DNA of 6,192 bases from Ruminiclostridium sp. (GTDB taxonomy: Bacteria > Bacillota_A > Clostridia > Oscillospirales > Ruminococcaceae). Shown piece after piece: positions 1 to 6,192 of the stretch; positions within the stretch are counted from its first letter, which is position 1, and every line of letters begins with the position of its first letter. The stretch covers positions 1 through 6,192 of the forward strand of contig JAFZOA010000001.1 of the NCBI GenBank assembly GCA_017550775.1, in the 5' to 3' direction. A program made the translations under genes and the position numbers. The notes under the pieces are model-generated. The model was not told where the DNA came from. It made no database searches and saw only the letters and a program-made list of their open reading frames with translations.

Positions 1-279
1 AAGGAGTGCGGTGCCAACATCATCGCGATCACAGACTCGGAAGCCTCCCCGCTCGCCGAGTACGCCGACCAGCTCCTGCTCGCCCGCAGCGACATAATAA
101 GCTATGCGGACAGCCTCGCCGCTCCGCTCAGTCTCATAAACGCCCTTGTAGCCGAGATCGGCATGAGGAACAGCGAAAAGCTCGAAAAGACTCTCGCACG
201 TCTCGAAGACCTCTGGGAGAAGAACGAAGCCTATAAGAAGGACGACGACAATGTTGAGACTACTGTATCTGACGCTTGA
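1..279 (+). CDS. MurR/RpiR-family transcriptional regulator, C-terminal SIS domain (5' end missing)
   Basis: Only the last 92 residues are in the window, read in frame 1 and ending at TGA 277-279. They match the end of a SIS (sugar isomerase) domain as found in MurR/RpiR regulators: a strand plus 'ITDSEASPLAEYAD' (sugar-phosphate pocket side), then 'SYADSLAAPLSLINALVAEI' (the conserved helix that follows in this family), then a charged C-terminal helix with 'LEDLWEKNEAY'. Family members carry an N-terminal helix-turn-helix (outside this window) and change DNA binding when a phosphosugar binds the SIS domain. The last ~13 codons lie over the start of the next gene, so the hydrophilic tail (DDDNVETTVSDA) may have been shaped by that overlap. 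A stand-alone SIS isomerase is the alternative; the 'DSLAAPLSLINAL' pattern favours a regulator. The ligand cannot be told from this fragment. Confidence 0.85.
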   Translation, partial: KECGANIIAITDSEASPLAEYADQLLLARSDIISYADSLAAPLSLINALVAEIGMRNSEKLEKTLARLEDLWEKNEAYKKDDDNVETTVSDA

Positions 280-1588
280 TACGGCGGTACTGACAGGATT
301 CCCGGTACTGTCGCTGCTGGGTCTGTCCGACCTTGCACTGGTGCTCTGCGGGACTGTCCTCGTGATACTGTTCAACCTTGTAAACATCTTTCCCGGAGCA
401 TACGGTAAGGTCTCCATGCGGGTAAAGGTGCTCGCGGGCGGCTGCGACCTTCTCATAGCATTCCTGATCGCGTTCAACGCGGAAGCAGCGCTGCTTATTT
501 ACCGCTTAGTAACCGCCGAAAGATTTGACGACCCGAGCCTGTGGGCAACGGTCACGATCTTTGCCGTTGTCGCAGTCGTTCAGGACAGCATCTGCTTCTG
601 GAACGGCATTATCCGCACATACCTGACTTCCTATCAGCTCGGGATAAAAATGCGCGTGCTCGCGGCGGTATTCGGACTCGTGCCGGTGGTGAACATCGGC
701 TTTCTTGTGGCGATCATCGTGATAACGCGCCGCGAGGTCGTGTATGAGACGCAGTATGAACAGTTTGAAAAGCCCCTTGCCGAGCAGAAGATCTGCGCAA
801 CGAAGTACCCCGTTCTGCTCGTCCACGGGGTCTTTTTCCGTGACAGCAAGATCCTCAACTACTGGGGGAGAGTCCCCGCCGCACTGGAACGCTGCGGCGC
901 TGTGATACGCTACGGGAATCAGCAGTCTGCGCTTTCGGTGGCGGACAGCGCCGCGGAGCTTGCACAGCGCATCGGGGAGGTCGTGAACGAGCTTGGCTGT
1001 GAGAAGGTCAACATCATCGCGCACTCCAAGGGCGGCCTTGACTCGCGCTATGCGGTCTCGCGTCTCGGCGCGGACAAGTACGTTGCTTCTCTCACCACCA
1101 TAAACACCCCGCACCGCGGCTGCGTGTTCGTGGAGAAGCTCTATGACTCGTTCTCGGAGGCAAACCGTGAGCGCATGGCGAAGGCGTACAACTTCGCCGC
1201 GCGCAGGGTAGGGGACAGTGAGCCGGATTTCCTGTCCGCTGTCGCCGACCTTCGTGAGAGCGCCTGCACCGCCATGAACGCGGAGACTCCCGACAGCCCG
1301 GCGGTTTACTACCAGAGCGTCGGTTCCGCGGCGAAGTACGGTTCCAGCGCGCGCTTTCCGCTCAACATCTCTATCCCGTTGGTGCGCAAGACCGACGGTG
1401 ACAACGACGGTCTCGTGTCGGTGGAGTCCATGCGCTGGGGCGAGGATTTCAGGGTGCTGCGCGTGACGGGAATGCGGGGGATCACCCATGCGGATATGAT
1501 AGACCTGAACCGCGAGAACATACGGGATTTCGACGTAAGAAGGTGCTATATCGACATAGTGAGCGAGCTGAGACAGAAGGGCTTCTGA
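251..1588 (+). CDS. membrane-anchored lipase-like alpha/beta-hydrolase
   Basis: 445 residues. The first ~160 are strongly hydrophobic and hold about four to five membrane segments (roughly residues 11-45 as two, 61-87, 98-118, 136-158). The soluble part begins near 185 and has the hallmarks of a bacterial triacylglycerol lipase/esterase: 'YPVLLVHGVFFRD' (186-198, oxyanion region, His192-Gly193), nucleophile elbow 'IIAHSKGGLD' with Ser259, 'TINTPHRG' (283-290), 'DGDNDGLVSVES' with Asp386 as the likely acid, and 'ITHADMID' with His413. All three triad members are therefore present. Substrate is unknown; lipid or another ester at the membrane is the natural guess, and the sequence does not say which side of the membrane the catalytic domain faces. 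ATG 251 is chosen because AAGAAGG (235-241) sits 9 bases upstream. The start lies inside the preceding regulator gene (29-base overlap), which suggests translational coupling and one operon. There is no cleavable signal peptide pattern. Confidence 0.88.
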   Translation: MLRLLYLTLDTAVLTGFPVLSLLGLSDLALVLCGTVLVILFNLVNIFPGAYGKVSMRVKVLAGGCDLLIAFLIAFNAEAALLIYRLVTAERFDDPSLWATVTIFAVVAVVQDSICFWNGIIRTYLTSYQLGIKMRVLAAVFGLVPVVNIGFLVAIIVITRREVVYETQYEQFEKPLAEQKICATKYPVLLVHGVFFRDSKILNYWGRVPAALERCGAVIRYGNQQSALSVADSAAELAQRIGEVVNELGCEKVNIIAHSKGGLDSRYAVSRLGADKYVASLTTINTPHRGCVFVEKLYDSFSEANRERMAKAYNFAARRVGDSEPDFLSAVADLRESACTAMNAETPDSPAVYYQSVGSAAKYGSSARFPLNISIPLVRKTDGDNDGLVSVESMRWGEDFRVLRVTGMRGITHADMIDLNRENIRDFDVRRCYIDIVSELRQKGF

Positions 1589-1616
1589 CCGTATCTGAAC
1601 GGCAATTTTTCCCGGT

Positions 1617-1646
1617 ATGAATAACCCTCTCGGTACTGCATATACT
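1617..1646 (+). promoter_or_regulatory. possible weak promoter ahead of the small helical-protein gene
   Basis: TATACT at 1641-1646 matches the -10 consensus at five of six bases. The hexamer placed 18 bases upstream, ATGAAT at 1617-1622, is a poor -35. A start of transcription near 1653 would leave about 40 bases of leader before ATG 1694. The gene may equally be read through from the lipase gene, as no convincing terminator lies between them. Confidence 0.25.
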
Positions 1647-1677
1647 CCGGGTGCGGGAACGCGGTACGCCGCGCCGC

Positions 1678-1686
1678 AAAGGAGGA
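1678..1686 (+). promoter_or_regulatory. strong ribosome binding site (AAAGGAGGA)
   Basis: AAAGGAGGA is almost fully complementary to the 16S rRNA tail and ends about 8 bases before ATG 1694. It fixes the start of the downstream gene and predicts high translation, notably stronger than the sites of the other genes in the window. Confidence 0.85.
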
Positions 1687-1693
1687 ATATACC

Positions 1694-2128
1694 ATGCTTC
1701 ACAGAAACGATGAGGATATACTGAACACTATCTGCAAGAACAGCCGCATGGCTTACGAGAGCACAGGTCAGGTCATGAGCAGATGCCGCGACAGCCGGCT
1801 CACCGACTATCTCGCGCGCCAGCGAAAGCACTACGCCGAGACCTATTCCGCAGCACGGAAACGGCTCAACGAGGGGAACTCCCGTCCCGAGCCGGTACCG
1901 CCGATGCAGCTTGTCATGGCGCACATCGGTATCGCGGCAAAGACCGCCTTCGACCGCAGCACCGGGCATATCGCGGAGCTGATGTACGATGGCACGAACA
2001 TGGGGATAATCGACATTGCGCGCTCCGTCAACCGCAGCTCCCATGCCGCACCGGAGAATATCCGCCTTGCCGAGAGCCTGCTGTCCGACGAGGAGAAGTA
2101 CGCCGACGGGCTTCGCAAGTTCCTTTAG
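1694..2128 (+). CDS. small all-helical (ferritin-like-fold candidate) protein of unknown function
   Basis: 144 residues with no signal peptide or membrane segment. The sequence reads as four or five amphipathic helices: about 4-28, 33-60, 71-98, 101-114 and 119-143, separated by a Pro-rich turn (EPVPP, 66-70). The best-marked stretch is 'HIAELMYDGTNMGIIDIA' (92-109); I associate this motif with a widespread uncharacterised small protein of clostridia that resembles DUF2383-type four-helix bundles, but this is recall and not a search result. Helices carry scattered Glu/His (Glu9-like acids, His47, His92, Glu95, Glu134), yet no clear paired ExxH di-iron motif is visible, so metal binding is not claimed. 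The start is fixed by AAAGGAGGA 8 bases upstream. A frame on the same strand (1783-2172) and two on the opposite strand also stay open here; the RBS and helical pattern support this frame. Function unknown. Confidence 0.8.
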   Translation: MLHRNDEDILNTICKNSRMAYESTGQVMSRCRDSRLTDYLARQRKHYAETYSAARKRLNEGNSRPEPVPPMQLVMAHIGIAAKTAFDRSTGHIAELMYDGTNMGIIDIARSVNRSSHAAPENIRLAESLLSDEEKYADGLRKFL

Positions 2129-2130
2129 GG

Positions 2131-2155
2131 CGGATAAGGCTGCTGTATCCGGATA
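2131..2155. repeat. inverted repeat and overlapping palindrome (CGGATA ... TATCCGGATA)
   Basis: CGGATA (2131-2136) pairs with TATCCG (2146-2151) across a 9-base loop, and TATCCGGATA (2146-2155) is itself a perfect 10-base palindrome, giving three GGATA half-sites within 25 bases just after the stop codon at 2126-2128. There is no T-run after the hairpin, so it is a weak case for a rho-independent terminator; a regulator binding site is an alternative. It lies about 75 bases upstream of the -35 of the next promoter. Confidence 0.35.
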
Positions 2156-2172
2156 GTATCGCGTTAAAGTAA

Positions 2173-2216
2173 AATTGTTGTAAATACTCTAAAAATTTTC
2201 GTCATAATAAACAATT
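2173..2216. repeat. 7-base inverted repeat in the AT-rich control region
   Basis: AATTGTT (2173-2179) and AACAATT (2210-2216) are exact reverse complements separated by 30 bases, ending 13 bases before the -35 box. In DNA this AT-rich a 7-base match can arise by chance. If real it could be an upstream operator for the cyclic-di-GMP gene. Confidence 0.25.
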
Positions 2217-2229
2217 GCGCTGTAATATG

Positions 2230-2258
2230 TTGACTGTAATTCTGAAATATGCTATAAT
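2230..2258 (+). promoter_or_regulatory. sigma-A promoter for the LacI-GGDEF-EAL gene
   Basis: -35 TTGACT (2230-2235), exactly 17 bases of spacer, and -10 TATAAT (2253-2258) preceded by TGC (extended -10). This is five of six plus six of six to consensus with ideal spacing, in a local AT-rich island. Transcription would start near 2265, giving a leader of about 54 bases. The direct repeat CTGTAAT (2220-2226 and 2234-2240) overlaps the -35 and could be a binding site, though it is short. Confidence 0.85.
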
Positions 2259-2302
2259 ATTTAAGATTATAGGATAGTATTTCTTTCAAACAAATTAATT
2301 CC

Positions 2303-2312
2303 GGATGGGTGG
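2303..2312 (+). promoter_or_regulatory. ribosome binding site that decides a TTG start
   Basis: GGATGGGTGG lies 6 bases before TTG 2319. It contains an ATG (2305-2307), but that frame stops after five codons at TGA 2320-2322, so it is not the start. In the coding frame the upstream stop is TAA 2262-2264 and no ATG or GTG occurs between it and TTG 2319. The next in-frame GTG (2346) would cut into the first beta-strand of the ligand-binding domain, and the first in-frame ATG lies beyond 2680. TTG 2319 is therefore the only sensible start. Confidence 0.75.
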
Positions 2313-2318
2313 TACACT

Positions 2319-5300
2319 TTGATAGAGAATAAAAAGCTGATAGGTGTGTGTCTGACAAGAGTTGAGGACGATTTCAGGACCGAGTTCCTTAAGTTTTTCC
2401 ATAAGATCGCAGAGGAAAACAACAGCAAGATCATCGTTTTCAACAGTCCGCGCGACTTCTATTACGGAGACAAATACGACGAGGGCGCGAAAAGCGTCTA
2501 TAAATTCATAAACTACGACGCTCTTGATGCGCTCGTTATCCTGCGCGAGAGCTTCTACGACGAAGAGCTTGTCAACGGCATCATACGCAGCGCGACGGAT
2601 AAGGGAAAGCCTGTTGTTCTCGTACACGGAAGGCATGACGACTGCTACTGCATCGAGACGGACTATGTCGACGCGTACAGAGCTATGCTCGACCACCTTT
2701 TCGGTATCCATGACATCAAAGATCCCGTCTTCATAGGCGGTAAACCGGAGAATGACGAACAGACCGTGATACGGCTCGGCATATACAAAGAACAGCTCGA
2801 AAAGCACGGCCTTGTATATACCGACGATATGCTGTATTACGGCGATTACTGGGATGTCCCCGCCAAAAAAGCCGTCCGTGAGATCATCAGGAAACGTGAC
2901 AGGATCCCGGATGCGTTCGTCTGCGCCAACGACACCATGGCTATGGCGGTGTGCGAGGAGCTTAAAGCACACGGGATGATTGTTCCCGAGAACGTTAAGG
3001 TCACCGGCTTCGACGGGCTTGTGAGCGCGGAGTACTATCTCCCGCGCCTTACCACCTGCCGCGAGGATATCGGTGCGCTCACTAAGCTTACCTTCGATAT
3101 CATTGAAGACGCCATAGCGGGGAACGTCGAAAAGGGCGTTTTCATTGAGAAGTTCGTTCCGTTCATTGGTGAGTCCTGCGGCTGTCAGAGCGAAGCGGTC
3201 ATCGATTACCGCGAGAGGGCAAGGGAAGTCTTTCTCTTCAACCTTGAGACCCGCCAGCACGAGACTCACATCTATACATGGGTAGACAGCGTCCTTGACA
3301 GCGACAGCCTCAATACGCTGAGCATTGCTCTGCGGGACTACATTCTCCCCAATTCAAGCGTATGCCTTAACGAAGGCTTCATCATGACCGCACTCGGTCA
3401 GTCCGCCGAGAAAGTGCGCGAGTCCGCATACGGAGAGTTCATCGTCATCTCCTCAAAGACTACCGAATACTCCGGCGGCAAGCAGGGGCGTTTCCCGCTC
3501 AGCGAAATGATACCCGATCTGAATGTATGGCTCGGAGACAGTACGATGTGCGTTGTTTCGCCTATCACCGTCGGTGAAGAATCCTGCGGAACCTACGTCG
3601 TGATGATAGACGATATCACATACACATCTCACAAGCTGTTCAGAGTATGCAAGACTATGAACATAGCTTTCGGTGCGCTTCTCAACCGCCTGAACAACCG
3701 CAATATGCAGACAAGCATGATAAGCGCCCGTTTCACCGACCAGCTCACCGGACTCCCGAATCATAAGGGACTCACCAACTGGTTCAACGAGTTTGCCGGC
3801 AAGGAGAAGAACCATAACCGTACCGTCATGGTCTCGGTCTACAATATCCCGCAGTACCGCTTTATTTACGAGAACTACGGTATGGACGACATCGAGGAAG
3901 CCGTGCGCTTCATAGCCGACGCCCTGCGCCTTGCGAACAAGGACAACGGCTACATTGCAAGAACCGGCAATGACGAGTTCGTGGTGTTCAACTACGCCGC
4001 AGACGATAAGGAAGCCGGCTCGGTCATCAACAACGCGGTGTCGGTATTCTACGGTATAATCGAGGGATACAACAAGAGCAGCAGCAAGGACTACTACATA
4101 GAGGTCAACTGCGGCTGTACCGTTGCGAGTGCCGGCTGGAACAGCGACCTCTCCACGTTCATAAAGCTTGCCAACGCCGAGGTCTATATGAACAGGCTGA
4201 AAGCGGGCATTTCCCCCGTTCTCAAGGACGAGAAGATCCACCCCGCGGCTGCGCCCAAGGACAACAAGGATCTGTACAACGAGTTCACGGTCCTGATAGA
4301 AAAGAACCTCTTCACTTACTTCTTCCAGCCTATCATAGATGCGCGCACCGGCGATATCGTGGCGTATGAGGCGCTTATGAGGACCTGCGGCGGTATCCAG
4401 ATGTCCCCGCTCCAGATACTTGAAATAGCAAAGGAATACAACAAGCTCTACGATATAGAGAAGGCGACGATGTTCAATGTCATGGACAGATATGTTCGTG
4501 ATATGGAGAAGTTCGCTGGCGCAAAGGTGTTCATAAACACGATCCCCGGCAACTTCCTGAAGCAGGATGATATCTCCGTCCTGCGCGAGAAGTACGGACA
4601 GTACATCTCAAACTTTGTCTTTGAGATCACCGAGCAGGATACCGTTTCCGACGACAAGTTAAGCTCTATCCGAAGTCTCGGCGTTATAGGCAATACCGAT
4701 GAGTTCCGCGGTATCGCCGGCGGTCAGATCGCGGTAGACGACTACGGCACAGGACATTCCAATATCGTGAACCTGCTCAGATACGCGCCGCACATCATCA
4801 AGATCGACCGCTTCCTTATCAGCAATATTCAGAACGACCTCAACAAGCAGATGTTCGTCAAGAGCACCATAGAGTTCGCCAAGATGAACAACATCAAGGT
4901 GCTCGCGGAGGGCGTTGAGACCTTCGAGGAGATGAAGACCGTCATCGAGTACGGCGTTGATCTCATTCAGGGCTACTACACATCCCGTCCCGCAGAGGAG
5001 CCGGTAGGGCAGATACCCGATGCGGTTCGCAACGAGGTGATAGCCGAGAACATAAGCCTTACGCGAATGGACAACGAGCATCTTGTTTACCGGGCAAAGG
5101 ACGGCGATGTAGTCAACCTTGTGGAGCTCGCGGTCGGCAAGTACAGCCGGATAGATGTTATCGGCGGCACAGTTCGCGTTATCGGTACGGAAAGCCAGCT
5201 CTTCGAGATCGAGATCAGGATCGAAGAGAACGTGAACACCTGTGTCATATTCGAGAATGTCCGGATAAAGGCAATAGACGGACCCGCGATACGAATAGGA

Positions 5301-6192
5301 CGCGGAAGCAATGTCGAGCTGCGTCTCAAAGGCTCGAACTTCATTCAGAAAAACGGTATCTACGTTCCGTCGGGCTCGTCGTTCCGCACGACCGGCGACG
5401 GAGATCTGCTGCTTGATATCAAGCGCAACGGTAGCGTCGGCATCGGAAGCCTGATCGACGAGACTTTCGGTATCATTTCTTTTGAGCATACCGGCTCCAT
5501 AAGTGTGGAGATCCAGCTCGACAGGGGCATCTGCATAGGCGGCGGAATCTCCGACAACGCTTCCATTACCTTCGTAAGCGGTAAGGTAAGTGTTCTTGCG
5601 CAGTGCGTAAACTCCATAGGCATAGGCTGCGTCAAGGGCAAGGCGGACATAACCGTAATGCACGACGCTCTGGTAGTCTCCAAGTGCAGCGGCAGATGTT
5701 CCGTCGCGATCGGCGCATCTGACGGCGAGCTTCGCATCACCTCCACCGGTACTATCGACGCGGTCTCCGACGGTGAAGTATGTGCAGCGGTGGGAACTAC
5801 CGGCTCCGGCGATGCTCATATCTTCATCGAGGACGGCGACGTCAAGGCCGTGGTGCACAGCTCGAAGGCGGTATGTCTCGGCACTATCGAGGGTACTGCC
5901 GATGTCAATGTCATAGACGGGCACGTCTTTGCCTACGGCGAGGGAGACATGGTCTGCGGCTACGGAAGCACACAGGGTACGGGTACCACGCGGGTTTCCG
6001 GAGGTACGGCTGCGGTGAAGATACTTTCCGGCTGCATACTGCAATTCGGCTCCGATCACTGCGCGGCGATATTTACCGGCGGTAACATCATCGCGGACAA
6101 GGAGGAGCTTGTGGCAGCTATCAATGAGACCGGCGAGCCGCTTCACCCCGAACGTCCCGGCGGCGACAGCGTCGAGCGTGAAATATCCACGC
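2319..6192 (+). CDS. ligand-sensing cyclic-di-GMP phosphodiesterase (LacI-type sensor, GAF-like, degenerate GGDEF, EAL) with C-terminal beta-helix; 3' end missing
   Basis: I read 1291 codons without a stop from TTG 2319 to the window edge. Residues 5-284 are a LacI/periplasmic-binding-type sensor ('CANDTMAMAV', 'VKVTGFDG' with GFD at 230-232) ending in 'ESCGC' (285-289). There is no helix-turn-helix. About 290-467 is a helical linker plus a GAF-like region. The GGDEF domain (about 468-640) starts with 'DQLTGLPNHKG' (474-484), but its signature is GNDEF (550-554), the first metal Asp is Asn509, the substrate Asn is Tyr517, and no RxxD inhibitory site is present, so cyclase activity is unlikely. 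The EAL domain (about 655-900) is intact: EALMR (684-688), Asn740, Glu769 in 'FEITE', DDYGTG (807-812), Lys828 and Asp830, Glu864 in 'AEGVET', Gln884 in 'QGYY'. It should hydrolyse cyclic-di-GMP. From about 905 on is a repeat-built beta-helix. No signal peptide or membrane segment is seen, so the protein is probably cytoplasmic. The ligand is unknown. Confidence 0.9.
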   Translation, partial: MIENKKLIGVCLTRVEDDFRTEFLKFFHKIAEENNSKIIVFNSPRDFYYGDKYDEGAKSVYKFINYDALDALVILRESFYDEELVNGIIRSATDKGKPVVLVHGRHDDCYCIETDYVDAYRAMLDHLFGIHDIKDPVFIGGKPENDEQTVIRLGIYKEQLEKHGLVYTDDMLYYGDYWDVPAKKAVREIIRKRDRIPDAFVCANDTMAMAVCEELKAHGMIVPENVKVTGFDGLVSAEYYLPRLTTCREDIGALTKLTFDIIEDAIAGNVEKGVFIEKFVPFIGESCGCQSEAVIDYRERAREVFLFNLETRQHETHIYTWVDSVLDSDSLNTLSIALRDYILPNSSVCLNEGFIMTALGQSAEKVRESAYGEFIVISSKTTEYSGGKQGRFPLSEMIPDLNVWLGDSTMCVVSPITVGEESCGTYVVMIDDITYTSHKLFRVCKTMNIAFGALLNRLNNRNMQTSMISARFTDQLTGLPNHKGLTNWFNEFAGKEKNHNRTVMVSVYNIPQYRFIYENYGMDDIEEAVRFIADALRLANKDNGYIARTGNDEFVVFNYAADDKEAGSVINNAVSVFYGIIEGYNKSSSKDYYIEVNCGCTVASAGWNSDLSTFIKLANAEVYMNRLKAGISPVLKDEKIHPAAAPKDNKDLYNEFTVLIEKNLFTYFFQPIIDARTGDIVAYEALMRTCGGIQMSPLQILEIAKEYNKLYDIEKATMFNVMDRYVRDMEKFAGAKVFINTIPGNFLKQDDISVLREKYGQYISNFVFEITEQDTVSDDKLSSIRSLGVIGNTDEFRGIAGGQIAVDDYGTGHSNIVNLLRYAPHIIKIDRFLISNIQNDLNKQMFVKSTIEFAKMNNIKVLAEGVETFEEMKTVIEYGVDLIQGYYTSRPAEEPVGQIPDAVRNEVIAENISLTRMDNEHLVYRAKDGDVVNLVELAVGKYSRIDVIGGTVRVIGTESQLFEIEIRIEENVNTCVIFENVRIKAIDGPAIRIGRGSNVELRLKGSNFIQKNGIYVPSGSSFRTTGDGDLLLDIKRNGSVGIGSLIDETFGIISFEHTGSISVEIQLDRGICIGGGISDNASITFVSGKVSVLAQCVNSIGIGCVKGKADITVMHDALVVSKCSGRCSVAIGASDGELRITSTGTIDAVSDGEVCAAVGTTGSGDAHIFIEDGDVKAVVHSSKAVCLGTIEGTADVNVIDGHVFAYGEGDMVCGYGSTQGTGTTRVSGGTAAVKILSGCILQFGSDHCAAIFTGGNIIADKEELVAAINETGEPLHPERPGGDSVEREIST
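5220..6110 (+). repeat. protein-level tandem repeats, predicted right-handed parallel beta-helix (residues ~968-1264 of the phosphodiesterase)
   Basis: After the EAL domain the protein becomes a series of short beta-strands broken by Gly/Asp/Asn turns. An 'IG/VG/LG' anchor recurs at Gly1043, 1074, 1103, 1132, 1159, 1188 and 1216, so spacing is 27-31 residues. The typical unit is: IG, four to five variable residues, G, small residue, x, I, x, V, x, x, G, x, V, x, A/V, then a polar turn and a short hydrophobic strand. An earlier, less regular part (about 968-1030) contains 'FENVRIKAIDGPAIRIGRG' and 'NGIYVPSGSSF', a pattern I know from beta-helix carbohydrate-binding or surface proteins of Firmicutes. 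The DNA copies have diverged, so the repeat is clear only in protein. The last clear unit ends near 1240-1264, followed by a Pro/Gly-rich hydrophilic stretch (1272-1284) that runs to the window edge. Confidence 0.7.

Follow-up and report, generated by a model that had tools for sequence, protein, structure and literature searches.

Enzymes of cyclic-di-GMP (c-di-GMP) turnover are usually understood through their N-terminal sensors. YkuI, an EAL protein, has a C-terminal domain that is PAS-like. The GGDEF-EAL phosphodiesterases PA0575, MorA and DosP end, to our knowledge, without a beta-helix. Bactofilins (PF04519) are cytoplasmic beta-solenoids. One published account (PMC6712302) describes the beta-helix protein Cthe_2159 as a binder of celluloses and polygalacturonic acid. 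The window analysed here, the whole stretch of 6,192 nucleotides from Ruminiclostridium sp., encodes a protein in which an EAL domain is followed by a predicted beta-helix.

Domain layout and fold of the window protein

The window protein is encoded by a forward-strand frame that stays open for 1291 residues and runs past the window's 3' edge. The following features were assigned:

2319..6191, forward strand: whole open reading frame, 1291 residues, TTG start, 3' end beyond the window
2340..3131, forward strand: LacI-type periplasmic-binding-protein-like sensor domain, residues 8-271 (PF13377, E 2.9e-16; PF13407, E 8.8e-9)
3174..3722, forward strand: middle region, residues 286-468, without a Pfam match
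3735..4193, forward strand: GGDEF domain, residues 473-625 (PF00990, E 9e-13), signature GNDEF at 550-554
4287..4991, forward strand: EAL phosphodiesterase domain, residues 657-891 (PF00563)
5031..6191, forward strand: beta-solenoid tail, residues 905-1291 (387 residues), predicted by AlphaFold2 as a short helix and then a solenoid
5142..6098, forward strand: rungs of the solenoid, spanning about residues 942-1260, with turns of 27-31 residues and anchors from Gly1043 to Gly1216
5601..5942, forward strand: ladder of conserved residues along one edge, each rung contributing one (Q1095, S1124, D1151, H1180, E1208)
6144..6191, forward strand: first part of the C-terminal cap, beginning near residue 1276 and cut off by the window edge (in the complete relative, strands 372-409)

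At the site equivalent to the start codon, five of eight relatives had TTG and two had GTG. The middle region recurred immediately ahead of the EAL domain in members of about 1120 residues. The preliminary description had begun the tail at position 5030, which is out of frame; in frame, it begins at 5031. As that description had stated, no membrane segment or signal peptide was visible in the 1291 residues, because the highest Kyte-Doolittle mean over 19 residues was only 1.19. No hydrophobic segment was seen that would mark the protein as exported, as Cthe_2159 proteins are. Since it has no export signal and c-di-GMP enzymes act in the cytoplasm, the window protein would be located there.

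The EAL domain was full, in agreement with its earlier reading as complete. PF00563 matched it with 147.8 bits (cut-off 31.3; E 4.3e-43), and the catalytic residues E684, N740, E769, E772, D807, D808, K828, E864 and E867 were retained. Over 67 aligned EAL domains (window included), each catalytic column was kept in 66-67, the exceptions being one gap in each of three columns and a single replacement of E by D. The EAL phosphodiesterase is active-looking in its sequence and predicted to degrade c-di-GMP. The GGDEF domain deviated from the GG(D/E)EF signature, with GNDEF in the window and GNDEF, GSDEF, GNEEF, ATDEF and others in relatives. Diguanylate cyclase activity of the window's GGDEF domain is doubtful.

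AlphaFold2 gave a confident beta-solenoid for the tail, both in the window's EAL domain plus tail (pLDDT 89) and in the tail of the nearest complete relative (pLDDT 93, pTM 0.90). The beta-helix proposed in the preliminary description was thereby borne out, and a prediction without a solenoid did not arise. The modelled tail has the right-handed beta-helix fold of Cthe_2159. Foldseek alone returned no PDB match for the tail at E <= 0.001. In the nearest complete relative, the tail is 410 residues long (387 in the window) and the extra residues form the end of the C-terminal cap, so little of the 3' end is missing. The cap closes the tail in the window's subfamily; several other members end without one.

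The seven anchor glycines that had been listed (1043, 1074, 1103, 1132, 1159, 1188 and 1216; spacings 31, 29, 29, 27, 29 and 28) were all placed exactly, but only four of the seven are IG as described, the rest being VG, LG and YG. A chain of eight hydrophobic-Gly pairs at spacings of 27-31 was equalled in 7 of 20,000 tail shuffles, and a chain of six glycines preceded by I, V or L at these spacings in 25 of 20,000. Across 68 tails, each of the seven anchor glycines was at least 85% conserved, and 29 of the 31 conserved columns were glycine, proline or core residues. No Pfam or NCBIfam model matched the window's tail residues above cut-off; as anticipated, these curated collections held no described EAL-associated family that fits the tail.

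The tail family and its linkage to the EAL domain

The tail had been presented as part of a single odd protein. It belongs instead to a family with several N-terminal architectures: sensor and GGDEF, sensor but no GGDEF, GGDEF plus a membrane segment (P0022), and a short N-terminus. When the full-length protein, tail included, served as query, 26 proteins were returned (one of them the window's own), all with an EAL domain. The tail-only profile search returned 12 proteins, nine with an EAL domain and three without (P0032, P0038 and P0039). P0038 and P0039 lie on contigs of 1.4 and 1.0 kb, respectively. P0032 (346 residues, on a 12.5-kb contig), a candidate for a complete gene that has the tail but no EAL domain, starts at a methionine that is internal in the longer P0028 type. 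Starting from a 912-residue member, 360 proteins were found; among the matches listed, 120 of 120 had an EAL domain and many were from Ruminococcus sp. The EAL domain ended 10-38 residues ahead of the tail match in 66 of 67 non-redundant tails; for the remaining one, L115, the DNA ends 29 codons ahead of the match. The N-terminal parts vary while the EAL domain and the tail stay together, a near-strict linkage.

The nine named loci were assigned to Ruminiclostridium, Ruminococcus, Mageeibacillus and uncultured Clostridia. Stomach compartments of deer or goat were the source of four. Whole-genome searches detected the tail in all nine genomes behind these loci, with 2-4 copies each. At E <= 1e-20, 61 of the 297 genomes sampled from the family of locus L007 had it, as did 13 of 391 from its class, and strong matches were obtained in 12 of 295 of its order, with L007's own genome included in each sample. 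Carriers of the tail-bearing enzyme are relatives of Ruminococcus from the gut and rumen.

In the careful EAL tree (37 tail-bearing and 40 tail-less domains), which was unrooted and had flagged long branches, the tail label switched once, with support of 100/99 and in 100% of 200 bootstrap trees. The quick tree (66 tail-bearing, 27 tail-less), likewise unrooted with flagged long branches, had the same single split. For the careful tree, the 66 tail-bearing rows, from many genomes, were thinned to 37 at 75% identity. The tail-less rows were the 40 of 50 loci, from eight of nine genomes, that passed a filter of >40 bits with a model of tail-type EALs and >180 residues; the ten outside include L155-L161, and EAL proteins of about 850 residues are thereby unplaced. 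To the question of a clade raised in the preliminary description, the answer was one group of EAL domains with a tail, whose named members include Ruminiclostridium, Ruminococcus and Oscillospiraceae. On the simplest reading of these sequences, the EAL domain and the tail were probably joined once and the N-terminal part was swapped later.

Kinship, conserved edge and possible role of the tail

Profile comparison with hhalign (66 of 68 tails, 14 of 15 PF14262 segments) aligned the tails with PF14262 at 94.2% and E 1.1e-7 over 163 columns, covering tail columns 38-203, which is the N-terminal half only. Among independently chosen PF14262 proteins, 3 of 15 were matched by the tail HMM at E <= 0.01 (best 8e-7) and the other 12 were unmatched at E <= 10. 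None of seven PF13229 proteins was matched at E <= 10; shuffles were matched in 7 of 460 cases at this threshold, none below 2.8. A Pfam scan of 15 tails found PF14262 in two (best E 8.1e-6), with the next best family at E 0.026. The window tail itself had no PF14262 match at E <= 1, and the G001 tail scored 18.9 bits against a cut-off of 25.8. Beta_helix_3 (PF18889, the 'AGIGGG' family; cut-off 27 bits) did not match the window tail and gave only sub-cut-off matches, in three of five exported relatives scanned.

Weak tail-HMM matches without an EAL domain (L041-L049) were found in 8 of 295 genomes of L007's order; they were retrieved by the tail model itself, and the independent test is the PF14262 set. 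A signal peptide was recognised by eye at the start of L041, L042, L046, L048 and L049, and the remaining proteins run off the edge of their locus. GIGGG-type repeats were present in L041-L044 and L049 and another repeat in L045 and L047; L046 carries Cthe_2159 and S-layer-homology domains and L048 a Cthe_2159 domain. The nearest sequence relatives beyond the tail family thus look exported, in line with the earlier remark that such helices are mainly secreted or surface proteins. A PF14262 protein matched 4peu and 4phb, which we take to be Cthe_2159 itself. Cysteine was more frequent in the tails than in the exported domains (2.44% vs 1.27%, p 2e-4), which would suit a reducing cytoplasm. By these profiles, the tail is a distant relative of the Cthe_2159 family; it was not filed as a PF14262 member because it misses the family cut-off and the exported location.

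In the subfamily of 1300-residue proteins (17 members), residues 4-9 ahead of each anchor were more conserved than positions elsewhere (1.04 vs 1.63 bits, p 1e-4); this stripe was chosen post hoc and comes fourth among 24 six-residue segments, the top one overlapping it. The ladder along this edge consisted of Q1095 (16/17), S1124 (15/17), and D1151, H1180 and E1208 (17/17 each). The D, H and E were retained in nine rows of the 780-residue type and E1208 in the 870- and 920-residue types; in the 912-residue type, N1066, R1180 and E1208 were found in 120 of 120 among the matches listed. The ladder was weak or absent in the types of about 1120 and 690 residues and in P0024-P0027. Judging from strand alternation, the edge would face outward. 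Such a pattern, in which the scaffold is constant and the edge differs by subfamily, is to be expected of a recognition surface.

Our preferred reading, in which belief and doubt are evenly balanced, is that the tail, kin to exported beta-helices, is a cytoplasmic binding platform whose conserved polar edge serves to place or regulate the phosphodiesterase. The computation supports the fold, the family, the near-strict EAL-tail linkage, the single cluster in the EAL tree, the intact active site, the exported kinship and the conserved edge; binding at the edge, an effect on hydrolysis and the cytoplasmic location are what we infer. Weighing against this reading are the post hoc choice of the stripe and its weakness in some member types, the lack of a Foldseek match, a PF14262 link that is below cut-off or missing in the window tail and misses 12 of 15 PF14262 proteins, and P0032, a tail with no EAL domain. 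A non-catalytic beta-helix of the Cthe_2159/'AGIGGG' type, usually exported in these bacteria, would have joined an active-looking EAL domain, probably once, and stayed in the cytoplasm. The LacI-type sensor and the variant GGDEF domain would feed an EAL domain with an intact active site, and the exchangeable N-terminus would be a second input. On its short link, the beta-helix may use this edge to contact another protein or a ligand, and binding there would most likely place the enzyme or shift its activity.

The tail might, alternatively, still bind carbohydrate, now an intracellular one (e.g. glycogen or an acid-sugar oligomer), and the enzyme would then sense carbohydrate state at both ends, the LacI-type domain reading a small sugar and the beta-helix a larger one. 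This is suggested by the profile kinship to Cthe_2159, a binder of celluloses and polygalacturonic acid in the passage cited above (PMC6712302). The polar D/H/E ladder and the LacI-type N-terminal domain are also consistent with it, but the cytoplasmic setting, the variation of edge residues between subfamilies and the restriction of the Cthe_2159 alignment to the N-terminal half argue against it. The tails are, moreover, nearly without tryptophan (mean 0.06%; none in the window tail), and scarce tryptophan is unusual for sugar binding. We consider carbohydrate binding by the tail rather unlikely. It seems unlikely, too, that a lineage of Ruminococcus-like and allied Clostridia took over an exported-type, carbohydrate-binding Cthe_2159 beta-helix, kept it intracellular on an EAL domain and diversified its edge into receptors, by which an intracellular polysaccharide or other ligand read along the helix (through D1151-H1180-E1208 for the window's subfamily) would steer c-di-GMP breakdown.

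A purely structural tail, which would rigidify or dimerise the EAL domain and have no ligand of its own, is in keeping with the near-strict linkage, the short link and a family-wide conservation that is structural only. With the Pfam EAL model, tail-bearing EALs also scored below most tail-less EALs from the same genomes, as if adapted to the tail. However, the conserved edge is specific to the subfamily and tail-less EALs in the same genomes manage without such a part, and we regard this explanation as improbable. Among the roles offered in the preliminary description, a docking or second ligand surface gains some support from the conserved edge, whereas a bactofilin-type polymerising module was left without sequence kinship. 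The tail is a predicted cytoplasmic beta-solenoid, like bactofilins, but when bactofilins from these genomes were compared with the tails by hhalign, the result was 0.15% (E 0.39), none of eight bactofilins was matched by the tail HMM at E <= 10, and PF04519 was touched by one of the 15 scanned tails at E 0.55. In the window's subfamily, the EAL domain lies at one end of the tail and the cap at the other, an objection weakened by the capless ends of several other members. Polymerisation of the tail is unlikely, and bactofilin-like scaffolding of signalling filaments appears highly improbable.

Comparison with known systems

What looks new is that enzymes of a known class carry, C-terminal to the EAL domain, an undescribed fold of exported type that is nearly obligate there. 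No description of an EAL-beta-helix fusion was found in the open-access literature, mostly judged from listings, and no curated family matched the window tail, so the domain order still looks undescribed, in keeping with the preliminary description. The open-access papers searched also included none joining Ruminococcus with EAL domain, diguanylate cyclase and phosphodiesterase. Since eight genomes with the tail had 14-24 EAL matches each, yet no such paper was found, c-di-GMP signalling seems to have received little study in these gut bacteria. In the present family, the catalytic domain is followed by a large conserved domain that is almost never without an EAL domain in the sample and is kin to normally exported proteins. 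From this come a defined domain family that deserves a name, an edge that is a candidate binding site, and perhaps an instance in which an exported fold was taken into the cytoplasm.

No sequence kinship of the tail to bactofilins was found, and the tail belongs to a multi-domain enzyme. YkuI resembles the window protein in its extra domain C-terminal to the EAL domain, but the window tail has no PAS-like Pfam match. PA0575, MorA and DosP share the EAL fold and catalytic residues; the window protein differs in its LacI-type sensor without an export signal. Relative to PF14262 members, the tail scores under the Pfam cut-off where a score was given, or has no match. With the exported Cthe_2159/'AGIGGG' proteins, it has in common the beta-helix, an alignable N-terminal half and profile matches in both directions. 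Unlike them, the tail is fused to an EAL domain, has no signal peptide, contains about twice the cysteine and occurs in one EAL lineage only.

Upstream genes and start codon

The following genes or gene parts precede the gene for the sensor-GGDEF-EAL-solenoid protein (the main gene):

1-279: end of a truncated gene, 5' of the alpha/beta hydrolase gene
251-1588, + strand: alpha/beta hydrolase gene, PF02089/DUF676-like
1694-2128, + strand: gene for a 144-residue product with a weak DUF2383 match

The N-terminal half of the hydrolase was hydrophobic. The DUF2383 match of the 144-residue product (E 0.01) was below the cut-off; its gene also preceded the main-gene relative in four loci from related genomes (L001, L002, L003 and L009), with 67–74% identity. 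The main gene itself has a weak start codon, which is conserved between the window and relatives. Its TTG (position 2319) was found at the equivalent site in five of the eight relatives compared (L001, L002, L003, L007 and L009), and two further relatives (L004 and L008) had GTG instead.

Middle region

3174-3722, + strand: residues 286-468 of the main-gene protein, no Pfam match

In members of approximately 1120 residues, relatives of this region were located immediately before the EAL domain. The region is possibly an unnamed sensor domain.

Tail and EAL domains found separately

A protein of 346 residues (P0032; cluster of 183 members), encoded on a 12.5-kb contig, consisted of the tail only, without EAL. 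Since its start coincided with a methionine inside the longer P0028-type sequence, P0032 may be either a fragment or a genuine free tail. Tail-less EAL proteins of approximately 850–890 residues (L155–L160) were found in six of eight genomes. Their EAL scores were low (140–151 bits), and they were excluded by the filter for tail-type EAL domains; these proteins perhaps represent a separate EAL lineage.
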